From positions 1-64,000 of the forward strand of contig JANQGW010000061.1 of assembly GCA_028282905.1 (NCBI GenBank): a stretch of 64,000 nucleotides of DNA, given 5' to 3'. Below the pieces are notes generated by a model. That model saw nothing but the letters and a program-made list of their open reading frames with translations, had not been told where the DNA came from and ran no database searches. Both the position numbers and the translations under genes were made by a program. Positions 1 to 64,000 of the stretch are shown here, piece after piece. Source of the DNA: Sedimentisphaerales bacterium (GTDB lineage: Bacteria > Planctomycetota > Phycisphaerae > Sedimentisphaerales > Anaerohalosphaeraceae). Numbering within the stretch: the stretch's first letter is position 1; every line of letters starts with the position of its first letter.

Positions 1-251
1 GTATGCGACCGGTTGCCGAGAATGACCTCCTCGCCGCGGCCGCAGTGAACCATCACACTGATCAGGTTGGCCATTGTGCCGCTGGGCGTCAGCAACGCGG
101 CCTCTTTACCGGTCTTGGCCGCAGCCAGTTCTTCCAATTTAATCACCGTCGGGTCATCGCCCAAAACATCATCACCCAAAGGCGCCGAGGCCATTGCTTC
201 CAGCATCGCTTCGGTCGGCTGCGTCACCGTATCACTGCGTAAATCAATCAT
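1..251 (-). CDS. ltaE: Low-specificity L-threonine aldolase, N-terminal part
   Basis: The minus strand from an ATG at 251 reads [20 protein letters not shown], followed by [11 protein letters not shown] and [10 protein letters not shown]. These are the N-terminal signatures of the PLP-dependent threonine aldolase family, which cleaves L-threonine or allo-threonine to glycine and acetaldehyde. About 83 residues are visible; the C-terminus, with the PLP lysine, lies beyond the left edge. Fold-type I PLP enzymes of this kind are cytosolic. No neighbour in the window suggests a pathway partner. Identification is firm for the visible part. Confidence 0.9.
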
Positions 252-291
252 TGTTTCGCCTCATACCGTTTAGAAATTTACAAAATTGAAT

Positions 292-696
292 TCAAGATGA
301 TTTCTCTTGTTTCTTATTCTGATTTATTTGCTGTAATCGCTGCCTGTTCTGATAGGGCTTGACAAACAGTTCCTGGTCGCGTACGGGCAAAGCAGAAATA
401 TCGGCAAAGTATTTGTCGATAACACCCATTTTTTCCTGAAGTTTGTCGCAAGGGAAATCATCACATAGACCGCAGTTTGCGATTTTCTTTTCTTTTGCAC
501 ATATCTTGACTGTGCATTCGTCATCCCCGTCTTCAGGGCATCCCCGACAGCCTTTTAAAATACCAGAGTCAAGTTCGTGATTGAAATATATGACAAAGCC
601 GGCTTTGACTTCATCCTTGCCAATACGCTCGATGTTGTCTTTAAAGACGGTACAAAGATCACATCGGTATCCACATACTGCCAGTTTTTCTTTCAT
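292..696 (-). CDS. Cysteine-rich DUF3795-like protein
   Basis: A 134-residue protein starting MKEKLAVCGYRCDLC. Cysteine pairs follow in GCRGCPED, CTVKICAKE and NCGLCDDFPCDKL. This spacing is typical of DUF3795 proteins, small presumed metal-binding proteins without a known reaction. The start is supported by AAGGGG a few bases upstream on the coding strand. The C-terminal 20 residues are Gln/Asn/Lys-rich and probably disordered. No signal peptide or membrane segment is seen. Family recognition is from the cysteine pattern; function is unknown. Confidence 0.75.
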   Translation of the reverse strand: MKEKLAVCGYRCDLCTVFKDNIERIGKDEVKAGFVIYFNHELDSGILKGCRGCPEDGDDECTVKICAKEKKIANCGLCDDFPCDKLQEKMGVIDKYFADISALPVRDQELFVKPYQNRQRLQQINQNKKQEKSS

Positions 697-835
697 AATC
701 GGCCCCTTAACATAGAACTCGACAAACAGTATCCTCTTATGGTCTATTTTAACTTTCTGATTTCATACGTTTATGTACACTTTTAACGTGGGCATCACTG
801 TACTGCATCAATCATCTTCAAATGTTAACTCATAT

Positions 836-1282
836 TTATTCAAGTTTAGGCATATTAATTTGTTCAAAAACAGTTTGGGATTCAAAAGGTCCCAAGTCGA
901 AATGTGTTGTGGTGAATATCTGCCGGTCGTCATGATAGTCATTGACTTGGACACCGCGAATCGGAAATCGAATAACCGAATTTATGATGCGGTTGCCATG
1001 GGCGTTATCTAATGTGAAAAGATATTCGTGTTTTTTCGGAAACAAGGCCCATCCCAGATTAAGGCAGCCATTTTCATCCAACGTATATCGACCTTCATGA
1101 TCGGATGAACCGACGAGATGAATGGTTCCGTAAACAAGCGGCTGCCCGTTCTGCATAAAAATGACTTGATTGTGTCCAGCCTGGAACAGCAGTATAATTA
1201 TCACCGGTAGAAAAGCTAAGATGAGAATAGCAAACAGAAATCTCAGTTTGAGATACTGTTCTATTATCTTCATGCTCTTCAT
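836..1282 (-). CDS. Hypothetical single-pass membrane protein
   Basis: A 148-residue product with one strong hydrophobic segment at about residues 14-34 (FLFAILILAFLPVIIILLF). It is followed by a soluble, probably extracytoplasmic domain rich in beta-prone residues (GTIHLVGSSDHEGRYTLDEN). The soluble part has the look of a carboxypeptidase-regulatory-like beta sandwich, but I cannot confirm that. No Shine-Dalgarno is obvious before the ATG at 1282; an in-frame ATG three codons downstream is an alternative. It lies just downstream of hisD on the same strand. Function unknown. Confidence 0.55.
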   Translation of the reverse strand: MKSMKIIEQYLKLRFLFAILILAFLPVIIILLFQAGHNQVIFMQNGQPLVYGTIHLVGSSDHEGRYTLDENGCLNLGWALFPKKHEYLFTLDNAHGNRIINSVIRFPIRGVQVNDYHDDRQIFTTTHFDLGPFESQTVFEQINMPKLE

Positions 1283-1318
1283 GGTTTATTATCCGTGCTA
1301 ATCTGCAAAATCTGCGGT

Positions 1319-2617
1319 TCACTCCACTCGTTTCTGGACGCTTTTGGCGTGGGCGTCGAGGCCTTCGGTCATCGCCAGTCGGACGATGTCGTCGGCGGCG
1401 TCGGTCAGCTGCTGTTGGCTGTATTCGATGATACTGGTTGATTTGACAAAGTCATTGCTGGTAACAGCGCTGAAATATTTACTGGTCTGGCGCGTTGGCA
1501 GCGTATGACTCGGCCCGGCCCAGTAGTCGCCAACGGCGACCGGCGTGTAAGGTCCGATGAACATCGCACCGGCATTAACCAGCCGTTCTGAAATCGCCTT
1601 ACTATCGGCGCCGCACTGAACCTGCAAGTGTTCGGCGGCAAAGTCATTGGCAAAGGCGATAACGCTGTCCATGTCATCGCATACTACGATCCCGCTGTAA
1701 GCAGCCAGGCATTCGGCGGTCGCTTTGGCGCGGTCGAGCTGGGCGCACTGCGTCTCCAACTCTGCCAGCACTTTGCGGGCGAAATCTTCACTGTCGGTAA
1801 CGACAATGCCGGCGCCGGGGTTGTGTTCGGCCTGGCTGAGCATATCAGCAGCCACCCACGCGGGATTTGCCGCGTCGTTGGCGACGATCAGCACATCGCT
1901 CGGCCCGGCGAATGAATCCATATCGACCAGCCCGAAGCATTCCTTTTTGGCAAGCTGCACCACATCGTGGCCGGGGCCGACGATTTTATCGACTTTGGCA
2001 ATCGTCTCGGTGCCCCACGCCAGTGCTGCGACAGCTTGTGCGCCGCCGAGGCGGTAAACCTCGGTAATTCCCAATTCATAGCACAATCCCAGGATCACCG
2101 GGTGAATACTGCTTTCATATCGCGGCGGACTGAGGACTACTAGCTCTTTAACACCGGCAACCTGCGCGGGCACAGCCGTCATGATGACCGTACTCGGCAG
2201 CGGAGCACTGGCCCCCGGAATACACAGGGCCACACGTTTCAGCGGGGCATAGCGAATACCGGAGTGTGTATTTTTACTTCCGATAAAAATTTCGGATTGA
2301 TAGGCCCTTACATTGGCAATCGACTTTCGCAGAGCCGTCAGCAGGTTCGCATCCAACTGCTCGTGCGCGGCTTTGAGGTCTTCGGCTGGCACACGAAACT
2401 GCACCGGAGTCAATGCCGTCCGGTCAAATTTCTCGGTATATTCGGCCACGGCCGCGTCGCCGCGGTCAGCTACATCGGCCACGATCCCGCGAACGGTTTC
2501 GGCCAACTCGCCGTGTGTTTTCAGATATTCCGCCATCGAATGCTCAGTGCGAAGCCGCTGCATCCGAGGGCTGTCAACATCGCCTGCACAAATCAGTAAA
2601 TCATCAAACTTTACCAA
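1319..2617 (-). CDS. hisD: Histidinol dehydrogenase
   Basis: A 432-residue protein of normal family length. It catalyses the last two steps of histidine synthesis, the NAD-dependent oxidation of L-histidinol to L-histidine, using Zn2+. Recognisable blocks are the segment LCIPGASAPLPSTVIMTAVP, the VYRLGGAQAVAALAWGT region, KIVGPGHDVVQLAKK and DMDSFAGPSDVLIVAN, then LSQAEHNPGA and GPSHTLPT. The reading frame begins with TTG at 2617, preceded by AAGGG, so a TTG start is likely. No other his gene lies nearby, so the pathway is dispersed in this genome. A dispersed repeat lies just upstream. Confidence 0.95.
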   Translation of the reverse strand: MVKFDDLLICAGDVDSPRMQRLRTEHSMAEYLKTHGELAETVRGIVADVADRGDAAVAEYTEKFDRTALTPVQFRVPAEDLKAAHEQLDANLLTALRKSIANVRAYQSEIFIGSKNTHSGIRYAPLKRVALCIPGASAPLPSTVIMTAVPAQVAGVKELVVLSPPRYESSIHPVILGLCYELGITEVYRLGGAQAVAALAWGTETIAKVDKIVGPGHDVVQLAKKECFGLVDMDSFAGPSDVLIVANDAANPAWVAADMLSQAEHNPGAGIVVTDSEDFARKVLAELETQCAQLDRAKATAECLAAYSGIVVCDDMDSVIAFANDFAAEHLQVQCGADSKAISERLVNAGAMFIGPYTPVAVGDYWAGPSHTLPTRQTSKYFSAVTSNDFVKSTSIIEYSQQQLTDAADDIVRLAMTEGLDAHAKSVQKRVE

Positions 2618-2645
2618 CGTTATACCCTTAAAATTTTACTTTCCG

Positions 2646-2715
2646 TGTCACCCCGGCCTCCGAGCCGGGGTCCAGTGCGTTACTGTCTGGATGCCGGCTC
2701 AAGCCCGGCATGACA
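2646..2715. repeat. Dispersed intergenic inverted repeat (TGTCA...TGACA type)
   Basis: About 70 bp bounded by TGTCA and TGACA. It contains two GC-rich inner hairpins (CCCCGGCCTCCGAGCCGGGG and GCCGGCTCAAGCCCGGC). Very similar copies lie at 50081-50167 and 26660-26728; related ones lie at 13814-13880 and 25961-26026. This is the common REP-like intergenic element whose translations read like PGLRAGVQ. It sits in the hisD upstream region. Confidence 0.8.
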
Positions 2716-2798
2716 ATAATATTTGACACTCATTAACAACTCTACTATTTCAAAGTTTAATAATCCGTGAAATCTGTGTAATCTGTGGACCCTAAAAA

Positions 2799-3581
2799 CT
2801 ACGGCGTGAAGTTGCCGTGCGTATAGGTCCTCGAGGCTCGCCGCAGCAGGATATACTGACGTCCCTTATATTCCGTTACCAAGCCCGAAACACTATACCG
2901 CTGACGGCCCGGTGCCTGCTGCATTTTCCGCTCGGCACTTTTCAGCGGACCACACGGCAGCAGCCGGTATTGGCTTCGGTCAATCTTACGGCCGAACGCG
3001 TCCGGCTGGAAAAATTTCAGCTTGCCTTCCTGTTTAAGATATCCCGATCTACCGATCAGGTTGACATCGCCGGTCACTTTTGCCAACTGCCGGAATTTAT
3101 CCAGGTCCGGCGTTTTAGTCTCCTTGATTTGGTTAAGAATATCAGCGGGGATAATTGAGTCATCATCGTCGCCGTTATCGTCACTTCCATTTTCTTCGGT
3201 GTTGTTGTCCTCGGTCTCGGCGGGCTGCGCCTTGACTGGCAGAAAGAATACGCTGTAAAGATAGTTGTGCTTGTCATAGGCGGTAAACAGCGCCCACAGC
3301 CGCACTTCGATCTCAGTCTCTTCACCGGCCATCGTCGTGATCTGCTCCAGTACCGAACACGGCAGCAAACTGATTGTCTGCCCCGCCGGCCAGGTGATCT
3401 TATCGGTCAGAGCCGTCGCCTCGGACGGCACAAACTGCCATACATCGACTTTATCCACCTTGCGAACGACGCCTTCAACGCCATCCAGCAAAAGCCCCTC
3501 GTCAATAACCGTCCCGGCCAAGCTCACGGATATCGCAATCATTACGGTAACCAACAAAACGATCTTTTTTATTGTGTTCAT
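2799..3581 (-). CDS. Secreted hypothetical protein
   Basis: A 260-residue protein with a typical signal peptide (MNTIKKIVLLVTVMIAISVSLAG, cleavage likely soon after residue 22). The mature part has an acidic low-complexity linker near residues 120-145 (ETEDNNTEENGSDDNGDDDD). The linker separates an N-terminal domain from a C-terminal domain rich in Arg and Tyr. The ATG at 3581 overlaps the stop of the upstream LOG-family gene by 4 bases (ATGA), so the two are translationally coupled. No family recognised; an envelope or exported protein is inferred only from the signal peptide. Confidence 0.7.
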   Translation of the reverse strand: MNTIKKIVLLVTVMIAISVSLAGTVIDEGLLLDGVEGVVRKVDKVDVWQFVPSEATALTDKITWPAGQTISLLPCSVLEQITTMAGEETEIEVRLWALFTAYDKHNYLYSVFFLPVKAQPAETEDNNTEENGSDDNGDDDDSIIPADILNQIKETKTPDLDKFRQLAKVTGDVNLIGRSGYLKQEGKLKFFQPDAFGRKIDRSQYRLLPCGPLKSAERKMQQAPGRQRYSVSGLVTEYKGRQYILLRRASRTYTHGNFTP

Positions 3582-4117
3582 AATCCCCTGTCTTTCAATA
3601 ATTCGATTGCTTCTTCGGCGGTGTCGGCCTGCTCAACGTGCAGGACGCTGTCGGCATCTGCTGCGGCCATCATGTTGATTAGTGGTCGCCAGAAGTCGCC
3701 CACCAGTATAATCGGTTTGTCGGCTCCGGCAAAGCCTTTATTTTTGTGTTCCCAGACATCCGCCAGTTCCAACAGTGTACCCGTCCCGCCCGGCAGGACA
3801 ATATACGCCTCGCCCAGTTCGATCAGCTTGCCCAGTCGCTCATTCAGGCCGTCGGTACTGATTTCTTCGATCACATACTCATTGGCCTTGCCGCGTTTAA
3901 ACGCCGTGCAGGTCACGCCAATCACATGTCCACCGGCGGCGGCAGCACCTTTAGCCGCCGCCAGCATCGTCCCGCCGTAACCGCCATTGGCAACGGCATA
4001 TCCATTTTCAGCCAGCAGCCGCCCGACAGATTCCGCCAACTCAAACACCGAATCGCCTTCAGACGCTTTACTGGTACCAAAAACCGTAACTGTTTTTGTT
4101 TCGTTTTCTTTTGCCAC
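3578..4117 (-). CDS. LOG-family protein (lysine-decarboxylase-like fold)
   Basis: A 179-residue Rossmann-like protein. It has the family signature PGGTGTLLELADVWEHKNKG and an N-terminal GGYGGTMLAAAKGA nucleotide-binding-type loop. It resembles the TIGR00725/LOG group. Plant and some bacterial members are cytokinin nucleotide phosphoribohydrolases, but many bacterial relatives have no assigned substrate. A nucleoside monophosphate hydrolase role is therefore only possible. It is the first gene of a two-gene unit with the secreted protein downstream (4-base overlap). Confidence 0.8.
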   Translation of the reverse strand: MAKENETKTVTVFGTSKASEGDSVFELAESVGRLLAENGYAVANGGYGGTMLAAAKGAAAAGGHVIGVTCTAFKRGKANEYVIEEISTDGLNERLGKLIELGEAYIVLPGGTGTLLELADVWEHKNKGFAGADKPIILVGDFWRPLINMMAAADADSVLHVEQADTAEEAIELLKDRGL

Positions 4118-4147
4118 AGATTCACACAGATTATCACTGATTTTTCA

Positions 4148-4621
4148 TTACTCAATTTCAGACTTCATTTTTCCGCCTATTGCCAATAAAAATGCTGTAA
4201 TATCATTCGATCTTCTATCATTTAAAAACTTTTGACTTGTTGTTATTACCCAGCCATTTTGGTGGCTATTTGAAACTCCGTATTCTTTTGCAACTTCTAC
4301 AGGGACTTCAATTGCTTTTATAACAACTCCTCCTTCATCAAAGAGAATAACAACCAAAAAATCAAAATCCCAAGATCTAATGACGTTCAATTGAGTTGAT
4401 TGTGTTCTTTTTATTTTCCTAGATTTTACTTGATACAAACTACCATCGACTGTCTCTATGTCTGCACAAGAACCAGAGATTTCTAAAAGTCTTCCGCCAT
4501 AATGTTTGCGAGCTAAGTATTCTGCATATTCTCCAACAATATTGCTAGTTCTACCCAATGCAATACTAAGTTTATTTGAATATTCATTGAATTTAAACCA
4601 CAGTTCTCTAATATCTTCCAT
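4148..4621 (-). CDS. Possible PD-(D/E)XK-fold protein of unknown role
   Basis: A 157-residue protein, visibly more AT-rich than its neighbours. Residues around 27-80 read GEYAEYLARKHYGG, then SCADIETVDGSLYQVKSRK. The E, D and QVK spacing resembles the E...D...(E/Q)XK core of restriction-endonuclease-like folds (DUF6998-like). The C-terminal half shows a beta-rich pattern (FDFLVVILFDEGG). It lies alone between the LOG gene and aconitase on the same strand, with no methylase or partner nearby. A degraded or stand-alone nuclease-like protein acquired by transfer is one reading; activity cannot be judged. Confidence 0.55.
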   Translation of the reverse strand: MEDIRELWFKFNEYSNKLSIALGRTSNIVGEYAEYLARKHYGGRLLEISGSCADIETVDGSLYQVKSRKIKRTQSTQLNVIRSWDFDFLVVILFDEGGVVIKAIEVPVEVAKEYGVSNSHQNGWVITTSQKFLNDRRSNDITAFLLAIGGKMKSEIE

Positions 4622-4667
4622 TACATTGCTCGATCAACTTCTTGTGTAGTCCAAAATGTTAGAGTTA

Positions 4668-6641
4668 CTATTTGCCGGCTTTTTTGCGAGTGTAGGCTAA
4701 CAGGCCGCCTGCCAGCAGGATATCCCGGTCGCGGGCCGACAGGTTCAGCTTGCCGGTGAACTCAAAGCCGCCGGTTTTGTTTTTCAGCGTCACCGAATCC
4801 TTATTTTCAATCGCTTCGACCAGATCGGCAATTTCGATTTCATCATCGGCGCCGATCTTGTCGTAGTCAGCCGGGTTGTCAAACTCAATCGGTACAATGC
4901 AGAAGTTAATCAGGTTGGCCTTGTGAATCCGCTCAATGGCCTTGGCGATTACCACGCGGACGCCGAGATACATCGGGCACAGCGCCGCATGTTCCCGGCT
5001 GGAGCCTTGACCATAGCTGTCACCGCCCACGACAATACCGCCAATGCCGTCTTTTTTCAGTGCCAGTCCGCGTTCGGCAAAGGTCGGCTGGATTTCCTCG
5101 TTGAAGCAGTTAAAGACATATTTACTGTATTCCGGCACATTCGAGCGATATTTTAAAAACGCCCCCGCGGGCATAATATGGTCGGTGGTAATCTTGTCAC
5201 CGCACTTGAGCAGCACTTTACCGTTCAGCGTTTCCGGCAGTTGTTTTGGCGATTCAGGTACCACAATCGTCGGGCCGCGAAGGACTTCGACCTTGCTTGA
5301 CTCCTCAAAAGGCGCGGGCTGTTCGATCATGCTGTCATCGATCAGGAAATCCTTCGGCATCTTGATCGTCGGGTACTTAATGCCCATCAAGTTTTTCAGA
5401 TCACGCGGATCAGTAATCTCGCCCATGATAGCCGAGGCGACCGCCGTTTCCGGGCTGACGAGATAGGCCTGATCGCCCTTGGTGCCGGTTCGACCTGCGA
5501 AATTCCGGTTAAATGTCCGCAGTGTCACCGTTCCGTCAGCAGGCGAAAACCCCTGGCCAATGCATGGCCCGCAGCCGGACTCGACGATACGGGCGCCTGC
5601 GGCGATCAAATTGGCCATGCCGCCGTTTTCAGCCAGCATCTGTAAGACTTGCTTGCTGCCCGGGGCAATGCCCAGTTCGACCATCGGATCAATCTTGCGG
5701 CCTTTAAATGTATCGGCGGCCATCATCATATCCATATAGCTGGAGTTGGTGCAGCTTCCGATGACCACCTGGTTGACCTTGCGGCCGGCGATCTCGGAAA
5801 TCGGCAGAATATTGTCCGGCGATGACGGGCAGGCCGCCATCGGCTCCAGTGTGGACAGGTCAATCTGAATCACGCGGTCATATTTCGCACCCGCGTCAGC
5901 ACTCATCGGCTCATATACATCGTCCCGGCCCTGTGCAGCCAGAAAATCCTCAGTCATCTCGTCACTGGGGAAGACACTGCATGTAACGCCCAGTTCGGCG
6001 CCCATATTGGTAATCGTCGCCCGCTGCGGCACGGTCAGCGTCTCAACGCCGTCGCCGAAATACTCCACCACACAGCCGACATTGCCCTTGGTCGTCAAAA
6101 TGCTCAGCAGTTTCAAAATCACGTCTTTGCTGGCGACCCAGTCGGTCAGTTTACCGGTCAGCTCTACGCCAATCACCTTGGGGCAGGTCATATAGAAAGG
6201 CCCGCCGCCCATGGCGACCGCGACATCCATGCCGCCGGCGCCGATCGCCAGCATGCCGATACCGCCGCCGGTGGGCGTGTGGCTGTCACTGCCGAGCAGT
6301 GTCGCGCCGGGCCGGCCAAAGCGTTCCAAATGTACTTGGTGGCAAATGCCGTTGCCGGGCCGCGAGTGCAAAGCGCCGGTTTTCGACGCGATCGTTTGCA
6401 GATATAGGTGGTCATTATGGTTTTCCGGCCCAAACTGGCTCATATTATGATCGACATAGCTGACCGACAATTCGGTCTGCACGCGGGCGGTGCCCATCGA
6501 TTCAAACAGCAAAAACGCCGTCGTACCGGTCGCGTCCTGCGTGAGCGTCTGGTCAATGCGGATGCCAATGGGCTGACCCGCTATCAGTTCGCCTTCGAGC
6601 AGGTGCTTTTCCAGAATTTTATAGGTGAGTGTCTGTGCCAT
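4668..6641 (-). CDS. Aconitate hydratase, short (Aquifex-type) form
   Basis: A 657-residue aconitase that isomerises citrate to isocitrate through a [4Fe-4S] cluster in the cytosol. Cluster cysteines are in VVIGSCTNSSYMDM and in ESGCGPCIGQGF. Substrate-binding blocks include LLGSDSHTPTGGG near residue 115 and the swivel-domain motif GDSYGQGSSREHAAL in the C-terminal part. The length is much below the roughly 900 residues of AcnA and matches the short bacterial TIGR01342-type subfamily. The ATG at 6641 is preceded by GAGGA. It is a single-gene unit, divergent from the GH94 gene. Confidence 0.95.
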   Translation of the reverse strand: MAQTLTYKILEKHLLEGELIAGQPIGIRIDQTLTQDATGTTAFLLFESMGTARVQTELSVSYVDHNMSQFGPENHNDHLYLQTIASKTGALHSRPGNGICHQVHLERFGRPGATLLGSDSHTPTGGGIGMLAIGAGGMDVAVAMGGGPFYMTCPKVIGVELTGKLTDWVASKDVILKLLSILTTKGNVGCVVEYFGDGVETLTVPQRATITNMGAELGVTCSVFPSDEMTEDFLAAQGRDDVYEPMSADAGAKYDRVIQIDLSTLEPMAACPSSPDNILPISEIAGRKVNQVVIGSCTNSSYMDMMMAADTFKGRKIDPMVELGIAPGSKQVLQMLAENGGMANLIAAGARIVESGCGPCIGQGFSPADGTVTLRTFNRNFAGRTGTKGDQAYLVSPETAVASAIMGEITDPRDLKNLMGIKYPTIKMPKDFLIDDSMIEQPAPFEESSKVEVLRGPTIVVPESPKQLPETLNGKVLLKCGDKITTDHIMPAGAFLKYRSNVPEYSKYVFNCFNEEIQPTFAERGLALKKDGIGGIVVGGDSYGQGSSREHAALCPMYLGVRVVIAKAIERIHKANLINFCIVPIEFDNPADYDKIGADDEIEIADLVEAIENKDSVTLKNKTGGFEFTGKLNLSARDRDILLAGGLLAYTRKKAGK

Positions 6642-6872
6642 AATGTCCTCATATTTGCTTATTTTCGCTTCATTTTTGATCTTGAGAGCCTATATTTACC
6701 ATAAAAACGCCCAAAACACAAGGTATTTGCCCGCAAACCGCCTCCTCGGACTGAAGCAAGAAGTAAACGCCTAAAATGCCGTGAAAGAGGATTGTTTTTT
6801 CGCAGGGGCGGTTTATAATCTCGTTTTTGCCGGGATGGTTGAAATAACGATAACTTGTTTGGGAAAAGACAG

Positions 6873-9269
6873 ATGCGATACGGCTATTTTGATAACGAAA
6901 ACCGCGAATATGTGATTGACCGCTGCGATGTGCCGGTCTCGTTTACGAATTACCTGGGGCTGGAGCGGATGTGTACGGTCATCAGCCATAACGCCGGCGG
7001 CTATTCGTTCAACGGCTCACCCGAGCACAACCGCATCACCCGGTTTCGCCCGAACGCGGTGCTGCTGGACCGACCAGGCCATTATGTTTATCTGCGCGAC
7101 GATGACACCGGCAAGTACTGGTCCGTATCTTGGCAGCCGGTCGGTGTTGACCTGAAAAAGGCCAAATATACCTGCCGACATGGCCTGTCTTACTCGAAAT
7201 ATGAATGCAAATACAACGGCATTAACGCTGAGAAGACGCTATTTATTCCGCTGGGCGATGATGTCGAGTTGTGGGATGTCAAGATCACCAACACCGGCAA
7301 GAAAAAACGCACGATCAGCCTGTTTTCCTATGTGGAGTTCTCGCTGCACCAGATTGGTCTGGATAATCAGGACTTCCAGATGGGGCTGTATGCCAGTGGT
7401 TCCAGCTATAAAGACGGCATCATTGATTACACGTTTTTCTATCACCCGGATATGCATCACTTCATGACCAGCGATGTCGCACCGGACAGTTTCGATTGTG
7501 TGCGGGACACGTTTATCGGTGATTACCGCAATGAATCCAACCCGGCGGCGGTCGAGGCCGGCCAATGTTCCGGCAGCAGCAAACTCGGTGGTAATCACTG
7601 CGGCTCACTGCACAAGCAGTTTGAAATTGCCCCGGGCCAGACAATTCGCACGATCTTCATGCTCGGCGTCGGCGATGTCAAGCAAGGTCGCAAAATTCGC
7701 CGCAAGTATGCCAAACACGTCGCGGTAGATAAGGCGTTTGATAAGCTCAAGAGTTATTGGGACGAAAGACTGTCACGCTATCAGTGCTGTAGTCCCGACG
7801 AAGATACCAATACCATGCTGAATACCTGGACGCCGTATCAGGCATCGACCTGTACCGTCTGGTCGCGGTTTGCCTCGTTTATCGAAGTAGGCGGCCGGAC
7901 CGGCCTGGGCTATCGGGATACCGCGCAGGATACGATCAGCACGGCCTATCTGCAGCCGGAAAAGAGTAAACAGCGGCTCATCGAGCTGATGCGGGCGCAG
8001 ACGCGGGTCGGCTTCGGTCTGCACCTGTTCGACCCGGCCATGATGGACGATAGCGGTGCAGCCAAGGCGAATCTGCCGACTGTTTTGTTAGCCGGTGAAT
8101 CAGACAGCGGCGTGACCATTCCGAAGCTCAAGGATGTTTGCTCCGACGACGCACTCTGGCTGGTCGCAGCGGTCTGTGAATATGTCAAAGAAACCGGCGA
8201 CGTCGATTTCCTCGACTGCGAAGTACCGTTTGCTGACAAGGGAAGCGCAACAGTTTACAATCATCTGAAAAAAGCTCTCGATTTTTCCGCCAAGCAGGTC
8301 GCCGACAATGGCATCTGCCACGGATTGCGGGCCGACTGGAACGACTGCATCAATCTCAAGGGCGGCCAGTCCTCGATGGTTACATTTATGCACTACTGGG
8401 CATTGAATCTGTTTATCGAAGCCGCGGAATTTCTCGGCCGCAAGGCGGATGTACGAAAATACCAGGCGGCCGCTGAAAAGGTTCAAAAAGCCGCGACCCA
8501 ACACCTCTGGGACGGCAAGTGGTACTTACGCGGCTTTACCGCCGAAGGCCGCAAGATCGGCACCGCCGGCGACAAACAGGGCAAGCTGTTTTTAAACGCC
8601 CAGAGCTGGGCGGTCATGAGCGGTTTAAGCAATGACGACAAAGCCGTCAAGGCGATGGACGCGGTTCACAGTAAATTATTTGACAAATACGGCCTGCATC
8701 TGCTGTGGCCGGCCTATTCCAAGCCGGATGACGGCGTCGGTTTTGTTACGCGGGTTTACAAAGGTGTTAAGGAAAATGCCTCTATCTTTTCGCACCCGAA
8801 CCCGTGGGCAGTCATCGCCGAGTGCATGCTCGGCCGCGGCGACCGGGCATTTGAATACTACATGTCGATGCTGCCGGCGGCACAAAACGACATTATGGAA
8901 ATTCGCCGGGCCGAACCGTATTCATATTGTCAGTTCATCATGGGCAAAGACCACACCGATCACGGCCAGGCACGCCACCCGTGGCTGACGGGATCGGCCG
9001 GCTGGTTCTATACCGCCGCGACCCGGTGGATTCTCGGCATCCGCCCCGGTTTCGATGGACTGGAAGTCGACCCGTGCATTCCGAAAGGCTGGAAAAAATT
9101 CTCAATCGTGCGCAAGTGGCGACAGGCCACATTCAACATCACGATCAAAAACCCGAAAGGCGTTTCCAAAGGCGTCCAGTCTATCACCCTCAACGGCGAA
9201 GCCATCACCGGACAAATCCCAGTCCAACCAGCCGGAAGTGTAAACGAAGTAGAAATCGTCATGGGGTGA
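6873..9269 (+). CDS. chbP: GH94 phosphorylase, N,N'-diacetylchitobiose phosphorylase-like
   Basis: A 798-residue cytoplasmic GH94 enzyme with no signal peptide. It starts at MRYGYFDNENREYVIDR; a TTG 18 bases earlier is less likely because GGGAAAAG fits the ATG. Motifs remembered from Vibrio chitobiose phosphorylase are present: CTVISHNAGGYSF, RPGHYVYLRDDD, SRFASFIEVGGRTGLGYRD and the catalytic-acid block GLRADWNDC (Asp near residue 491). Such enzymes split GlcNAc-beta-1,4-GlcNAc with phosphate to GlcNAc-1-P and GlcNAc. Cellobiose phosphorylase is the alternative, but the wording of the motifs favours the chitobiose group. It converges with the alpha-mannosidase gene across a strong hairpin. 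Confidence 0.88.
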   Translation: MRYGYFDNENREYVIDRCDVPVSFTNYLGLERMCTVISHNAGGYSFNGSPEHNRITRFRPNAVLLDRPGHYVYLRDDDTGKYWSVSWQPVGVDLKKAKYTCRHGLSYSKYECKYNGINAEKTLFIPLGDDVELWDVKITNTGKKKRTISLFSYVEFSLHQIGLDNQDFQMGLYASGSSYKDGIIDYTFFYHPDMHHFMTSDVAPDSFDCVRDTFIGDYRNESNPAAVEAGQCSGSSKLGGNHCGSLHKQFEIAPGQTIRTIFMLGVGDVKQGRKIRRKYAKHVAVDKAFDKLKSYWDERLSRYQCCSPDEDTNTMLNTWTPYQASTCTVWSRFASFIEVGGRTGLGYRDTAQDTISTAYLQPEKSKQRLIELMRAQTRVGFGLHLFDPAMMDDSGAAKANLPTVLLAGESDSGVTIPKLKDVCSDDALWLVAAVCEYVKETGDVDFLDCEVPFADKGSATVYNHLKKALDFSAKQVADNGICHGLRADWNDCINLKGGQSSMVTFMHYWALNLFIEAAEFLGRKADVRKYQAAAEKVQKAATQHLWDGKWYLRGFTAEGRKIGTAGDKQGKLFLNAQSWAVMSGLSNDDKAVKAMDAVHSKLFDKYGLHLLWPAYSKPDDGVGFVTRVYKGVKENASIFSHPNPWAVIAECMLGRGDRAFEYYMSMLPAAQNDIMEIRRAEPYSYCQFIMGKDHTDHGQARHPWLTGSAGWFYTAATRWILGIRPGFDGLEVDPCIPKGWKKFSIVRKWRQATFNITIKNPKGVSKGVQSITLNGEAITGQIPVQPAGSVNEVEIVMG

Positions 9270-9347
9270 TATTGTAATAACAAACGCTCGAAAACTACCT
9301 TGCCGCTCTTGACCCGGCATCCAAAACACGACGAAAAGAACATATAA

Positions 9348-9381
9348 AAAGGCATCCCCTTATCAATAAGAGGATGCCTTT
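9348..9381. terminator. Bidirectional terminator between GH94 and GH38 genes
   Basis: Near-perfect hairpin: AAAGGCATCC-c-CTTAT, loop CA, ATAAG-a-GGATGCCTTT. It has 15 base pairs with one mismatch, A-rich on the left and T-rich on the right. It lies between two convergent genes and fits a terminator for both. Confidence 0.85.
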
Positions 9382-9404
9382 ATTATTTGATAAACAACTG
9401 CAGC

Positions 9405-12400
9405 TTAACGCGGCAGCAGACGCAGCGTTAGAATCTGGAACGGGCGGATGTCGAAGCGGACTTGATTGCCTTCGGTTTCCAGTTTTTCCTGGTTGTTTTC
9501 CAGCAGGTCTGTCACAAAGCACTCGCCAAGTTCAAAACCGCATGTCAGTTCCACCGGTCCGCGGCAGCGGTTTGCTTCATACATTCGCACGATGATGCCG
9601 TTGCCGTCGTCGGCCTGCTTAACGGTTTCGATCACCACGTTGTCGCGATCAACGCTGACGGTTGATTTCTGATTTCTGATTTCTGACTTCTGACGACTAA
9701 TTTCTGACCGATGGGCCAGCATCGGATTGTTAAAGGCATACGCCTGTTTGATGGTTTCGGTGCCTAACGCACCCGCATGCGGCAGCAGCCGATAGGTAAA
9801 GCTTTGCATGCCTTCATCGGCTTTCGGGTCGGGCATCGTTGCGCTTCGCAGCAGCGTCACCCGCATAACGTTGTCTTTAATGTCATGGCCGTACTTGCCG
9901 TTGTTCAGCAGGCTCACGCCGTAATCGCCTTCGCTCAGATCGACCCATTTCTGAGCACACACTTCAAAGCGTGCCCAGTCCCAGCTTGTGTTCCAGTGTG
10001 TCGGACGCTGGACGTGACCCCACTGAATTTCATAATTGGCCACATCGGAATGAATATCCACCGGGAAAGCGGCCTTGAGCAGGATATGCTTTTCCTGCCA
10101 GTCGATATCCGTATGGAACTCAATCGCCGGGCTGTTATGCTGTAAACTGATGCGCTGCGTATAAGTGCTGGACAGAATTTCACGCTTGATTTCAATCGTC
10201 CCGCGCAGCGGCCCGGTTTCAACAACTGTCACTGACTCAGCCGGTTCGGCCAGCCACATCTTGTCATCATAGAAAATATCGATATCCCACGCATCCCAGT
10301 CCAGCGGCCGGTCTTCGAAGGCCTGGAACTGGTTGCCGAGGGCGTTTTCGCTGAGTACCTGCCGCTTGTTGACCTTGTCATAGATGCTCGTGACATCGCC
10401 GTCACTGTTTAGCTCGACCTTGACAAAATCATTCTCCAGCAGGTTCTGCGAAACCGTCAGCGAAGTTGCCGGCGTTGCCGAGGCGGCATCTATTGTGACC
10501 TTCAGCGAAGTGATGCTGTATTCGTCAATGTTTCCTGTATCGATCAGTGTGCCGGCGTCAGTTGCTTGTGTCATCAATGCCGTACCATCGGCCGTCGTCA
10601 GAGATTCACCGTCCTGCAACTTGCCATCCCACATCGCGGCATCCGTGCGGGCAAATGACGTCGGGTTGGCAACAATCATGCCGCTGCCGGTTGCGCCGGC
10701 AATCGTTTCCAAGGCCTGCGTCTTCAGCGTGTCGGTATCGGTCTTAATCTGTGCATAGTCGCGGTGCGCATCTTCATACACGATGCCGACACTGGAGCCG
10801 GGAATAATATCATGGAACTGGTTCAGGCAGATCAGCCGCCAGACGTCAATCATCTTTGCTTGCGGATACTCATAGCCGCTGTCGAGCTGCGCGGCCAGCG
10901 CCGCCAGCCATTCAACGTCATGAGCGGCAAATTCCGACTCGCGGTTGGCTTTCTTGATCTTCGCGTGTGTGGTATAGGTGCCGCGATGTGCTTCCAGGTA
11001 CAACTCGCCGTTCCAGACGGGAAGCTCGCCGCAAGTGGCCTCCAGTTTCCGGAAGAACTCAATCGCCGAGCTGAAACGAACCTTTGGCATTCCCGGGAAA
11101 CTCTTGGTTTGGCTGATATTTTCCAGCATCTCGCGGGTCGGCCCGCCGCCGCCGTCGCCATAGCCGTAAGTCGTCATCAGTTCGCTGTGACAGTCCTTTT
11201 GCTTGCAGGCCGTCCAGGTATTCATCAATTCCTCGGCCGTGGTCATGCCAGTATAAGTGACCGCGCCGTTCTGCTGGGTTGTGCCCAGATGCGTCAGTAC
11301 TTTTGTGCCGTCCAGTCCCTTCCACTCGAATGTGTCATAGGGAATCTGATTATAGCGGCTCCACGCCATTTTCGTAGTAAAGAAATAATCCAGTCCCGCC
11401 AGTTTCATCAGTTGCGGCAGGTTATAGGCATACCCAAACACATCCGGCAGCCACATGATCGGCGATTCAGCATCTTTGCCGAAGTGCTCGGCAAAATACG
11501 CCCGGCCCAGTGTAAACTGCCGCGCCAGTGCCTCACCGCCGGACAAGTTGCAGTCGGCTTCGACCCACATGCCGCCGAGTGGTTCCCATTTACCCTCTTT
11601 GACTTTCTGTTTGATCTTCTCAAACAGTTCCGGGTAATCCTGCCGGATATATTCATACAACTGCGGCTGGCTCTGGCAGAAGATATACTCATCACACTCG
11701 TCCATTAATGCCGTGACCGTATGGAAGGAACGCCCGCATTTACGCCGGGTCTGGCTGATCGGCCACACCCACGCCACATCAATATGCGTGTTACCGATAG
11801 CGTTGACCGTCACATCCAGCGGATCGCCCGCGGTCGCCAGACCGTCGTTCAGTACCTGCTGAGCCTTTGGAACACTGGCATAAAAATCCTCGCCAAATGG
11901 TTCCCGCAGATCCAGGCATTTGAGCGCCTCGTCCAGTGCTGTCAGCACCCGCTCATTGGCAGGGTGGTTTTTCTCGATCACGTCAACCGCGCCCAAGGCC
12001 ATACGCGAGGCCGCAATAAAGTCACGGGTGGCTGTGTCGATGACCGCTAATTGGCAGTTGCGCATGAAAAATTTCATTTTCGGGACGCTGTCATAATAGC
12101 CCCATCGGCCCGTATAGCCGTCCAGTGCCAGTTGATGCTCTTTGCTGTCACGAACGTCGGCGGGCAGATAGATATCCCGATGGTAATTGTCCATCGCGGC
12201 GATGGGCTTGCCGTCCACATGCACCAGCGTCTCCGGATGGCAGAAATCCCACCCGAAAGCGTCGCCAATATGAAATGCCAGGGCGACCGTGGTTTCATCG
12301 GCCCAGTCGGCGGGCACGGTAAAGCGGCTGCGGAGCGTAAAATCACTGCACCACTGGCCCCAATAGGTTTCCGGCTCGATCACCGGCCAGTCGGAATCAT

Positions 12401-12554
12401 CCACATCGACACCAACCTGTCCCGGCTGATCCGAGCTATCGTTCAGCTTGTAGCGAAACGGGTTAATCGGGGTCGTTTTGCGGTAGATCAACGGGCCAAT
12501 CAGCTTGAGCCGCGTTTCCAGTTTCTTCCGGGTAAATCGCATATCGTGTTTCAT
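9405..12554 (-). CDS. Alpha-mannosidase, GH38
   Basis: About 1049 residues from the ATG at 12554 (MKHDMRFTRKKLETRL). The frame stays open upstream to 12773, but that would overlap the divergent GH130 gene and looks non-coding. GH38 blocks are clear: AIGNTHIDVAWVWP (zinc-binding His and Asp), MWLPDVFGYAYNLPQL with the likely nucleophile Asp near residue 371, and GDGGGGPTREM. The family removes alpha-linked mannose. No signal peptide is present, so it acts on imported oligosaccharides. Near the C-terminus it carries a short in-frame heptamer repeat (about 9664-9697) encoding KSEIRNQKS-like residues. Its partners appear to be the GH130 and GH94 phosphorylases on either side. Confidence 0.95.
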   Translation of the reverse strand: MKHDMRFTRKKLETRLKLIGPLIYRKTTPINPFRYKLNDSSDQPGQVGVDVDDSDWPVIEPETYWGQWCSDFTLRSRFTVPADWADETTVALAFHIGDAFGWDFCHPETLVHVDGKPIAAMDNYHRDIYLPADVRDSKEHQLALDGYTGRWGYYDSVPKMKFFMRNCQLAVIDTATRDFIAASRMALGAVDVIEKNHPANERVLTALDEALKCLDLREPFGEDFYASVPKAQQVLNDGLATAGDPLDVTVNAIGNTHIDVAWVWPISQTRRKCGRSFHTVTALMDECDEYIFCQSQPQLYEYIRQDYPELFEKIKQKVKEGKWEPLGGMWVEADCNLSGGEALARQFTLGRAYFAEHFGKDAESPIMWLPDVFGYAYNLPQLMKLAGLDYFFTTKMAWSRYNQIPYDTFEWKGLDGTKVLTHLGTTQQNGAVTYTGMTTAEELMNTWTACKQKDCHSELMTTYGYGDGGGGPTREMLENISQTKSFPGMPKVRFSSAIEFFRKLEATCGELPVWNGELYLEAHRGTYTTHAKIKKANRESEFAAHDVEWLAALAAQLDSGYEYPQAKMIDVWRLICLNQFHDIIPGSSVGIVYEDAHRDYAQIKTDTDTLKTQALETIAGATGSGMIVANPTSFARTDAAMWDGKLQDGESLTTADGTALMTQATDAGTLIDTGNIDEYSITSLKVTIDAASATPATSLTVSQNLLENDFVKVELNSDGDVTSIYDKVNKRQVLSENALGNQFQAFEDRPLDWDAWDIDIFYDDKMWLAEPAESVTVVETGPLRGTIEIKREILSSTYTQRISLQHNSPAIEFHTDIDWQEKHILLKAAFPVDIHSDVANYEIQWGHVQRPTHWNTSWDWARFEVCAQKWVDLSEGDYGVSLLNNGKYGHDIKDNVMRVTLLRSATMPDPKADEGMQSFTYRLLPHAGALGTETIKQAYAFNNPMLAHRSEISRQKSEIRNQKSTVSVDRDNVVIETVKQADDGNGIIVRMYEANRCRGPVELTCGFELGECFVTDLLENNQEKLETEGNQVRFDIRPFQILTLRLLPR

Positions 12555-12649
12555 AATGGTCAGATTCCGTCTTGTTTTTACAATAGTTTCATATCCGAAA
12601 TTATTACCGCAAAAGTGTAACAAACTTGCTTGATTCTTCAAACATATTA

Positions 12650-12663
12650 TCCTAATCTTAGGA
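12650..12663. promoter_or_regulatory. Palindrome in GH38/GH130 divergent promoter region
   Basis: TCCTAA-TC-TTAGGA is a 14-bp palindrome in the 160-bp gap between the two divergent genes. An AT-rich stretch that could hold a -10 element (TATAAC) for the GH130 gene follows. A shared operator would let both genes respond together; this is inference from position and symmetry only. Confidence 0.35.
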
Positions 12664-12714
12664 CACAATATGGGAATTATATAACAATAAATAAGACTTT
12701 TTTCGAGGTGTGTT

Positions 12715-13701
12715 ATGGCTGGTACATGTAAAATCGTAGGTCCGTCGTTGGCAAATATGCCGTGGGAAGACAAGCCCGCCGGATGTGGTGAGGTGATGTG
12801 GCGTTACAGTGCCAACCCGATTATCCCCCGCGACCTGATTCCGTTCTCCAACAGCATTTTCAACAGTGCCGTTGTACCGTATAAAAACGGCTTTGCAGGG
12901 GTTTTCCGCTGCGATGATAAAAATCGCCAGGCTTGGATTCACAGCGGTACCAGCAAGGACGGCATTAATTTTGAGATTGACCCGGAACCAATCAAGTTTG
13001 TCTGCGACGAGCCGGAAATCGCCGAATATCTGGAAGCCTACGATCCGCGCGTCTGCTGGATCGAGGACCGCTACTATGTAACTTGGTGCAATTTCTACCA
13101 CGGCCCGACGATTGGCATGGGCTATACGCACGATTTTAAGACCTTTACCCAGATAGAAAACGCGTTTTTGCCCTACAACCGCAATGGTGTGATGTTTCCG
13201 CGGAAGATTGACGGCAAATACGCGATGGTCAGCCGACCCAGCGACACCGGCCATACTCCGTTCGGTGACATTTTTTACAGCGAAAGCCCGGACCTCTGCT
13301 ACTGGGGCAAGCACCGCTATGTCATGGGCACGTCCATCGGCTGGCAGTCCAAGAAAATCGGCGCCGGCCCGGTTCCGATTGAAACTTCCGAAGGCTGGCT
13401 GCTGTTCTATCACGGCGTTTTAAATAGCTGTAACGGATTTGTTTACAGCATGGGCGCGGCACTGCTGGATCTGGATAAGCCGTGGAAGGTCATCTACCGG
13501 ACCAAGCCTTACCTGCTGTCGCCGCAGACACTGTACGAATGCGTCGGCGATGTGCCGAATGTGGTTTTCCCCTGTGCGGCTCTGACCGATGCCGATACCG
13601 GACGGATTGCCGTTTATTACGGTTGTGCCGACACCGTCACGGGTGTGGCGTTCTGTCAGTTGGATGAATTGATGGATTATATGAAAAAACACTCGTTCTA
13701 A
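12715..13701 (+). CDS. GH130 beta-mannoside phosphorylase
   Basis: A 328-residue single-domain five-bladed-propeller enzyme, full length for GH130. Conserved blocks are SVIFNSAV-type ([17 protein letters not shown]), [18 protein letters not shown] with the catalytic Asp, [20 protein letters not shown], and [19 protein letters not shown]. Close relatives phosphorolyse beta-1,4-mannosides such as Man-GlcNAc or mannooligosaccharides to mannose-1-phosphate. No signal peptide. It is divergent from the GH38 alpha-mannosidase and one gene away from the GH94 phosphorylase, so Man-beta-1,4-GlcNAc is the most coherent substrate, by inference. A strong hairpin follows the stop. The start has GAGGTGTGTT just upstream. 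Confidence 0.9.
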
Positions 13702-13726
13702 GAGCGATTGCTAAAGCACAATAATA

Positions 13727-13768
13727 AAGCCGGGCCGGAAACCGCGTTTGCAGTCTCCGGCCCGGCTT
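13727..13768. terminator. Rho-independent-type hairpin after GH130
   Basis: A perfect 13-bp stem, AAGCCGGGCCGGA with TCCGGCCCGGCTT, and a 16-nt loop. It starts 26 bp after the GH130 stop and is followed by a short T-rich stretch (ATTTT). Confidence 0.85.
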
Positions 13769-13813
13769 ATTTTGCGTCTGATATACGCATTGTGTAAAGT
13801 TATCGCATGTATT

Positions 13814-13880
13814 TGTCATACCGGGCTTGACCCGGTATCCAGCACGAAACGTCTGGATTTCCGCCTTCGCGGGAATGACA
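13814..13880. repeat. Dispersed intergenic inverted repeat
   Basis: Begins TGTCATACCGGGCTTGACCC and ends GGGAATGACA, with two inner hairpins. It belongs to the same TGTCA...TGACA group as the copies at 2646, 25961, 26660 and 50081, and lies between convergent genes. Confidence 0.75.
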
Positions 13881-13930
13881 ATTATGGAAACGCTTTAGAA
13901 TTAAGCACAAAGCATATTTATCAAATCTCC

Positions 13931-15922
13931 TTATCGTGATTCCAGCTGAAGCAGGACAAAGTCCTGGGCTTTCGGAATATTCACGGTCAGCGTGTCGTTT
14001 TTGACGGTTGCGGTACCGCTGCCGTAGAGGGTTTTGGCGATTTTAATATTGTTCAGCAGCGGCAACTCAAATGAAAAGCTGTTTTGGTCGTTCTTTTCGC
14101 GGAAGATCAGTGTGTATCCACCGTTTCTTTCAGCATTGACTGAGACAAAACCCGTCCAGGTCGTCCCATCCGGCTGCGCACCCACAGGGATGATGCTGCC
14201 GGAGTAAATCGCCTGGCGGTGCTGTTTCCACAGCTGAACCAACGGCGTGACGCTTTGCCGGTAGGCGTCACTGAGTTCGGACACTTCCATCCAGGCCAGC
14301 GGCGAGGCAAACATGACCGCCGCGAAGAGGTAATCCGGCTCATAGGTCGCCGGTGCAAGCGGGTCGTTGCCGTATTTTTCCTTTTTACGTTCGTTGTTCA
14401 AGAATTCCATCCGCAGGCGAACCGGGTCAATATACTGGGCCAGACACCAGAGATTTCGCAGTGTGCGATGCGGATAATAGGTCTTATGATCGGTATAGCG
14501 GTTTTCCACGAAGATCGGCCCGACACGTGAATCACCCAGATACCCCGGCCGGCGGCCCGCGGTCACATCCAGATCGACTGTAACAACAGCCTCGGAATCT
14601 TCGGTGACTTTTTGCAGCAGATTCAGACAATTGCGCTCGGCGGTGACGTTTTTCATGTCAATCGCGTCAAATTTGAAATAGTTGACGCCCAAGTCGCGAT
14701 GCAGCTTCAGCACGCGCTGGGCATCCTTCGTCCAGTTGACAAAATCATCCGATGAGTCAATCGCATACCACAGGCCGAAATACATGTTGTGTTGGCGGGC
14801 TTTCTCGATCAGCGGCTTAAGGCCGTTGGGAAATCGCTTGGTATCCGGCTGCCAGAAATCGAAATCGCTGTCCCAGAAATCCTCCCATTTGCCGCGCTTA
14901 ACCGCCGAATTTTGAGAATGCCCCGTCTGCCAGCCATCGTCGATCTGGACAATATCGACGCCCAGTTTCGCCCCCGCTTCGATTTCCTTGCCGATAAACG
15001 ATTCATTAATGCGAGAATCACGATTGCGGTCGCCCCAGGTATTGCTCAGCAACATCCCGTCCCGTTTGGGATTATATTGGCGAAGCTGCCGCTGATATTG
15101 CTGAAGTTGCGCGATACGCCCCGGGCGGCCCTGGCTATAGGTCAAGATCGCATAGTAATAGCTCTGCGGGCGATCATTGCTGAGAGCGGTTTCATGAAAT
15201 CGCATCGTTTTATTGTCGTAACTCAGGTCACAGACAGACTTGACCGGACGGGACCACGGCAGCGGCCCGTGTTTAACCAGCATCAGGCCCTGTTTGCTCT
15301 CATTTTCTACAATAAAGATATTGCCGGCCAGTGTTAGCGGCTGAGAATCGCCCAAATCGAATACCTTCTCTTTGGACAGCGGGTCAGGATAACCGTCGGT
15401 ACGGTCGCGCAGTGATACGGCGGTCAGTTTCAGATTGGTATCAGTGAGTTTAAACTGCTCTAAAACGGATGTCATGGAAATGTCCGCATTGCCGCGATTT
15501 TCGAGGGAAACGCCGCCGACAATCGCCGGGGTATCCGGAAAAATCTGAAAGTGATAGGTGAGCGTCGCCTTGCTGCCTTTGGAAATAATATCCACAAACA
15601 GCGAGTCCTGTTCGGTCGCGCGATTTTGGCCGGTTTTACAACGCATCGTAACGGTGCGGTTTGTGTCCAGTTCGCTAAAACCTTCCGAGACTGTGGATTC
15701 CGAAACCCAGGTTACGCCGGTGGCCAAGTCAGTCAGGCTTTCAGGCAACAAAAGCCCCTCTTGAATTTTCCAGGTACGCGAAATCCGGCTGCTTTCCAAT
15801 TCAAAGCTGTTATCGTCAAGCCGGGCCTGACAATCCATAAATGTAACTTGCTGGGCATACAGCCATTGGGATGCCAGCAGGATAATAACAAGATTCAATA
15901 TGCGTTTTCCGATGCGAAACAT
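13931..15922 (-). CDS. Secreted GH36-type alpha-galactosidase
   Basis: A 663-residue protein with a signal peptide (MFRIGKRILNLVIILLASQWLYAQ, cleavage after about residue 23), an N-terminal beta-sandwich and a TIM barrel. Barrel motifs are LLSNTWGDRNRDSRINE, GVDIVQIDDGWQ, and YFKFDAID, where the Asp near residue 419 is the expected nucleophile. The family removes alpha-1,6-linked galactose from oligosaccharides or galactomannans. Other clan GH-D specificities cannot be excluded. Export suggests action in the periplasm or outside. The symporter gene upstream on the same strand could import released sugar. Spacing between the two is 250 bp, so they may be separate transcripts. Confidence 0.88.
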   Translation of the reverse strand: MFRIGKRILNLVIILLASQWLYAQQVTFMDCQARLDDNSFELESSRISRTWKIQEGLLLPESLTDLATGVTWVSESTVSEGFSELDTNRTVTMRCKTGQNRATEQDSLFVDIISKGSKATLTYHFQIFPDTPAIVGGVSLENRGNADISMTSVLEQFKLTDTNLKLTAVSLRDRTDGYPDPLSKEKVFDLGDSQPLTLAGNIFIVENESKQGLMLVKHGPLPWSRPVKSVCDLSYDNKTMRFHETALSNDRPQSYYYAILTYSQGRPGRIAQLQQYQRQLRQYNPKRDGMLLSNTWGDRNRDSRINESFIGKEIEAGAKLGVDIVQIDDGWQTGHSQNSAVKRGKWEDFWDSDFDFWQPDTKRFPNGLKPLIEKARQHNMYFGLWYAIDSSDDFVNWTKDAQRVLKLHRDLGVNYFKFDAIDMKNVTAERNCLNLLQKVTEDSEAVVTVDLDVTAGRRPGYLGDSRVGPIFVENRYTDHKTYYPHRTLRNLWCLAQYIDPVRLRMEFLNNERKKEKYGNDPLAPATYEPDYLFAAVMFASPLAWMEVSELSDAYRQSVTPLVQLWKQHRQAIYSGSIIPVGAQPDGTTWTGFVSVNAERNGGYTLIFREKNDQNSFSFELPLLNNIKIAKTLYGSGTATVKNDTLTVNIPKAQDFVLLQLESR

Positions 15923-16048
15923 GGCAGAAATCCCTTATGCTTTGAGTTATTTTTGTCTGTTTATACAGAGTCCGAATTATTATATGGAAAACTGTTATGT
16001 ATCAGAATGCCGCAACGGCGTTATTTTTGTCACTTGTTTGCATTGATA

Positions 16049-16083
16049 TATTTTAACTCTTTTCGATAAAAAGGGTTAAAATA
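16049..16083. promoter_or_regulatory. Long AT-rich inverted repeat between symporter and alpha-galactosidase
   Basis: Arms TATTTTAACTCTTTT and AAAAGGGTTAAAATA (15 nt each, one mismatch) flank a 5-nt loop. It lies 90 bp after the symporter stop and 127 bp before the alpha-galactosidase start, both on the minus strand. It could terminate the symporter transcript or be an operator of the alpha-galactosidase; the sequence does not decide. Confidence 0.5.
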
Positions 16084-16172
16084 ACGACAAGGGGCATTTG
16101 AGACATACCCGGCTTTTATGCGGCATATATCGCTCTCACAAGTCTGAACGGTTAATTCGTATGTTTCTGTGA

Positions 16173-18395
16173 CTATTCGATATCGTTGTCCTGTGCTTCG
16201 GCGACGGAATCGGTGACGCGGCCGTCGTCGGCTTCATCAAGCGATGAGCTGCGCAGTTTTCGGAACATGTACACGATATCCCGCAGGCCGCCGAGGAAGA
16301 ACCAGATTGTCAGGGCGACGGATATCCCGAAGATCAGCCACATCCATTTGTGCCAGAAGGCCAGCCACGCTTCATCGGAAATCCCTGCTTTTGAGTATAA
16401 CTGGTAGCTGTTGCCGAGCAAAAAGATGGTAAACCAAATCAGCGGCCAGCCCAGCGTAATTGCCGCAACGACTTTGTCCCAGAAGGTGAACTCGCGGGAA
16501 ATGCCGAGTTTTTGAAGCAGTGTGTGGCCTTCTTTGAAGGAAGTCGAATCTTCTCCCTCAATGGCGTATTTGCCGCGATGCAGAAGTTTATCCATGTTGA
16601 TATTGGCTTTGGGGCCAATCAGTGATACTAAGATATAGTTGGCGACACACAGGCCGATGATCCAGAATGAAACTTCCTGGCCGGTCAAATCCAGAATGGT
16701 TTCGAGACTGTTCCAGTAGAATCCGTCCAGTTTGATTGCGGCAAACCGGTTTCCAAGCTCCTGCCAGAAGGCCATTTCCTGCGCCCGGACGAAATAGTCC
16801 GAGTCGGCCTGGGTGATAAAGATACCGAGAAATGACAGCGACATGCCGAGAATCATCGTTGACCAGGCCGCTTGCGTTGAGCCGCGTTTCCAGTAGAGAC
16901 CGCCGATGATAGCCATGCCGACACCACCGGTAAAGATGGAGGCGGTGACCGCGGTAAACATAATAATATGCTGTGACTGCTTAAAGTACAGGCTGAAAAC
17001 AAAAATCCACACGGCTACCAGGAAAATTGACCCTCGCAGTGCCCACATGTGCTGCTTGGGCGTCAACGGCTTTTTCTTAAACGGCAGAATTACATCCTGT
17101 ATCAAAATACTGCCCCATGAGTGCAGATAGGTGTCATGCGTACTGATAAAGGCCCCGAGCATGGCCGCACACAGCAGGCCGAGCAGACCCTTGCCCAGAA
17201 ACGAGCCTAAAAACAGCGGCGTGCGAGCCTGCCGCTGCAGTTCGATCGGTTCGGCGGGAGGCTTTATTAAACCATCCTTTAATATATCTGCGGCTGTCTG
17301 ATCAATGATTTCCTCTACATCAACCTGAATAGAATATTCCTGCAAAATTGACTGATCAATAATTTCCTTCTTATCAACTTGGCTTTTAATTTGATCAATA
17401 ATTGCCTGTACGGCAACTTGGTCCATTTGCTGTTTGATTTCGGTTGACTGAGCTGTATAGTCCGTGTGTGTCATATAGGTTCGTGCACAAAGGGGAATAA
17501 CGATAACGACCAACGGAATAAAGACATACCATCGCCAGCCGCCCAGCATGATCGCCATTTTCGACTCGTGCGGGCTTTTGGCCGAGCTGTTATAGCCTGC
17601 GGTTCCTTGCCAGCCCATGGCATTGTAGAACATGATAATCACTGAAATCACATAGAACCAGACGTTGAAGTTTTCTTCTTTGCCCAGGTCAAAGGGGTTG
17701 ACCATTGATTTGCCGGGTTCGGCGGCCATGAGTGTGTCGGCAATATGCGACCACTCGATTTGCGTCAGCAGGAAAAGAACCACGACCGCAAAGATGACAT
17801 TGGCGAATGTCCCTTGAATGAAGTCGGTGATCATAATGGCGATCTGTCCGCCGAGGAAGGTGAAAAACAGTGATGTTGCCAGCAAGCACAGCATGACCAG
17901 CGGATAGGCGCTGATGCCTAAAAACTCAAATTCCGGCGGAATGCCGCACAGCCAGATGAAAAATCGCGCCCCGATGGCGGGAAAAATGGCAAAATTGATC
18001 ACGCCGGCTAAAAATGAGATCAGACCGGAAAAGACTCGGAAGTTGCGGCTGTAGCGCATTTCAAAGAACTGTGCCAGCGTCAGTGCCCGGGTCTGGCGGA
18101 AGCGGTAGTAGACCCAGCCGGTAATCGCCATGATAATGCCGATGGGAAAGGTGATCATCCCCCACCACTGCGAGGTAAAGCCGACTTCGTAGTTTAACTC
18201 AAAGAACATGACGAGGGTAATGACGCCGAGCTGGGCCATGCCGTTAGCAACCGACAGGAGGTAGCGTCCGCCGCAGCGTTCAGCGGCCAGAAAGGCCGAA
18301 ACACTCTTGGTAAATCGCTGGGTATAAAGGGCACCCAGTGTTAAAATGCCCAAAAAGCAGACAACAATCATCCAGTCTAAGCCGCTCATGTTCAT
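16173..18395 (-). CDS. Sodium:solute symporter (SSS family), sugar type
   Basis: A 740-residue integral membrane protein with about 13-15 hydrophobic segments. Typical SSS features are present: an N-terminal DWMIVVCFLGILTLGALYTQ helix, ALTLAQFFEMRYSRNFR and GAFISTHDTYLHSWGSIL. Length and a charged tail after the last helix match sugar-type bacterial symporters. A hydrophilic loop at about residues 313-385 carries three IIDQ-containing units, unusual for the family. Substrate is unknown; proximity to a secreted alpha-galactosidase suggests galactose or a related sugar. It is the first gene of this minus-strand pair, with AAGGG before the ATG at 18395. Confidence 0.9.
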   Translation of the reverse strand: MNMSGLDWMIVVCFLGILTLGALYTQRFTKSVSAFLAAERCGGRYLLSVANGMAQLGVITLVMFFELNYEVGFTSQWWGMITFPIGIIMAITGWVYYRFRQTRALTLAQFFEMRYSRNFRVFSGLISFLAGVINFAIFPAIGARFFIWLCGIPPEFEFLGISAYPLVMLCLLATSLFFTFLGGQIAIMITDFIQGTFANVIFAVVVLFLLTQIEWSHIADTLMAAEPGKSMVNPFDLGKEENFNVWFYVISVIIMFYNAMGWQGTAGYNSSAKSPHESKMAIMLGGWRWYVFIPLVVIVIPLCARTYMTHTDYTAQSTEIKQQMDQVAVQAIIDQIKSQVDKKEIIDQSILQEYSIQVDVEEIIDQTAADILKDGLIKPPAEPIELQRQARTPLFLGSFLGKGLLGLLCAAMLGAFISTHDTYLHSWGSILIQDVILPFKKKPLTPKQHMWALRGSIFLVAVWIFVFSLYFKQSQHIIMFTAVTASIFTGGVGMAIIGGLYWKRGSTQAAWSTMILGMSLSFLGIFITQADSDYFVRAQEMAFWQELGNRFAAIKLDGFYWNSLETILDLTGQEVSFWIIGLCVANYILVSLIGPKANINMDKLLHRGKYAIEGEDSTSFKEGHTLLQKLGISREFTFWDKVVAAITLGWPLIWFTIFLLGNSYQLYSKAGISDEAWLAFWHKWMWLIFGISVALTIWFFLGGLRDIVYMFRKLRSSSLDEADDGRVTDSVAEAQDNDIE

Positions 18396-18567
18396 AGAAA
18401 ACCCTTTTTTCGTGCTATGCCGTTCGATTCGTATCTATTATGACAAATTCCCAGCCTGAATGTAACGGCTTTACCGATGAAGTCAACCTTAATATTGTCA
18501 GACCGGACTTGTCGGGCATCTGGATGCAGGATTTGTCCCTGTTATCATGTTTTGGGAAGGGATGGGG

Positions 18568-19944
18568 TTATTTCTGACACATGACGTCAGAATCTGATTT
18601 GCACAATTTTTGCGGAAGCAATCGTAAAAACAGCGAGATTGCAATCAATAGCGTTATCGCCTCGGCGACGACAATGGCGACGATAATGCCGATGTCCCCG
18701 AGAAAAACAGGCAGTATGATCAGCAAAATCACCGGCAGCACCAGTGTTCGCAGCAGCGCGGTCATTATCGAGGCCAGCGCCTTGTGCATTGCTGTAAAGT
18801 ATGCCGTCAACACAATGCTTGTGCCATTAAACAGAAACGCGGGCCAGAAAAATGCCGCGAACCGCATTGCAAGGTCATGGGCGTCTTCGGCGCCGCTGTC
18901 CAGGAAGATTTCTACCAGCCATTCCGTCCTGAAAAGCACCAGCCCGGCCGCTGCGGCGCCGATGCAGGCGACCGAAGCGATGCCATACCGCAGAAACAGT
19001 TTGATTCGACGGCTGTCTTTGGCCCCAAAACAGGTACTGACGAGCGGTCCGATCGAATCGCCAATGCCGTATACTGCGATCAGCTCCATCATCATGATAT
19101 AGTTGACCACCGCGAAGGCGGCTACGCCATACGTTCCGACGCGGCGGATTAACACGAAGTTGATCACCAGCATAAAGAAACCGCCTGAAACCTCATTAAT
19201 CAGTTCCGAGAAACCGTTCGCGCACATCCGGAAAATGGCCCGTCCATCCCATCGGGGCCAGCGCAATCGCAGCGACTGTTTTCCGGGTCGAAGATACAGC
19301 GGCAGCAGCAACAGGCTGACACTGTAGGCGATACCTGTCGCGGCTGCGGCCGCCTGAATGCCCCAGCCGAATTTTGCCAGAAATAGCCAGTCCAGAATGA
19401 TATTGAGCACGGCGCTGGTGATCACCATGGCCGAGGAAAGATATGGTCTGCCGTCAACCCTGGCAAACTGCGTCAGGCAGAATGACGTGGAACTGAAGAT
19501 AACAAAGCAAAAAAAGGTTTGCAGATATCTGCCGGCCATCTCCGCGACAGCGATGTCATCATTGGTAATCGCGCCCAGCAGCGGCTCGTGAAAAAGAAAG
19601 CCCAGTACGGCCAAAATGACATTTGGCACCAGGGCCGCCAGCAATGTCATACTGAAAATATTTGAGGCTTCCGGGATGTTGCCTTCACCCAGCCGTTTGC
19701 CGCAGACCACGACGCCACCGATGCAAAGCATGATGACCAGGCCATAAAAGAGACTTATAAACGGCATTGCCAATGTGACCGCTGCAAGGCCGTCCGGGCC
19801 GATGAAATTACCGACAAAGTAGCCGTCAATCACGGACGCCGACGCGATACAGAGCATGGCCGCGACATTCGGCAGTGAAAACGAAAAAAACGTTTTAACG
19901 GGCTTGCCCGTCAGGATTTTATTATTGTTAATTGTTGCGCTCAT
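18568..19944 (-). CDS. MATE-family efflux transporter
   Basis: A 458-residue protein with 12 predicted membrane helices and two related halves. The N-terminal half begins LPNVAAMLCIASASVIDGYFVGNFIGPDGLAAVTLAMP, the usual MATE layout. Members export drugs, metabolites or lipid-linked compounds in exchange for Na+ or H+; the substrate is not evident. It is a single-gene unit, divergent from pssA. No clear Shine-Dalgarno precedes the ATG. Confidence 0.9.
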   Translation of the reverse strand: MSATINNNKILTGKPVKTFFSFSLPNVAAMLCIASASVIDGYFVGNFIGPDGLAAVTLAMPFISLFYGLVIMLCIGGVVVCGKRLGEGNIPEASNIFSMTLLAALVPNVILAVLGFLFHEPLLGAITNDDIAVAEMAGRYLQTFFCFVIFSSTSFCLTQFARVDGRPYLSSAMVITSAVLNIILDWLFLAKFGWGIQAAAAATGIAYSVSLLLLPLYLRPGKQSLRLRWPRWDGRAIFRMCANGFSELINEVSGGFFMLVINFVLIRRVGTYGVAAFAVVNYIMMMELIAVYGIGDSIGPLVSTCFGAKDSRRIKLFLRYGIASVACIGAAAAGLVLFRTEWLVEIFLDSGAEDAHDLAMRFAAFFWPAFLFNGTSIVLTAYFTAMHKALASIMTALLRTLVLPVILLIILPVFLGDIGIIVAIVVAEAITLLIAISLFLRLLPQKLCKSDSDVMCQK

Positions 19945-20383
19945 TAGTAGTCGTGAAATAAAGGAGAATTAAAGGACGATGTAAACCAGATACTCAAAGC
20001 TGACGTACGCTTACCTGTTTGAGGGAACGTATTCGTCGCTGAGACGGCACCGAAATTTATGCTCGTACATTTTAGAATTATCTGATCATGAATGCGATTG
20101 TAGCGATTGGCCCGGGCAAACGCAAGAGCATTTTTGCCGCCAAAAAGGGACATAATTTTTGACACAAGCCATTTCGCGTCTTTGGTCACTGTCGGTCGAT
20201 TTGAGTCCTGGGGCTTGCGTTTTTGTTCCAAATGCCTTATGCTAAGTGTGTTATGGGAAGCCGCCGGCAACATATGATTCCTGTATGGAGCCTATCTTTC
20301 CGGGCTGTAAAAGCCGCCTGGCGGGCTAAAAATGGCGATAAGTTAAGGCCGACCCCGTATTTTACGAAATATGAAGGATGACA
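19945..20383. other. Intergenic region, MATE / pssA
   Basis: A 440-bp divergent gap. An open frame on the minus strand (to 20273) has no family resemblance, no Shine-Dalgarno and atypical composition, and is probably not a gene. Near 20300-20336 is a GC-rich potential hairpin (AGCCGCCTGGCGGGCT) followed by AAAAA. No confident promoter seen. Confidence 0.4.
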
Positions 20384-21295
20384 ATGCATAAAACAGACAA
20401 AACCCGTTCAAGACGCCTGCTGCACCGCGTTCGACGGCATCGGATCGATACGGTCAAGCTGCTGCCGTCGATGATTACGCTGATTAACGGCATCTGCGGA
20501 TTCGCAGCGATTGGCCTGGCGGCAAATGGGCGTTTCATGGCGGCCTGCTATGTGATTTTTGTCGGGATGATCGCGGATATGCTTGACGGCCGCGTGGCAC
20601 GCATGAGCCAATCGACTTCCAGCTTCGGCGGCCAGCTCGATTCGCTGTGCGACGTGCTGTCGTTCGGGGCGGCCCCGGCGTTTATTGCGCTAACTTTGTT
20701 GTTGAGCAAGTTTGAATCGCTTGTCGGCTCGGCCAAGCCTTTTATTGGCGAGTATTTTGAGCGGTTCATCTGGATTTCCGCCATTGCGTACCTGTGCTGT
20801 GCTCTGATTCGCCTGGCGCGGTTCAATGTGGAAAATGAAGAAGATGCGACGGCGCATATGTCGTTTACGGGCCTTCCCACACCGGCTTCGGCGGGCGTGC
20901 TGGCGGGGCTGATAATGTTTCATCAGAAAATCATTGCCGACCCGGCGGCGGATTCAGCGTTTGTGCAATTTTTACAGGCGACCATTCTATATGCCTTGCC
21001 GTTCATCACGATTGGCTGCGCTTTGTTGATGGTTAGCCGGATTCGGTATCCGCACCTGGTCAACCAATTATTTCGAGGGCGAAAACCCATTACTTATTTG
21101 TACTGGGCAGTTTTTATTGTCGGGATGATCGGTATCTGCGGCTTGGAATTATCGCTGGTGATCAGCTTTGGCATTTTTGCGCTGAGCGGATTTTTGCCAT
21201 GGTTCTACCGAAAAGTGATCTGTGAAAAACTGCTGCATCGTCCGGCGCACTCATTGGAAAACATTCGCCCCTCGTCACAAGATCCGTCTATCTGA
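20384..21295 (+). CDS. pssA: CDP-diacylglycerol--serine O-phosphatidyltransferase
   Basis: About 303 residues. The CDP-alcohol phosphatidyltransferase signature is complete: DMLDGRVARM, then GGQLDSLCDVLSFG (D-G-x2-A-R-x8-G-x3-D-x3-D). Several membrane helices surround it. The enzyme joins CDP-diacylglycerol and serine to make phosphatidylserine in the cytoplasmic membrane. The start at 20384 is preferred because GAAGGA lies 5 nt upstream; an in-frame ATG at 20378 is the alternative. The stop overlaps the hemW start (TGATG), so the two genes are coupled. Confidence 0.9.
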   Translation: MHKTDKTRSRRLLHRVRRHRIDTVKLLPSMITLINGICGFAAIGLAANGRFMAACYVIFVGMIADMLDGRVARMSQSTSSFGGQLDSLCDVLSFGAAPAFIALTLLLSKFESLVGSAKPFIGEYFERFIWISAIAYLCCALIRLARFNVENEEDATAHMSFTGLPTPASAGVLAGLIMFHQKIIADPAADSAFVQFLQATILYALPFITIGCALLMVSRIRYPHLVNQLFRGRKPITYLYWAVFIVGMIGICGLELSLVISFGIFALSGFLPWFYRKVICEKLLHRPAHSLENIRPSSQDPSI

Positions 21296-22434
21296 TGACA
21301 TCGACTTCACCCCATTGCGGTCTGTATATCCACATTCCTTTTTGCGAAAGGAAATGCCCATATTGTGCATTTCATTCCGTGCCGCTGGAAGGCAGTTCTC
21401 CCGATCAACTGGTTGAGGCTCTGATTAAAGAAATCGACCGATATGAAATTACCGAGCCGCTGGAGACAATTTACTTGGGCGGCGGTTCACCGTCCTGTTT
21501 GCCGACTGAGATATTGGTTGGTCTTGTTGAAGCACTGGCTGATCGATTTGGTGCAGTACCCGAATGGACGATGGAATGCAATCCAGCTCAGGCGGACGAT
21601 AAATTGTTGGCGCGATTACGAGAGCTTGGCATCAATCGGCTTTCCATCGGCGGCCAGTCGTTCAATGCACAGGAGTTGAAAACGCTGGGACGTTTGCACG
21701 GCCCCGATGAAATCGCCAGAGCGGTCAGTAGCGGGCGAAACGCCGGATTTGACAATATTGGCCTGGACTTGATCTTTGCAGTGCCGGGGTCGGATTTGTC
21801 AACATGGCAAATGACGGTTGAGAAGGCAATAGCGTTGGATGTTCAGCATATTTCCGCTTACAGCTTGACGATCGAAAAGGGCACGCCCTTTGAAACACGC
21901 TGGCGCAGCGGCACGCCCGGCGCCGTCAGTGAACCGCTCGAACGCAGCATGTATGAATTAGCTTGCGTGCAGTTAACCAAAGCAGGGTATGCTCATTACG
22001 AGATTTCCAACTTTGCCCGTAAGGGATTTGAGTGTCGCCATAATGTACGGTATTGGAAGAACTGGCCGGTCGTCGGTGTCGGTCCGTCAGCGGCAAGCTG
22101 GTATCGCGGTCGGCGAACGACAAATATTGCCGATGTTAACGGTTATGTGAAAATGATGCAGTCGGGACATATCATTTATGCTGATGAACAGACCCCATCA
22201 ACTGAGCAAGTCGCCGCTGAAACAGCGGTGCTGAATTTACGAATGCTGGTCGGCATTGACCTGGTGGCTTATCGGCAGCAGACCGGGTTTGATTTGAAAG
22301 AATTGTTTCCTTATGCGATTGAGAAAAACTGCAGCCTTGGCCTGCTGTTCGATACCGGATCGCATGTGCGTCTGACTGAGGTTGGGTTGTCGTTTGCGGA
22401 TTCCGTCGCAGCTGATTTTGCCGCACCGGATTAA
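21295..22434 (+). CDS. hemW: Radical SAM heme chaperone HemW
   Basis: A 379-residue radical SAM protein. The N-terminal motif is HIPFCERKCPYCAFHS: the CxxxCxxC cluster plus the additional Phe/His context of the HemN/HemW group. GGGSPSCLP and the downstream GGQSFNAQELKTLGR are also family blocks. It lacks the N-terminal extension of true coproporphyrinogen dehydrogenase (HemN), so heme-chaperone activity is the better call. It is translationally coupled to pssA. Confidence 0.9.
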   Translation: MTSTSPHCGLYIHIPFCERKCPYCAFHSVPLEGSSPDQLVEALIKEIDRYEITEPLETIYLGGGSPSCLPTEILVGLVEALADRFGAVPEWTMECNPAQADDKLLARLRELGINRLSIGGQSFNAQELKTLGRLHGPDEIARAVSSGRNAGFDNIGLDLIFAVPGSDLSTWQMTVEKAIALDVQHISAYSLTIEKGTPFETRWRSGTPGAVSEPLERSMYELACVQLTKAGYAHYEISNFARKGFECRHNVRYWKNWPVVGVGPSAASWYRGRRTTNIADVNGYVKMMQSGHIIYADEQTPSTEQVAAETAVLNLRMLVGIDLVAYRQQTGFDLKELFPYAIEKNCSLGLLFDTGSHVRLTEVGLSFADSVAADFAAPD

Positions 22435-22472
22435 TACTTTACCTTTAAGACTATTTGCAGTACTCTGTGGAG

Positions 22473-22510
22473 TGTCATTCCGAACGATAGTGAGGAATCT
22501 ATTTAAACAG
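22473..22510. repeat. GTCATTCCGA...GAGGAATCT dispersed repeat
   Basis: GTCATTCCGAACG, a short spacer, then GTGAGGAATC and TATTTAAACAG. A near copy occurs at 48787-48824. The ends are inverted (ATTCC / GGAAT). It lies between hemW and tatD. Confidence 0.6.
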
Positions 22511-22561
22511 TATCGCCAAAGGCGATTCCATAATTTTACGTTTTGGTCTTTAATTTTTGTT

Positions 22562-23332
22562 ATGAATTTGATTGATACTCACGCTCATTTGACGTTTGAA
22601 GAATTGTCCGGTCAACTGGATGATGTTCTGGCCCGCAGTGTGGACGCTGGCGTGACCCGCTGGATCACCGTCGGTACGCATGTGGCTGATAATGAGCAAG
22701 TTCTACGACTGATCGATAAATATGACAATATGTACGGTGCCTTAGGCTACCATCCGCACGATGCGAAAGATATTTCCGATGCTGATATGGAACTGCTGAA
22801 ACAGCAGGCTGCGCATATAAAAGTGCTGGCGATTGGCGAGTGCGGGCTGGATTATCATTACATGCATTCACCTGCTGAAACACAGCAGCGGATTTTCCGG
22901 GTGCATCTTGACATCGCTGCCGACATTCAAAAGCCGGTGGTGATTCATACCCGCGAAGCGTTCGATGAGTCGATGGCAATTCTGGCTGAATACGCCGGCA
23001 GGCTTAAAAATGTTGTTATCCATTGCTACGGTGGCGACGTTGAACAGACCAGGCTCGTTCTCGACCGCGGCTATTATATTTCCTTTACCGGAACCGTCAC
23101 CTTTAAGCGAAGCGAGGCCCTGCGCGAGGTGGCGAAGATGATTCCGCTGGACCGATTGATGATCGAAACGGACTGCCCTTACATCAGCCCGCACCCGAAG
23201 CGCAACATCCGCCCAAATGAACCGGCACTTTTGATCCACACCGCCCAATGCCTGGCCGACGTCCACGGCATGGAAGTCGAAGAGTTCGCCCAAAAAATAA
23301 CCCAAACCAGTGAGGTGTTTTTCGGTCTATAG
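22562..23332 (+). CDS. TatD-family metal-dependent hydrolase
   Basis: A 256-residue protein starting MNLIDTHAHLTFEEL; the open frame upstream of this ATG crosses a dispersed repeat and is not protein-like. TatD family motifs: N-terminal DTHAHL metal site, GYHPHDAK, IGECGLDYHY, PVVIHTREAF, VIHCYGG and MIETDCPYI. Members are TIM-barrel metalloenzymes with DNase or exonuclease activity and, for some, D-aminoacyl-type deacylase roles. It is third in a plus-strand run after pssA-hemW. No signal peptide. Confidence 0.92.
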   Translation: MNLIDTHAHLTFEELSGQLDDVLARSVDAGVTRWITVGTHVADNEQVLRLIDKYDNMYGALGYHPHDAKDISDADMELLKQQAAHIKVLAIGECGLDYHYMHSPAETQQRIFRVHLDIAADIQKPVVIHTREAFDESMAILAEYAGRLKNVVIHCYGGDVEQTRLVLDRGYYISFTGTVTFKRSEALREVAKMIPLDRLMIETDCPYISPHPKRNIRPNEPALLIHTAQCLADVHGMEVEEFAQKITQTSEVFFGL

Positions 23333-23356
23333 AACATTTGAAAACAGGAGCAAGAT

Positions 23357-23923
23357 ATGAAGAAACCGGGTAAGCAGATTCTGACAGGCGTTATTCTTTT
23401 TGTGCTTGGGGCGATTGTGATTCCCACGGCGTTTACGGTTCTCGCGTTTATTCATGCGGCCAACTGCAAGCCGCTGGCGAAATTTGAGATTCCCGCCCAG
23501 GCGACCGTCACCGTTGAAGAGCCGGGGCGTTATTACCTGTGGAACAATTACCAGACTGTTTTCGAGGGCAAGGCCTATTCCGACTCAAGGGATGTGCCGG
23601 ATGGATTGGAGTTTTCTCTGGTGGATACTCAAACCGGCGATGCCGTGGAATTCATGACAAATGCCTCCATTAGTGTGACGAGCAACAATGACGAGAAAAA
23701 CAGCATCGGCTATTTTGAGATCGACCAGCCGGGAGATTATACCCTGTCCGTCTCCGGAAGTACGCTGCCGCGTGTGTGCTCGCTGGGAAAAACCATTTTC
23801 AGCCTGCGCAATGTGCTGGCATTTATAGCCTGTTTCGGCTTCACCATGGCGTTAGGCCTCGGCGGTTTCGTACTGGTGATTGTCGGCCTCGTCAATTTAG
23901 GCAAATCCCGAAAAAACGTGTAA
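23357..23923 (+). CDS. Hypothetical two-helix membrane protein
   Basis: A 188-residue protein with membrane helices at about 12-34 and 150-180 and a predicted extracytoplasmic beta-rich domain between them. That domain (YLWNNYQTVFEGK...FEIDQPGDYTLSVSG) looks like a small sandwich fold. The ATG follows CAGGAGCAAGAT. It lies 24 bp after tatD and is probably cotranscribed with it and the next small gene. No family recognised. Confidence 0.75.
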   Translation: MKKPGKQILTGVILFVLGAIVIPTAFTVLAFIHAANCKPLAKFEIPAQATVTVEEPGRYYLWNNYQTVFEGKAYSDSRDVPDGLEFSLVDTQTGDAVEFMTNASISVTSNNDEKNSIGYFEIDQPGDYTLSVSGSTLPRVCSLGKTIFSLRNVLAFIACFGFTMALGLGGFVLVIVGLVNLGKSRKNV

Positions 23924-23983
23924 CACAAGCCGTTTGAAAGCGTCTGTAAAAATAAACGGCCATTCTATTTGAAAGGAGGCTGT

Positions 23984-24175
23984 ATGTTAGCGATGTTTGC
24001 ACCCGGACCGATGGAGTTGATCATTATTTTGGCGATTGCATTTTTTGTGTTTATTCTGCCGCTGGCGGCACTGGTGATTGTGGTAGTTGTGCTGTCCAAA
24101 AAGAAAAAGCAGCAGCTTAACGCGGCACCGCCGGAGCCAGTTTCATCAGAGCGATCATCGGAACCGGGAACCTAA
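23984..24175 (+). CDS. Small hydrophobic membrane protein
   Basis: A 63-residue protein, with the start fixed by a perfect AAAGGAGG seven bases before the ATG. The N-terminus, APGPMELIIILAIAFFVFIL, resembles the start of TatA-type proteins. However, the long second hydrophobic run (LPLAALVIVVVVLS), the KKKKQQ stop and the absence of a TatA amphipathic helix argue against Tat function. It has a Pro/Ser-rich C-terminal tail. Probably a single-pass or hairpin membrane peptide; function unknown. Confidence 0.7.
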   Translation: MLAMFAPGPMELIIILAIAFFVFILPLAALVIVVVVLSKKKKQQLNAAPPEPVSSERSSEPGT

Positions 24176-24247
24176 GTGGCCGGTTGGACGTAGCTGATGG
24201 GGGGTATTCGATAGTTACCCGCTCACTGACGTTCGGGGCTTTGAAGA

Positions 24248-24982
24248 TTAATCTCCTGATTTTTCTGGTATTGAGTTCGGGTCGTTGTCGGCTTCTTTTT
24301 CGAGATAGAGTTTCAGGATTTCTTCTCCTTCCTCCTGACCGAGTAAAATTCGCTTAGTTTGATATCCCGTTTTAGAAAATCCCATTTCCTGAGGCTGAAC
24401 GTCAATCAGTTTGAATTGAAAACTTCCGTCGGGTTGGAATGAAGTGCTTTCTTTTCTTGGAAACAGCGACAATTTACCAGAGGGACTTGAATGATATTGT
24501 TCTACGGTAACATCTTGAAGGGGAAGCTTTGTTTTTGCATCGAGTACATGTACTGTTGTTTCGCTGTAGCGAATATTCTTCAAAATATATTTATATTCGC
24601 ATGATTCGATTTTATAAGTAAGTGTCAGTAGCACGGTAATATACAGAGTGAGAATGGAGAATTTGACGGATATTTTGGGTTCAGGCTGCTTTCTCATTTT
24701 AAAAAAGTAATAAAATGCAAAACTAATATATATGATTGCCATGAGGAACGAAAAGATTTTTCCTTCCGTTGAAAACAGGTCGTCATGGTGTTGAATAACT
24801 TGAGATGAACCTGAATTTTGAAATATTGTCGCGATGATTCCGATAAATATTGCAATGGGAACTGCAATTACAATAAGCCACTGGGCCGCCACAAAAAACA
24901 GCCATGCCAGTTCCACGAGATTTTGGCCGAGGTCTTTGGCAGCCTGTTTCCGCGGTTCGAGTTTTTCTCTGAACGTCGTCAT
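24248..24982 (-). CDS. Hypothetical membrane protein with C-terminal soluble domain
   Basis: A 244-residue protein with three hydrophobic segments at about residues 27-52, 78-92 and 104-120. A soluble C-terminal domain follows, starting at VLDAKTKLPLQDVTVEQYHS. The latter resembles a carboxypeptidase-regulatory-like/Cna-B-type beta domain, by pattern only. The acidic tail (EEGEEILKLYLEKEADNDPN) is probably disordered. AGGGGACA precedes the ATG. It follows prmC on the same strand after a 31-bp gap. Confidence 0.7.
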   Translation of the reverse strand: MTTFREKLEPRKQAAKDLGQNLVELAWLFFVAAQWLIVIAVPIAIFIGIIATIFQNSGSSQVIQHHDDLFSTEGKIFSFLMAIIYISFAFYYFFKMRKQPEPKISVKFSILTLYITVLLTLTYKIESCEYKYILKNIRYSETTVHVLDAKTKLPLQDVTVEQYHSSPSGKLSLFPRKESTSFQPDGSFQFKLIDVQPQEMGFSKTGYQTKRILLGQEEGEEILKLYLEKEADNDPNSIPEKSGD

Positions 24983-25013
24983 GGCACTGTCCCCTGTTTA
25001 AACGAATTGTCGT

Positions 25014-25886
25014 TTATTCTTTTTTTGCGATGGCGATGCGGTCGTTGTTGGCAAAATCTTTTTCAATGGTTATATCGGCAAAAATATTGCTGTCGGTGAG
25101 CAATTCTTCGATGGCTTTGCCTTGGGCGAAGCCAATTTCCATCATAAGCCCGCCGTCGGGTTTTAAAAAGCTGTCCACTTGATCAATGATGCGGTTGTAA
25201 ACATCCAGTCCATCGACGCCGGCGCGGAGGGCCAGGTGCGGTTCATATTCTTTAACGTTTTTGTCCAGTTCCGCAAATTCGGCGTCGCTGACATAAGGCG
25301 GGTTGCTGACGATCAGGTCAAACTGCGTCTCATCGAGGCCGGACAGAATCGGGTCGAACAGGTCGCCACAAAGCAGTTTAACTTGGCCGGTGAGTCCAAG
25401 CTTTTCCATATTGCCCGCGGCGACCGCCAGTGCTTTGTCGCAGATATCGGTGGCAACGACCTCGGCTTCGGGGACGTTTTTAACAATCGCCGCGGCGATA
25501 CAGCCCGAGCCGGTGCACAGATCCAGCACCCGCTGCGGTGCGGTGCGGTTTCGCAGGAAATCGACCGCCCGCTCGACAAGGTGCTCCGTTTCCGGCCGGG
25601 GAATCAGGCAGTCGTCGGTGATTGTCAGCGGCAGCGAATAAAATTCGCACCGGCCCACTAAATAGGCTACCGGTTCATGAGCCGCCGCGCGTTTAACCAT
25701 CGCTCGCAGCGTTGCCAGATCGCCGGGCGAAACCACCTTGTCATAGAGTGTATAAAGCTGGATACGCTCCAGCTTGAGTACATGACACAGCAGCAGTTCG
25801 GCACTGAGCCGCGGCGCATCGATACCGTTGGTCTCAAAGTACCCGCTGATCCATTCCAGCAATTTTTTAATCGTCCATGTTTCCAT
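25014..25886 (-). CDS. prmC: Peptide chain release factor N5-glutamine methyltransferase
   Basis: About 290 residues from METWTIKKLLEWI; an in-frame ATG at 25904 adds six residues. It is a class I SAM methyltransferase: VLDLCTGSGCIAAA is the SAM motif, and VSNPPYVSDAEF carries the NPPY catalytic motif for glutamine methylation. It methylates the GGQ glutamine of release factors. In many bacteria prmC directly follows prfA. Here prfA is 5 kb away on the other strand, so the usual pair is split. Confidence 0.93.
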   Translation of the reverse strand: METWTIKKLLEWISGYFETNGIDAPRLSAELLLCHVLKLERIQLYTLYDKVVSPGDLATLRAMVKRAAAHEPVAYLVGRCEFYSLPLTITDDCLIPRPETEHLVERAVDFLRNRTAPQRVLDLCTGSGCIAAAIVKNVPEAEVVATDICDKALAVAAGNMEKLGLTGQVKLLCGDLFDPILSGLDETQFDLIVSNPPYVSDAEFAELDKNVKEYEPHLALRAGVDGLDVYNRIIDQVDSFLKPDGGLMMEIGFAQGKAIEELLTDSNIFADITIEKDFANNDRIAIAKKE

Positions 25887-25960
25887 AGGCAAATGAAATT
25901 TCAAATGTCAAAATGCAAAATGACAGTGTTAAATTCAATACTTGGTTTATCTGTCGGTTT

Positions 25961-26026
25961 TATCATACCCGCGCAGGCGGGTATCCAGGGCGATGCAAAT
26001 AGATTCCCGCCTCCGCGGGAATGACA
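25961..26026. repeat. Dispersed intergenic inverted repeat
   Basis: TATCATACCCGCGCAGGCGG to CGCGGGAATGACA, with two inner hairpins. Same group as the copies at 2646, 13814, 26660 and 50081. Confidence 0.7.
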
Positions 26027-26185
26027 GGCTCTGTTCAACACCTTTTTAATATGTAATGTGCGATTTTACCATTGAAATCTTGATTTTTGCCCTGTTTTTT
26101 GGCGTAGCTTGAAAATCCCATCAATTTCGAGTATCTTCACTGCCTGAAACCTGAAGACTAAGGACGATAGACTGAGGACTAATAT

Positions 26186-26647
26186 ATGCGTGTAGAGCCG
26201 AGAAGTGCCGATTATGAAAATGCTCCGTCGATTGATTTTCCGGAGTGTACGTCGATTGACAGCCATACGATACAGATTGTGCCGCGTTACTGCGAGACGG
26301 ACCAGGCGGGGGTGGTGCATCATACCGTATATCCGGTCTGGTTCGAGATGGGCCGAACTGAGCTTCTTCGCGTCAACGGCCTGGCTTACAGCCAGTTGGA
26401 GAAGGCCGGGGTATTTTTTGTGGTAGCTTCGCTGACTGCTAAATACAAAAAACCCTGTTTTTACGATGAAAATCTCGATTTGACGACGGTTTGCAGCAAA
26501 ATCACAGCTGCCCGCGTCGAGCATACCTATACCCTTAAACGAGCCGAAACGGGCGTGATTCTCGCCGAAGGCTCCAGTATCCTCGCCTGTGTGGACCGCC
26601 AGGGTCGCCCACAGCGGATGCCGGAGTTTATGTACCCAGAGCAATAA
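26186..26647 (+). CDS. Acyl-CoA thioesterase, hotdog fold (YbgC/4HBT type)
   Basis: A 153-residue protein. The 4HBT active-site block is RYCETDQAGVVHHTVYPVWFE, written here in parts: RYCETDQAGVVHH with the catalytic Asp, then YPVWFEMGRTELLR. It hydrolyses acyl-CoA thioesters; the true substrate in this family varies. The start at 26186 lacks a clear Shine-Dalgarno. Just upstream (26150-26183) is a run of degenerate heptamers (GAAGACTAAGGACGATAGAC...). Dispersed repeats lie on both sides, so it is probably monocistronic. Confidence 0.85.
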   Translation: MRVEPRSADYENAPSIDFPECTSIDSHTIQIVPRYCETDQAGVVHHTVYPVWFEMGRTELLRVNGLAYSQLEKAGVFFVVASLTAKYKKPCFYDENLDLTTVCSKITAARVEHTYTLKRAETGVILAEGSSILACVDRQGRPQRMPEFMYPEQ

Positions 26648-26659
26648 ACAAGCTGGTTT

Positions 26660-26728
26660 TGTCATACCACTCTTGTCCGTCATCCAAACGTAAACGGTCT
26701 GGACCCCGGCTCTGAGGCCGGGATGACA
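26660..26728. repeat. Dispersed intergenic inverted repeat
   Basis: TGTCATACCACTCTTGTCCG, ending CCGGGATGACA, right after the thioesterase stop. Same group as the copy at 2646. Confidence 0.7.
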
Positions 26729-27021
26729 GTATTTAGATTTATTGCGCCTGTGAAATTCTTCCAAATCTTGAAAATGCAGCTATGTAGGTGAGAAAAGTGA
26801 ACGTATGTTAATAAAAAATATTCACCTACCGTCTCATAATAATGCCTAAATCATTTCTTATCTTCTCAAATTCCAAATATTTTAACGCTTTCGGGTGTTA
26901 TTGTTAATATTTTCTTGATATTCTTTTCCGGTTCGGGTATACTTAGTCTTGTCGTTGATGATGACGATTTGGTTGTTAGTAACACAAGTGAATAACAAGA
27001 CCGTTTTCCGGGGGGAAACAG

Positions 27022-27108
27022 ATGAGCACTTTTGCATGTAATACAGAGATGACCTTAGCCGTTGAAGGGGCACGGGGTCCGCCGAAAGGCCAAATGAGAA
27101 CCTTTTGA
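27022..27108 (+). CDS. Micro-ORF 1 with RGPP motif (28 aa)
   Basis: ATG preceded by GGGGGGAAACAG. The product starts MSTFACNTEMTLAVEG and ends ARGPPKGQMRTF. The R-G-P-P-x-x-Q block is shared in frame with two further micro-ORFs in the next 500 bp. Whether it is translated is unknown; a conserved RNA element is the alternative. Confidence 0.3.
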   Translation: MSTFACNTEMTLAVEGARGPPKGQMRTF

Positions 27109-27197
27109 TTTGTTTGACCGCTCTTTTTCATACTGGACTTATATTTTGATATTGAATCCGATTTTCAGCCCTTATCTTTTTCCGAAAGGAATTAAAA

Positions 27198-27329
27198 ATG
27201 CCAATCTCCTCCTTTCAACACAACTCCTTCAAACGGCCACCGCTTTTCGCTTTAGATGGCAGAGGCCCGCCGGCTCATCAAAAGATGAGCCTTTTTTATG
27301 CGCGGACTTGGCGAATAAACGCAGATTGA
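27198..27329 (+). CDS. Micro-ORF 2 with RGPP motif (43 aa)
   Basis: GAAAGGA lies 7 nt before the ATG. The product contains DGRGPPAHQKMSLFYAR. The codons overlap a perfect terminator hairpin (27272-27297), so transcripts ending there would lack the stop codon. That argues for an attenuator or RNA function over a stable peptide. Confidence 0.3.
   Translation: MPISSFQHNSFKRPPLFALDGRGPPAHQKMSLFYARTWRINAD
27272..27297 (+). terminator. Intrinsic terminator, perfect
   Basis: GGCTCATC-AAAA-GATGAGCC followed by TTTTTT: 8-bp perfect stem, 4-nt loop and a U-run. It lies in a gene-poor region and must end a plus-strand transcript starting somewhere after 26729. Confidence 0.85.
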
Positions 27330-27460
27330 AATTTAACCACCGAGGACGCTGAAGACGCCGATTTTTCGATAATTTTTCCGTATTTTTACCCCTTGGGACA
27401 TTTTTGTTTTGTATTGTTTAAGTGGTAAGCAAATAGAATCTTGATTTACGGAACGCGGTT

Positions 27461-27565
27461 ATGCCGCCGAGGTATACAAAACAACTTCTTCATTTTTATC
27501 GACCTTGCTCGAATGCTCATGAACGCGGCCCGCCGGTCAGGCAAAGGAAAGGTCCTTCAAACTGA
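27461..27565 (+). CDS. Micro-ORF 3 with RGPP motif (34 aa)
   Basis: Product begins MPPRYTKQLLHFYRP and ends ERGPPVRQRKGPSN. The RGPPxxQ block matches micro-ORFs 1 and 2. The GGTCAG after the motif pairs with CTGACC further on, so each motif is followed by a hairpin-forming stretch. No clear Shine-Dalgarno. Confidence 0.25.
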   Translation: MPPRYTKQLLHFYRPCSNAHERGPPVRQRKGPSN

Positions 27566-27706
27566 CCGACGGCCAGTTTGAAAAACCAAGCATCAAAAGC
27601 TAAAATCCAAAAAGGAGGAATCGGCCGTTGGCCGAGGCAATATAAAGACAGAAATCATTTGATAACAATATCCCAACCTCCTCCTTCCTTGAATGTGGGA
27701 ATGTAA

Positions 27707-27739
27707 GCCGACCGGCGCAACGCCGGCCGGCTCTTTTTT
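27707..27739 (+). terminator. Intrinsic terminator
   Basis: GCCGACCGGCG-CAA-CGCCGGCCGGC followed by TCTTTTTT: 11-bp stem with one mismatch and a U-run. It ends a plus-strand transcript that contains no conventional gene. Confidence 0.8.
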
Positions 27740-27793
27740 GTGCTTCGCCGGCTATGTGTTTTCAGCCCATAGCATCTGTGACTGCTCAGGGTT

Positions 27794-28096
27794 TCAAAAG
27801 CCTTGTTGATATATGGTTTCGTTTGCATTCACCCGGAATACATTCTGGCTGCCTGTGTTCAGAGGGCTTCTATCGAATTTATTGTTATCGATTTCACCTT
27901 CCTCGATAGGTATCAGGGACCAAGACAAAATCTTTCCGCCGGAACCGTCACTGAATACCTGTTGCGGCTGGCCATAATGGTCGATCAATTCCGAGGCATC
28001 TTTTCCAATCCAGGGATGATGGCTTCGTGATTCTTGAGTGCAGCCTGTGAGTAGCATACAAAAGATAGCCGTAAGCAAAATAACAGTGTTTTTCAT
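27794..28096 (-). CDS. Small lipoprotein
   Basis: A 100-residue protein with a lipoprotein signal: MKNTVILLTAIFCMLLTGC, lipobox LLTGC with Cys19. The mature part contains WIGKDASELIDHYGQPQQVF, resembling SmpA/OmlA-type or small lipoproteins with a G-P-Q turn. AAGGAG lies before the ATG. Only one base separates the upstream beta-helix stop (TAA) from this ATG, so the two genes are coupled. The function may be linked to the exported beta-helix protein. Confidence 0.75.
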   Translation of the reverse strand: MKNTVILLTAIFCMLLTGCTQESRSHHPWIGKDASELIDHYGQPQQVFSDGSGGKILSWSLIPIEEGEIDNNKFDRSPLNTGSQNVFRVNANETIYQQGF

Positions 28097-28097
28097 T

Positions 28098-30212
28098 TTA
28101 ATCTGTCTCCTTGCTTTGGAAATTTGGGCCGATTTTTTGAGTTGGAATGTTTTGGAAGTTGGGGATTTGTTGAAACACTTCGCTGGTTTCTTTGAGTTGA
28201 AAATTCTCTTTCGCTGCGTCTGTAAAGCCCGGGTCGGTGTCTGTGCTCCAGTTGTCGCGGTGGGCCAGCAGGTGCTGGTGTGACTTCGGCATGGACAGCA
28301 ATTGGGTTCGGACGGCGAGGTTTCGGTTCAGGGCGTTGCCGCGGGGTTCAGCGGGCGTTTCTTCGAGAATGGTCGCCAGCTTTGGGTAGCGTATGCTGTA
28401 CGGCGGCTGGTTGAACTTGACCTTTTCGAGTTTTTCATACATTTTCCATCCGCCGCCTTTGGCGATGTGCCCTTTGGCCCAGCCCACGCCGCGTGTGTCG
28501 ATCAATACGCCTTTTTTGCAGTCGATAAAAATATTGTTTTCGACGAGATTGTCCCGGCCGCCGCCGATATTGATCGCGCAAAGCGAGCCGGCTTTGTAAA
28601 AGATATTGCCGCGAATCGTAAACCCGCTGGCGGCATCGTCAAGATAGACCACGCGGGAGCCGTGCCGGTAGCGGTCGGCGGCGCTGTGGATGTGGTGGAA
28701 GTAGTTGTACTGGATGACCGTGCCGCGGCTGACCCAGCTTCTGCCGGCGTAAAACGCACCGACATCGTCGCTTTCGGTGCAGACGTTGTAGATTTCGTTG
28801 TACTCAATCAGATGGTCATTGCCGCCAAGCTGGATGGCGTTGTGCGGCCCGTCATGGATACGATTACGGGAGATCCGGTTGCCAACGCCGCTGATACCGA
28901 TGGCGGGCCGGTATGTCAGGCACCAGCGGTTATAGTGATGGATGTGGTTGTTTTCGGCAAAGTGGCCGGCCGGTTCGAGTGTGGAGGTATTGCCGCCGGA
29001 CAGGGCGATGCCGCCGTCGCCGGTGTTGTAGATGGTGCAGCTGCGGACGCCGTTTTTCGTTCCGCCGCCGATTTGGACGGCCCGGTTGCCGAGGTTGCGG
29101 AGCGTGCAGTTTTCGATGGTATTGCCGGTGTCGCCGTTGATACGGACGGCGGTGCCGCGTGTGTATTCAAACGTCATGCCGCGAAATGACACCCATGAAC
29201 AGTCCTTCAGTGACAAGATGTTTTCGACCAGTGAAACCACCGGCGGGGCGGATTTCTTGATCGGTTCCGGCGGCCAGAAATACAGCATGCCGCTGCTGCG
29301 GTCCAGATACCATTCGCCCGGCCGGTCCAGTTCCTCCAGAACGTTCAGGATGTAGTATCGGTGTTTGGGCAGATAGCCGTAAACGCCGTGGGGCGGGTGT
29401 GTTTCAATCGTCTTTGTGGCCGGATTAATCGACTTGACGCGTTCGTAGGAGTCCGCCCAGTCATGCGTCCAGAAGCCGTGTACCCAGATGTCCTCGCTGG
29501 CGGCCCAGGTTGACGGTCGATTTTCAGTATAGGTAAATCGTCCGCCTTTGGGGCCGCCGGGAGTTTTATCGATCATGGCCCAGCCGGTATTGGGCCAGCG
29601 GGCGATAGTCATGGGCTGATTGTTAAAGAAAAGCTCCAGTCCCGCCGGCAGAACAGGCCTGCCGAAGCCGCGCGTGGTAAGTTTGCCGAAATCGGTGATG
29701 CCCAGTGCCTTTAAATCGGCCTGCAAGACCGACTTGCGGGCCTCTTGGCCGAGTCGATTGAGAACTTCAGGATTGCTGACCGGCTCAAAGTTGGGAACTT
29801 CCCGCCCGGCAATCAGATGAACGGGTTCGCATTTATAGGCCGTGTAAACAACCGGGGCTTTCTCGGTGCCGCCGTCTTCTTTGGTTAATGTAAGTGGTTG
29901 ATTTAAAAAGTACTTACCGCCTCGCAGGTAAACTATGACGCCGGTGTCGACAGGGCTTTCCGCTCTTATTTGGCGGATTCGATCTCTTGCGGCCGACAAC
30001 GTCCGCAACGGCCCATCCGTGCCGGCAGCGTTGGTTTCAGCGGTACTTCCCGACCAGGCGTCATTACCTTCGGGGGAAACATGCACACGGATCACCTCGT
30101 TTGGGCTTGCCAAACAATGGGCCGGAACGAGGAAAAATAGTAATAAAAAGGCAAAAAAAGCGAATAGATTTACGGGAATTGGCGGATGAGTCGTTTTGGT
30201 TTGCATTGTCAT
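28098..30212 (-). CDS. Secreted right-handed parallel beta-helix protein
   Basis: A 704-residue protein with a signal peptide (hydrophobic stretch at about residues 14-35). Next comes a domain starting VHVSPEGNDAWSG with GPLRTLSAARDRIRQIR, the usual opening of pectate-lyase-fold polysaccharide enzymes. The C-terminal half has many N-N/G-N coil turns (GNTIENCTLRNLGNRAVQIG, then DNLVENNIFIDCKKG), the beta-helix repeat. Members act on polysaccharides as lyases, hydrolases or epimerases; no catalytic residue can be assigned here. It is coupled to the downstream lipoprotein gene. Confidence 0.85.
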   Translation of the reverse strand: MTMQTKTTHPPIPVNLFAFFAFLLLFFLVPAHCLASPNEVIRVHVSPEGNDAWSGSTAETNAAGTDGPLRTLSAARDRIRQIRAESPVDTGVIVYLRGGKYFLNQPLTLTKEDGGTEKAPVVYTAYKCEPVHLIAGREVPNFEPVSNPEVLNRLGQEARKSVLQADLKALGITDFGKLTTRGFGRPVLPAGLELFFNNQPMTIARWPNTGWAMIDKTPGGPKGGRFTYTENRPSTWAASEDIWVHGFWTHDWADSYERVKSINPATKTIETHPPHGVYGYLPKHRYYILNVLEELDRPGEWYLDRSSGMLYFWPPEPIKKSAPPVVSLVENILSLKDCSWVSFRGMTFEYTRGTAVRINGDTGNTIENCTLRNLGNRAVQIGGGTKNGVRSCTIYNTGDGGIALSGGNTSTLEPAGHFAENNHIHHYNRWCLTYRPAIGISGVGNRISRNRIHDGPHNAIQLGGNDHLIEYNEIYNVCTESDDVGAFYAGRSWVSRGTVIQYNYFHHIHSAADRYRHGSRVVYLDDAASGFTIRGNIFYKAGSLCAINIGGGRDNLVENNIFIDCKKGVLIDTRGVGWAKGHIAKGGGWKMYEKLEKVKFNQPPYSIRYPKLATILEETPAEPRGNALNRNLAVRTQLLSMPKSHQHLLAHRDNWSTDTDPGFTDAAKENFQLKETSEVFQQIPNFQNIPTQKIGPNFQSKETD

Positions 30213-30482
30213 TTATCCTTAAATAAATTGATCTGCGATAGCAAAAGACGCCTTAAATTGTAGCATTCCTAATGACTGTACACAATATATACGATTTGAA
30301 TTGACGGATTATTTCGGAACTGCTCAGGAGTGTTTCAGGTCGAACAAAGTCTTCTAATGTCAATTTGGGTAAATTCTGAAAAGAAAGGTTGATTTTTTGG
30401 GTTTGGGGGCTATAATACGAGGCTTTGATTTTGCAGGCGGTCGGAAATCGCCAAAATTAGCGAAAAACGAGAGGTTTTGACA

Positions 30483-30710
30483 ATGAAAAAAGATATTCAT
30501 CCGAAATATGATGTTGTAAAGGTGAAGTGTGGTTGCGGCAACACCTTTGAAACACGCAGCACCGCGAAGGAAATCCACGCGGAAATCTGCTCGATGTGCC
30601 ACCCGTTCTTCACGGGTAAGCAGAAATTCCTGGATGCCGCGGGCCGTATCGACCGCTTCAACAAGAAATTTGGCGGCGGCTACTCCTTCCAGAAGAAAAC
30701 CAAGAAGTAG
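30483..30710 (+). CDS. rpmE: 50S ribosomal protein L31
   Basis: A 75-residue protein starting [19 protein letters not shown]. Zinc-binding cysteines are present (CGCG and [14 protein letters not shown]), as in the C+ type of L31. [19 protein letters not shown] is the family core. It lies 100 bp before prfA, a common bacterial arrangement. A TTG 6 bases upstream is in frame but less likely. Confidence 0.95.
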
Positions 30711-30808
30711 ATATTTATTTCGTTACACCATTGCGCTGTTGAACCTGGTTTACATGCCAGGGCTTGGCAGCGTAATTTTTTTGCCCTCAGAGTCCGGAGA
30801 TTTTACCC

Positions 30809-31900
30809 ATGTCATCAGATGCGAATAAAGCGGTTCTGAAAAAGCTGGAGGAACTGGACGGTCGCTGCGTTGAAATTACCGAGCAGATCAATGACCCTAC
30901 GGTTGCCGCCGACCCCAAGCAGTTGATCCCGCTCAGCAAGGAGCAGGGCAAGCTGATGCCGCTGGTCAGCCGCTACCGTGAGTACAAGCAGATGACGGCC
31001 CAGTTGGAAGAGGCAAAATCCATTTTGGCCGACCCGGACCAGGATGCCGAGTTCAAGGAACTGGCCGAGATGGAGATTGACGAGCTGGGCGGCAAGCAGG
31101 AAACCCTGCTGGAGGAGATCAAAAACACCCTGGTCATGGCCGATGACGCGGCGATTGACTCGATCATCGTGGAAATTCGCCCCGGTACCGGCGGCGATGA
31201 GGCGTCGCTGTTTGCTAAAGATCTTTACTCGATGTACACCCGCTACGCCGAAAAGATGCGGTGGAAAGTGGATACGCTGGAGTTTACCCCGACGGAAATG
31301 GGCGGTCTGCGTGAAGTGATCTTCAATATCAAAGGCTCCGGTGTCTGGGCGCACTTGGGCTATGAAGGCGGCGGTCACCGCGTGCAGCGCGTTCCCGAAA
31401 CGGAATCACAGGGTCGGGTGCATACCTCGGCAGCAACAGTGGCGGTATTGCCCGAGCCGGAAGAGGTGGAAGTGGAAATCAATCCGGATGACGTGTTGGA
31501 GCATGTCAGTTGTGCCGGCGGTCCGGGCGGCCAAAGTGTCAATAAAAACGCCAGTGCGATCAAGCTCGAACACGTCCCGACCGGCATTACCGTGAGTATG
31601 CGGGACGAAAAGAGTCAGCACAAAAACCGCTCGAAGGCATACCGGATTCTTCGTAGCCGGATTTTTGAATACGAGCAGCAGAAGATCCGGGCAGAACGCG
31701 ACTCGGCGAGAAAAAGCATGATTGGTTCCGGTGACCGCTCTCAGCGGATTCGGACGTATAACTTCCCGCAAAACCGCGTGACCGATCACCGTATTAACCT
31801 GTCACTCTACAGCCTCGAAAAAGTGATTATGGGCGAACTGGATGAACTGATAGCTGCGATGCAAGACCACGACAAGCAGCAGCGACTCGAAAACCTGTAA
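30809..31900 (+). CDS. prfA: Peptide chain release factor 1
   Basis: A 363-residue RF1, full length. The stop-codon-reading PxT motif appears as VPETESQGRVHTS, and the peptidyl-hydrolysis loop as CAGGPGGQSVNKNASA (GGQ). RF1 recognises UAA and UAG. GGAG lies nine bases before the ATG. Downstream of rpmE as in many genomes; its methyltransferase gene prmC lies 5 kb upstream. Confidence 0.96.
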   Translation: MSSDANKAVLKKLEELDGRCVEITEQINDPTVAADPKQLIPLSKEQGKLMPLVSRYREYKQMTAQLEEAKSILADPDQDAEFKELAEMEIDELGGKQETLLEEIKNTLVMADDAAIDSIIVEIRPGTGGDEASLFAKDLYSMYTRYAEKMRWKVDTLEFTPTEMGGLREVIFNIKGSGVWAHLGYEGGGHRVQRVPETESQGRVHTSAATVAVLPEPEEVEVEINPDDVLEHVSCAGGPGGQSVNKNASAIKLEHVPTGITVSMRDEKSQHKNRSKAYRILRSRIFEYEQQKIRAERDSARKSMIGSGDRSQRIRTYNFPQNRVTDHRINLSLYSLEKVIMGELDELIAAMQDHDKQQRLENL

Positions 31901-32202
31901 CCCATTTCTCCTGCTTCGGATGTGGTATAATTGATCATATCCTTGCATGCAAAAAAGCGACATCAGCATCAAGGTCAAAATTAACTTGATTGTTATGCTT
32001 TAGACGATTACACTGCCTTAATCGGATGACCTGAAAAGTGCAATAATAGCATCAAAAAGTAAGGTGATCCTATTATTAAGCAGCAGGCGAAGCCTTTTGG
32101 ATTTATCGAGATGATTGGTAACTTCCGGCGTTATTCCGTTCTAATTGGCAAATGTCCAAGGGTGGACATTCAATACAACGCTGGAGTCAATGGGGATTAT
32201 GT
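31901..32202. other. Intergenic region, prfA / first sulfatase
   Basis: A 302-bp gap with no recognisable gene. Its distal end carries the inverted repeat AATGTCC-6 nt-GGACATT (listed separately) just before the sulfatase start. Confidence 0.4.
32151..32170. promoter_or_regulatory. Inverted repeat before sulfatase gene
   Basis: AATGTCC and GGACATT (7-bp arms) separated by AAGGGT, ending 33 bp before the sulfatase ATG. It is the size of a dimeric repressor site, or a leader hairpin; function inferred from position only. Confidence 0.35.
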
Positions 32203-33636
32203 ATGAATCGACGCTCTTTTTTGAAAACCGCGGCAATCAGTTCTGTCCTGATGAGTGTATCGAACTTCGCGGATTCAAGGCCGAATCCAAATAAGATGAA
32301 TGTCCTTTTTCTTTTTTCGGATGACCAGCGGTTTGACACCATCGGCTTCTTGGGCAATAAACATATCCATACTCCGAATCTTGATCGATTGGCAAAACGG
32401 TCATTTGTGTTTGAGAATGCATACTGCTTCGGCGGCAATACCGGTGCTGTCTGCATTCCCGCCCGCAACATGGCGATGAGCGGCAATGTCTTTTTCAGGT
32501 TCAGAAAAGAAGACGGGAATGTTTATGCTAACCCTAACGGCCCCACATTCCCCAAGTCCATGAAAGCGGCCGGCTATGAAACGTATTACCGCGAGAAAAG
32601 CGGCTCAGCAAATCTCCCAAAAATTCGTTTGCAGTTTGAGCACCGCAAGGATATTCACCAGGTCAAGGCCCTGCGTACGGGCAGGCCTTGCCAGGGAATT
32701 GTTAATGACGCGATTGAATTCTTAGCCAGTGAAAGGGACTCCTCTCGCCCATTCTTTATGTACCTGGGTTTGCCGTGTCCGCATGATCCTCGATGGGCAT
32801 TGAAGAAATTCCGTGACATGTATGATCAGGAGAAAATGCCGCTTCCGCCCAATTATAAGCCCGTCCATGAATATGACATTGGCGATATGACGGTACGCGA
32901 TGAGTGTCTGGAGAAGTGGCCCCGTACAGAAGATGCAGTCAGGCGGCATTTATATGATTATTACTCAGTCATAACTGCGATGGATTTTGACTTGGGACGG
33001 TTGTTGGATGTAATGGAAAAAAAAGGTTTGATGGAGAATACGATCATTGTCTTTTCATCCGACCAGGGATTGGCATTGGGCAGTCACGGTTTAATGGGCA
33101 AGCAGAATGTGTACGAGGACACGATGAAGGTGCCGCTGTTCATTGCCGGGCCGGGAATCAAAACAGGGAAATCCGAGGCGATGGCTTATATCCATGACAT
33201 CTACCCGACTGTTTGCGATTTGGTGAGTGCAGAGACTCCCAGGGGCATCGACGGAAGAAGTCTCAAGCCGATTATTGATTGTAAAAAACAAGCCGTTCGG
33301 GACAGTTTGATGCTTGCTTATCGCCAGACCCAGCGCTCGGTCTGCGACAAACGATGGAAGCTGATCCGTTTCCCCAAGACCAATAAGACCAAATTCTTTG
33401 ATTTAAAGGATGATCCGCACGAAACGAATGATTTGTCAGAAGACCCGTCATACGCCGACCAAATCGATAAGATGATGAAATTATTGAGTGTAAATCAAAA
33501 GGGGTACGGAGACAAGTTGCCGCTTACATCGGCCGTTCCGAAGCCGGCGGCATTTGAACATCCGAAGAAAAAAATGAGTACCCCTTACCCTGCCGGCGGT
33601 CTTGCGCCGGGAGACCCGGAGTATAAACAAAACTAA
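32203..33636 (+). CDS. Sulfatase, Cys-type, Tat-type signal
   Basis: A 477-residue sulfatase. The N-terminus, MNRRSFLKTAAISSV, is a twin-arginine-like export signal; no lipobox is seen. The N-terminal metal site is FLFSDDQRFDT. The formylglycine motif is VCIPARNMAMSG (C84-I-P-A-R), so maturation by a formylglycine-generating enzyme is required. VFSSDQGLALGSHGLMGK is the second metal-binding block. Substrate unknown; planctomycetes use such enzymes on sulfated algal polysaccharides. The start at 32203 is chosen for the Arg-Arg motif. Confidence 0.9.
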   Translation: MNRRSFLKTAAISSVLMSVSNFADSRPNPNKMNVLFLFSDDQRFDTIGFLGNKHIHTPNLDRLAKRSFVFENAYCFGGNTGAVCIPARNMAMSGNVFFRFRKEDGNVYANPNGPTFPKSMKAAGYETYYREKSGSANLPKIRLQFEHRKDIHQVKALRTGRPCQGIVNDAIEFLASERDSSRPFFMYLGLPCPHDPRWALKKFRDMYDQEKMPLPPNYKPVHEYDIGDMTVRDECLEKWPRTEDAVRRHLYDYYSVITAMDFDLGRLLDVMEKKGLMENTIIVFSSDQGLALGSHGLMGKQNVYEDTMKVPLFIAGPGIKTGKSEAMAYIHDIYPTVCDLVSAETPRGIDGRSLKPIIDCKKQAVRDSLMLAYRQTQRSVCDKRWKLIRFPKTNKTKFFDLKDDPHETNDLSEDPSYADQIDKMMKLLSVNQKGYGDKLPLTSAVPKPAAFEHPKKKMSTPYPAGGLAPGDPEYKQN

Positions 33637-33686
33637 ATTAATATGCAGCAGCGACTGGAGAGTTTTTTGCCGCATAGGAGGCATAT

Positions 33687-34787
33687 ATGATTATCGTAGT
33701 AACCGGCATGGTGGGGATTGATAAGAAACAGTACCTGGCCGACGTCTGTGACTACGCCCGTCAGCGAGGTCGGGAGATGTTGCTGTGTAATGTCGGCGAT
33801 TTGATGTACGCCGAGGCTCCCGATATTACACCCGGACGTATTCTTGATATTTCACTTCAGCGGCTGCACTCGCTGCGGCGCAGTGTCATCAAAGACATTA
33901 TTGCCAAAGCCAAAGAATACGAACATGTCATTGTCAATACCCATGCGACCTTCCGCTGGAGGCATGGGTTGTTTCCGGCGTTCGATTTTTTTCAGATGCG
34001 TCAGCTCAATCCCGATATGTTTATCAGCATGATTGACGGGGTTGAGCCGCTGCATTTGCGGCTGATGCAGAAGCATCATATTCAGCACAGCCTGAAGGAT
34101 TTGATTGTCTGGCGTGAAGAAGAAGTACTGGCGACCCAGATGATGCAGCAGGGCACCAATGAGAACGCGCCGTGTTATATTCTATCCCGCGGCGTCGAGG
34201 AGCCGACAGTTGAAGCGTTTTACCGGCTGGCGTTTCAATCGCAGCGTAAAAAGGTCTATCTGAGTTTTCCGATGACGCACGTGGCGGGCATGGACGATGT
34301 GCTGGAGACAATCGCGGCTTTCCGGGACAGCATGAAACAGCAGTTTACCTGTTTTGATCCGGCCGATTTAGAGGAAGCCTACTTGCCATACTATGCCGAA
34401 CAGGCACGCAGCGAAAGCAAGCCTTCTTTTGAAGTGACGGCGCTGGGCCAGCGGTTTTCACTGGATACCGAGGAGGTTCGGCAGATAGAGCCGGATATTA
34501 ACAGTCAGATTTACGCTCGCGATTTTGCCCTGATTGACCAGGCCGACATGATTATCAGTTTTATCCCCGAATTGGCCGATGGGATGCCCGCGCTGTCCAG
34601 CGGGGTCGAGCGGGAACTGCAGCACGCCCACGAAGCGGCCAAGCAGGTCTATGTCATCTGGATGCCAAAAAAAGAGCCGTCCGTCTTCGTGACTCAGACG
34701 GCTAACAAAATTTTCCGCAGCCCACAGAAAGCGGCGGCCTATTTTGAAAAACAATACGAATACAAAAGCGATCGACTGTTTGAATAA
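33687..34787 (+). CDS. P-loop kinase-like / nucleoside deoxyribosyltransferase-like fusion
   Basis: A 366-residue protein with two parts. The N-terminal ~190 residues begin IIVVTGMVGIDKKQYL, a degenerate P-loop. They contain VNTHATFRWRHGLFPAF, which resembles the archaeal-type adenylate kinase signature. The C-terminal ~170 residues read VYLSFPMTHVAGMDD, ARDFALIDQADMIISFIP and SGVERELQHAHEAAKQVYV, resembling nucleoside 2-deoxyribosyltransferases (catalytic Glu candidate in VERELQ). AGGAGG precedes the ATG. A nucleotide-metabolism or signalling role is inferred. It is followed at once by a methyltransferase gene. Confidence 0.7.
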   Translation: MIIVVTGMVGIDKKQYLADVCDYARQRGREMLLCNVGDLMYAEAPDITPGRILDISLQRLHSLRRSVIKDIIAKAKEYEHVIVNTHATFRWRHGLFPAFDFFQMRQLNPDMFISMIDGVEPLHLRLMQKHHIQHSLKDLIVWREEEVLATQMMQQGTNENAPCYILSRGVEEPTVEAFYRLAFQSQRKKVYLSFPMTHVAGMDDVLETIAAFRDSMKQQFTCFDPADLEEAYLPYYAEQARSESKPSFEVTALGQRFSLDTEEVRQIEPDINSQIYARDFALIDQADMIISFIPELADGMPALSSGVERELQHAHEAAKQVYVIWMPKKEPSVFVTQTANKIFRSPQKAAAYFEKQYEYKSDRLFE

Positions 34788-34794
34788 ATTCGCA

Positions 34795-35829
34795 ATGACT
34801 GTGAATCCAAGCCATCATAGCGTTCTCTCTAAAAACCTGCAGCAGGAAACACTTCAGCTTCAAAATGCCTGGGGGCATTACAAACATTCTTTTCTGAATT
34901 CATATCTTGTCCAAAGTGTTGAAGACCCACGGATCAATATTCAAAGTGTTCTGACGCGTCATTTTTTATTAAAGGAGGTGTTGGGCGATCTTTATGATGA
35001 TGTGATGGAGCATGAAATCCGCTTTGCGTTAACCGCGAATTGGTTGCTGGACATATTGTCTTCGTCTTCTGCTCATCGTGCGCACAATGAGATTGCTGAT
35101 GTTCTCTGTGCTTTGCTTGATGACTCGAAATCGCCGGAGGTGGAGGTTCCTCAATTTCTGGAAGACAGCTTTGCGATGCCGGATTTATCCGATTACATTG
35201 AGAGTCTTTTAAACGCTGCTTTGTCTGTTGACCTGAAGGAGGGCCTTACTGACGAATATTTGAATATCTTCATGCTGGTATGGAAAAGGATTTTGGATGG
35301 AGAACAGGATGAGCGGATATCGGTTCTTGAGCCGGCGTGCGGGTCCGCCAATGACTATCGTTTTTTTGACGATTCAGGTCTATCGAGGTTTTTGAATTAT
35401 ACAGGGTTTGATCTCTGCGAGAAAAATATTGCAAACGCTCAAAAAGTGTTTCCCGATATTTCCTTTGACGTGGGGAATGCATTTGAGATACCGAGTTGTG
35501 AAAATGCGCATACTTTTTGTTTTGTCCATGATCTTTTCGAGCATTTGTCGCCGGAGGGACTTGAAAGGACTGTTTTGGAGATATGCCGAGTGACATCGCG
35601 GAAAATATGTCTTCATTTTTTCAATATGGCCGACATCCCGCAGCATCAGATTCATCCGACAGAGCGTTATCACCGGAATCTGTTGAGCGTCCTTCAAATG
35701 CGTCAACTGATTGAGCCGTTTTCAAATTCCATCGAGATTATCCATATCGATTCCTTTCTAAGAGACAAATTTGGCTATTCGGACACCCATAATAAAGAGG
35801 CGTACACCTGGATTGTTGAGTTAAAATAA
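34795..35829 (+). CDS. Class I SAM-dependent methyltransferase
   Basis: About 344 residues. The C-terminal half has a SAM-binding core: ISVLEPACGSANDYRFF (motif I), GFDLCEKNIANAQKVFP (motif II) and FVHDLFEHLSPEGLERT (H-x-x-E-H motif). The N-terminal ~180 residues are helical and unassigned. The start at 34795 (MTVNPSHH) lies 8 bp after the upstream stop; a TTG at 34744 would overlap that gene. Possibly a small-molecule or glycan methyltransferase; the substrate is unknown. Confidence 0.75.
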   Translation: MTVNPSHHSVLSKNLQQETLQLQNAWGHYKHSFLNSYLVQSVEDPRINIQSVLTRHFLLKEVLGDLYDDVMEHEIRFALTANWLLDILSSSSAHRAHNEIADVLCALLDDSKSPEVEVPQFLEDSFAMPDLSDYIESLLNAALSVDLKEGLTDEYLNIFMLVWKRILDGEQDERISVLEPACGSANDYRFFDDSGLSRFLNYTGFDLCEKNIANAQKVFPDISFDVGNAFEIPSCENAHTFCFVHDLFEHLSPEGLERTVLEICRVTSRKICLHFFNMADIPQHQIHPTERYHRNLLSVLQMRQLIEPFSNSIEIIHIDSFLRDKFGYSDTHNKEAYTWIVELK

Positions 35830-35913
35830 GAAGTTAGATCAACCTTTGAATCATTGCTGATTTTAAGTATAATGATGCACCATGTTTAATATTTTGACAG
35901 TATTGGCGAAAAA

Positions 35914-37473
35914 ATGAATCGACGTGCTTTTATAAAGACTGGTTTGGCGATGTCGGCGGGATTGCTGGGCGGCTGTCAGTGGACTCAAGCGGCCAATAGG
36001 GATAGTCGTCCGAATGTGATTCTTATTAATGCCGACGATCTGGGCATTGGGATGCTGGGCTGTTATGGGCAAAAGGTTGTCAAAACGCCTCATATTGACC
36101 GACTGGCCGCCGACGGGATGCGTTTTACCAATTATTACGGCGGTGTACTGTGTGCGCCGGCGCGATGGTCGCTGCTGACGGGTCTGCATGACGGCCGTTT
36201 GGGCGGCTGGAAGCAGACATCCGCCGGGTTGCCAATTAAACGCGATAAGGGCCTGATTACCGAAACGGAATACCAAGAGCGACTTGCGAAGCTGAAAGAT
36301 AATGCCAATCCGATTCATCCGCAGGAAGTATTTCTGGCCCAAATTGCACAGCGGGCTGGCTATAAAACCGCACAATTCGGAAAACTGGACCGCGGGTTTC
36401 TGACCTGGAACGAACGAGTCCGGCGTTTTGGTTGGGATTTCCACGAAGGCTACTATGACCATCAGCGGGCGCACGGATTTTATCCACCGTACCTGTGGCG
36501 AAACGGCGAGCGGTTTGAGTTGGCGGGCAATGCCGACCCGGAGTGCGGCAAGATGAGCGAGAAGGGTGACGAACCGGTGGGTTCCGGTGGCGAAATCTAT
36601 TCGCAGAACGTCTTTATTGACGGGATCCTGAAATTTATCCGCGAACATAAGGACCAGCGGTTCTTCCTCTATCATTCCACCCAGCTTCCGCACGGGCCGG
36701 TGGCGATTCCTAAACTGCATCCGGATTTTGCTGAGCATCCGACCATGACGCTTGCCGAAAAGAAATATGCCTCGATGGTCAAGATGCTTGATGACCATGT
36801 CGGGCTGATTTTGGCGGAACTGAAGAAGCAGGGAATTGATAAAAATACCGTGGTTTTTTTCACCTCAGATAACGGCCATGAATTATATTACGGTCCGAAG
36901 TCAAGTTACTTCCGCCAGCGGTTACTGAACGGTGAAAAATCCAACCTGACGGATAAAAAATGGCGGACATCTGAATGCGGGGATGTTTTTGACGGTAATG
37001 CCGGACTGGCAGGCCTGAAACGTTCCGGCTATCAAGGCGGAATGCAGGTGCCGATGATTGTTCGCTGGCCGGGAAAGATTCAGGGCGGAACCGAGGCAAA
37101 TCTGCTGAGTGCTCATTATGATTTTATGGCGACACTGGCCGAGTTGATCGGTGAATCGATGCCCGCCGGTAAGGACAGTATTTCTTATCTGCCGACACTG
37201 TTGGGCAAACAGCAGCGAAAAGAGCACGACTATGTTGTTGTTAATAACGGGTTCCGGATTATGGGCCGGTCGGCACTGATCACAAAAGACGACTGGAAAC
37301 TGGTCGAGATTGATCGTGCAAAAAACCAGTTTCAGCTTTATCATATCAAGGAAGATAACGAAGAACGGTTTAATTTGGAAGAAAAGTATCCTGAGAGAGT
37401 GGAAAAACTGAAAACGATTATGCTGCGTGAGATCAATTCATCGCGTCCGGATATTCCGAAACCAACCATTTAA
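35914..37473 (+). CDS. Sulfatase, Cys-type, Tat lipoprotein
   Basis: A 519-residue sulfatase. Signal MNRRAFIKTGLAMSAGLLGGC: a twin-arginine motif with lipobox LGGC at Cys21, so probably anchored to a membrane. Metal site NADDLGIGMLGCYG; formylglycine motif VLCAPARWSLLTG (C80-A-P-A-R); second metal block FFTSDNGHELYYG. It resembles planctomycete arylsulfatase-like enzymes acting on polysaccharides. It opens a plus-strand run of three sulfatases followed by deoC, with gaps of 15, 30 and 36 bp. Confidence 0.92.
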   Translation: MNRRAFIKTGLAMSAGLLGGCQWTQAANRDSRPNVILINADDLGIGMLGCYGQKVVKTPHIDRLAADGMRFTNYYGGVLCAPARWSLLTGLHDGRLGGWKQTSAGLPIKRDKGLITETEYQERLAKLKDNANPIHPQEVFLAQIAQRAGYKTAQFGKLDRGFLTWNERVRRFGWDFHEGYYDHQRAHGFYPPYLWRNGERFELAGNADPECGKMSEKGDEPVGSGGEIYSQNVFIDGILKFIREHKDQRFFLYHSTQLPHGPVAIPKLHPDFAEHPTMTLAEKKYASMVKMLDDHVGLILAELKKQGIDKNTVVFFTSDNGHELYYGPKSSYFRQRLLNGEKSNLTDKKWRTSECGDVFDGNAGLAGLKRSGYQGGMQVPMIVRWPGKIQGGTEANLLSAHYDFMATLAELIGESMPAGKDSISYLPTLLGKQQRKEHDYVVVNNGFRIMGRSALITKDDWKLVEIDRAKNQFQLYHIKEDNEERFNLEEKYPERVEKLKTIMLREINSSRPDIPKPTI

Positions 37474-37488
37474 TCCATGGGAGATACA

Positions 37489-39036
37489 ATGAGACGACGA
37501 GAGTTTTTAAAGATGGCCGGTGCGGCTGCGGTAACGCTGCCGATGACCGGGTGTGCGATGTCGAAGGCTTCAACGGGGGGCAAGAAAGCACCGCCGAATA
37601 TCATCTTGGTCATTACAGATGATCAGGGATATGGCGATTTGTCCTGTCACGGCCATCCGGTTTTAAAAACACCTCATCTGGACACACTTGGCGCCGATAG
37701 TCTGCGGCTGACGAATTTTCAGGTCAGTCCAACCTGTGCGCCAACCCGCTCGGCGATCATGACCGGAAGGCATGAATTCAAGAACGGCGTGACCCATACG
37801 ATTCTTGAGCGAGAACGCATGACACTGGACGCGGTGACCTTGCCTGAGACATTGAAAAAGGCCGGCTACACAACCGGTATCTTTGGTAAGTGGCACCTGG
37901 GCGACGAGGATGCTTACCAGCCCGACAATCGCGGCTTCGACGAGGTCTTTATCCATGGCGGTGGCGGAATCGGCCAAAGTTATCCCGGCAGTTGTGCCGA
38001 TGCACCACCGAATCAGAAAGGGGGGTATTTCGGACCGGTCATTAAACATAACGGTACGTTTGTCAAGACTGAGGGATTCTGTACGGATGTCTTTTTCCGA
38101 CAGGCATTGGGGTGGATTAACCAGCAGCGTCAGCAAAAGGAGCCGTTTTTTGCTTATATTACCACCAATGCACCGCACGCTCCCTACCATGCTCCCGAAA
38201 AGTACAAAAAGAAATTTCTGGAACAGGGAGTCAAGGACAGTTTTGCCGGCTTCTATGGCATGATCGAAAATATCGATGATAACATGGGCTTGCTGCGTGA
38301 AAAACTGGATGCGTGGGGCCTGCGGGAAAACACCCTGCTGATTTTCATGACGGATAACGGCTCGGCGGGATGGGGCGGCTACAACGCGGGGATGAAAGGC
38401 TTTAAGGGCACGCCGCATGAGGGCGGCACGCATGTGCCAGCGTTTTTCCACTGGAAAGGTCAGATTGCCCAAGGGGTTGATGCTTCTCAACTGACAGCGC
38501 ATATCGATCTGTTTCCGACGCTGGCCGAGCTGGCGGGAGCCAAACTCCCGACCGGCGGTCAAGTCGAAGGTCGCAGTCTTGTGCCGATATTAAAAGACCC
38601 GCAGGCTGAGTGGGCGGACCGATACCTCTTTACCCATCGTGGCCGCTGGAAAAAAGGTGATGACCCGGATAAATCGAAATACAAAGCGTGTGCGGTGCGG
38701 AATACGCGATTCCGACTGATCAATAATGCCGAGTTGTATGATATGCAGGCCGATCCCGGCCAGACGGTTAATGTGATCGAACAGCATCCGGAGGTTGTCA
38801 AACAGATGCGGGCCGCGTATAATACCTGGTGGGCCGAAACCCTGCCGCTGATGGTCAATGAGACGGCTCTTTATGAAGGCGTTCCTTTGTCTGTGTATAG
38901 AAACTGGCAGGCTCATCTAAAAGAGGCAAAGTCAAAGGACGGAACGATGACTCGAAATCCGGCACCTTTTATAAAGCAATATTGGCAGCAGGAAAAAACA
39001 ACGGGTATTTCGGATTGGACGCCCCCGACGATATAA
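37489..39036 (+). CDS. Sulfatase, Cys-type, Tat lipoprotein
   Basis: About 515 residues from MRRREFLKMAG; GGGAGA lies 6 bases upstream, preferred over an ATG at 37477. Twin-arginine plus lipobox PMTGC (Cys22). Metal site VITDDQGYGDLSCHG; formylglycine motif SPTCAPTRSAIMTG (C83-A-P-T-R); GKWHLGDEDAY and FMTDNGSAGWGGYNAG are typical of arylsulfatase A-like enzymes (S1_16/17-type wording). It is the closest of the four to classical arylsulfatases. Central member of the sulfatase run. Confidence 0.93.
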   Translation: MRRREFLKMAGAAAVTLPMTGCAMSKASTGGKKAPPNIILVITDDQGYGDLSCHGHPVLKTPHLDTLGADSLRLTNFQVSPTCAPTRSAIMTGRHEFKNGVTHTILERERMTLDAVTLPETLKKAGYTTGIFGKWHLGDEDAYQPDNRGFDEVFIHGGGGIGQSYPGSCADAPPNQKGGYFGPVIKHNGTFVKTEGFCTDVFFRQALGWINQQRQQKEPFFAYITTNAPHAPYHAPEKYKKKFLEQGVKDSFAGFYGMIENIDDNMGLLREKLDAWGLRENTLLIFMTDNGSAGWGGYNAGMKGFKGTPHEGGTHVPAFFHWKGQIAQGVDASQLTAHIDLFPTLAELAGAKLPTGGQVEGRSLVPILKDPQAEWADRYLFTHRGRWKKGDDPDKSKYKACAVRNTRFRLINNAELYDMQADPGQTVNVIEQHPEVVKQMRAAYNTWWAETLPLMVNETALYEGVPLSVYRNWQAHLKEAKSKDGTMTRNPAPFIKQYWQQEKTTGISDWTPPTI

Positions 39037-39066
39037 TGATATTGGGATTTAAGAAAGGATAGATGG

Positions 39067-40707
39067 ATGAATCGACGTGATTTTTTGAAGGTTTCCGGTG
39101 CGGCTGCGGCGATGCTGCCGATGGCGGGATGCTGGTCATCTAAAGCGGCTTCGGCAAATGTGCAAAATCGCCCCAATATCATCTTTATCATGACCGATGA
39201 CCATGCGTCCCATGCGATGAGTTGCTATGGCAGCCGGATCAACCAGACCCCCCAGATTGACCGATTGGCCGCAGAGGGCATGCGGTTTGAGAACTGTTTC
39301 TGTACGAATTCGATCTGTGCGCCCAGCCGGGCGGTGATTCTGACGGGTAAATACAGCCATATCAACGGCAAGATTGACAACAGCAGCAAGGCCTTTGACG
39401 GCAGCCAGCAGACCTATCCTAAACTCCTGCAGGCCGCCGGTTATGACACCGCGATGATCGGCAAGTGGCACCTGCGAAGTCACCCGACCGGGTTTGATTA
39501 CTGGGAGGTTCTTCCGGGACAGGGTTCGTATTACAATCCCGACTTTGTCCAGATGGACGGCAGTAAAAAACGCTACGAAGGCTACTGTACCGATTTGATT
39601 ACGGATTTCTCGATTAACTGGCTGGAAAACCGGTCCGACAAGAACAAACCGTTTCTGCTGATCAGCCAGCACAAGGCGCCGCATCGCTGCTGGTCACCGG
39701 CACCGCGGCATCTCGGCAAATACAAACACGGCACAATCCCCGAACCGGAAACACTGTTCCCGGACCACTCTACACGCTGCCCGGCCAGTGACGAAAGTGA
39801 AATGTCACTCCGCGAGCATTTCAGTTGGGGCCATGACATGAAATTTAAGGGCAAAAATCTGTTTCCGGACAGTTTCAGGAAGTCGTGGGGACACGCCGAA
39901 TACAAACGCATGTCGCCGGAGCAAAAGCGACAGTGGGACGCCCACTATGAGCCGGAGAATAAGGCATTCATCGAGGAGATGAACGCCGGCAAACTGACTG
40001 AAGATGACGTGGTTCGCTGGAAGTACCAGCGGTATATGCACGATTATCTCGGCTCGATTGCCGCGGTCGATGAAGGCGTGGGCAGGCTGCTGGATTACCT
40101 GGACGAATCCGGCCTGGCGGATAATACGATTGTTGTTTACACGTCTGATCAGGGGTTTTATCTGGGTGACCATGGCTGGTATGACAAGCGATTCATGTAT
40201 GAGGATTCGCTGCGGATGCCGCTGTTGGTGCGCTGGCCGCAGCAGACAAAGGTCGGGAAGGTGAATGACGATATTGTACTGAACCTGGACTTTGCCGAGA
40301 CATTCCTGGATGCCGCGGGCGTCGAGGTGCCTGCGGATATGCAGGGCGAAAGCTTCAAACCGATTCTGAAAGGTAAAACGCCCAAAGACTGGCGAAAGTC
40401 AATGTACTATCACTATTATGAATACCCCGCGGTTCATCAGGTCAAGCGGCATTACGGCGTGCGAACGGATCGCTATAAGTTGATTCGTTTCTATTATGAT
40501 ATCGACTGTTGGGAACTGTACGACCTGAAACGCGATCCGGAAGAATTGAACAATTGCTATAACGACCCGAAGTACGCAAAAATCGTCAAAAAGCTCAAGA
40601 CCGAACTGACCCGCCTGCAAGAGCAATACGGTGATTCACACGAATTGGCGATGGAAATTGTTGATGTGACCGCCAAACAAAAGAAAATCTGGAACCGCAA
40701 GAAATAA
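39067..40707 (+). CDS. Sulfatase, Cys-type, Tat lipoprotein
   Basis: A 546-residue sulfatase. Signal [22 protein letters not shown], twin-arginine with lipobox PMAGC (Cys22). Metal site [15 protein letters not shown]; formylglycine motif [14 protein letters not shown] (C84-A-P-S-R); [22 protein letters not shown] is the second metal and substrate block. The last pattern is common in choline/heparan- and carrageenan-type sulfatases; the substrate is not decided. AAAGGAT precedes the start. The next gene, deoC, follows after 36 bp, so readthrough into a housekeeping cluster is likely. Confidence 0.93.
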
Positions 40708-40743
40708 TAGATAGAAACGTGATGATAACAACAGGAGAATAGA

Positions 40744-41439
40744 TTGCTGATTGAAACACAAGAACAGCTGGCGGCATATTTTGATCATACGTTGCTGGAT
40801 GCAACGGCGAAGCAGGCGGATATTGTCGCGTTATGTGAGCAGGCGGTTCAGTACGGTTTTTGCACCGTGTGCGTCCAGCCGCGATGGGTGGCGCTGTGTG
40901 CTGATATTCTGCACGGTACGACGGTGAAGGTTTGTTCGGTGGCGGGTTTCCCGTTTGGGACCGATTCGGCGAAGATCAAAGCGGCTGATGCGGATGAGAT
41001 TATCATGGCCGGCGCCGATGAAGTGGACATGGTAGCCGACTTGGCGTCGATTTTCAGTGGTGATGATGCTTATCTGCGGCGAGAGTTGTTGGCGGTACTT
41101 TCGGTATGCCGGACGATGCGGCCCGCGGTGCCGCTGAAACTGATCATTGAGTCGGCGGCGTTGAATGATGACCAGATTCGATTTATTGGGCATATTGCGA
41201 GCGACCTTGGTGTGGACTTTCTCAAAACCAGCACGGGCTTTTTGAAAGCGGGCGGAGCAGCCGTCGAAGATGTGCGGCTGATGGCTGAATCGGCGCCGAA
41301 TTGCAAGATCAAAGCCGCCGGCGGGATAAAGACCCTTGAGCAGACTCTGCAATTGATTGAAGCGGGAGCCGTTCGCATTGGCGCATCGGCATCGGTGCAG
41401 ATTATGGAAGAGTTTCGGGCACAGCATGGAAACGACTGA
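40744..41439 (+). CDS. deoC: Deoxyribose-phosphate aldolase
   Basis: A 231-residue TIM-barrel aldolase that cleaves 2-deoxyribose-5-phosphate to glyceraldehyde-3-phosphate and acetaldehyde. Blocks are FDHTLLDATA, VCSVAGFPFGTDSAKIK, KLIIESAALND with the Schiff-base lysine context FLKTSTGF, and KAAGGIKTLEQ. The start codon is TTG, with CAGGAG 7 bases upstream. The last 14 bases overlap the pabB start, so the two are coupled. Confidence 0.93.
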   Translation: MLIETQEQLAAYFDHTLLDATAKQADIVALCEQAVQYGFCTVCVQPRWVALCADILHGTTVKVCSVAGFPFGTDSAKIKAADADEIIMAGADEVDMVADLASIFSGDDAYLRRELLAVLSVCRTMRPAVPLKLIIESAALNDDQIRFIGHIASDLGVDFLKTSTGFLKAGGAAVEDVRLMAESAPNCKIKAAGGIKTLEQTLQLIEAGAVRIGASASVQIMEEFRAQHGND

Positions 41440-42856
41440 GCCAATACGCTGCCGACCGTTTTTTCAAGCGGCCACGGCCAGTCCCACCTTAGCCTCGCTG
41501 GCGCAGGTGATCGCCGAAAAAGAAAGCCCCGCGATTCTCGGCGGCAATGCTTCGGTGCAGAGTTGCAGTATTTTTGCTGCCGAGCCGGTGGAGGTGTTTG
41601 AGTTTTCACTGGTTGAGGAAAAGCCGTTTGAAAAGCTGTCCGCATTCCTGTCAAAATATCAATTGGCTGCCGATGGCAAAGGCGATATTCCGGAAGGCGT
41701 TTTTTGCGGCGGTTGGATTGGCTTTTTCGGCTATGAGTTGGGGCGATTTATCGAGAAACTCCCGCAGGCGGCAATCGACGATCTCGGCTTTCCTGTCATC
41801 CGACTGGCATTTTATGACAAGGCGATTGTCTATGACCATGTGGCCGAACAGTTTACGCTGGTTGCGCTGGACTGCGGTGAGACGCCGATTCAAACAAAAA
41901 TCCAGGTCTTAAATGACTGGCTTGTGCAGGCGAGCAAGTGCCTGCCGGTTGTGCTGCCGCGAGGTGAGACAAAGCAAGGCGATTTGCCTGCTTGCAATAT
42001 GACACAGCCACAGTATCTGACGGCACTCGATAAAACCCGGCAATATATCATTGATGGCGAGGTCTATCAGATCAACTTTTCGCAGCGGTTTGAATGCGAG
42101 TATTCTGTTCAACCGGTGGAGTTATTTCACTGGCAAAACCAGTACAACCCAAGCCCCTATGCGGCGTTTTTGTCCTGGGCGAACAAGGCGATTGTCAGCG
42201 CGTCGCCGGAGTTGTTTTTAAAGGTTAATGGTGACCATATTTCTACCCGCCCCATTAAGGGCACTCGCCCACGCAATCCGGAGCTGGGTGATGACCATCC
42301 GGATAATCAGGCGTATTTTAAAGAACTGGTTCGCAGCGAAAAAGATCAGGCAGAATTGGCAATGATTGTGGACCTGGAACGCAATGACCTGGCAAAGGTC
42401 TGCGTGCCCGGGACTCGCCATGTCACTTGTGGCCGTGAGATTGAGGCGTTTCCAACGGTTTATCATGCGGTTGGCGAGGTGGCCGGGACGTTGTCGCTGC
42501 CGGCCGGACCGCAGCGCGTGGTTGAACTGCTGAAGGCGACATTTCCCGGTGGCTCGATCACCGGGGCACCGAAAATCCGTGCGATGGAGATTATTGACGA
42601 ACTGGAACCGACCGCCCGCGGTGTTTACACCGGTAGTATTGGCTGGATTGGATTGAATTTTGACCTGTGCTGGAACATTGCGATTCGCACGATCTTGATC
42701 GATGGCAGCAAAGCCTATGCACAGACCGGCGGCGGCATCGTGGCTGATTCTGATCCGCAGGCTGAATGGGAGGAGACACTGACTAAGGCTTCAGCACTGC
42801 TGACGGGCCTTCGTGCGGTGATGAAAGAACCACGAATGGACACTGATGAACACTAA
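41426..42856 (+). CDS. pabB: Aminodeoxychorismate synthase component I
   Basis: About 476 residues from the ATG at 41426, inside the deoC C-terminus. C-terminal chorismate-binding domain with ISTRPIKGTRPRN, MIVDLERNDLAKVC, and PGGSITGAPKIRAMEII. It converts chorismate and glutamine-derived ammonia to 4-amino-4-deoxychorismate for folate synthesis. Anthranilate synthase component I (TrpE) is the relative to exclude; PIKGTRPRN fits the PabB group. The amidotransferase partner is not in view. cmoB follows 4 bases after the stop. Confidence 0.88.
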   Translation: METTEPIRCRPFFQAATASPTLASLAQVIAEKESPAILGGNASVQSCSIFAAEPVEVFEFSLVEEKPFEKLSAFLSKYQLAADGKGDIPEGVFCGGWIGFFGYELGRFIEKLPQAAIDDLGFPVIRLAFYDKAIVYDHVAEQFTLVALDCGETPIQTKIQVLNDWLVQASKCLPVVLPRGETKQGDLPACNMTQPQYLTALDKTRQYIIDGEVYQINFSQRFECEYSVQPVELFHWQNQYNPSPYAAFLSWANKAIVSASPELFLKVNGDHISTRPIKGTRPRNPELGDDHPDNQAYFKELVRSEKDQAELAMIVDLERNDLAKVCVPGTRHVTCGREIEAFPTVYHAVGEVAGTLSLPAGPQRVVELLKATFPGGSITGAPKIRAMEIIDELEPTARGVYTGSIGWIGLNFDLCWNIAIRTILIDGSKAYAQTGGGIVADSDPQAEWEETLTKASALLTGLRAVMKEPRMDTDEH

Positions 42857-42860
42857 TTAG

Positions 42861-43838
42861 ATGATGATTGATTACTCAGGCTTTTTTGAATATTTGGTGG
42901 CGACGAAGTTAAAAGATACGGCTTCGGTATTTGCTGAGCGTACTGCGACTGCTTTGAAGACGATGTCGCATGGTGATTTTGAACGGTGGGCCGCAGCGAT
43001 TGAGGCGATGCCGCAGGTTTTACCATCACGAATGGATTTTTCCGCCGATGCGGTGGCAATCGGTGCTGCGAATGATATGGATGAATCGCAGCAGGGCGAG
43101 TTGAAAGCGCATCTAATGGAGCTTCACCCGTGGCGCAAAGGGCCGTTTGAGTTATTCGGTATTCATATCGATACCGAGTGGCGGTCGGATTTGAAATGGG
43201 CGCGATTAGCAGGTCATATTGACCTGACGGACAAGTGTGTTCTCGATATCGGTTGTGGTAACGGTTACTACCTGTACCGGATGCTGGGTGCCGGCGCCAA
43301 GGCCGCCGTAGGGGTCGATCCGTTTTTGCTGTATGTCATGCAGTTCCATGCAATTAACAAATATGCTTGCGAAAACCGTGCGGCGGTTTTGCCCTTAGGA
43401 GTGGAAGGCGTTTCCGCTGACTGTGGCTGTTTCGATACGGTGTTTTCGATGGGGATTCTGTATCACCGTCGCGAGCCGAAGCCGCACCTCGACCAGCTTT
43501 GCAGTTTTCTAAAACCCGGCGGCGAGGTGGTGCTGGAAACGATTGTACTCGACACATCCGGCGAAGAATTGCTTGAGCCAAAGGGGCGGTACGGAAAAAT
43601 GCGAAATGTTGGAGCAATTCCTTCGCCGACGCTGTTGCAACAATGGCTGGTCGAGGCTGGTTTTGAGGCGATTGAACTGGTCGATTTGACCAAAACCACG
43701 ATTAACGAACAGCGCCAGACCGACTGGATGACGTTCGAATCTTTACCCGACTTTCTCGATCCGGCAGACGACACCAAAACCATCGAAGGCCATCCGGCGC
43801 CTGTACGAGCAATTATTACCGCCCGGCGAAAGCAATAG
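42861..43838 (+). CDS. cmoB: tRNA uridine-34 carboxymethyltransferase CmoB
   Basis: A 325-residue SAM-type enzyme, family length. LHPWRKGPFELFGIHIDTEW is the CmoB signature, followed by the SAM site VLDIGCGNGYYLYRM and VGVDPFLLYVMQFHAI. CmoB uses carboxy-SAM to convert 5-hydroxyuridine to cmo5U34 in tRNA, broadening codon reading. The carboxy-SAM synthase CmoA is not in the window. Two consecutive ATGs are possible starts. Last gene of the deoC-pabB-cmoB run; converges with the pseudopilin operon. Confidence 0.92.
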   Translation: MMIDYSGFFEYLVATKLKDTASVFAERTATALKTMSHGDFERWAAAIEAMPQVLPSRMDFSADAVAIGAANDMDESQQGELKAHLMELHPWRKGPFELFGIHIDTEWRSDLKWARLAGHIDLTDKCVLDIGCGNGYYLYRMLGAGAKAAVGVDPFLLYVMQFHAINKYACENRAAVLPLGVEGVSADCGCFDTVFSMGILYHRREPKPHLDQLCSFLKPGGEVVLETIVLDTSGEELLEPKGRYGKMRNVGAIPSPTLLQQWLVEAGFEAIELVDLTKTTINEQRQTDWMTFESLPDFLDPADDTKTIEGHPAPVRAIITARRKQ

Positions 43839-43905
43839 TATTCGTGTTCATTCGCAGTACTTGTCCCGTCGAAGCCTTAGCGAAGGGGGATTTGCGGTTC
43901 TGTAT

Positions 43906-44772
43906 TTAGTTCGGGTCTTTGAAGTCGGCCATCCATTCCGGCCACTCCGGCAGCGGGGCATTCGTATCATAATTCCGGTGCCACCTGAGCCGCCACAATT
44001 GCTTTGGGCTGATACTTTTGACCGTACAGTCCATAAACAGCACATTGATTTTGCCGTCGTGTCGGTTTTCGCAAAACCGCTGCATCTGGTTTTCATCTTC
44101 TTCAGAGGCTTCTTCGTCAGGCTTATCGATGGGAGGTTCCATTCCCATTGGGCCGGGAAATGAACCGCCAAGAGAAAAACGCTGATTTCTATAATGATCT
44201 TCGTCAACAGGCGGCAGGTCGCTCGATTTCGGCCGGCCGGTGTGCCAGCTCGCATCGGCCATCAGCGGGATATTAGAGCCGCCCGGGATACGCATGGTTC
44301 GCCAGTTGTTGGCCGTATCGCGTCCTTCGGTTTCCAGGATTTCATCGGGTGGATTGCACAGCCAGCCATTGAGGCCATAGCCGCCGGACAGATTACCGTC
44401 ATTGTCCGCGATTGAAGTTTTGCTGTGAATATTCGGTGTTCTGAATCGCGAACTCGGACAGGTCAACACTTTCGGCAATTGATAATACGGCTCCAGAGCA
44501 TACGGCCAGAGGTCGGCATTGCTGCTGGTGTGCCGGATGCCGTTGGGGTCGGTATAGTCATAATATCCCGCGAAAAACCGGCCATTGTGATCCTCGGTGT
44601 AAAGCGTCAGATTCAGTCCCCATTGTGACAGGTTGCTCAGGCAGACGACGCGCGAGGCCTGCTTTTTAACGGCAGACAGTGCGGGCATCAATATTGCCAT
44701 CAGCATCGCGATAATGGCAATGACGACCAGCAGTTCAATCAGTGTGAAGGCCTTACGTTTATTTGTTTTCAT
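43906..44772 (-). CDS. Type II secretion/pilin-like pseudopilin with H-X9-DC tail
   Basis: A 288-residue protein with a class III signal: KRKAFTLIELLVVIAIIAML, cleavage before Phe-Thr, Glu at +5. The C-terminus has HDGKINVLFMDC, a variant of the planctomycete H-X9-DG motif with Cys for Gly. It is the last gene of the minus-strand operon, overlapping the upstream gene by 14 bases. Probably the major fibre subunit of a pseudopilus or a pilin-like surface protein. Confidence 0.8.
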   Translation of the reverse strand: MKTNKRKAFTLIELLVVIAIIAMLMAILMPALSAVKKQASRVVCLSNLSQWGLNLTLYTEDHNGRFFAGYYDYTDPNGIRHTSSNADLWPYALEPYYQLPKVLTCPSSRFRTPNIHSKTSIADNDGNLSGGYGLNGWLCNPPDEILETEGRDTANNWRTMRIPGGSNIPLMADASWHTGRPKSSDLPPVDEDHYRNQRFSLGGSFPGPMGMEPPIDKPDEEASEEDENQMQRFCENRHDGKINVLFMDCTVKSISPKQLWRLRWHRNYDTNAPLPEWPEWMADFKDPN

Positions 44773-45166
44773 GAGATGGTACTCCTGAATCAGATATTTG
44801 TTTCAGTGTGACTGTTTGAGTGTATTGCGATGAAAACCGCAGGTCGGCCGCGATTCCGGTTACGGTTAGACTCGGTTGATTGGCATCGATTGCCGGTTCA
44901 ATCCGGCAGGTGACGGTTTTGCCCTCAATCGGAAGTTCCAGTGTTACCGGCCAGTTGGTTGTCGCAAGGCTGGCACGATTGGCGTCCAGCCAGGCGACGC
45001 CGCTTTCGGTGGCGAATCGTGCCTGTGTTTTCAGGGTGCTGCGTCGGGTCGTCGCCAGAATGTGCCGGCTGTTATGTGTCAGGGCAATCGCCGCGGCACC
45101 TATCAGCGGAATCAGGGCGACAACCAGCAGCAGAACGAATCCGTTTTTACGACGTGTACGTTTCAT
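44759..45166 (-). CDS. GspK-like minor pseudopilin
   Basis: A 135-residue protein. N-terminal MKRTRRKNGFVLLLVVALIP has the GF cleavage site and hydrophobic helix of prepilins; the rest (FATESGVAWLDANRASL) resembles the GspK/PilX start of minor pseudopilins, where ESG-A-W is common. It overlaps both neighbours, 4 bases upstream and 14 downstream. It is short, so a complete GspK domain is not present. Confidence 0.65.
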   Translation of the reverse strand: MKRTRRKNGFVLLLVVALIPLIGAAAIALTHNSRHILATTRRSTLKTQARFATESGVAWLDANRASLATTNWPVTLELPIEGKTVTCRIEPAIDANQPSLTVTGIAADLRFSSQYTQTVTLKQISDSGVPSHENK

Positions 45167-45639
45167 CGGCGATCCTCCTTTTGAAAAAAGATCCGCGTTT
45201 GGGAAAACCGCGTTTGCTCTCTGCCCAGAGCGACTTGCCGGTTACAGGTTTTCAATTGAACGGCGTAAGGCGTCTTGCCCCGCTCCCAAAGCACCGCTTC
45301 GATGTGGACATTCGGCGGCAGCGTCCAGGTTTGCCTGTCTGTGCTGCTTTCACGGGTGATCTGCTCGTCGGCTAACGTATAAACCACGGCTCCGTCATAT
45401 TTGTCCAGTGTCAGGGATTGCCCGTTCAGGCTGACGATCCGCCGGGCCTGTGCAATATCGGCGTCAAGCTGTTCCAGTACTTTTTCCGTCAGGCCCATTG
45501 CCTGGCAGGCTTCGGACGACCGCGGAATCTCGGCAATCAGTGTTCGCATCGGCTTAACAGAAAGTCCCATCAAGACCACGATCACGACAATAATAACCAG
45601 TACTTCCGTCAAAGCGTATCCGTGTCGGTTAGTTTTCAT
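45163..45639 (-). CDS. GspJ-like minor pseudopilin
   Basis: A 158-residue protein starting MKTNRHGYALTEVLVIIVVI: prepilin-type leader with Gly-Tyr, Glu at +5, and a long hydrophobic helix. The C-terminal part (LDADIAQARRIVSLNGQSLTL...GAVVYTL) resembles GspJ/PilW minor pseudopilins. It overlaps the next upstream gene by 11 bases and the downstream gene by 4. Confidence 0.65.
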   Translation of the reverse strand: MKTNRHGYALTEVLVIIVVIVVLMGLSVKPMRTLIAEIPRSSEACQAMGLTEKVLEQLDADIAQARRIVSLNGQSLTLDKYDGAVVYTLADEQITRESSTDRQTWTLPPNVHIEAVLWERGKTPYAVQLKTCNRQVALGREQTRFSQTRIFFQKEDRR

Positions 45640-46018
45640 CGGCCCCTCCTTTCACCGGCGGCAGATAACGTGTCAGCCGCACTTCGATGGGATGGCTTTT
45701 GATAGTTTTGACGGCGGTAACTTCGACTTTTTGCAGTCCTTTCCATGGGCCGGTGCCCTCAGCGGTTTCCACCATGACGCTCACGTCCGGCCAGAGATGC
45801 TTCAGTGCCGCTTCGTCAACGGGGTTGCCTGCGGTCATTGCGTCCATACGCGCCTGGGCAGCTGTTGTGCAGATATGCTTAGCCCACAGTCGCCGGTTAA
45901 GCTGGCCGAACGAGCGGTTCATCGCCAGCAATACGCCGGCAATCGTAACCAGTACGGTCATCGCGACGACCAGCTCGACGCTCAGGACTCCTTTGGATGA
46001 TTTTGTTGATTTTATCAT
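45629..46018 (-). CDS. GspI-like minor pseudopilin
   Basis: A 129-residue protein with MIKSTKSSKGVLSVELVVAM: prepilin-type leader with Gly-Val, Glu at +5, then hydrophobic helix. The small soluble domain (TAAQARMDAMTAGNPVDEA) resembles GspI/PilV. The stop of the preceding F-like gene is 11 bp upstream. Confidence 0.6.
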   Translation of the reverse strand: MIKSTKSSKGVLSVELVVAMTVLVTIAGVLLAMNRSFGQLNRRLWAKHICTTAAQARMDAMTAGNPVDEAALKHLWPDVSVMVETAEGTGPWKGLQKVEVTAVKTIKSHPIEVRLTRYLPPVKGGADEN

Positions 46019-46028
46019 TGTTTTTTCT

Positions 46029-47507
46029 CTACTGTGGAATTGTATTCTGCAGCATTGTAATCAAGATGCCGAAAGCGCCCATGAACATCGCATAGACAAT
46101 ATAGCCGACACACAGACCGATACCGAGAATGACAAACGGCCCGCCCGCCGCCGACAACATGTTTCGGCGATAGTTGTATTGATGGCGATACACCGTCTCC
46201 AGGTGTTCGAGCACTTGCGGGGCATTGCCCTTGTTGACGGTTTCGTCGAAGGCCCAGGCAATGGTTTTTTCGAAGCCGCACTGGCGGGCCGTCTGTGCGA
46301 TATCGCCGCCGGCTTCGATTTTTTTCAGCCATTTTTCAATCCGCTTGCGATAGCAGAAGTTGACATCCAGCCCTAATGAATTATGCAGAATGGTGTTGAT
46401 CGGGTATCCTGTGCTCAGGCCGATCCGTAGTGTCCGGGCCAGATGCATATTGCAGAACGTTTTTTCAAACCAACGATACACGGGAAGACACCACTTGATT
46501 CGGTCGCCGAGACGCGAAAGAAAACGCGGACAATTTGGATTACGGCGGCGAAAACGCACATAGATAACCACACACGTAATATAGAGCATCGGCAGTACGA
46601 CAAATAAAATATTTGCGCCGTTATTGCCCTTGAACCAGTGAGCGATGTTAAGCAGATTTTGGGTGGCCGGATGCAGTCCGGCAGTGCCATCACTCACGTC
46701 ACTGATGACTTCGGCGAAAGTGGGGACGATAAAATACATCAGTGCCAGTGTGACCGTAAAACCGACTGTCAGGACGATCACTGGATACCATGGATGCACG
46801 GGTTTGGAGGTTTTGTAGTCATTGAATTTTTCGGTCAAATCAGCCTGCAATGCGTCAATGGCTTTCGGCAGTTGGTTGATTTTTTCGCCGGTTTCGATGG
46901 CCGCCAAGACCTCGGCCGGGCATCGCCAGTAGCCGCGTCTCAACGCCTCCGATAGCGGCCAGCCCTGTGAGAGCCAGTGAGCAACGCGGATATAAACGCG
47001 AGCCTGTCTGCGGTGCTGCCCATAGGCGGCACTGGTTAATGCCGTCGGCAGCGGCAGCGATTGGCGTATGGCGGCGCCGATGGTTGAGATAACATCCAGT
47101 GTCAGACCGATTTTTTTAGCCCTGGCGTACTGGAAGACGCCGACCAGGAAGATAAGAAAAAAGACCGGGCTGAAATATTGAAAGACTGCGATGAACACAA
47201 TGATGATCGACAGATATTTCAGGATAAACAGCAGTACCCCCGACGTTGTCCCGTACCACGGATACTCCAGCGGATTTTCATCAGCGGCGCGATAGACACC
47301 CAGTATTGCAATCGGCATCAGGACAATCGGAAACAGCAGTGTCGTCAGCCCCCAGCCCGGATCAATGCCGTCATAGTATATCATCAGCGGCACGATCATA
47401 ATCGCCAGGACGAACGGCAGCAGGACCAGTGTTTCAGCGGGTTTTTTCTTCGGCAGATAGCAAAAGCCGGCAAACAGAACGAGATTGAGTAATAGAATCA
47501 GCCACAT
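46029..47507 (-). CDS. Atypical GspF-domain membrane protein
   Basis: A 492-residue protein. The first ~140 residues are six or so hydrophobic segments without a family I recognise. Then one type II secretion F-domain follows: WLSQGWPLSEALRRGYW...EVLAAIETGEKINQLPKAIDAL, with the next block TLRIGLSTGYPINTIL. The second GspF of the operon is a normal one, so this is an extra, N-terminally extended F protein. It starts at 47507, one base after the preceding stop. A platform subunit of the pseudopilus machine is inferred. Confidence 0.7.
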   Translation of the reverse strand: MWLILLLNLVLFAGFCYLPKKKPAETLVLLPFVLAIMIVPLMIYYDGIDPGWGLTTLLFPIVLMPIAILGVYRAADENPLEYPWYGTTSGVLLFILKYLSIIIVFIAVFQYFSPVFFLIFLVGVFQYARAKKIGLTLDVISTIGAAIRQSLPLPTALTSAAYGQHRRQARVYIRVAHWLSQGWPLSEALRRGYWRCPAEVLAAIETGEKINQLPKAIDALQADLTEKFNDYKTSKPVHPWYPVIVLTVGFTVTLALMYFIVPTFAEVISDVSDGTAGLHPATQNLLNIAHWFKGNNGANILFVVLPMLYITCVVIYVRFRRRNPNCPRFLSRLGDRIKWCLPVYRWFEKTFCNMHLARTLRIGLSTGYPINTILHNSLGLDVNFCYRKRIEKWLKKIEAGGDIAQTARQCGFEKTIAWAFDETVNKGNAPQVLEHLETVYRHQYNYRRNMLSAAGGPFVILGIGLCVGYIVYAMFMGAFGILITMLQNTIPQ

Positions 47508-47508
47508 T

Positions 47509-48705
47509 TTACATTAACCAGGAAAGCATTCGAGTCATTGGTAAAAACATTGCCATGATTACTGTTCCAACGGTACCACCAAGCAGAATCAGTAAAACCG
47601 GCATCAACAGTGCCTGCATTTGTGATTGCAGGGAAAAGGTTCGGGTGCCGTACATCTGTGCCAGGCTGTTCAGATTGTCCTGCAGCTCGTTTCGCTGGCT
47701 GCCTAATTGCACAGAATACAGCAGTAGTCGGGGAATCGTCCGGCAGCCCATCCCGGCTTCCAAAAAATTCGCCCCTTCTCGGAGATTGGCTGCCAGCAGA
47801 GTGCAGTCCCGTTTGAGCAGTTCACTGCTGGAGGATTGTCCCGAAAGTTCGACAGCGTCGTCCAGCGTGCAGCCGGCATTAACCAGCACCGAAAGGCATT
47901 CGGAAAAACGGGCCATCATACCGTTTTTGAAGACGCGTCCCACCAGCGGAAGCGACCGGCAAATTCCTTCGCGGCAGCGCCGCCCCGCGGGGCTGAATGA
48001 CAGGCTTTTCCAGAGAAGCAGCATGGCAGCAATCACGATACCCGCTACCATCCAGAAATCAAGAATGTGTTCAGAAATATCCAGCATCAGTTGTGTCAAA
48101 AGAGGCAGCTGCGCTTGTCCGCCTGACATGTCGGTTAGCACCTCTCGGAATGTGGGAATGACAAACATAAACAGGAATGTGATAATTACTGCTGTCAATG
48201 CCAGCACGACTGCGGGATAGGTAACCGACTCGATCAGAATGCGGCGGGTTCGCAGTTCCACCTGTAAATGACGGTTCAGGCTGGTCAACATTTCGCCGAG
48301 CCGCCCGGTTTCGACGCCGGACTTGAGAATCAGCCCGTACAGCGGCGGAAACTCTTTCTGATGCTTCTGAACTGCCTGGTCAATCGGCGTTCCCCGCTCC
48401 AGGTCGTCGGCGATGCGGTTAATCAGTCTTTTCATCTTAGACGAACCGGCGTCGTGGGCCAGTTCCCGCAGGCCCTGTTCCAGTGGAATGCCCGACTTAG
48501 TCAACGAGGCCAACTGTTCGTTAAACAGCATGAACTCATTGCGGCCGACGCTTCGGGCCGGCGACGCTTTAACCTTTTCCAGTTCCGTGACCTGCACATG
48601 CATCTCGTCAAGCGTTTGCCGAGCCTGTTCGATGTCGGACGCTTCAATCGTGCCGCTCATGAGCCGTCCCGACAGTGTCACAGATCGATATTCAAATAAT
48701 GCCAT
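47509..48705 (-). CDS. gspF: Type II secretion/pilus platform protein GspF/PilC
   Basis: A 398-residue inner-membrane protein of full family length with two F-domains (LTKSGIPLEQGLRELA and LVNAGCTLDDAVELS) and three membrane helices, near 160-190, 210-235 and 370-395. It anchors the ATPase to the membrane platform. AACAGACA is all that precedes the ATG. It lies 180 bp after the GspE stop, with a repeat tract between. Confidence 0.92.
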   Translation of the reverse strand: MALFEYRSVTLSGRLMSGTIEASDIEQARQTLDEMHVQVTELEKVKASPARSVGRNEFMLFNEQLASLTKSGIPLEQGLRELAHDAGSSKMKRLINRIADDLERGTPIDQAVQKHQKEFPPLYGLILKSGVETGRLGEMLTSLNRHLQVELRTRRILIESVTYPAVVLALTAVIITFLFMFVIPTFREVLTDMSGGQAQLPLLTQLMLDISEHILDFWMVAGIVIAAMLLLWKSLSFSPAGRRCREGICRSLPLVGRVFKNGMMARFSECLSVLVNAGCTLDDAVELSGQSSSSELLKRDCTLLAANLREGANFLEAGMGCRTIPRLLLYSVQLGSQRNELQDNLNSLAQMYGTRTFSLQSQMQALLMPVLLILLGGTVGTVIMAMFLPMTRMLSWLM

Positions 48706-48727
48706 TGTCTGTTCCTCAATTACAATT

Positions 48728-48850
48728 TGTCATTCCCGCGTAACTCGTCATTCCAAGCACAAACGTATCATTCCAAGCTCCCACATTGTCATTCCGAGCG
48801 AGGCCGAGGAATCTATTTAAACAGTCATCCCGACAACGCCGGGATTCCTC
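48728..48850. repeat. Cluster of GTCATTCC short repeats
   Basis: Four to five tandem-like copies of GTCATTCC or CATTCCAAGC/CGAGC at intervals of about 25-30 bp, then GAGGAATC, TATTTAAACAG and a CGACAACGCCGGGATTCCTC end. One unit matches 22473-22510. It lies between gspE and gspF; not CRISPR because units are short and unevenly spaced. Confidence 0.6.
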
Positions 48851-48886
48851 AATTTTTCATTTTACATTTTGATATTTGATTTAGTA

Positions 48887-50038
48887 TCATGCTCTGCATA
48901 CCCGCTCAACTTCTTCGTGGGTAGTGACTCCCGCTGCCACCAGCCGCCGGCCGTCCTGGGCTAGATTCATATGTCCGCGAGCGGCCAGCACCGCTTCCAG
49001 TCCTTCCATGTCCGACCGCTGTAATATAGTCTGCCTCAGTTGTCCGTCTAATTGCACCATTTCCGCCAGCAGCATCCGTCCGTGAAAGCCGGTGTTGAAA
49101 CATTTCTCGCAGCCTTCTGCCGCATAGGTGCCGTCCGCATTTTTAGCTTTGCAATGCTGGCACAGTTTTCGCACCAGTCGCTGATTGACGATCGCCGAAA
49201 CACCGGATGTCACCTGGTACGGCTCGATTCCCATCTCCAGCAGTCGCAGCAGGGCACCGCTGCAGTTGCCGCTGTGCATCGTACTCATTAAGAGGTGCCC
49301 GGTCAGCCCGGCCTCGATCGTAATTTTGGCCGTTTCCGCATCGCGGATTTCCCCGATCATCAAGACCTGCGGATCCTGCCTGAGCAGTGACCGCAATGCA
49401 ACCGGAAATGTCATTTCCCCGTGCGGCTCGATCTGCACCTGCGTCACGCCATTGATGGTCCGCTCAACCGGGTCTTCCAGTGCGACGATGCTTTTTTCGG
49501 GAAATTTTTGGAGAATGTGCCGCAGCAGTGCCGCCAGGGTCGTGCTTTTGCCGCTGCCGGCAGGGCCGGTCAGCAGCAGAATTCCTTGGTTTTTGTCGGC
49601 GAATTCCTTCAATGCTGATTCAATAGCCGGGTTGAAGCCCAGCTTGTCTAGGTCGGTCAGCGTATCATTTTCATAAAAAATGCGAACGACCGCCCGCTGG
49701 CCGTGAATCGTCGGAAAAACTGCCAGCCGCTTGTCAATCACACTGCCGGAATCAGAATCCATCGGTTTTCCCTCGATGCCTTCAATACGTCCTTCCTGTG
49801 GAATATCATTGCGATAGGTCAGCAGGTTGCCGAGTACTTTCAGGCGGGCGATGACATTGCCGCTGACGGCTTTGGGTAGTGTTTCGACGGTTTTCAACGC
49901 TCCGTCCAAGCGGTATTTCACCTGCAAACCGCCCGCTGTCGGCTCAAAATGCACATCGCTGGCCCCGACCTCGACCGCTTCGCGAAGCAGTTCATCTACT
50001 AATTCAGGTATATTATTAGATTTTGCTGATTTATTCAT
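48887..50038 (-). CDS. gspE: Type II secretion/pilus ATPase GspE/PilB
   Basis: A 383-residue ATPase. Walker A TGPAGSGKSTT (residues 157-167), Asp box IVALEDPVERTI, Walker B QVLMIGEIRDAETA, His box LMSTMHSGN. A zinc motif CQHC...CEKC follows near the C-terminus, as in GspE. It is shorter than the ~500-residue GspE because the N1 domain is missing; it starts directly with the DVHFEP domain. It powers pseudopilus assembly. First gene of the minus-strand operon. Confidence 0.9.
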   Translation of the reverse strand: MNKSAKSNNIPELVDELLREAVEVGASDVHFEPTAGGLQVKYRLDGALKTVETLPKAVSGNVIARLKVLGNLLTYRNDIPQEGRIEGIEGKPMDSDSGSVIDKRLAVFPTIHGQRAVVRIFYENDTLTDLDKLGFNPAIESALKEFADKNQGILLLTGPAGSGKSTTLAALLRHILQKFPEKSIVALEDPVERTINGVTQVQIEPHGEMTFPVALRSLLRQDPQVLMIGEIRDAETAKITIEAGLTGHLLMSTMHSGNCSGALLRLLEMGIEPYQVTSGVSAIVNQRLVRKLCQHCKAKNADGTYAAEGCEKCFNTGFHGRMLLAEMVQLDGQLRQTILQRSDMEGLEAVLAARGHMNLAQDGRRLVAAGVTTHEEVERVCRA

Positions 50039-50080
50039 GATAACTATAAGTCAACTTTCGCATTTTTACCGTTCTCTCTG

Positions 50081-50167
50081 TGTCACCCCGGCCTCCGAGC
50101 CGGGGTCCAGACGGTTCTGGACCGCTGTACGATGCGCCCTGGATGCCGGATCAAGCCCGGCATGACA
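50081..50167. repeat. Dispersed intergenic inverted repeat
   Basis: TGTCACCCCGGCCTCCGAGC to CCCGGCATGACA, longest copy of the group first listed at 2646-2715, in the gspE / sigma-factor divergent region. Confidence 0.75.
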
Positions 50168-50232
50168 AAGACTGCATTATTGCTAATTTTCGTCGATTTT
50201 CTTTCACTTTTAAGACGTTTTCGAGCAAAAAG

Positions 50233-50282
50233 TGTTACCTTGAAATAAAAATATTTTTGATTTTTGCGTTTTTGAGGTAACA
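50233..50282. promoter_or_regulatory. Inverted repeat upstream of ECF sigma gene
   Basis: TGTTACCT at 50233 and AGGTAACA at 50275-50282 (8-bp arms, 34-bp spacing). The right arm lies 53 bp before the sigma ATG. It could be an operator or an autoregulated promoter element of the sigma gene. Confidence 0.35.
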
Positions 50283-50335
50283 TATACAGGTTGAATGCGT
50301 CCTATTTTTCGGAACTCGCGAGGAAAACTGACGAA

Positions 50336-50911
50336 ATGGCCATAAACCCGACCAGTTTAGGATTGACATTGGACCTGACCGGCGCTGACGCGATCGCCGA
50401 CAGCCAGCGATGGGTGTTGACGTCGATGCAGCAGTACGGACCGGGCCTGGTGACGATGTTATGGCGGATTTTGGGCAATGAACAGGACGTTTGCGATGCC
50501 TATCAGGACACGTTCCTGCACTTGGCGCACCTGCCGAACCGCAAAAAACCGGCCAATGTCCGGGCATACCTGTTCCGCACCGCGTCCAACCTGGCGATTT
50601 CCATGCTGCGTCAAAAACAACTCCAGCGAAAACACCAGCAGCGTTTGATGGACCAATATCAACCTCCGCAGCCCCGGCCGGGTGACGATCTGGACGCGGC
50701 GGCCATTCAGCAGCAGCTTCGCGATGCCATCGCCGAACTGCCGGGTTATCTGGGTGATGTCATTATGCTGCACGATCTGGCCCAGATGCCCTATGCACAG
50801 GTCGCCAAAGTATTGGGGATTCGCGCGTCCGCGGCCCGGGTCTATCGCCACAAGGCGATCAAGCGGCTGGCCGAGTGGATGTCACACACTGAGAATCGAG
50901 ACGAATCATGA
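50336..50911 (+). CDS. ECF-type RNA polymerase sigma factor
   Basis: A 191-residue sigma factor from MAINPTSLGL; a TTG at 50291 gives a longer but less likely start. Region 2 is QDVCDAYQDTFLHLAHLPNR with VRAYLFRTASNLAISMLR. Region 4 HTH is LAQMPYAQVAKVLGIRASAARVYRHKAIKRL. It ends four bases into the next gene (ATGA overlap), the arrangement of a sigma/anti-sigma pair. It is divergent from the gspE operon, which it might regulate. Confidence 0.9.
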   Translation: MAINPTSLGLTLDLTGADAIADSQRWVLTSMQQYGPGLVTMLWRILGNEQDVCDAYQDTFLHLAHLPNRKKPANVRAYLFRTASNLAISMLRQKQLQRKHQQRLMDQYQPPQPRPGDDLDAAAIQQQLRDAIAELPGYLGDVIMLHDLAQMPYAQVAKVLGIRASAARVYRHKAIKRLAEWMSHTENRDES

Positions 50912-51417
50912 AGACGAAAACAGATATATCATATTGCCGAAAGAGTCAGCAAACACCGACCGGATGGTTTGGGGTATTTCGCCTGCGTCTGGCCGACCGG
51001 GTCAATGACCATATTGCTCATTGTCCCCAGTGCCGTCGGCGACTGGCCGGGCAGAATCGTGTTGAAATCGCGCTGATGCTGATGAAAAGCCAGCCCCAGA
51101 GCGGACATTTATTGGCAAAAGCCAACGCCAAAACACTGGGTGTGTTGAAACATTCCCTGCGCGAAGCGCCGAAATCGGAAACCCTGCGCCAAAGCCGCCC
51201 CGATACAACCCGATTTGAAAAACTCCGCCCCGGCCTGGAACGCGTCGCCAATACCGCTGCCTGCCTGTTCGTCATCCTGATGATTAAAACCGGCCTGACC
51301 AATTCCTTGGCCGATTACCACGACCAGGGTGAAACCGCCATTCACAACTACTACGCCCGAAACCTCGGCCAATCCATGGCCGACGAGCTAATGCCCCCAA
51401 AACCGCCCTTGACCTGA
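50908..51417 (+). CDS. Putative zinc-finger anti-sigma factor
   Basis: A 169-residue protein. Near residue 33 NDHIAHCPQCRRRLAG is the His-x3-Cys-x2-Cys anti-sigma zinc motif (H, HCPQC). A single membrane segment follows at about residues 110-130 (LERVANTAACLFVILMIKTGL). Coupled to the sigma gene by a 4-base overlap. It likely holds the sigma factor inactive at the membrane; the sensed signal is unknown. Confidence 0.8.
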   Translation: MKTKTDISYCRKSQQTPTGWFGVFRLRLADRVNDHIAHCPQCRRRLAGQNRVEIALMLMKSQPQSGHLLAKANAKTLGVLKHSLREAPKSETLRQSRPDTTRFEKLRPGLERVANTAACLFVILMIKTGLTNSLADYHDQGETAIHNYYARNLGQSMADELMPPKPPLT

Positions 51418-51502
51418 CATTGGAGTAAAAAAGGAAGGTGTTGGATGAGTTGACGGGGTATAATTCATGAACTATGTCTATTTCTATCTAAAAGAAACAA
51501 GC

Positions 51503-52060
51503 TTAGCGAGCCTTTGGATCAGATAATCGTTCTTTCTTTTTTTTATCAATTTTTCCAATCAATTGGCAGAACTTATCTTCATCATTTACTATTTCATATA
51601 AGATATGATGCATTTCATTTGTATATTCTTTCGTCCACTCCTGCTTTTCCAATCTCTCGGAAAAAAAATCAATGCTCTGTTGTGTTCCATGATGTTCTAA
51701 GGCTTTCGAAAGACTATCACCCAGTAAACCTTTAAATCGAGAGGTATAGAGGAAAAGAAGTGTGTCTTCCAGACCATCGATATCTTTCCCCTTTTCCATC
51801 CACTCCTCAAATGTATAAGGGCTTTCATATCGTTCTCCCATGAGATACGTCTCTCTTGGAATTCTTTGTAGCCACTGAACTACTTTATTCTGCTTTTGAT
51901 CTTTTAGATAGAAATAGTTTCGTGGAGGATCAATATAATATCCAGTTGGAGATTTGGTGTTATATAAGCAAATCTCCGAAAAATAATAGACCAGATAAGT
52001 AATAAATATGGTCAATAGAAGAATAATAGTTTTTTTGTATTTGAAAAATGGGGTTCTCAT
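51503..52060 (-). CDS. Hypothetical membrane-anchored protein, AT-rich
   Basis: A 185-residue protein with an N-terminal anchor (TIILLLTIFITYLVYYFS) and an otherwise soluble, charged domain (WLQRIPRETYLMGERYESPY). It is much more AT-rich than genes to its left, like the element DNA to its right, though outside the tRNA site. Possibly part of an older insertion. No family recognised. Confidence 0.65.
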   Translation of the reverse strand: MRTPFFKYKKTIILLLTIFITYLVYYFSEICLYNTKSPTGYYIDPPRNYFYLKDQKQNKVVQWLQRIPRETYLMGERYESPYTFEEWMEKGKDIDGLEDTLLFLYTSRFKGLLGDSLSKALEHHGTQQSIDFFSERLEKQEWTKEYTNEMHHILYEIVNDEDKFCQLIGKIDKKKKERLSDPKAR

Positions 52061-52233
52061 TCATTTAGGTCTCTTAGATACTTCTGTTGTTTGCCCGTCT
52101 CAAAGAAATTGTTAATTTGTATTATAGAAAAGCAGAGTCGGATAGTCAACATTTAATGGCAAGACTACACCGAATCTATTTGCCTTTACCACAGAGAAGC
52201 TGCTGGTACTTACTTTTCTAGTGAAATTGCCCC

Positions 52234-52262
52234 TTGACAAACGGCTTTTTTTGGTGTATATA
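52234..52262 (+). promoter_or_regulatory. Sigma-70-type promoter for tRNA-Val
   Basis: TTGACA at 52234-52239, 17-bp spacing, TATATA at 52257-52262. The tRNA starts about 30 bp downstream. A near-consensus housekeeping promoter. Confidence 0.8.
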
Positions 52263-52292
52263 GCTTTTTTTCAATGACTTAGGTCATTGTGC

Positions 52293-52366
52293 GGGCGTTT
52301 AGCTCAGTTGGCTAGAGCACTAGCTCGACAAGCTAGGGGTCACTGGTTCAAGTCCAGTAACGCCCA
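52293..52366 (+). tRNA. tRNA-Val (GAC), att site of the island
   Basis: A complete 74-nt cloverleaf: acceptor GGGCGTT/AACGCCC, D stem GCTC/GAGC, anticodon stem CTAGC/GCTAG, T arm ACTGG-TTCAAGT-CCAGT, discriminator A; no encoded CCA. Anticodon GAC (valine). The anticodon loop reads TCGACAA, so position 33 is C instead of the near-universal U. The 3' half is overlapped by the integrase stop-end. Confidence 0.9.
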
Positions 52367-53684
52367 GTGGGTGCAATTCGCGAGAATTCGCACCCATTTC
52401 CATTTCTTTGTAACTGTTTGCAGCTAAAGGCGTTACATTAAGACTATCTTTTTTGCCTTGCGACTGGGTGCGGTCTATTTCTGCTGGTTCGGCTGTAGTG
52501 TGCACCCGATTATGCACCCTTTTTTCAGCGTTATTTAAAACAGATAGTTTTGCTGCCTGCTTCATATCTGCTTCTGTTATTTGTGCATAGTGCTGCATAG
52601 CAACTGTTGGACTATTACCAATCCATGAACAAACCGCTTTGACATTGCCTCCCGTCAGTTTGAATAGTTCCGTTTCCCGTGTACTTCTGCAGTTTTGAAA
52701 TAGCTTTGGCCAAGGTTTTAATCCCGCTCGCTTTATAATCCGGGCCATATTAACTCCCAGATTCGTCCATTTCCCATTATAGCGGTCAAGGCAATAAACT
52801 GTTCCCGGTTTTGCTTGATCGAACACATCCTGAAATAATGTCATTAATTCAGGGAATATAGGGACTATTCTGATTCCAGCATCTGCATGATGTTCAGTCT
52901 TGCTGGCATGTACTGTGAATTGCTTATTTTCAAAGTCAATATCTTCCCACTTAAGTCGCAAAACTTCGCTAGGGCACCTCAGGCCTCCAAAACGTGCCAA
53001 ACCGAAGATCAGTCTCCAATGAGCATCTGGGCATGCATCAAGGACTTTTTGAGCCATCTCTGGCGTTACAAAGAAAAATCGTGATTGATTCGGCTGGACT
53101 GTAACGGGCTGTCCTTTCCCTGTGAAAGGATTGTTGTTAATCAACTGAGCTTCAATCGCAGCGTTGAAGAACTGCCGGCTTATGGCAATATGCTTTCTGA
53201 TAGTATTTTCTGCAAGACCGATTGTTCCACTTAAAAACGTTCTAAAGCTCTTTGCCTCAAATGAATTAATATCGTTTAATAGGGAATCCTTAAAAAATAT
53301 TCCGAGCCTCTTAGAAACATTTTCCATCTTGCGAATTGTGTCAGGCTTTGTCTGCTGATCATTCTTTCGCATTTGAATATAAGCATCACACCATGATTTT
53401 ACGGTATAATCATTTTTTTTGAATTTTGGCTTTATGAGTTTCAATGACTCAAGCCGGTTCCGAAGAGATTCGGGGATTTCAACTAGCCATTCTAAAGTTA
53501 AAGGAGATAATTCGGCGCCTAGTTTATGTCGAATAAGTCTTTGGATGTGCGTTTTAATGTCGGAGGCATCTTTTTTTGTTATTCGTCCCAAGGCGATTTT
53601 CGGACGGTCTGGATGTTCATTCGGGCTAAGCTGGATGTCGTAGCGAATTCCGGTTTTACTTTTTTTTCTTACAATGCTTGCCAT
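52320..53684 (-). CDS. Tyrosine recombinase / integrase
   Basis: A 454-residue site-specific integrase. An N-terminal SAM-like core-binding part, then the catalytic domain: FGGLRCPSEVLRLKWEDIDF with Arg236, ASKTEHH with Lys262, FQNCRSTRETEL with Arg336, WIGNSPTVAMQHYAQIT with Tyr366. The usual His of HxxR and the LGH motif are replaced (N, N), as in planctomycete integrases. The last ~14 residues (GVTGLEPVTPSLSS) are read through the tRNA gene, typical for an integrase flanking its attachment site. Next to the small HTH and excisionase genes. Confidence 0.92.
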   Translation of the reverse strand: MASIVRKKSKTGIRYDIQLSPNEHPDRPKIALGRITKKDASDIKTHIQRLIRHKLGAELSPLTLEWLVEIPESLRNRLESLKLIKPKFKKNDYTVKSWCDAYIQMRKNDQQTKPDTIRKMENVSKRLGIFFKDSLLNDINSFEAKSFRTFLSGTIGLAENTIRKHIAISRQFFNAAIEAQLINNNPFTGKGQPVTVQPNQSRFFFVTPEMAQKVLDACPDAHWRLIFGLARFGGLRCPSEVLRLKWEDIDFENKQFTVHASKTEHHADAGIRIVPIFPELMTLFQDVFDQAKPGTVYCLDRYNGKWTNLGVNMARIIKRAGLKPWPKLFQNCRSTRETELFKLTGGNVKAVCSWIGNSPTVAMQHYAQITEADMKQAAKLSVLNNAEKRVHNRVHTTAEPAEIDRTQSQGKKDSLNVTPLAANSYKEMEMGANSRELHPLGVTGLEPVTPSLSS

Positions 53685-53878
53685 TAGTCTCCCTTTCTTT
53701 TTCTAAGCTCATACCCAAAGTAAACAAGCAACTTTTCGGCCGTTTCACAATAAAGAGATTGATTCTTCTCCATTATTCGGTGCAATTGCCCCTGATCAAT
53801 TCCCACCTCTTTAGAAATATGATATCGGCTAAACTTGCTTTTATTTACTTCTTCTCGGATTGTTTGTAGTATATTCAT
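53684..53878 (-). CDS. Small HTH DNA-binding protein
   Basis: A 64-residue protein: SKFSRYHISKEVGIDQGQLHRIMEKNQSL resembles an XRE-like helix-turn-helix; the short C-terminus ends at the integrase start (one-base overlap TAATG). In planctomycete integrative elements such a gene is commonly coupled upstream of the integrase. Likely controls int or excision. Confidence 0.7.
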   Translation of the reverse strand: MNILQTIREEVNKSKFSRYHISKEVGIDQGQLHRIMEKNQSLYCETAEKLLVYFGYELRKRKGD

Positions 53879-53921
53879 ATTCTACAAGATATCGGATTAG
53901 TTGCGCAATGTCAAGTAGTTT

Positions 53922-54107
53922 CTAAGGGGCTTTAGGGGTCGTAGTTTTTGATTGTACTATGAACTCATCAAGGTCAGATGGATCAAAACGAATTAAACGG
54001 CCTATCCGAACAACTTTGATCTTATCTTCATTTTGTAAATTCCACAATGTTCGTTCGCTAATACAAAGATAATTAGCTGCTTCTTTACTTTTTAGTAGTC
54101 TACTCAT
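53922..54107 (-). CDS. Excisionase-like MerR/AlpA-type DNA-binding protein
   Basis: A 61-residue protein: LLKSKEAANYLCISERTLWNLQ...VVRIGRLIRFDPSDLDEFI is the helix-turn-helix plus wing of the excisionase/AlpA family. AAGGA precedes the ATG. Position between the cargo and integrase modules supports a directionality-factor role. Confidence 0.85.
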   Translation of the reverse strand: MSRLLKSKEAANYLCISERTLWNLQNEDKIKVVRIGRLIRFDPSDLDEFIVQSKTTTPKAP

Positions 54108-54155
54108 TTTTTTGTTTCCTTATTCACTTATATTATTCTTTGAAGATGTGGTATG

Positions 54156-54497
54156 CTATTTTCTCATTCGCTCATCGAAATCATCTTTTACAAACCAACG
54201 AAAGAATCGTCCTCTTCTCTTTGGATTTTTGAATAACAATCCAAGTAGGATCGCTAGAAGACAAGCTAAACCATAAGCACCATATAAAAACAAGATGGAT
54301 AGCCTCTCCTCACTTTCAACTATCACGTCATTTGTTGACCGTGCCATTCCAAGTAATGCTAATGCTGCAACACAGCCAGCAAGCAACCATGCAGAAGAGC
54401 CGGTTATATTCAAAGCCTCTTCAATGGCATTCTTACTGACAACCATAATGATGATAAAGGCTGCAAGCCCAATTAAAGTACCAAATGATTCAGACAT
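54156..54497 (-). CDS. Small membrane protein, island
   Basis: A 113-residue protein from MSESFGTLIGLAAFI (AAAGGA 8-9 bases upstream); the frame is open further upstream but is not needed. Three hydrophobic segments (residues about 6-22, 34-50 and 70-92) and a basic C-terminus with KNPKRRGRFFRW. First of three tail-end membrane genes after the kinase. No family recognised. Confidence 0.65.
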   Translation of the reverse strand: MSESFGTLIGLAAFIIIMVVSKNAIEEALNITGSSAWLLAGCVAALALLGMARSTNDVIVESEERLSILFLYGAYGLACLLAILLGLLFKNPKRRGRFFRWFVKDDFDERMRK

Positions 54498-54501
54498 GAG
54501 A

Positions 54502-54801
54502 TTATTCCTTTCTGTTGTTAATGTAATTATTGTTATCCTTCCAGAAAGTCCTCTTGGGACTTCCCAAAATAACAATTGCAACCACAAGGATTTCTAATAT
54601 GACAACAGCATAGATGTATTCACTGATCCAGACCTCAACACCTTTAGTATTCAAAAGGTAATACAGCGAAAGAAACATCCCCCCGCTTAAAATCAGCGAA
54701 CTAAATAGGTTGAGTTTCAATTCAAATCGAAGTGAGTTAAATATCAATGTTCCCATTACTGCGTAAAATGCTGCCATTACAAAAGATTCGTTTGTTTCCA
54801 T
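54502..54801 (-). CDS. Small membrane protein, island
   Basis: A 99-residue protein with about three hydrophobic segments (ESFVMAAFYAVMGTLIF, LFSSLILSGGMFLSLYYLL, YAVVILEILVVAIVIL) and a hydrophilic tail. GAAAGGA precedes the ATG. It probably forms a unit with 54156-54497 and 54833-55123. No family recognised. Confidence 0.65.
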   Translation of the reverse strand: METNESFVMAAFYAVMGTLIFNSLRFELKLNLFSSLILSGGMFLSLYYLLNTKGVEVWISEYIYAVVILEILVVAIVILGSPKRTFWKDNNNYINNRKE

Positions 54802-54832
54802 GATACAATTCCTTTCTAAAAAAAGTTTTGAT

Positions 54833-55123
54833 TTACCGGGCTATAACGTTAATTAGCACATGGCGCAATATCCACAAAGAGATCAACAAGAAGTTGAACA
54901 ACTCAATATCGCTAAAATTTGCCGAGCAAACCTTCGAGACCAAATTTCGTAAAGCCCTTAAACACTTTCCCAAGACAGGCTCGATTGTTGCGACTGGTTG
55001 CTTTAGCCATCGGCAGTTCCAGCGAGCGTAAATATACTTCGAGAGTGCTATCGCAACTAAGAGGTTTATTAAAACAGTGATTAGATTGACAAGGCTGACT
55101 AATAGATTGTGCAAGAGCGACAT
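54833..55123 (-). CDS. Membrane protein overlapping the kinase 3' end
   Basis: A 96-residue protein starting MSLLHNLLVSLVNLITVLIN, hydrophobic near residues 5-28 and 73-95. The start has AAAGGAG nine bases upstream, as strong as any in this operon. The first 212 bases overlap the last part of the kinase frame out of register. It resembles the other small membrane proteins of the operon in size. Either a real overlapping gene or a chance frame; the strong ribosome site argues for the former. Confidence 0.55.
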   Translation of the reverse strand: MSLLHNLLVSLVNLITVLINLLVAIALSKYIYARWNCRWLKQPVATIEPVLGKCLRALRNLVSKVCSANFSDIELFNFLLISLWILRHVLINVIAR

Positions 55124-56174
55124 GATTCAACTCTCCTTTCGATTGCCAGGGGTCATCAGGCAATAAAATAGTTCGCGGCTTCGGGGTTTGAATTGATACT
55201 TCAGGCAGCATCTCAATAGAAAATTCAGATGCTGCCGAGGGTTTATTTAAAAGCCAGTCATGTGGGGCCGGGCACTGATTAAAAGACCGACTGTTTAATG
55301 CCTGCATAAAGAGTTTTAACATCGCAGGATAATGCTTTTTAAGTTTTTCTTGAGCATAAAAAATAGTTTTTCCGCTGCGGCGATATATTTCTTCTTGTTT
55401 GAATATCCCTCCTTCATGTGAGAATGGCGATGACGAATCAAGGATTAAAAACTCAACACAAAGTACCATTAAAGCAAATCTATCTGCGATGTGACTATGA
55501 GTTAAGGCGGTTTTTTTTGAATCCACAAAAGGTGCAATATATCCTTCGGTTCCGATTGCTGAGATCTTTGGCATCATAAGGTTCGGATGATAAAGACTAT
55601 CAAAATCAATTAATGAAACATTAAAAGTAGAAGGATCAATAAACACATTCCCACCAGACAGATCGCGATGACTAATCTGGTGTTCTTCTAAGAGCTTGAT
55701 AGTTTGCGCAAGACTAATACAAAGCTTTAGCCGGTTCTCTCTTGAAAGAACTCTTCTGCCGTTTCTGATTTGATCAATCACAGACATCCAGTCGAGCCCT
55801 GGGATAAAAGGCATCACAATTCCGCCTTCAAGGTAATTGCCCAAATCCTTTGAGTAATATACTCCCTGATTTTTTCTAAGAGAAGTTGCGGTTAATATCT
55901 CTCGTTCTTTTCCGCAACGCAAAGCTGGATGTGAGGGAAGAATTGTCGCGGTCTTATTTAAATAGGCCGCATTTGGACTTTTGCCCTCGTGGAAAATCTT
56001 TAGAATGACTTTTGATCCATTTTTAGAGCGTGCAAAAAAGACTTCCGCCTGACCTTGCTGGACGGACAGGGGTTTGCCTTTAAGAATAGGGCTTTCTCGA
56101 AGAAACAGTTTGAGGCTCTCAATTTGAGCCGGCTTTTTACTGCTAAACCATTTGTTCATTGCTTCTGATGGCAT
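54912..56174 (-). CDS. Ser/Thr protein kinase-like protein of the vWA/PP2C triad
   Basis: A 420-residue protein. Protein-kinase core: VILKIF with Lys59, EREILTA helix-C region, SHRDLSGGN with His169-Arg170-Asp171 and Asn176, SLIDFDSLYHP where DFD replaces DFG (residues 190-192). After about residue 290 the sequence is unassigned. The last ~70 residues overlap a second frame (54833-55123) and may be the less constrained product. Its start touches the PP2C stop (ATG at 56174), so the kinase and phosphatase are coupled. Predicted to phosphorylate a protein partner in the same operon. Confidence 0.85.
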   Translation of the reverse strand: MPSEAMNKWFSSKKPAQIESLKLFLRESPILKGKPLSVQQGQAEVFFARSKNGSKVILKIFHEGKSPNAAYLNKTATILPSHPALRCGKEREILTATSLRKNQGVYYSKDLGNYLEGGIVMPFIPGLDWMSVIDQIRNGRRVLSRENRLKLCISLAQTIKLLEEHQISHRDLSGGNVFIDPSTFNVSLIDFDSLYHPNLMMPKISAIGTEGYIAPFVDSKKTALTHSHIADRFALMVLCVEFLILDSSSPFSHEGGIFKQEEIYRRSGKTIFYAQEKLKKHYPAMLKLFMQALNSRSFNQCPAPHDWLLNKPSAASEFSIEMLPEVSIQTPKPRTILLPDDPWQSKGELNHVALAQSISQPCQSNHCFNKPLSCDSTLEVYLRSLELPMAKATSRNNRACLGKVFKGFTKFGLEGLLGKF

Positions 56175-57307
56175 CAGGATTTCTCCTTTTCTGATTTCGG
56201 GCTAATCCAGATAAGTGAAATGTCGTCATCTCCACATGTGCGATGTGTTTTTTTGTGAAGTTCTGTCAAAAGATGATCTCGCTTGCTTTGTTTGTATAAA
56301 TTATGCTCGTTGGCCTTTAGCCAATCCCATATTTCTAAGGGATTTAGAAATGCACGGTAAAAACCGTCACTGCAAAGCAAAAAGGAGGTGTCAGATGGGA
56401 AACGATCTTCATAAGTTTCCCATCTCCCTGTGCCATAATGATCAGGCAGTACCGCAGTGGTATTTCCTTGCCCGTCAAAGTGAATATCTGGGGAGTTCGT
56501 TTGTGGGCAAGAAAGTTGGCGAATAAATTGCGAGTACAACAAACGTCCAAATTCTCTGTGATTTGGATCTTTTGGAGTTGAAACCAGATATTTGGGAACC
56601 AACAAAAGCTCATTTGGCTGAAGATAGATCTCCGAGTTGCACTCAGATGATTCTGAGTTATTGCAAAGACAAATGGCCCGGCATAATAACCAGTTACATG
56701 GACTTTTGATATGGGAGTTTTTAGCAATATCCGGATAAATTGAAAGATTTCCCATGGGCCGAATCAATAGTTCGCTTCCCGGGACAAAGTGAATCATCCC
56801 TTTTTGTTGACATTGCCCAAGATGTTCTTCAATTTCAACTAAATTTGAAAACAACAACTGCCCGGAAGGGGAAAATGCGAAAAATCCGGAATCGCCACAT
56901 GTTACACATTTCACGTGAACAGAAGATTCTTCCGGGATAAAACCAGCAGTCACCATCGTTGTTTGAAAACTGTTTTTTAAAGCTTGTTTAGCAGCATCCT
57001 GGACAATTTCTTTCATAGAATCAGGAATGGAGGAATGTATTTTAACGCCTCGTTTTATAGCCAAATGTCGATAGGAATAAAGCATCTCTGAAACAACGTT
57101 GAGATTTTTCTTTGGATCATCAGCAATAATTGAAGCATTTTGTGTGACAAATTCTGCGGCCTTTCCTGAATTCGGAGACGACGTTGTACCATCACATAAT
57201 CCGGCAGTGTTCGTCTGGAAATCAAAAATTGCCCGATCCTGGTTTTTAGTTTCCCCCCCAAACATCGAGGGGGAAACCGTGCAAATAATGTCATGTGTCT
57301 GATTCAT
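56174..57307 (-). CDS. PP2C-family protein phosphatase of the triad
   Basis: A 377-residue PP2C-type protein. Metal/active motifs: TKNQDRAIFDF (Asp24), GLCDGTTSS (Asp39, Gly40), CGDSGFFAF, FLLCSDGFYRAFL and GDDDISLIW, in the family order. Cytosolic, Mg/Mn-dependent Ser/Thr phosphatase. Coupled to the kinase downstream; AAAGG precedes the ATG 7 bases upstream. Likely reverses the kinase. Confidence 0.88.
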   Translation of the reverse strand: MNQTHDIICTVSPSMFGGETKNQDRAIFDFQTNTAGLCDGTTSSPNSGKAAEFVTQNASIIADDPKKNLNVVSEMLYSYRHLAIKRGVKIHSSIPDSMKEIVQDAAKQALKNSFQTTMVTAGFIPEESSVHVKCVTCGDSGFFAFSPSGQLLFSNLVEIEEHLGQCQQKGMIHFVPGSELLIRPMGNLSIYPDIAKNSHIKSPCNWLLCRAICLCNNSESSECNSEIYLQPNELLLVPKYLVSTPKDPNHREFGRLLYSQFIRQLSCPQTNSPDIHFDGQGNTTAVLPDHYGTGRWETYEDRFPSDTSFLLCSDGFYRAFLNPLEIWDWLKANEHNLYKQSKRDHLLTELHKKTHRTCGDDDISLIWISPKSEKEKS

Positions 57308-57312
57308 TAAAG

Positions 57313-58122
57313 TTACCTTTCTGCTCTGTCGCCACGCGAACCAATAGAGCCGACAACCTGGATGACATGTTTTAGCATTTCTTTTGTGCGAACATCAAAG
57401 AACAACCGGCTGCCTTTACGAAGGTTAGGAAAGATACCATCGTCAATGAGATTTTGGTAAATTGCCTCGGGCATTTCAGAAGACATATTGAACAGCCGGA
57501 TGTTATCTTTACTGGGGCCCGCCTCGGCCTCTGATGTATATCCGGTAAAATCCTCAGGGCCTTCATATTTCAGGCTTGTTTGAGTTCCAATAAAGGCATT
57601 CACAATCAGGACATTGCCATCGCTTGTTTGAAGTTGCTTGATTTTCTCAGCAACAGGTCTAGCATCCGTGGCACTTAAGCCGTCGGTCATATGGAAAACC
57701 ATCGGCGGAAAAGAATCCTTAAAACGTTCGTCTTGAACAGCATCCTTTAAAATTTCATAAGATTTTTTAAATGCCGCTTTTGCGTCCGTTCCGCCGAGAC
57801 GAGCGCCAAGGCCAAGAGAGTTGTCTGCCTCTTTGTATTTCTTGATTGTCGTCTCAATGTCCATGACAGGCTCGCCCCAGACTTTCGGTTGACTTCCATA
57901 ATTAACAAAAGAATTGAAATACCGTGGTTTAATACTGGCGGTCTCACCTTGGACAGTCGTACACCGTGTGAGAAGTTCCATTAAGATTAGCCCCCAGTAG
58001 CGAGCAATCCATTTCCACACAGAATCCGTTGTTCCCGGGAAACTGTCCGCCGTTGACCCGCTGTCGTCATTACAGGCGATAATTAATCCCGGATTTTGAG
58101 TTGATACTTTTTTTTCATACAT
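57313..58122 (-). CDS. von Willebrand A domain protein, TerY-like
   Basis: A 269-residue single vWA-domain protein. MIDAS residues are present: NDDSGSTAD (Asp19, Ser21, Ser23), LGGTDAKAA (Thr112) and HMTDGLSA (Asp147). Stand-alone vWA proteins next to PP2C and kinase genes characterise the TerY-P triad. It could be a substrate or scaffold for the kinase. AGGAAAC precedes the ATG; separated from the phosphatase by only 5 bases. Confidence 0.85.
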   Translation of the reverse strand: MYEKKVSTQNPGLIIACNDDSGSTADSFPGTTDSVWKWIARYWGLILMELLTRCTTVQGETASIKPRYFNSFVNYGSQPKVWGEPVMDIETTIKKYKEADNSLGLGARLGGTDAKAAFKKSYEILKDAVQDERFKDSFPPMVFHMTDGLSATDARPVAEKIKQLQTSDGNVLIVNAFIGTQTSLKYEGPEDFTGYTSEAEAGPSKDNIRLFNMSSEMPEAIYQNLIDDGIFPNLRKGSRLFFDVRTKEMLKHVIQVVGSIGSRGDRAER

Positions 58123-58151
58123 GTCATGTTTCCTAAAAATTTGTTAAAACA

Positions 58152-58382
58152 TTATTTGGAAAAGTGCTTTACAAAAAGCACTACGATTAGCACGATTGTT
58201 AAAAATGCGATGGCCGTTTGCATCCCTTGTGGAAAATCATATAATCCGTAAAGGCTGTCACCAAACCATTCAAAAACAGGTTCAAGCCACTGCAGGATAT
58301 TTTTGACATTAAATAAAATCATTATACCGATGATCGCTGATGCAATTTTTCCTAAGCTGATTGTTGGTTTTTCTTCATCCAT
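58152..58382 (-). CDS. Small membrane protein between ATPase and vWA genes
   Basis: A 76-residue protein from MDEEKPTISLGKIAS with AAGGAG in front; hydrophobic segments at about residues 11-30 and 55-73. The ATG overlaps the ATPase stop (TAATG). It may anchor the operon product at the membrane. No family recognised. Confidence 0.7.
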   Translation of the reverse strand: MDEEKPTISLGKIASAIIGIMILFNVKNILQWLEPVFEWFGDSLYGLYDFPQGMQTAIAFLTIVLIVVLFVKHFSK

Positions 58383-60469
58383 TACTTTCTCCTTATCTTG
58401 AACTTCTTGATCCATTTGCTGAAAAATTCGTACTTGAATTTTTTGATTAATTCCGACGGTAGAGTCATACATTTGTTGAAATAAGCTTTGACAGCTTTTG
58501 CTGTAGCTGCGTCACGGCACAGCCAGGTAATTGTCTGGTATGCTGTATCTTGAAGCTTTGCAGCGTTATCCATTAGGTTTGATGTATTGAGAGTGATTTC
58601 CAAGGCGTGCATATTGCCGCTTTTATCCATCGCAACGACATCAATAGTTTGGCCCTTTTTCCCAATTGGAACCTCTGTTTGGACTTTCCAACCGGACTGT
58701 TTGAGATAATATGCGGACATATTTGTGTAAAATGCATGCTCAATGCTTGCAGCACGCTTATAAGGATAAGGAAATCCAAGTTCCTCATAAGATTTCTTTG
58801 TCGGGATTAAATAGATTGCTTTTCCACAAAACGAAGGCTGAAGATAGCCCATTTGTACCAAATTATCTTTATGGCTTTCATAAATCCGAACGGACATATT
58901 TAAACGCTTAGCTCGAATCCCAACAATATCAAACGGATTGACAATGCAATCTTGAAGAATTTGTAATAACGCACCCTTCAAAACTGAAGCATCCGATACA
59001 TTCTTTGGGGCATCTTTCGGAGTAACAGGTGTAGACTCTTTGGGTCTGCCTTGAGAAGGTGTTGTCGAGGTATTTTGAGACAGTTCTGTTAGAGATTGCC
59101 AGGGAGTAATCATATTGGAGCAACTAACATATTGGGGATTTGTGTTTGACATATCTTCAATAAACGGAGTCCATCCATGAACCGGATACGGCCAAACTGA
59201 ATCAGATACAAAGGCTAAAGCTTCACGGGTTTGAAATCGCAAAATAGCATTCTTCTGTTCAGGCGTCAAAGACATGAAATTCTGGACAACTTTGAGATTT
59301 TCTTCTCCGTTGACATTTCCAAAAACGATCATGCTGCGACATAAACTCAAAGCCGAAGGGTCGATTTGAGAGGCGATTTGTGTGGCGAAAATAACACAGA
59401 CACCAGTCGCTCTTAAGACGGCGAGCATGTGCCCCAGTTGAGAGGTTCTTCTGTGGGCGTCATAATTATGTTCGATTCCGATAAACCGACTGGAATCATC
59501 AATGATTAGAATTAACCGAATCTTCTTTGATTCAGGTAAGTTTCTGGCCTGTTGATAAAGCCAAAACAGCAAGTAATTAAATAATGTTTTACACTGAGTT
59601 TCGCTCGTTAAGCTTCGAGCATTAATAACAGTATTCTCGCTAAACAACCATTCAAGTGGTAATCCGGCCCTGCAATCGAAAAGGTTGTTTTTTCCAAGTA
59701 CTGAAGTTAATCCAGCTTTTGCTGAACCGTGATATCCGACTTCTTTGAAGTTTTTAGGCTTCATCGTCAGCAACGCCTCAAAGATATCGCGAAGACAAAG
59801 CACAGCCTTCTTGCCGGTTTGTTTTTCATATTGCTGGAGTATAGACAATGCAATATCAGCAGCATCATTTATATAATTAAGGCCGAAAACTAGTGAAAGA
59901 ATCGAACTTAAGACCGGCATAAATTCAAAAATGAAATTTTGCTGGTTAGAATTAGACGGAGATTTTAAATCAAAAGACAATGTCTCTAAATCAAGGTGTC
60001 GAAATCCAGGTAGACTTCTAAAGCCATTTTTGGGATCGATTATCAGTGTTTTAATTGCGGGGCTAATAGTTGTAATTTGTTTGCAAAGACTTCGGATAAA
60101 GCGACTCTTTCCTGAGCCTTGGGGGCCGATTAATAAGAGGCCGGTCAAAAGTTTATGGAGATTAATTATAAACTTTACACCGTCCATCTGGTCCAGCAGA
60201 TGCAAGTCGCCTTGGCCCAATAATTCCTCAGGGCCATAGGGCCTGAATTCATCAGGCTTTCTCATGCATTCATCTTCATGAGATTCTAAGATGACTTGAA
60301 GACGAGCAATTACTGACTCATAAGCTCTCTGGCTATAAGTTGAATTAGCCGCTTTTAACAATACCTTGACATCAGAGGGAAGATGTTTTATCCATTTTCC
60401 CCGAATCTCTTTTTCAAGAGCTTTGAATTCTTTTGAATATTTTTCGTGTTGCGAGATTGGAATTCTCAT
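58382..60469 (-). CDS. HerA/FtsK-like ATPase with C-terminal nuclease-like domain
   Basis: A 695-residue protein. Walker A LLLIGPQGSGKSR (115-122), then LIIDPKNGFRSLPG; Walker B ILIIDDSS near 325, followed by RTSQLGHMLAVLRATG and IFATQIASQI, as in HerA/VirD4-like DNA-pumping ATPases. The middle 470-560 region contains a likely winged-helix. The C-terminal 110 residues (YYLKQSGWKVQTEVPIGKK, TIDVVAMD, ALEITL) match the archaeal/bacterial PD-(D/E)XK-like domain that follows such ATPases; the last motif is E-I-T, lacking the usual Lys. Predicted DNA translocase with nuclease-like domain. Confidence 0.82.
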   Translation of the reverse strand: MRIPISQHEKYSKEFKALEKEIRGKWIKHLPSDVKVLLKAANSTYSQRAYESVIARLQVILESHEDECMRKPDEFRPYGPEELLGQGDLHLLDQMDGVKFIINLHKLLTGLLLIGPQGSGKSRFIRSLCKQITTISPAIKTLIIDPKNGFRSLPGFRHLDLETLSFDLKSPSNSNQQNFIFEFMPVLSSILSLVFGLNYINDAADIALSILQQYEKQTGKKAVLCLRDIFEALLTMKPKNFKEVGYHGSAKAGLTSVLGKNNLFDCRAGLPLEWLFSENTVINARSLTSETQCKTLFNYLLFWLYQQARNLPESKKIRLILIIDDSSRFIGIEHNYDAHRRTSQLGHMLAVLRATGVCVIFATQIASQIDPSALSLCRSMIVFGNVNGEENLKVVQNFMSLTPEQKNAILRFQTREALAFVSDSVWPYPVHGWTPFIEDMSNTNPQYVSCSNMITPWQSLTELSQNTSTTPSQGRPKESTPVTPKDAPKNVSDASVLKGALLQILQDCIVNPFDIVGIRAKRLNMSVRIYESHKDNLVQMGYLQPSFCGKAIYLIPTKKSYEELGFPYPYKRAASIEHAFYTNMSAYYLKQSGWKVQTEVPIGKKGQTIDVVAMDKSGNMHALEITLNTSNLMDNAAKLQDTAYQTITWLCRDAATAKAVKAYFNKCMTLPSELIKKFKYEFFSKWIKKFKIRRK

Positions 60470-60471
60470 AG

Positions 60472-61077
60472 TTATTCCTGTTTTTGCCTCTTGGTTTCAA
60501 AAAATGGGGACAACAATAAATGAATCATTTTTCGTTTGAAGGCTTGCTTTTTGAGCAGTTTTAAGCAGGTCACGCACGGATTCTGTGTTGAGCCATCAGG
60601 CATTTGAACAGGTCGGCAGTGCCGAGAGCAGGTATTCGTCCCGCAAATATCACATCTTGATGCAGAATTTACATCATATAAGGATTTAATCTGTGCTTCT
60701 TCAAGTGTGATAAGCTTTTTCTCAAAAGCATGAATTGCTTCACCTTGACAAATTGGGCAAATGCCGGCAACATCTTGAATACTACTTACAAGTTTGCCTG
60801 AACCTACAATATGATTTTGATTTTTAGATAAATCCCTTGTCTGCCCGTTATTATCAACACCGATACTCTTCATGCTGCCAAAGTTAATGCTCATTCCTGA
60901 AATTGAATCGACATCGGCTTCTGAATCCGTATATGACAATCCATCATTATTGATATTGTTGGCGAACTGATTTTGATTCACATTTGATTTGTTCACTGGT
61001 GGTGTTGGGTTGTACGGCAAGTGGGCCGGGTGTGAACCTAAATTATAGATTTTCTTGAAGAAGTTTTTAAAACTCAT
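60472..61077 (-). CDS. Cysteine-rich zinc-cluster protein
   Basis: A 201-residue protein. The N-terminal 90 residues are Asn/Ser-rich and probably disordered. Four cysteine pairs follow: CPIC (107-110), CDIC (142-145), C150/C154 and CVTC (168-171), with basic residues at the C-terminus. It lies immediately upstream of the ATPase (stop overlaps its ribosome site), with AGGAGAAAG before its own ATG. A nucleic-acid-binding or adaptor role is likely. Confidence 0.7.
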   Translation of the reverse strand: MSFKNFFKKIYNLGSHPAHLPYNPTPPVNKSNVNQNQFANNINNDGLSYTDSEADVDSISGMSINFGSMKSIGVDNNGQTRDLSKNQNHIVGSGKLVSSIQDVAGICPICQGEAIHAFEKKLITLEEAQIKSLYDVNSASRCDICGTNTCSRHCRPVQMPDGSTQNPCVTCLKLLKKQAFKRKMIHLLLSPFFETKRQKQE

Positions 61078-61100
61078 GGCTTTCTCCTATGTTTCACAAA

Positions 61101-61418
61101 TTACTTATTGTTTTTAGGCGGCTGGAAATCTTTGAGTTTTTCAACGATATCAAAATATTGACTTCTTAGGCTGTCGGCGTAATCATAATATTGCTCAATG
61201 GTTTCCTCGGATGCATCATTTAATGCCACTATCGAGTTGAGCCATATTAAACATTCATATACAGACATGTTGTGTATGTGATGAATCGCCTGGCCGGATA
61301 GTTTCTTTGAACGTTCTTTGTAGTCTTTTCCCAATATCTCATTTAGTTTGACTGAAGTTTTAAGACTTTGATCAAGAATGAAATTATGAGCAATTTGGTT
61401 GAGCTCTGACTGATTCAT
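61101..61418 (-). CDS. Hypothetical alpha-helical protein, island
   Basis: A 105-residue protein, mostly helical (LNQIAHNFILDQSLKTSVKL...SLRSQYFDIVEKLKDF), with no cysteines or membrane segment. AAAGGAT before the ATG. Part of the same minus-strand operon. No family recognised. Confidence 0.6.
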   Translation of the reverse strand: MNQSELNQIAHNFILDQSLKTSVKLNEILGKDYKERSKKLSGQAIHHIHNMSVYECLIWLNSIVALNDASEETIEQYYDYADSLRSQYFDIVEKLKDFQPPKNNK

Positions 61419-61487
61419 AATTGTATCCTTTCAGTTTAAAGTTATTGTTGCTTCTCACTAATGGACGCGATTTACGATTTTTTACGG

Positions 61488-62057
61488 TTATTTACGCTTC
61501 TCATATTCTTGATAATGCTGTTCCATGCTCTTCTTCGCCTTATAAAATGCGCTGCTGACGGTACTGGTTTCTTTGCCAAGGATGATTCCAATCTGTTTGA
61601 AGGTTAGGCCTTCATCAATTCTGAGCATAATGACACGCCATTCTGCTTTTGAAAATCGTTGTATACAATTTTTGTAGAGTATTAAGATGTCATCTGATCT
61701 GACTTTATCTATGTCCTTTAGAAAACTGGCGTCGTATTTATGCAGGAAATCCATGCCTTCTTCGCTGTTTTTAGGATTATTAGCACCAATATGATTGATT
61801 AGATCGCCATAATTCTGTTCTTTGCTGTGGTGGCCCTGGTGCTCTTGAGAGAGCCAGTTTTCAACTTTGTCGCAAGTATCTGTACAGGTGCCATATTTAC
61901 TGCAATTTTGGCATGTGTTTGCTTTTGGATCTGAAAGGGATGCGAGTGTTCGCTCAATTTCAGCAATCCTTTCAAGATCAGCCAGACGCTCTCTTTTCAG
62001 CCGGGCAATGGACTGCAAGGCTTCGTGAAGGGTCTGGTTGTCTTGATTGTTTTTCAT
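61488..62057 (-). CDS. Sigma-region-4-like regulator with cysteine cluster
   Basis: A 189-residue protein. N-terminal coiled-coil (residues 10-40: LKRERLADLERIAEIERTL) is followed by C49-x2-C52-x5-C58-x3-C62, a probable zinc or Fe-S site. The C-terminal 60 residues contain a sigma-70 region-4 HTH: EGLTFKQIGIILGKETSTVSSAFYKAKKSM. It is the first gene of the long minus-strand operon and may regulate it. Phage-type transcription activators have similar tails. Confidence 0.75.
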   Translation of the reverse strand: MKNNQDNQTLHEALQSIARLKRERLADLERIAEIERTLASLSDPKANTCQNCSKYGTCTDTCDKVENWLSQEHQGHHSKEQNYGDLINHIGANNPKNSEEGMDFLHKYDASFLKDIDKVRSDDILILYKNCIQRFSKAEWRVIMLRIDEGLTFKQIGIILGKETSTVSSAFYKAKKSMEQHYQEYEKRK

Positions 62058-62251
62058 GCTTGAACTCTAATTTCAGCCGCTTTCTAACTAAGAAAAATTG
62101 TGATTTAAAAATGACTTATAGATATAATTTTCGGTGAATTTTCATTAAACGAGAAGAAAAAAGGGCGTTACGTGTCTTGAATTTTAGTGTTTTTTATAAG
62201 TCAAGTTAAATATAGAGTTTACAGCTAACTTAACACAAAGATTTCACAAAG

Positions 62252-62653
62252 TTATGAAGCGTTTGATTCGCGATTCTTTCTGTTTTCAAGCCTTTCCCAA
62301 TATTTGTAATGTGAATCTAAGAAACATTTCTCGAATTGTTTTATCTCTTCACCGGTAAGCTTTTCGGTATGCCAGAATTCATCACCATCAAGAGCACTCT
62401 GGTAAGGTGGTTCATAGGAGAAAGTGAGATAGGCCGCTTGCATATGTTGAGGAAGAAAGCCCTTTGAATCAAGGTATTCAAAGTGACCTTCGACAATGGT
62501 ATCTGTAAAGTATTTCATCTCTTTCCACCTTGTAGGATTGTGAACCGAAGGAGCTCTTAGAACCGGACCGTCAGCTATGTATGACCAATTCAACTCATCT
62601 TCTTTTAACTTGAATATTCGATATGAGTTGTCGATTAACTTCTCTGTTACCAT
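62252..62653 (-). CDS. Hypothetical protein, island
   Basis: A 133-residue hydrophilic protein with many aromatic residues (LNWSYIADGPVLRAPS, EPPYQSALDGDEFWH). No membrane segment or motif. Its start is divergent from the plus-strand unit at 62799. No family recognised. Confidence 0.6.
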   Translation of the reverse strand: MVTEKLIDNSYRIFKLKEDELNWSYIADGPVLRAPSVHNPTRWKEMKYFTDTIVEGHFEYLDSKGFLPQHMQAAYLTFSYEPPYQSALDGDEFWHTEKLTGEEIKQFEKCFLDSHYKYWERLENRKNRESNAS

Positions 62654-62731
62654 TACATCAAGAACGGAAAAAAGGTATTTAAATGTTTCGATTTGTTACA
62701 ACCGCACAGTGACAAAAAAAGACTGCGAGAG

Positions 62732-62759
62732 TTGACAAAACACTTGATGTGATTAATAT
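62732..62759 (+). promoter_or_regulatory. Promoter of the plus-strand island gene
   Basis: TTGACA at 62732, 16-bp spacing, TAATAT at 62754-62759; GGAGAG and the ATG at 62799 follow. Two CACAGTG copies at 62705 and 62770 flank the promoter and could be operator half-sites. Confidence 0.55.
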
Positions 62760-62798
62760 AGATTGTGTTCACAGTGGCTACTACTAGGAGAGTTGAAG

Positions 62799-63689
62799 AT
62801 GACGGATAACAAATATGTTCGTCCTTCCGAGGAGGAACACAGGGCCATAGCAACTTATCTGGAAGATGACTTTTTCCGATATCTTGATTTTCTGGATTCT
62901 AACAAATATGAAAATGATAAAGAAAAAGAGTTTATCAAGAGATTTATACGGGTTGTCACAGGTTCCTTTGGAAAATCGCAGAAAGACATTGCTGAGGCTT
63001 TAAAAAAGGGAGATCATGCGGTCATTTCAAACGCAACGAAACGAGTCAACCAGATTTTGACAGTGTTTTGTGAAGGCAAGACGACTTATCCAATACGTAT
63101 ATTTTTCTATCATATAAATTCTAAAGGGCAGAAAAAGCGACCTCAATGTCATTTGGTCTGTTCAAAACAAAAGACAATCACTACGGTAAATGATTCAGAA
63201 AGGATTTATTCTTACAATATCCTTCCTTTTGAAAAAGCAAAAATCGCTGTTACTGAAGATGTCAAAGATAGTCCACCTGAAATTGTTGTACCTGCCCATG
63301 TTTGTTCCCCAGAGGATGCTCAGCCGAAACAGTTAGATAAGCTTGTTTTATTGTTGGATAATCATCAACTATCAGAAGCGAATAGATTATTACATCAGTT
63401 GGACCCGCTAAATCACAAGGTGATTTTTTATAAGCAGATTGTGGCCTTGAAAAGTAAGCCAATAAGAAAATTCAGTAATCAGGAAATGAATGTGTTATGC
63501 AAGAGCCTTGAAGTTTTGCTCAATACTTCTCTTAAAGATCTTGCTGCTGTTTTGCTAAATTCTATTTTCAAAAAATATCACAAGAGATTTGGGCGAAGGT
63601 TTCTCTTTACTTTGCCAGAAGAGACAGTAATCGACCCAACAGAGTATCCAGTTGAATATGGATTCATACAATCAATAATGAATAACTAA
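62799..63689 (+). CDS. Hypothetical protein with HTH-like segment, island
   Basis: A 296-residue protein from MTDNKYVRPS with AGGAGA 7 bases upstream. Residues about 60-85 (GSFGKSQKDIAEALKKGDHAVISNATKRVNQI) look like a helix-turn-helix that could bind DNA. The C-terminal half (LDNHQLSEANRLLHQLDPLN) is helical and could form a TPR-like array. Transcribed divergently from the rest of the operon. Possible repressor or activator of the island. Confidence 0.6.
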   Translation: MTDNKYVRPSEEEHRAIATYLEDDFFRYLDFLDSNKYENDKEKEFIKRFIRVVTGSFGKSQKDIAEALKKGDHAVISNATKRVNQILTVFCEGKTTYPIRIFFYHINSKGQKKRPQCHLVCSKQKTITTVNDSERIYSYNILPFEKAKIAVTEDVKDSPPEIVVPAHVCSPEDAQPKQLDKLVLLLDNHQLSEANRLLHQLDPLNHKVIFYKQIVALKSKPIRKFSNQEMNVLCKSLEVLLNTSLKDLAAVLLNSIFKKYHKRFGRRFLFTLPEETVIDPTEYPVEYGFIQSIMNN

Positions 63690-63709
63690 CATATTTGGTG
63701 GAGTTTTAG

Positions 63710-64000
63710 ATGACTAGGAAATTCAATGATGACAACGATAATCGGAAGTTAAGGATAATACGGTTTTTTTGCAAAAAATTAACCCACAAGGACTTTTCCC
63801 AAGAAGTTGCCGAAGAGCAAAGCAAACTATCAGAAAATTATCATGAAGAAAATCAACGGATTAAGGATTCTTATGATACCGAAAGGTCTGCTGTTGAAGA
63901 TAAGTATTGCGGTTCTTTTGCGAGAATAAAAGTATTCCTGTTTATTTTAATCTTATTGCTCATTGGCTCAATTATAATGATTGCGAATGAAGTGAACTCA
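63710..64000 (+). CDS. N-terminal part of a membrane protein, island
   Basis: ATG at 63710 with GGTGGAG upstream; open to the right edge (97 codons). Product is charged and helical at first (QEVAEEQSKLSENYHEENQ), then hydrophobic (VFLFILILLLIGSIIMIA), so the membrane segment comes at about residues 75-92. It follows the previous gene after 20 bp and is likely cotranscribed. Confidence 0.6.
   Translation, partial: MTRKFNDDNDNRKLRIIRFFCKKLTHKDFSQEVAEEQSKLSENYHEENQRIKDSYDTERSAVEDKYCGSFARIKVFLFILILLLIGSIIMIANEVNS

What the first reader, a model, noticed from the sequence alone, without database searches (positions are those of the whole stretch)
54912..62057. TerY-P-like kinase/PP2C/vWA triad with a HerA-like ATPase on an island
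Seen: in one tight minus-strand operon, sigma-region-4-like protein, small helical protein, zinc-cluster protein, HerA/FtsK-like ATPase with C-terminal nuclease-like domain, membrane protein, vWA with complete MIDAS, PP2C, and kinase, mostly overlapping or a few bases apart. Known (from memory): the vWA-PP2C-kinase set is the TerY-P triad of Anantharaman, Iyer and Aravind, which they linked to DNA-processing genes; TerY-P was also tested in anti-phage screens. Inference: the kinase and phosphatase switch the vWA protein, and that controls the ATPase/nuclease, perhaps in phage defence. The particular set with zinc-cluster and membrane proteins is not one I know.
Basis: partly seen in the sequence, partly recalled or inferred. 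Interest (0 to 1): 0.85.

Follow-up and report, generated by a model that had tools for sequence, protein, structure and literature searches.

The report
Mobile island with swappable control module
A mobile DNA island in planctomycete bacteria carries a conserved DNA-pumping ATPase whose neighbouring control genes have been swapped as one block: in the window they are a protein kinase, a phosphatase and a von Willebrand adaptor, but in close relatives the same place holds a ubiquitin-like tagging system or a heat-shock chaperone set.

Summary
In detail: a tight operon (61488-62057 to 54912-56174, minus strand) encodes a sigma-region-4-like protein, helical protein, zinc protein, HerA-like ATPase, small membrane protein, TerY-like vWA, PP2C and kinase. 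It lies on an AT-rich integrative element at tRNA-Val. Comparative work changes the meaning. The triad is not the constant part. The constant part is zinc protein + ATPase + membrane protein, followed by a second membrane protein, excisionase and integrase. The slot between the two membrane proteins is exchangeable. In locus L056 (G446) the core is syntenic (zinc protein 53%, ATPase 58% identical), but the slot holds a Bub-like ubiquitin conjugation set (Ubl, E2, JAB-E1). In L057, L058 and L061 it holds GrpE-DnaK-vWA-DnaJ; in L068 a PP2C-FHA-kinase-vWA set. The window's triad is closest to L091 (vWA 69%, kinase 49%), whose ATPase is hardly related. So the window element is a chimera made by block replacement. 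The ATPase folds like HerA/VirB4/DndH; the zinc protein looks FYVE-like. Best reading: a HerA-type conflict/defence effector whose on/off control can be phosphorylation, ubiquitin-like tagging or an Hsp70 cycle. Function was not tested. I found no paper in the held library describing this element.

The parts
52293..52366 (+). tRNA-Val (GAC), integration site of the element
   Evidence: ARAGORN; all 15 related loci scanned also have one tRNA at the integrase end
52320..53684 (-). tyrosine integrase, C-terminus overlapping the tRNA
   Evidence: PF13102 2.2e-11, PF00589 5.9e-8
53684..53878 (-). small Cro-like HTH protein
   Evidence: ORF; fold by eye only
53922..54107 (-). excisionase-like HTH_17 protein
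   Evidence: PF12728 2.3e-10; similar protein beside the integrase in related loci
54156..54587 (-). small membrane protein mp1
   Evidence: ORF; homologue follows the kinase in L091
54502..54801 (-). small membrane protein mp2
   Evidence: ORF; no homologue found
54833..55123 (-). conserved small membrane protein (MP), distal border of the exchangeable slot
   Evidence: homologues in L056, L058, L059, L060, L062 and others (E down to 5.6e-17)
54912..56174 (-). Ser/Thr kinase; natural C-terminus probably near 55130, the rest reads out of frame through MP
   Evidence: PF00069 7.6e-10; 49% to L091 kinase, which ends at LPDNPWNN
56174..57307 (-). PP2C-type phosphatase
   Evidence: PP2C_2 4.2e-5, PADLOC PP2C 0.0041; 49% to L091; metal-binding Asp conserved
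57313..58122 (-). TerY-like vWA protein with MIDAS
   Evidence: PADLOC TerY 2.9e-18; 69% to L091, 55% to L084
58152..58382 (-). small membrane protein (TM), proximal border of the slot
   Evidence: aligned in nine loci with different module types
58382..60469 (-). HerA/FtsK-like ATPase with C-terminal PD-(D/E)XK-like domain
   Evidence: PF01935 1.2e-4; model fold matches HerA/VirB4/DndH
60472..61077 (-). zinc protein, FYVE-like cross-brace finger
   Evidence: alignment A6; model and fold matches
61101..61418 (-). small helical protein, not conserved in relatives
   Evidence: ORF; no homologue in related loci
61488..62057 (-). sigma-region-4-like HTH protein with a Cys cluster
   Evidence: PF04545 2.9e-5; 48% to L056:12880-13473
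62252..62653 (-). small conserved protein d62
   Evidence: 47% to L056:13646-14038; also in L058
62763..63689 (+). divergent gene p62; its N-terminal domain is fused to NACHT/STAND NTPases in L019 and L058
   Evidence: 48% to L056:14188-15075; E 4e-13 to L019:13503-16751; NACHT 1.6e-10
63710..64000 (+). start of a 435-aa membrane/coiled-coil protein that continues past the window
   Evidence: L028:3711-5018; 51% to L056:15099-16397

Best explanation
The operon is the functional core of a tRNA-integrated mobile element of Planctomycetota. A constant apparatus (FYVE-like zinc protein, HerA-type hexameric DNA translocase with a nuclease-like tail, small membrane anchor; often a divergent HTH or NACHT sensor) is controlled by a regulatory cassette that has been exchanged as a block. 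In the window the cassette is vWA-PP2C-kinase: the kinase and PP2C set the phosphorylation state of the vWA adaptor or of a core protein, and this licenses or restrains the ATPase/nuclease. In relatives, ubiquitin-like conjugation/deconjugation (E1-E2 against JAB) or an Hsp70-GrpE-DnaJ-vWA cycle does the same job. The effector most likely attacks or clears invading DNA. Shown: gene content, synteny, chimeric origin, folds. Inferred: that the modules are equivalent controls, that the core is the target, and that the role is defence.
For: Same gene order with the slot replaced: window against L056. Core and module have different nearest relatives: ATPase 58% and zinc protein 53% to L056, which has Bub genes; vWA 69%, PP2C 49%, kinase 49% to L091, whose ATPase gives only E 0.043. 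The ATPase tree puts the window in a 100/100 clade with two Bub-type loci. Bub identity: ThiF 7.6e-29, Prok-E2_E 1.5e-6, Citrobacter BubCD 4.3e-10. Hsp70 module: HSP70 1.8e-85, GrpE 7.3e-7, VWA 7.1e-19. Independent ATPase-vWA-PP2C(-kinase) loci: L084, L091, L092, L093. HerA fold. NACHT sensor beside the core. tRNA at the integrase end in 15 of 15 loci. Precedent: HSP70/GrpE/DnaJ and kinase/PP2C/vWA are alternative themes around GAP1-N2 GTPases (PMC7159879).
Against: No phage test exists for any member. The nuclease-like domain lacks the canonical Lys. In L084 the chaperone and kinase modules stand in tandem, so they may act in series rather than as equivalents. In L085 the triad and MP lie on a short contig without an ATPase. 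The exact slot match rests on one close pair (window and L056) plus distant loci, mostly from draft genomes.
Confidence: 0.5

Rival explanations
1. The HerA-like ATPase, membrane proteins and zinc protein are the element's own DNA-transfer or maintenance machinery, like FtsK/TraB or coupling-protein ATPases of integrative elements, and the exchangeable cassettes tune transfer or excision rather than defence.
For: Constant linkage to integrase, excisionase and tRNA; fold also close to VirB4 and TrwB; two small membrane proteins; sigma-like regulator.
Against: No relaxase or replication gene was recognised among the genes searched; the ATPase itself has no membrane segment; PD-(D/E)XK-like tail and NACHT neighbours are more typical of defence; HerA complexes with SIR2 or DUF4297 are solved antiphage systems.
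Confidence: 0.22
2. The cassette is a self-contained TerY-P defence system that merely shares the island with an unrelated HerA system.
For: TerY-P-like triads have been reported as stand-alone antiphage systems (PMC11090510 citing Gao 2020); L085 has the triad and MP without an ATPase on a short contig.
Against: An ATPase lies directly upstream of vWA-PP2C in the window, L091, L092 and L093, and with a chaperone block between them in L084; spacing is a few bases; other modules fill the same slot.
Confidence: 0.15
3. Environmental or DNA-damage stress signalling: the vWA-kinase-phosphatase switch senses metal or damage and drives a repair-type HerA ATPase.
For: TerY-P is hypothesised to be a metal-sensing phosphorylation switch (PMC11090510); HerA-NurA acts in end resection (established knowledge).
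Against: Carriage on a rare mobile element, module swapping and NACHT neighbours suggest conflict rather than housekeeping repair.
Confidence: 0.1

Closest known systems
TerY-P triad (vWA, PP2C, Ser/Thr kinase)
   Same: three proteins in the same order; TerY profile 2.9e-18; active-site residues present; relative L084 has a zinc-ribbon kinase tail and L093 a Cys-rich one
   Different: window kinase has no zinc ribbon or OB tail; PADLOC PP2C match is weak (0.0041); embedded in a HerA core where other modules take its place
Bub (bacterial ubiquitination-like) pathway
   Same: relatives' slot encodes a Ubl, an E2 and a JAB-E1 fusion matching Citrobacter BubCD 4.3e-10
   Different: absent from the window; in relatives it sits inside a HerA element
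GAP1-N2 GTPase-centred conflict systems (Kaur et al. 2020, PMC7159879)
   Same: alternative HSP70/GrpE/DnaJ and kinase/PP2C/vWA themes around one core
   Different: the core here is a HerA ATPase with a FYVE-like protein, not a GTPase; a ubiquitin-like module is a third option; exchange occurs in a fixed slot
HerA-SIR2 (Nezha) and HerA-DUF4297 antiphage complexes
   Same: HerA-fold translocase
   Different: no SIR2 or DUF4297 partner; nuclease-like domain fused to the ATPase; regulatory cassette present
MADS (MAD6 kinase, MAD8 ATPase)
   Same: weak matches: kinase to mad6 3.4e-9, ATPase to mad8 3.3e-9
   Different: no methyltransferase or other MADS parts in the operon

Membership tests
TerY-P triad | TerY-like vWA with complete MIDAS | tested here: met
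   PADLOC TerY 2.9e-18; DDSGS, T112, D147 invariant with relatives
TerY-P triad | PP2C phosphatase with metal-binding residues next to the vWA | tested here: met
   PP2C_2 4.2e-5; NQDR, CDG, CSDG, GDDD motifs conserved in full-length relatives
TerY-P triad | Ser/Thr kinase fused C-terminally to zinc ribbon or OB fold | tested here: not met
   Only the kinase domain is matched in the window; the tail is out-of-frame read-through; L084 relative has Zn_ribbon_4 1.6e-8
TerY-P triad | antiphage or tellurite phenotype | not testable with these tools
   needs experiments
HerA/FtsK superfamily | RecA-type translocase fold with Walker A and B | tested here: met
   Foldseek HerA 4.1e-11; DndH-C Z 27.9 rmsd 4.2 over 330, HerA 4d2i Z 24.5 rmsd 3.9 over 320; GPQGSGKS and LIIDD conserved
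PD-(D/E)XK nuclease | alpha-beta-beta-beta-alpha-beta core with D and (D/E)xK | tested here: inconclusive
   secondary structure fits; E577, D610, E624 largely conserved but the Lys position is Thr/Glu or other in all; K638 could be a migrated Lys
FYVE-like zinc finger | cross-brace of four C/H pairs | tested here: inconclusive
   pairs 1 and 3 invariant, pairs 2 and 4 lost together in L057 and L058; best fold match FYVE 1vfy Z 4.0 rmsd 2.6 over 58, most listed rows FYVE or FYVE-like; Z is low
Bub pathway (the window itself) | Ubl, E2 and JAB-E1 genes in the operon | tested here: not met
   none among the operon ORFs; present only in related elements
Integrative element at a tRNA | tyrosine integrase abutting a tRNA gene, excisionase, GC shift | tested here: met
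   far att site not found on the contig
MADS | DNA methyltransferase with MAD6 and MAD8 | tested here: not met
   no methyltransferase in the operon; only weak mad6 and mad8 matches

The most novel reading that the evidence does not exclude
One mobile HerA effector platform can be run by three chemically unrelated reversible switches (phosphorylation, ubiquitin-like conjugation, Hsp70 cycling) that are swapped as cassettes in one slot, so they are functionally interchangeable controls of the same machine.
Probability: 0.5. Interest if true: 0.92.

Novelty: new variant of a known kind. Interest (0 to 1): 0.8.

Why it matters
Kinase/PP2C/vWA triads and bacterial ubiquitin-like pathways are found near defence genes, but what they act on is often unclear. 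Here two of them, and a chaperone set, are alternatives for the same constant HerA core. That points to the core as the shared target and makes module swapping a direct experiment: does a phosphorylation switch replace a ubiquitin-like switch on one effector? It would also link Bub pathways to a concrete effector.

Tried and rejected
Plasmid collection with the ATPase: no match; with the vWA: two distant cyanobacterial vWA genes (24-28%), one with PP2C downstream. Viral contigs with the ATPase: no relatives. Genome contigs with the ATPase alignment: only the two loci of one planctomycete already found. The right attachment site was not found within 71.3 kb. PDB by sequence: no match for the vWA and only E 0.31 to BubB for the E2. 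L059 and L060 have another small ORF where the other Bub-type loci have the Ubl; I do not call it a Ubl. The Ubl was identified by position and likeness among three loci, not by a profile or model. HerA2-type ATPases in many order genomes are a separate family and were set aside. Key papers on TerY-P (Anantharaman 2012) and Bub (Gong 2025, Ye 2026) are not held, so prior mention of this element cannot be excluded.
Full report
Observation. The window (planctomycete genome G000, contig C75, 71,315 bases; the phylum follows from the named record of a relative in the same phylum) contains the described minus-strand operon at 54912-62057. Profile searches support kinase, PP2C, TerY-like vWA, HerA-like ATPase and sigma-region-4-like protein. 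The zinc, helical and membrane proteins match no profile. The operon is compact, with overlaps of the TAATG and TGATG kind. It lies on an element that starts at tRNA-Val with a tyrosine integrase and an excisionase-like protein. GC falls from about 0.51 in the host part to 0.36-0.42.

The module slot. Comparison with whole genomes showed that the ATPase has true relatives in only a few genomes of the order and phylum. In locus L056 (G446) the gene order matches the window from the divergent gene p62 through d62, sigma-like protein, zinc protein, ATPase and membrane protein TM to membrane protein MP, excisionase and integrase, at 42-58% identity for the genes from p62 to TM. One small gene between sigma-like and zinc protein differs, and the window has two extra small membrane proteins. 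Between TM and MP, however, L056 has a small Ubl-like protein, an E2 and a JAB-E1 fusion instead of vWA-PP2C-kinase. L019 and L062 repeat the pattern, and L021, L022, L059 and L060 have it in more distant form. The E1 matches ThiF (7.6e-29) and Citrobacter BubCD (4.3e-10, over both the JAB and E1 parts); the E2 matches Prok-E2_E (1.5e-6). The slot in L057, L058 and L061 holds GrpE, DnaK, vWA and a J-domain protein. In L068 it holds PP2C, an FHA protein, a kinase with zinc ribbon and FHA, and a zinc-ribbon vWA. In L078 and L079 it holds a GrpE-like protein, DnaK and vWA.

Origin of the window's version. The window's triad is nearest to L091 (vWA 69%, PP2C 49%, kinase 49-50%), but the ATPase of L091 is barely similar (E 0.043). 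The window's core is nearest to the Bub-type L056 and L019, in a 100/100 clade of the ATPase tree. Core and cassette therefore have different histories. The kinase of L091 ends at LPDNPWNN. The window kinase reaches the same point (LPDDPWQS) and then reads out of frame through the MP gene, whose ribosome-binding site and ATG follow at once. This fits a junction at the end of the cassette, though loss of the stop codon alone is possible. Window MP is more like MP of L062, L056, L058 and L059 (25-33%) than MP of the triad loci L084 and L085 (15-18%).

Conserved association. ATPase-vWA-PP2C(-kinase) recurs in L091, L092 and L093. In L084 the triad follows the chaperone module, and both lie behind one ATPase gene pair. 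L093 repeats the full order zinc protein-ATPase-membrane protein-vWA-PP2C-kinase. Of the 15 related loci scanned for tRNAs, each has one, at the integrase end.

Core proteins. The ATPase model (pLDDT 79) matches HerA, VirB4 and DndH-C folds strongly over residues 73-447. Its tail has the secondary structure of a PD-(D/E)XK domain with E, D and E, but no Lys in the usual place. The zinc protein has four C/H pairs, of which 1 and 3 are invariant while 2 and 4 are lost together in L057 and L058, as expected for a cross-brace. Its model best matches FYVE and FYVE-like fingers, at low Z. The p62 N-terminal domain is fused to NACHT/STAND NTPases in L019 and L058, which suggests a sensor beside the core.

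Mechanism. The most economical reading is a HerA-type effector controlled by an exchangeable reversible switch. All these cassettes are ATP-driven cycles with opposing or resetting activities: kinase/PP2C, E1-E2/JAB, DnaK-DnaJ/GrpE. Which protein is modified, and whether modification activates or restrains the ATPase, is not known. Defence is favoured by the HerA antiphage precedents, the NACHT neighbours and the mobile context. A transfer role is the main rival.

Known context. TerY-P triads are known near restriction and DNA-processing systems, and similar OB-fold versions as stand-alone antiphage systems (PMC11090510). Alternative HSP70/GrpE/DnaJ and kinase/PP2C/vWA themes were noted around GAP1-N2 GTPases (PMC7159879). 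No paper in the held library describes a HerA element with a slot shared by Bub, triad and Hsp70 modules; key subscription papers are not held. I therefore class it as a new variant of a known kind.

Limits. Most loci come from draft genomes without names. L084 has a truncated PP2C and a kinase without N-lobe. ATPase genes in L058, L059, L060, L084 and L093 are split into two or three ORFs, which may be real or sequencing error. The far end of the element is off the contig. No function was tested.

Noticed in passing
L028:5127-6212 (contig 65126-66211, just past the window): Membrane protein with a weak nucleoside 2-deoxyribosyltransferase match (0.0036) and strong matches to phage families of unknown function (phrog_3634, 1.7e-18); possibly another defence gene on the same element.
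   Followed up: partly
L028:10679-11314 (contig 70678-71313): Uracil-DNA-glycosylase superfamily gene (2.8e-9), cut by the contig end.
   Followed up: no
L058:8277-10453, L059:10534-12696, L060:7775-9920, L084:3274-5540, L093:7403-9446: The HerA-like ATPase is encoded as two or three overlapping or adjacent ORFs, several split between ATPase and nuclease-like parts; in L084 the split falls inside the ATPase domain.
   Followed up: partly
L020:3690-5768, L021:5080-6771, L022:15691-16716, L060:19431-19997: A second, distinct HerA/DUF87 ATPase family lies near the element core in several loci; in L020 it is next to a DNA methyltransferase-like gene.
   Followed up: partly
L092:3005-6831: ATPase plus vWA-PP2C locus with a ThiF/E1-like gene just upstream (6.8e-10): a possible mix of ubiquitin-like and phosphorylation parts in one locus.
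   Followed up: partly
L028:7623-8246 and 8463-8762; L058:2129-2806 and 1389-1688; L060:15669-16289 and 17732-18031: Small accessory genes of unknown function that look alike in the far parts of elements with different modules, suggesting a shared element backbone.
   Followed up: no
L059:9960-10160: A 66-aa protein without recognisable likeness to the Ubl stands where the Ubl would be in this Bub-type locus; L060 has a similar one near 7.2-7.5 kb.
   Followed up: no
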